From positions 1 through 7,147 of the forward strand of contig JAITEC010000075.1 in assembly GCA_031282225.1 (NCBI GenBank): DNA of 7,147 nt. The letters run 5' to 3'. A program made the position numbers and the translations under genes. The stretch is from Oscillospiraceae bacterium (GTDB taxonomy: Bacteria > Bacillota > Clostridia > Oscillospirales > Oscillospiraceae). Below the pieces are notes generated by a model that searched no databases, was not told where the DNA came from, and saw only the letters and a list, made by a program, of their open reading frames with translations. Shown piece after piece: positions 1 to 7,147 of this stretch; the stretch's first letter is position 1, and each line of letters begins with the position of its first letter.

Positions 1-3000
1 CCGCGTTCCGACGCGTCAAGCAGATGATATGTTTCGTGCCGCGCGATTTGCGTTGCGGTCGCGGTTGCGTCGTCCACGCGGACAACCAGGTCGCCGTCCG
101 CAGTGGCGACGCCGCGCACGTCCGCCCACGCGCCTTGATTATCCCTTATGCGGATTTTTCCCGCGACCAGCATCACATTACCGCCGGTGCCGCGCCGCAC
201 CTCATCTACCAGGCCCCTCTCCTCCTGCGTGTACTCGCTTTCGGAGACCACTTTCAACGACGCTTCCGCGCCGCCGTTCCACACGCCGAGGGAACGCGCG
301 CTTACTTTTTCGGCCCGTAAATTCTCGAAACGATCTCGTCCCTGATCTGCCGCCTGTCGGTACGCGGAAGCGTTATCTTGTCCTTGTTGGCCAAATACGT
401 CGCCAGCTGCGGCTCCGTCATCGACATCAGGAACCCGTTCTTGCCCTCTATCAGCATTCGCTGGGTCCCGCCGCCCTTGTTGTTCTCGTTGCCCTCGTTG
501 CCCGCCATCGCCTTCTGCCTCCCCATTCGTGTTGTTTGCCGCGCCCAGCGCGTCCAGCACAGCGCGTCTGTTCGCGGAGCCCTGTTCCGTCGTCCTCGCG
601 TCCTTGCCCTGCGCGGCGAACACGTTCGGCGACAGCTCGGCGAGCGCATCGCGCGCCGCCCTCCCGGCCTCCCTGTCTTGCCTTTGGCGCGCGGCCTCGT
701 ACTCCTCCGCCTGCTCGAGCGCCCATCCCGCCAGCCGCTTCTTTTCGCCAGCCGACAAACTGCCGTCTTCGTATATGCTATCATAAGCTCTATCGAACAG
801 TTTGCGCGCACCATCCCTCGGCAGAGTATATGCGCGGTCGGGATAATTGTCAAAATACTCCGTCTGCATGGGTGCTTGCTGCGCCGCTGGCGCTTGCTGC
901 GCCGCTGGTGCTTGCTGCGCCGCTGGCGCCTGCTGCGCCGCTGGTGCTTGCTGCGCCGCTGGTGCTTGCTGCGCCGCTGGTGCTTGCTGCGCCTGCATGG
1001 GCGCAGCCGAATTTTGGAACGTGCCGCTTTGTGCCGCCCCAAACTCCTCGTCGAGACCCATCGCTATCTCGCGCAGAACGGGGTACTCGTCAAGGAGGTC
1101 CAGGTCGGACTCCGACAGCGCCGCCGCGCCGTCGGACACCACGGTATTGACTATCTCCGCCGCTCTGCGCAGCGGCGGCCTCTCGTCCTCCGGTATGTCG
1201 TTGGCGTCAAACAAGTCGCCCATCGCCTCTGCGTCCACTTCCGCGCGCTCCGCCGCGGGCGTGCCGGGCGCGTCTTCCGCCCTACCTACCATCCCCTCCA
1301 CGGCCTTGTCGAGCCGAGCCTTGTCCGCGCCGCCAATACCCTTTTCTTCCAAGGCTTGCGCGATGCCGGCGTATGCCGCCGCGTCGCCCGCGGTCGGCGT
1401 CGCGTTGGCGGCCATCTCCTGCACGAGCCGCGTCGTCAGACGTCCCTGGTCTTCGGCAGTCGCGCCCATGCTCACGAGAGAACCCGCGCCGCCGAGGATC
1501 GCGCTGACTATTGCGCCCATCCCGGCCTCTGTGCCAACCTGAGACCAATCGAGCCTGGCATTGGGATCGACGCCGGACAGGCGCAACAGGAACGGGTCGG
1601 ATATCGCGGACACAGCTTCCTCCAGCGCCTCCCCGCCCACACCGGCGAGGTTGCGCACGCCCGTGGGGAGCGCGGATGTTATGCCCCGGTCGAGATAGCC
1701 CGCCAGTTTCGCAGCGGCACCGGCCACGCGTGGGCCCGCCTTGCCCGCCACGCCGCGCGCTATCGCGCCAGCACCCATAGCGAGGATACCGCCCAGAAGT
1801 TCCGAGCCGACCTCAACGCCTGCGACGCCCGCCGCATGGCGCATCGCCTTGTCAAAGTCGGTGCCGGAGGCTATATCCCGGGCGGCAGTACCCCCTCCGG
1901 CGGACACGCCCATCGCGGGCAGCCCGGCGCCGGGGGCGACCGCGTTGATCGCTATGGTGGGCAAGACCCCGGACAAAGCGTCCACGACAGCGTCCGCGCT
2001 TTTCGCCGCAGTCGAATAGTCGTAATCCTTGCCGAACTTCTCGCGCGAGACCTGCTCCCTGCGTTGCCCTTCCTCGCCTATCGCGCGCAGATCATTTTCA
2101 AGCTGTGAATTTATACTCTTCGTGACGCGCTTTGCGTCCTCCGCGAATTTGTCCGCACCCAGCCAACCCCCCACTATGCCGGCGTTCTGCGCGGCGTTGG
2201 AAGCCGCGCCCAGCCCGAGGGATAAAGCCCCTCCCATAAGGCTACCGGCGAAATCGCCGGACTTGCGCTCAAACGTATCATAGAGCCTTGCCGCGACGTT
2301 GTCGCTTATCCCGAGCTCCTTGCGCTTGGCTTTCAGATTGTTCTTGGCCTCCTCGACCGCCGCGCGCGCGGCGTCCACCGTCGCCATCCCGCCCGCGCTG
2401 CCGCCGTTGCCCATGCTCCTGGCAAATATCTCGTCGGACGCCTCGTCGGTATCGGTTGCCGCGCCAAGGGCATTGACCGCCGCGTCGTAGGCCGCCTTTG
2501 CGGCGACAAGCTCCGTGGCGTCGCGCCCGTTGACGGTGGGCAGCGTCGCCATGAGCCGCTCCCTCTCGCGGCGCGCAGCCGTCAGTTCCATCGCCGCCCT
2601 TTGCGCGTCTTGGCTTGTGCTCACAGGGCCGATGAAGGACGCCGGCGCGGGTGCCTGCGCGTCCCGCGCCCGCAGCAATTGCTCCGTAGCACGCAACTCC
2701 TGCCGCTCCAACAGTTTGACGCGCTCTGAGGCCGTAGGATACGCCAGCCCCGCCTCGGCGAATCTCAGCCGCTCGCGCTCATCCGCGTCCAATGCACGCG
2801 CCGTAGGTTGCGTGCTCGTCGGTCGCTTGAGTACACCCAGACCCACGTATCTGTTGATCTCCTCGGGCGAGTACAACTGCTCGAACGGTATCTCCCCGTC
2901 GATCGGACCCACAATCTCCGCCTTGCGCCGCTCCCTGCGCTCCAGCGCGTCATCGAGGAACCCCTTAAGTTGTGCCTGTCGATTCCGCTCGACCTCTTCC

Positions 3001-3164
3001 CGATTGCGCCGCTTGTTGCTCTCCGAAATCTGGACGCGCAGCGCATCCGAGCGGGCCGATACGGCCTTGTACTCCGCAGAGTCCACGGAGACCGACTCCC
3101 GCGCCTTGCGCAGACGCTCCCGCGATTTCTCCATCCAATCCGGCGCCAACGCCGTCCTTGCCAT
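1..3164 (-). CDS. Very large phage virion-type multidomain protein with zincin HExxH motif (partial, C-terminus beyond window)
   Basis: The frame is open for 1054 codons from the ATG at 3162-3164 to the window edge, with no stop, so the C-terminus is missing. The start has a strong Shine-Dalgarno GGAGGGG 5 nt upstream. Order of parts: residues 1-300 are charged and helical (MARTALAPDWMEKSRERLRK...), likely coiled coil. About 306-336 and 395-570 are Gly/Ala-rich and hydrophobic, the latter including GGEALEEAVSAISDPFLL. Residues 725-765 are an Ala-Gln-Gln-Ala-Pro-Ala repeat, about 770-865 charged helix, and 870-930 a Gln/Gly/Arg-rich linker. From about 960 a folded domain begins and ends with HETYH (H1043, E1044, H1047), the HExxH zinc-binding and catalytic motif of zincin metallopeptidases. 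Such giant proteins with membrane-like middles are known as internal or ejected virion proteins, or 'polyvalent' proteins, of Firmicutes phages. Entry with DNA, membrane interaction and proteolysis are inferred. The third zinc ligand would lie outside the window. It is last in the visible operon, 15 nt after the 574-aa gene. Confidence 0.85.
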   Translation of the reverse strand, partial: MARTALAPDWMEKSRERLRKARESVSVDSAEYKAVSARSDALRVQISESNKRRNREEVERNRQAQLKGFLDDALERRERRKAEIVGPIDGEIPFEQLYSPEEINRYVGLGVLKRPTSTQPTARALDADERERLRFAEAGLAYPTASERVKLLERQELRATEQLLRARDAQAPAPASFIGPVSTSQDAQRAAMELTAARRERERLMATLPTVNGRDATELVAAKAAYDAAVNALGAATDTDEASDEIFARSMGNGGSAGGMATVDAARAAVEEAKNNLKAKRKELGISDNVAARLYDTFERKSGDFAGSLMGGALSLGLGAASNAAQNAGIVGGWLGADKFAEDAKRVTKSINSQLENDLRAIGEEGQRREQVSREKFGKDYDYSTAAKSADAVVDALSGVLPTIAINAVAPGAGLPAMGVSAGGGTAARDIASGTDFDKAMRHAAGVAGVEVGSELLGGILAMGAGAIARGVAGKAGPRVAGAAAKLAGYLDRGITSALPTGVRNLAGVGGEALEEAVSAISDPFLLRLSGVDPNARLDWSQVGTEAGMGAIVSAILGGAGSLVSMGATAEDQGRLTTRLVQEMAANATPTAGDAAAYAGIAQALEEKGIGGADKARLDKAVEGMVGRAEDAPGTPAAERAEVDAEAMGDLFDANDIPEDERPPLRRAAEIVNTVVSDGAAALSESDLDLLDEYPVLREIAMGLDEEFGAAQSGTFQNSAAPMQAQQAPAAQQAPAAQQAPAAQQAPAAQQAPAAQQAPAAQQAPMQTEYFDNYPDRAYTLPRDGARKLFDRAYDSIYEDGSLSAGEKKRLAGWALEQAEEYEAARQRQDREAGRAARDALAELSPNVFAAQGKDARTTEQGSANRRAVLDALGAANNTNGEAEGDGGQRGQREQQGRRDPANADRGQERVPDVDDGAAAGDVFGQQGQDNASAYRQAADQGRDRFENLRAEKVSARSLGVWNGGAEASLKVVSESEYTQEERGLVDEVRRGTGGNVMLVAGKIRIRDNQGAWADVRGVATADGDLVVRVDDATATATQIARHETYHLLDASER
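870..992 (-). repeat. 18-bp tandem repeat coding seven AQQAP(A) units
   Basis: Seven near-identical 18-bp units, the last lacking its final codon, encode Ala-Gln-Gln-Ala-Pro-Ala at residues 725-765 of the large virion protein. Units differ mostly at third codon positions (GCA/GCG, CAA/CAG), so the peptide is better kept than the DNA. The block is bounded by Met-Gln on both sides (MQ-AQQAP...AQQAP-MQ). It probably forms an extended, flexible linker between the hydrophobic middle and the C-terminal helical and zincin parts. Whole-codon units allow copy-number change without frameshift. Confidence 0.95.
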
Positions 3165-3169
3165 TATAT

Positions 3170-3176
3170 CCCCTCC
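3170..3176 (-). promoter_or_regulatory. Ribosome binding site of the large partial gene
   Basis: Minus-strand GGAGGGG lies 5 nt before the ATG at 3162-3164. It fixes the start of a reading frame that has no stop inside the window. It lies inside the 15-nt gap after the TAG of the upstream 574-aa gene, consistent with coupled translation in one operon. Confidence 0.8.
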
Positions 3177-3179
3177 CGC

Positions 3180-4904
3180 CTAGTACGACAATCCGTAAGT
3201 ATTCACAAGCTTCACATATTCGGCATCCGTCAACGAGAGCTCCCACCGCGCGAGCTCCATCTTAGCCGCGTATTTCATGTCGGCGTCGGAACCGTAGGCG
3301 CTGACGGCGTTCATCGCCGCGATTATGGCCTTCTTCGCGTTGGCATAGTTGTCCGTGTCGCCGGCGTTGTCATTGTTCCCGTTCTCGTCCACATTGACCT
3401 TATTTCCGCCCGCGCCGCTTGATTTTGCCCCCGTCGCCTTTGCCCCGGCGATTATGGCGTCTATCTGCGCTTTCGTGACGCCGTTGCCGATTGCCGCCGC
3501 TATCTGTTCCGACGTAAGCCCCGCGTCAACCAGCGTCAGCGCGTTGTCGAACAACTGCTGCCTCGTCTTCTCCGCCTCGGCCTTGGCCGCCGCTTCTTGT
3601 GCCGCCGCGGTCTGCGCGACCCCATATGTCCACTCTGTATCGTAGCGCGAGTCGGCCACGGCGTCGCGAGAAGCCGTGTAGGCGCGGTTATACGCCGTGT
3701 TGTCCGCGTTGATGTAATTGTTGAGGTTGCTTTGCAACATGTCGTACTGGTTTAGGTAGTCGCTGTAGCTAAACTGCCTATTGGTCTGGTAGTCGCCGAC
3801 GTTGTCCCGATACACGCCATAGTCGGAAGCCCTCGCGCCGGACACATCCGACAGCGCCTCCCTGTCCATGTTGAACTCATCCACGTACCGCTGGTATGCC
3901 TGCTGGAAGAGCTCCGGTATCTTGGCGCTCAACTGCGCCGAGTAATAGTCTCCGGCCTGTGTACCCGCAGCCGTCGCCGCCGTGGACGGGATACCGCCGG
4001 ACATCGCGGCTGAGCGCGCAATGGCGTTCTCCGTAGCCCTATCGCCCTCCATGAGGTACTGCTTGGCGTAGGCGGCGTAGCTCGGGTCCCCCTCCTTGCT
4101 GTAGCTGAACGGCGCGCGGTTCACTACCTCGGACAGCGCCTTATTGTACATGGTTCCATACTGGTCGTACCACGTCGGCTGCGCAGGATACCCAAAGTCC
4201 GGATAGTTGGCCATCTGCGACATTAGCGCGTTCGCGTTCGCGTTCGCGGTGCCCAGCCCCGCGCCGCCTTGCGCGAGGTATGCGGATAATACCTGCTGCG
4301 CTGCCGTCTGTTGCCCGGTCTGCCCGGTCTGCCCGGCCTGCGCGCCGCCCGTCGTGACACCCCCCGCCGCCGCTTGCTGCCACCGCGCCGCGTCGGAGCC
4401 GGACACCACGGGATAATATGGGTTCGTGCCGCCGTACTGCGCCGAGGCAAGATCGACGCTCGTGGACTTCGAGCCCACTCCACCTATGTTTGCGCTGTCG
4501 TAGTAAATACTCGTGGTCTCGTTGCCACGCCCCATGGCTACGAGTTTTGCGTTGCGCGACCGCTCGGCCTCCGCCGCTGCGGCGTACTGCCCCGCCGCCG
4601 CATACGCGTCCATCCGCGCCTTGTAATCCACGTCGGGGTTGTACGAGACGCCATAGGACGTAGTGACGGTGGGCGCGGGCGTGGTGCCCGCAACCTTTAC
4701 CGCCGTGTTGTAGGCAGCCTGTGGCGTGGCCGCCGTCACCGGCACCGGCGCGAGCTGCTGGTTGCTCGTCACCGCCCCCGCGGTGGGCTGCGCGCCGCCC
4801 GTCGCGGATGACAGCGCTTTCGTCGCGCTGGCCACGCCGTTGGCGATGTTGCCCGCGTTGCTGATAAGATATCCGATCAATTGCTGTGCCAAATTACTAG
4901 CCAT
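3180..4904 (-). CDS. Ala/Gln/Tyr-rich phage virion protein, internal-virion or ejection-protein-like
   Basis: The 574-aa protein starts at the ATG 4902-4904; an upstream in-frame TTG at 4910 abuts the ribosome site and is unlikely. Residues 1-80 are low-complexity (Ala, Thr, Gln, Pro). Residues 88-125 carry NPDVDYKARMDAYAAAGQYAAAAEAERSRNAK. Residues 185-230 hold Gly-Gln-Thr and Ala-Asn micro-repeats. The core at about 266-390 has FSYSKEGDPSYAAYAKQYLMEGDRA, then a Gly/Ala patch, IPELFQQAYQRY, and tyrosine-spaced helices ending in RQFSYSDYLNQYD. Residues 430-490 are alanine-rich helix with LTSEQIAAAIGNGVTKAQIDAIIAGA. I recognise this pattern from proteins common in Clostridia phages and usually left as hypothetical or putative internal/tail proteins. 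No enzyme motif, signal peptide or clear membrane segment is seen. Its place just before a giant hydrophobic zincin-bearing protein suggests both are packed in the virion and delivered into the cell, which is inference. Confidence 0.88.
   Translation of the reverse strand: MASNLAQQLIGYLISNAGNIANGVASATKALSSATGGAQPTAGAVTSNQQLAPVPVTAATPQAAYNTAVKVAGTTPAPTVTTSYGVSYNPDVDYKARMDAYAAAGQYAAAAEAERSRNAKLVAMGRGNETTSIYYDSANIGGVGSKSTSVDLASAQYGGTNPYYPVVSGSDAARWQQAAAGGVTTGGAQAGQTGQTGQQTAAQQVLSAYLAQGGAGLGTANANANALMSQMANYPDFGYPAQPTWYDQYGTMYNKALSEVVNRAPFSYSKEGDPSYAAYAKQYLMEGDRATENAIARSAAMSGGIPSTAATAAGTQAGDYYSAQLSAKIPELFQQAYQRYVDEFNMDREALSDVSGARASDYGVYRDNVGDYQTNRQFSYSDYLNQYDMLQSNLNNYINADNTAYNRAYTASRDAVADSRYDTEWTYGVAQTAAAQEAAAKAEAEKTRQQLFDNALTLVDAGLTSEQIAAAIGNGVTKAQIDAIIAGAKATGAKSSGAGGNKVNVDENGNNDNAGDTDNYANAKKAIIAAMNAVSAYGSDADMKYAAKMELARWELSLTDAEYVKLVNTYGLSY
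4228..4248 (-). repeat. 6-bp micro-repeat coding Ala-Asn
   Basis: Three and a half copies of GCGTTC (plus-strand reading) encode the ANANANA stretch in the Ala/Gln-rich virion protein. It is a short in-frame repeat prone to slippage, probably a linker. Confidence 0.85.
4312..4338 (-). repeat. 9-bp micro-repeat coding Gly-Gln-Thr
   Basis: Three copies of TGCCCGGTC (third with one change; plus-strand reading) encode the GQTGQTGQ part of the 574-aa protein. Like the nearby Ala-Asn repeat, it marks a low-complexity linker before the tyrosine-rich core. Confidence 0.85.
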
Positions 4905-4910
4905 AAACAA

Positions 4911-4918
4911 CCCCCCTC
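4911..4918 (-). promoter_or_regulatory. Ribosome binding site that decides the start of the 574-aa gene
   Basis: Minus-strand GAGGGGGG sits 6 nt upstream of the ATG at 4902-4904 but directly against the alternative TTG at 4908-4910. Spacing therefore favours the ATG, giving 574 rather than 576 residues. Confidence 0.75.
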
Positions 4919-4936
4919 GTTTCTAACTCTCATCCG

Positions 4937-6577
4937 TCAATGCCCTCCGCGCAACGATCGCGCCGTGCTCCCCGTATACATCTCGCGCGTAATCCCGAAC
5001 ACCTTGCAATCCCCGGCACCCGAGATCCGCAACCGAAAATGGTCCGCCCGGCGCGGCACTATGGGCACCGTGAAGCTCCTCTTTTTCGTGGCCAGGTGGC
5101 GCCATATGCGCTCCCACGCGCCCACACTGTCGTACCGTATCCACATCTCCATCTCCGCGCCCTGCTCCGCCTCCGCGCGCAAATAGAACTTAGTAACACC
5201 CTTTTTTTCGGGTGCCCGTTCGGAGAAGTCCGCAAACTCCACACTCCACTCGACTCGCTCCAACTCGCCGCCATCCGGCTGCCCCTTGACGTTCCCCACA
5301 GCCCACAGCCCCCCGTCGTCACGGAGCATGTACAAATCCTCTCCGCAATAGGCAAAGCCCACCACACGCGAAGCGTCTTCCCTGTGCCACAGTCCCCGCT
5401 CTGTGTCGTACACAAACAAGTGCGGCGCCCCGTTCCTGTCCAGCATGGATATGTAGTACTTGCGCCTGTCACTGCCCGCCACGCCGTGCGTGTACAGTTC
5501 GCCGCCGAACGCCTCGTACTTCTGCGTCGGCATACCTCCCGTGTAAGACACAACGCCATTGCGAGACAGATAGAAGAGTATGTCGCCCGCGATGGCAAGG
5601 CTCCCCCCGCTGCCGGCCTGTAAGCCCGTGGAGAACGAGGCCGACGTACTAAAATTGTCCGGCTCCGTGCCGAACACCTTGTAGATGGCGCCCTCTTTGA
5701 AAAAAACGGGATACCCCATGAATGATACACACCCCGTGAAATCCCCCTCGCTCCCCACCGCGACCGACCAACTGTCGGACGCCAGCCCATCAAACGAGAA
5801 CCAGTTGAAGACGTCTCCCAGTTTCGATGCGAAAATTTCGTCTCCCTTGCACCCCCACAACCTGTTCTCGTTTGAGCACAGAAAATCCATGTCCGGCATA
5901 TCCCGCGAAACAGTTATCGCCTCCGGCTCCGTGTACGCGACCGGGGCCTCAGCCGTCCCGTCAAGCACGAAGGCGTTCTCATAGAAGATGAGGCTGTGCC
6001 CATCGCCCGATATCTCCCGTATTATTGCCGTCTTGTTGTTCTCCGGGTGCACCGTGCACCCGGAGATGGAAACTGCGTCGCGCTCCTTGAAATGATCGTT
6101 GAAGTCGACTCCCGGCACCGTGAGTGTGTTTCTCTCGGCGGTGATCCCGTATATGCTCCCATTTGCGAACGTGGCACCGCCATCCTCCGACGTTGCGCTC
6201 GCCTCGACGCGCCCGAACTCCCCAGTCAAGACATTATAGTACGCCTTGTCGGGTAACACGACGATGTACGCGCCCATCTCCCCAAACGTCTTGACAGAGT
6301 CAGCAACCTCGCCAACCAGCTCGCCGCCATAATATAAGTCCGTGCCGTCCGCGTACATCAACCCGTCCCGCGAGAAAATCCCGTTGGGCCGCGCCAGCTC
6401 CGCGCGCAGCACCCTCGGCGATCGCGGCGACAGCACCGGAGCGTAATCGCCCGTCATGTTGTGCATATCGTAGATATCCCCATCGCCGGCGTACAAATTG
6501 TGGTTGTACCCACCAAACGACACCTGCGTCAGCTTGCGCAGCCCACTCCCTCTTGGCAACATCGGCAACATCGGCAT
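4937..6577 (-). CDS. Conserved phage virion protein, probably a beta-propeller-like tail or head-tail component
   Basis: The 546-aa protein starts at the ATG 6575-6577, which has GGGGG 8 nt upstream; the earlier in-frame TTG at 6592 has only an AT-rich leader. Residues 22-55 carry FGGYNHNLYAGDGDIYDMHNMTGDYAPVLSPRSPR, a signature I know from a family common in Firmicutes phages, usually unnamed. The body is beta-rich with repeated short blade-like strands (for example NGIFSRDGLMYADGTDLYYGG and HLFVYDTERGLWHREDASRVVGFAY), suggesting a propeller fold as in tail-hub or DNA-stabilising head-closure proteins. The last ~90 residues hold MEMWIRYDSVGAWERIWRHL, then IVPRRADHFRLRISGAGDCKVFGITREM, also typical of the family. 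It is soluble, with no signal peptide or membrane span. It lies 32 nt upstream of the 574-aa gene. The family is fairly sure; the exact virion position is inference. Confidence 0.88.
   Translation of the reverse strand: MPMLPMLPRGSGLRKLTQVSFGGYNHNLYAGDGDIYDMHNMTGDYAPVLSPRSPRVLRAELARPNGIFSRDGLMYADGTDLYYGGELVGEVADSVKTFGEMGAYIVVLPDKAYYNVLTGEFGRVEASATSEDGGATFANGSIYGITAERNTLTVPGVDFNDHFKERDAVSISGCTVHPENNKTAIIREISGDGHSLIFYENAFVLDGTAEAPVAYTEPEAITVSRDMPDMDFLCSNENRLWGCKGDEIFASKLGDVFNWFSFDGLASDSWSVAVGSEGDFTGCVSFMGYPVFFKEGAIYKVFGTEPDNFSTSASFSTGLQAGSGGSLAIAGDILFYLSRNGVVSYTGGMPTQKYEAFGGELYTHGVAGSDRRKYYISMLDRNGAPHLFVYDTERGLWHREDASRVVGFAYCGEDLYMLRDDGGLWAVGNVKGQPDGGELERVEWSVEFADFSERAPEKKGVTKFYLRAEAEQGAEMEMWIRYDSVGAWERIWRHLATKKRSFTVPIVPRRADHFRLRISGAGDCKVFGITREMYTGSTARSLRGGH
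6555..6577 (-). repeat. 9-bp repeat at the start of the 546-aa gene
   Basis: Two and a half copies of GGCAACATC (plus-strand reading) encode the MPMLPMLP opening of the protein. The repeat duplicates candidate ATG codons at 6577, 6571 and 6562, so the exact start could be any of these; the ribosome site favours the first. Confidence 0.75.
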
Positions 6578-6585
6578 AAATTGCG

Positions 6586-6590
6586 CCCCC
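6586..6590 (-). promoter_or_regulatory. Ribosome binding site of the 546-aa gene
   Basis: Minus-strand GGGGG lies 8 nt before the ATG at 6575-6577, after a T/A-rich leader. The alternative TTG at 6590-6592 overlaps this G run and has no G-rich site of its own, so the ATG is preferred. The match is weaker than those of the two downstream genes. Confidence 0.5.
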
Positions 6591-6650
6591 AAAAAAATTT
6601 TTCAAAATCTTCAAAAAACTATTGACATGTCCGAATAGCAGCTGTATAAT
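6591..6650 (+). promoter_or_regulatory. Perfect consensus sigma-70 promoter with A-tract UP-like region
   Basis: TTGACA at 6622-6627 and TATAAT at 6645-6650 are both exact consensus hexamers, 17 nt apart, on the plus strand. A-tracts at 6591-6597, 6604-6607 and 6613-6618 precede the -35 with centres about 10-11 bp apart, like an UP element. Transcription should start near 6657 and run away from the 546-aa gene, opposite to every coding gene here. The only thing downstream before the terminator is the CRISPR-repeat-bearing RNA, so this is its promoter. The perfect match suggests constitutive, strong host-polymerase expression, possibly from the start of infection. Confidence 0.9.
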
Positions 6651-6678
6651 AGCCGTGGTCGTGAGAGATTGCGGCCAT

Positions 6679-6711
6679 GTCGTAGCCCTCCGGGACTACG
6701 TGGATTGAAAC
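6679..6711 (+). CRISPR. Subtype I-C-like CRISPR repeat with a bulged A (33 nt)
   Basis: It begins GTCG and ends CGTGGATTGAAAC, the hallmark ends of subtype I-C repeats. The RNA folds as CGTAGCCC (6681-6688), loop TCC (6689-6691), GGG (6692-6694), bulged A6695, CTACG (6696-6700): an 8-bp stem with a three-base loop. Deleting A6695 restores the standard 32-nt I-C length with a perfect stem. The last 11 bases, TGGATTGAAAC, match the usual I-C 5' crRNA handle. It is the only good copy in the window. Confidence 0.85.
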
Positions 6712-6746
6712 GAAAATATCACCAGTGAAGAACCCACCATCGCAAA
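6712..6746 (+). CRISPR. 35-nt spacer-like segment
   Basis: The stretch between the good repeat and the degenerate repeat-like hairpin is 35 nt, inside the usual 33-36 nt range of I-C spacers. It begins GAAAATATCACC and ends CATCGCAAA. I saw no match to it by eye elsewhere in the window. Its protospacer, if any, is unknown. If the unit is an anti-CRISPR RNA this segment may be a non-targeting filler. Confidence 0.5.
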
Positions 6747-6781
6747 GACGTTGAACGACATCGTCGCAACGGGAAAAGAGA
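6747..6781 (+). CRISPR. Degenerate second repeat-like hairpin
   Basis: It starts exactly 68 nt after the first repeat. GACGTTG aligns with GTCGTAG (5 of 7), and CAACG-GGA aligns with CTACGTGGA. The basal stem CGTTG (6749-6753) / CAACG (6767-6771) matches the first repeat's CGTAG/CTACG except for a swapped T-A for A-T pair, so pairing is kept. An inner ACG (6755-6757) / CGT (6762-6764) helix is capped by ACAT. The apical half and the handle are otherwise lost, and its 3' end runs into the terminator. It is probably a decayed or repurposed repeat, but could be an unrelated hairpin. Confidence 0.4.
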
Positions 6782-6801
6782 GCGCTTCGGCGCTCTCTTT
6801 T
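6774..6801. terminator. Bidirectional intrinsic terminator with UUCG tetraloop
   Basis: A perfect 12-bp inverted repeat: AAAAGAGAGCGC (6774-6785), loop TTCG (6786-6789), GCGCTCTCTTTT (6790-6801). On the plus strand the loop is the very stable C(UUCG)G and the stem ends in a U run, so it ends the small RNA. On the minus strand the same hairpin, also ending in T residues, lies 12 nt after the stop of the fibre-like gene and should end its transcript. Confidence 0.9.
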
Positions 6802-6812
6802 CTGTGCGCCCG

Positions 6813-7147
6813 TCAAGACTTCGCATACGTCATCCAAATATCATACGGCGTACCATTGCGCGCCTCAGTCTTTAAATATTGGAGCAAATTCACGCTACCG
6901 CTGGAGCTGACGTATACGCTGGCGAGCGCCGTTACACTCGTGCCGTCGTAGTCGCAGTAAGGTATCGGGAGGCTGTTGTTGCTCACCCCGCTAAGTACAG
7001 ACCCGCCGAGCGACCGTAATTTGATGCCGGCGCTGACGTTGCCGATGGTGTTGACTGTCTTAGTGCCGGCAGCGATAGAGCCGGTTATCGTACCCGAGAA
7101 CCGCTTCCCAAACCGCCCGTCGCCGAAATCAATCTCTGCGTTCACCG
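6813..7147 (-). CDS. Fibre-like phage virion protein, C-terminal end (partial)
   Basis: The frame enters from the window edge and ends at TGA 6813-6815, giving at least 110 residues. A GTG at 7143-7145 could be read as a start, but the frame is open to the edge and no upstream ribosome site can be seen, so it is probably internal. The sequence is rich in Gly, Ser, Thr and Val, with alternating strands (DFGDGRFGKRFSGTITGSIAAGTKTV...) and ends YDIWMTYAKS. DFGDGRFGKR and the Trp-x-x-Tyr-x-Lys ending resemble C-termini of Firmicutes phage tail- or head-fibre proteins. No cysteine cluster or enzyme motif is visible. It is followed by the bidirectional terminator, so it is the last gene of its transcript unless readthrough occurs. 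Receptor binding or virion decoration is inferred from composition only. Confidence 0.75.
   Translation of the reverse strand, partial: VNAEIDFGDGRFGKRFSGTITGSIAAGTKTVNTIGNVSAGIKLRSLGGSVLSGVSNNSLPIPYCDYDGTSVTALASVYVSSSGSVNLLQYLKTEARNGTPYDIWMTYAKS

Follow-up and report, generated by a model that had tools for sequence, protein, structure and literature searches.

What could a single CRISPR repeat, provided with its own promoter and terminator, be doing between the genes of a phage? The question is raised by a stretch of 7,147 nucleotides of Oscillospiraceae DNA (the window, i.e. the whole stretch that was analysed), which is the entire contig C48 of a genome bin of 1.22 Mb (224 contigs, 63.6% complete). 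The first-pass annotation had seen here a self-contained phage RNA gene and had left it two roles, that of an RNA anti-CRISPR or that of a one-spacer mini-array. Our analysis makes the first of these the probable one: the unit would be a stand-alone phage cassette for a predicted small RNA anti-CRISPR, a guide-RNA decoy directed against the type I-C Cascade of the host.

The predicted transcription unit and its repeat

The cassette is intergenic on viral sequence: it lies on the plus strand between a phrog_511 gene and the next frame, both of which are encoded on the minus strand (Table 1). The orientation opposite to the surroundings is thus as first described, one of the two neighbours being a virion gene. 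At least 2311 homologues of the protein encoded at 4937-6592 were found in the protein database (the 7998 candidates with the most shared words were scored), the frame at 6813-7145 is likely to be a gene's C-terminal portion, and the other three long frames examined have no Pfam and no PHROG family. The description of the unit as self-contained and free of cas genes holds as well: promoter, one repeat and terminator follow each other, and no cas gene is seen on the contig, the four long frames of its 7147 bases matching no PADLOC model and no Pfam family. In these general family searches, no acr gene was seen beside the cassette. A stop-free plus-strand frame (6709-6951) extends from the repeat across the terminator and reaches into the next gene; it looks protein-like but has no PHROG match at E 1, and was taken as chance. 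At the other end of the contig, tandem 18-bp units (865-1000) in the minus-strand frame 3-3164 give rise to a low-complexity stretch of the AQQAPA type.

Table 1. Coordinates of the cassette and of the flanking genes in the window
Feature	Position	Strand	Basis or remark
Internal-virion-protein gene, left flank	4937..6592	-	546 aa if the start is the ATG at 6577; phrog_511, E 2.5e-67
UP-element-like A/T-rich stretch	6593..6621	+	Immediately 5' of the -35 box; sequence; putative function
Sigma-70 promoter TTGACA-17-TATAAT	6622..6650	+	12/12 consensus positions, spacer 17
Predicted transcript 5' end and leader hairpin	6657..6676	+	8 bp, 4-nt loop; start predicted from the -10 box
Single type I-C-like CRISPR repeat	6679..6711	+	Covariance model, shuffles, same-genus comparison
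Predicted 11-nt 5' handle TGGATTGAAAC after Cas5c cleavage	6701..6711	+	Identical in the same-genus repeat
Tail (guide-like segment), repeat to terminator	6712..6772	+	No other match found
Intrinsic terminator hairpin	6773..6802	+	13-bp stem, TTCG loop, T-rich 3' arm
Right-flank frame at the contig end	6813..7145	-	Open reading frame; without Pfam or PHROG match

Both signals that delimit the unit are present, as first described. A scan of the window found seven promoter-like sites where 1.8 are expected, and the one in front of the repeat is the sole site with all 12 consensus positions. The leader hairpin is stable (-10.5 kcal/mol, z -4.1, none of 200 shuffles equally good), and the plus strand of the 145-nt unit folds at z -2.89. 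The terminator begins 61 nt after the repeat; in Rfam it is a sub-threshold match, on both strands, to the RF02066 hairpin. It is absent from the list of a simple terminator scan, apparently because its T-run lies within the 3' arm.

The repeat at 6679-6711 is real and more than a chance resemblance. A covariance model built on 18 distinct I-C repeats of the host order ranks it highest in the window (19.9 bits, E 0.00065), the next-best match being 6077-6093 (E 0.33), with E-values that are rough in this tool. Its terminal 13-mer CGTGGATTGAAAC has an expected count of 0.0001 in the window. The I-C repeat of a same-genus genome is matched here at 24 of 33 positions at best, as compared to at most 22 in 60 dinucleotide shuffles. 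In Rfam the repeat is a sub-threshold match to CRISPR-DR9 (18.6 bits, cut-off 45), and taken alone the 33 nt fold no better than shuffled sequences (z -1.26, 22 of 200 equally good). The assignment to subtype I-C is supported: the GTCG start and the 13-nt end match the same-genus repeat. The stem, with its bulged A and its 3-nt loop, is non-canonical. The repeat is solitary by the criterion that no further repeat, even a partial one, lies within 100 bp; nowhere else in the window are 23 or more of the 33 positions matched, and no second copy with up to three mismatches is present in the window's own genome.

Host systems, related phages and similar cassettes

A host lineage with a similar I-C repeat exists, and it belongs to the same genus. 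Contig C72 of the genome G002 carries a complete I-C operon of cas3, cas5c, cas8c, cas7c, cas4, cas1c and cas2, followed by an array. In the order as a whole, two I-C-type repeat ends at array spacing are present in 35 of 198 genomes (own genome included), and of 20 genomes searched (own included), three, among them G002, have Cas8c, the same three also having Cas5c over the cut-off. In the window's own genome neither cas5c nor cas8c was found, nor the G002 repeat; since that genome is 63.6% complete, their absence decides nothing. Another member of the genus, G001, encodes a 72% relative of the virion protein. A comparison of the window with the 298 spacers of 30 array loci gave, among the matches listed, short chance hits no longer than 14 nt. 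Away from its main array, G002 contains a second, decayed I-C unit (L276, contig C9, 640-810), in which an array-type leader and one good repeat (719-751) are followed by a short spacer and by part of a further repeat (782-803).

The array repeat of G002, GTCGCTCCCCTCGCGGGGAGCGTGGATTGAAAC, shares with the repeat of the window the GTCG start and the CGTGGATTGAAAC end, i.e. positions 1-4 and 21-33 are identical. All nine differences fall within positions 5-20, which has a probability of 0.0003 if they were randomly spread. At the stem pairs 5-20, 6-19 and 7-18 both sides are changed and the pairing is retained. Seven of the nine differences, however, affect stem positions that Cas5c possibly reads, and this speaks against the decoy. 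Even the last bases agree: both repeats end in AAAC, and among the 30 array loci compared, three end in C and 27 in T. This is the pattern of a stem conserved in its shape and of a repeat end conserved in its sequence.

Conservation of repeat and promoter in related phages, which had been named as a test of the annotation, was not observed. Among the loci of the neighbouring gene's family, of which the best 80 of 335 viral and the best 80 of 119 genome loci were scanned, the I-C repeat model found nothing convincing (best E-values 0.41 and 0.27). The bare 10-mer TGGATTGAAA is present in one of these 160 loci (L074), without a good repeat (model score 16.9 bits). The IMG/VR relatives of the neighbouring gene were found via an alignment and not via single-protein queries. 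In the closest relative for which DNA was compared (L112, 79% identity; the protein P0002 is as close, the DNA comparison took in L112), about 23 nt separate the genes as judged by eye and the insert is absent, and in L113 (71%) and L114 (70%) the gap, again by eye, contains different sequence and no cassette. A hairpin resembling a terminator is present in the gap of L114. The exact consensus promoter combined with the repeat end was found in the window only among 400 family genomes (own included), and the same holds for the repeat with up to three mismatches among 99 genomes. With neither repeat nor promoter shared by the related phages, the unit gives the impression of an insertion peculiar to its lineage.

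Similar cassettes do, however, occur in other phage contigs in IMG/VR. Three pattern scans yielded 45 loci; as the patterns require promoter boxes (in one scan only TATAAT), the promoters of the cassettes found are selected for and give no independent support. At 11 of the 45 loci the copy lies less than 400 nt from another one; these are arrays or near-arrays and include L267, which has a neighbouring copy. At the other 34 the copy found by the pattern is solitary, and ten of these are full cassettes (L192, L193, L194, L206, L211, L253, L260, L264, L268 and L272), defined by a hairpin before the GTGGATTGAAAY end, a position outside frames of at least 70 aa, and a strong terminator (scan score at least 18) located 19 to 70 nt after the repeat. 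The window itself fails on the frames, because a mechanical 72-aa minus-strand frame (6619-6837) overlaps its cassette. The ten further cassettes, with promoters of 9 to 12 of 12 consensus positions, reside on nine records, L194 and L211 sharing one.

The remaining solitary loci fall into several groups. L198, L209, L210 and L262 have the hairpin and lie outside frames, with terminators that are weak or absent by the scan; in the near-identical contigs L250, L252 and L263 the terminator has a shorter stem followed by eight T, the L250 copy overlapping a mechanical frame. A hairpin inside a frame is present at L196, L197 and L201, and also at L251, L259 and L271, where the stems are A/T-rich. 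Finally, no or only a poor hairpin was found at 11 loci (L195, L249, L254, L256, L257, L258, L261, L265, L266, L270 and L273), all of them inside frames, and they thus behave as chance matches should.

Eleven records were checked over their whole length for exact GTGGATTGAAAY, a check that would miss degenerate copies: it occurs once in each, except in the record with two cassettes. Cas7c is absent from all ten viral records checked. At the seven loci at which flanking genes were scanned, the neighbours encode a tail assembly chaperone (L194), portal and terminase (L211), endolysin (L193), major head and virion structural proteins (L210) and an internal-virion-type protein (L206), or are unnamed (L192, L209). 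It might have been a rule that cassettes face against their neighbours, but both neighbours are opposed in only six of 11 cases (window, L192, L194, L206, L211, L264), with mixed orientation in four (L193, L253, L268, L272) and the same orientation in one (L260); the arrangement is common, not general. Leader hairpins like that of the window, picked by eye among 15 folds, precede L192 (z -5.2), L253 (z -3.1) and L272 (z -3.4). On the record IMGVR_UViG_2820303403_000003 (L194, L211), two solitary I-C cassettes that differ from each other adjoin virion genes, and a third solitary repeat (L210) is found in IMGVR_UViG_2820303403_000001, which is from the same source.

What the RNA may do

In type I-C systems, Cas5 cuts the repeat and produces an 11-nt 5' handle (PMC5965380). 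For the window, we propose that RNA polymerase would make an RNA of about 145 nt, starting at about 6657, and that Cas5c of the host would recognise its hairpin and the conserved GTGGATTGAAAC end and then cut it. The cut would leave the 11-nt handle (6701-6711) on the 3' piece, and Cas5c would stay held on the hairpin. On the handle, Cas5c and Cas7c would nucleate and extend along the tail of about 62 nt, a guide that matches no target; in other words, handle and tail may seed non-productive Cas7c binding. With Cas5c and Cas7c tied up in this way, fewer working Cascades would form on the host's own crRNAs. The reading as a decoy rests on the layout, the match to the G002 repeat, the compensatory changes in the stem, the single repeat, the lack of a recognisable cas gene on the contig, the absence of the insert from L112 and the recurrence of the layout in other phages.

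The second role offered by the annotation was that of a one-guide mini-array: host Cas5c would process the single repeat, and the tail would serve as a functional guide directed at a rival phage or at a gene of the host. Such a use has a precedent in the virus-borne mini-arrays of interviral conflicts (PMC6858448), and the tail is guide-like: 37 nt separate the repeat from the next predicted hairpin, which is about the sum of a 33-nt spacer and the three unpaired nt of an I-C crRNA. This hairpin (6749-6771), however, is not a significant fold (z -0.62), and for the same reason we abandoned the idea that it serves in the mimicry of a crRNA. Moreover, a mini-array should have at least two repeats around a spacer and the window has one, and exact and near matches revealed no protospacer in its own genome, in IMG/VR or in 50,697 phage records. 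With each sixth base left free, the first 33 nt of the tail have no other match in the own genome at up to three mismatches and no exact match in IMG/VR, and a blastn search of the 62-nt tail against the phage records gave eight weak matches, none of which covers 80%. As there is no second repeat and no protospacer was found, we prefer the decoy, i.e. the solitary-repeat RNA fits better, and regard the mini-array as unlikely.

It is still less probable that we are dealing with a regulatory small RNA, or an antisense RNA, from the late operon of the phage whose likeness to a CRISPR repeat is a coincidence. The RNA would indeed be antisense to a gap in the minus-strand virion transcript. Since the terminator is symmetric, with an A-run before and a T-run after the hairpin, it could act on the minus strand too and may end the virion transcript before it reaches the internal virion gene; L114, with its hairpin in the same gap, would fit this. 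However, chance would not be expected to produce an exact 13-nt I-C end together with the GTCG start, the length of 33 nt and a paired stem, and these features reappear together in other phage contigs, next to different genes.

At a similarly low level we place the idea that the unit is what decay has left of a host array, or that it serves as a site for integration into arrays, in either case with no present function as an RNA. The decayed leader, repeat, spacer and partial repeat on contig C9 of G002 show that such remnants exist in the genus. Furthermore, of 26 stretches 5' of array repeats, some of which are not true leaders, the one upstream of the G002 array aligns best with the region 5' of the window's repeat (score 29, next 23; 17 of 2000 shuffles equally good), and TGAGAG is common to both regions 10-11 nt past the -10 box. 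The resemblance of the leaders is weak, however: in the part after the -10 box, the comparison with C72 is not significant (4530 of 20000 shuffles as good) and that with C9 is marginal (589 of 20000), and the unrelated viral cassette L272 scores equal to C9. A perfect consensus promoter, a terminator, an adjoining virion gene and a stem whose pairing is preserved through double changes are also at odds with decay. What the upstream similarity suggests is a possible capture of the cassette from the host's own leader-repeat.

If the decoy is the correct reading, it may have company. It is conceivable, but on balance doubtful, that a largely uncounted class of stand-alone I-C RNA anti-CRISPRs exists, captured from host leader-repeat regions, in which handle and stem pairing are kept while the stem sequence drifts, and which have their own promoter and terminator, often a leader hairpin, and sit like morons in gaps of virion gene clusters, commonly opposed to the neighbours.

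Relation to known solitary repeats and mini-arrays

The kind of element is already known, as RNA anti-CRISPRs were published in 2023 (PMC10651486). A literature search from 2023 on for phage type I-C RNA anti-CRISPRs and solitary repeats listed this paper and two reviews. Its census comprises 2,103 viral solitary repeats, obtained with a filter of at least 90% identity to a database of 17,823 repeats (PMC10651486). The repeat of the window reaches 20 to 26 of 33 positions, i.e. 61-79% identity, with 19 distinct 33-nt repeats of the host order; as far as these 19 can tell, it lies below this filter, so that relatives with diverged stems may be under-counted. Censuses based on identity may thus miss solitary repeats with compensatory stem drift, and searches based on structure could add members. 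The words 'opposite', 'orientation' and 'moron' are absent from the main text of PMC10651486; some of the IMG/VR cassettes may already be among the Racr candidates in its supplements. An isolated I-C decoy candidate and a host genus with operon and array make the jamming of a Cas5c system, which lacks Cas6, by repeat RNA testable.

The virus-borne mini-CRISPR arrays resemble the unit in that virus-encoded repeats are thought to use the Cas proteins of the host (PMC6858448). They are arrays against other viruses, whereas the window has one repeat and a tail for which no target was found. Closer is RacrIF1 from a Thiocystis violascens prophage, an intergenic element with one repeat and a length sufficient for a Cas7 filament: this solitary I-F repeat RNA inhibits interference by drawing Cas6f and Cas7f into an aberrant subcomplex (PMC10651486). 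RacrIF1 is strongly expressed from its own promoter (PMC10651486); the window has its own promoter and a predicted RNA. Yet RacrIF1 belongs to type I-F, is processed by Cas6f and, as reported, the bound RNA is the part upstream of the cut (PMC10651486), whereas type I-C uses Cas5c, and this counts against a direct transfer of the mechanism. Closest in type is RacrIC1 from a Bifidobacterium pseudocatenulatum prophage, likewise a solitary I-C repeat on a phage element and expected to act against host I-C Cas proteins, which was experimentally shown to give a strong advantage to a targeted phage (PMC10651486). RacrIC1 is part of a bicistronic RNA with acrIC5 (PMC10651486), whereas the unit in the window has a perfect promoter and a terminator of its own. 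As read from its sequence, what is different here is a free-standing I-C cassette with its own predicted terminator, opposed to its neighbours, and with a stem that has drifted strongly and is still paired.
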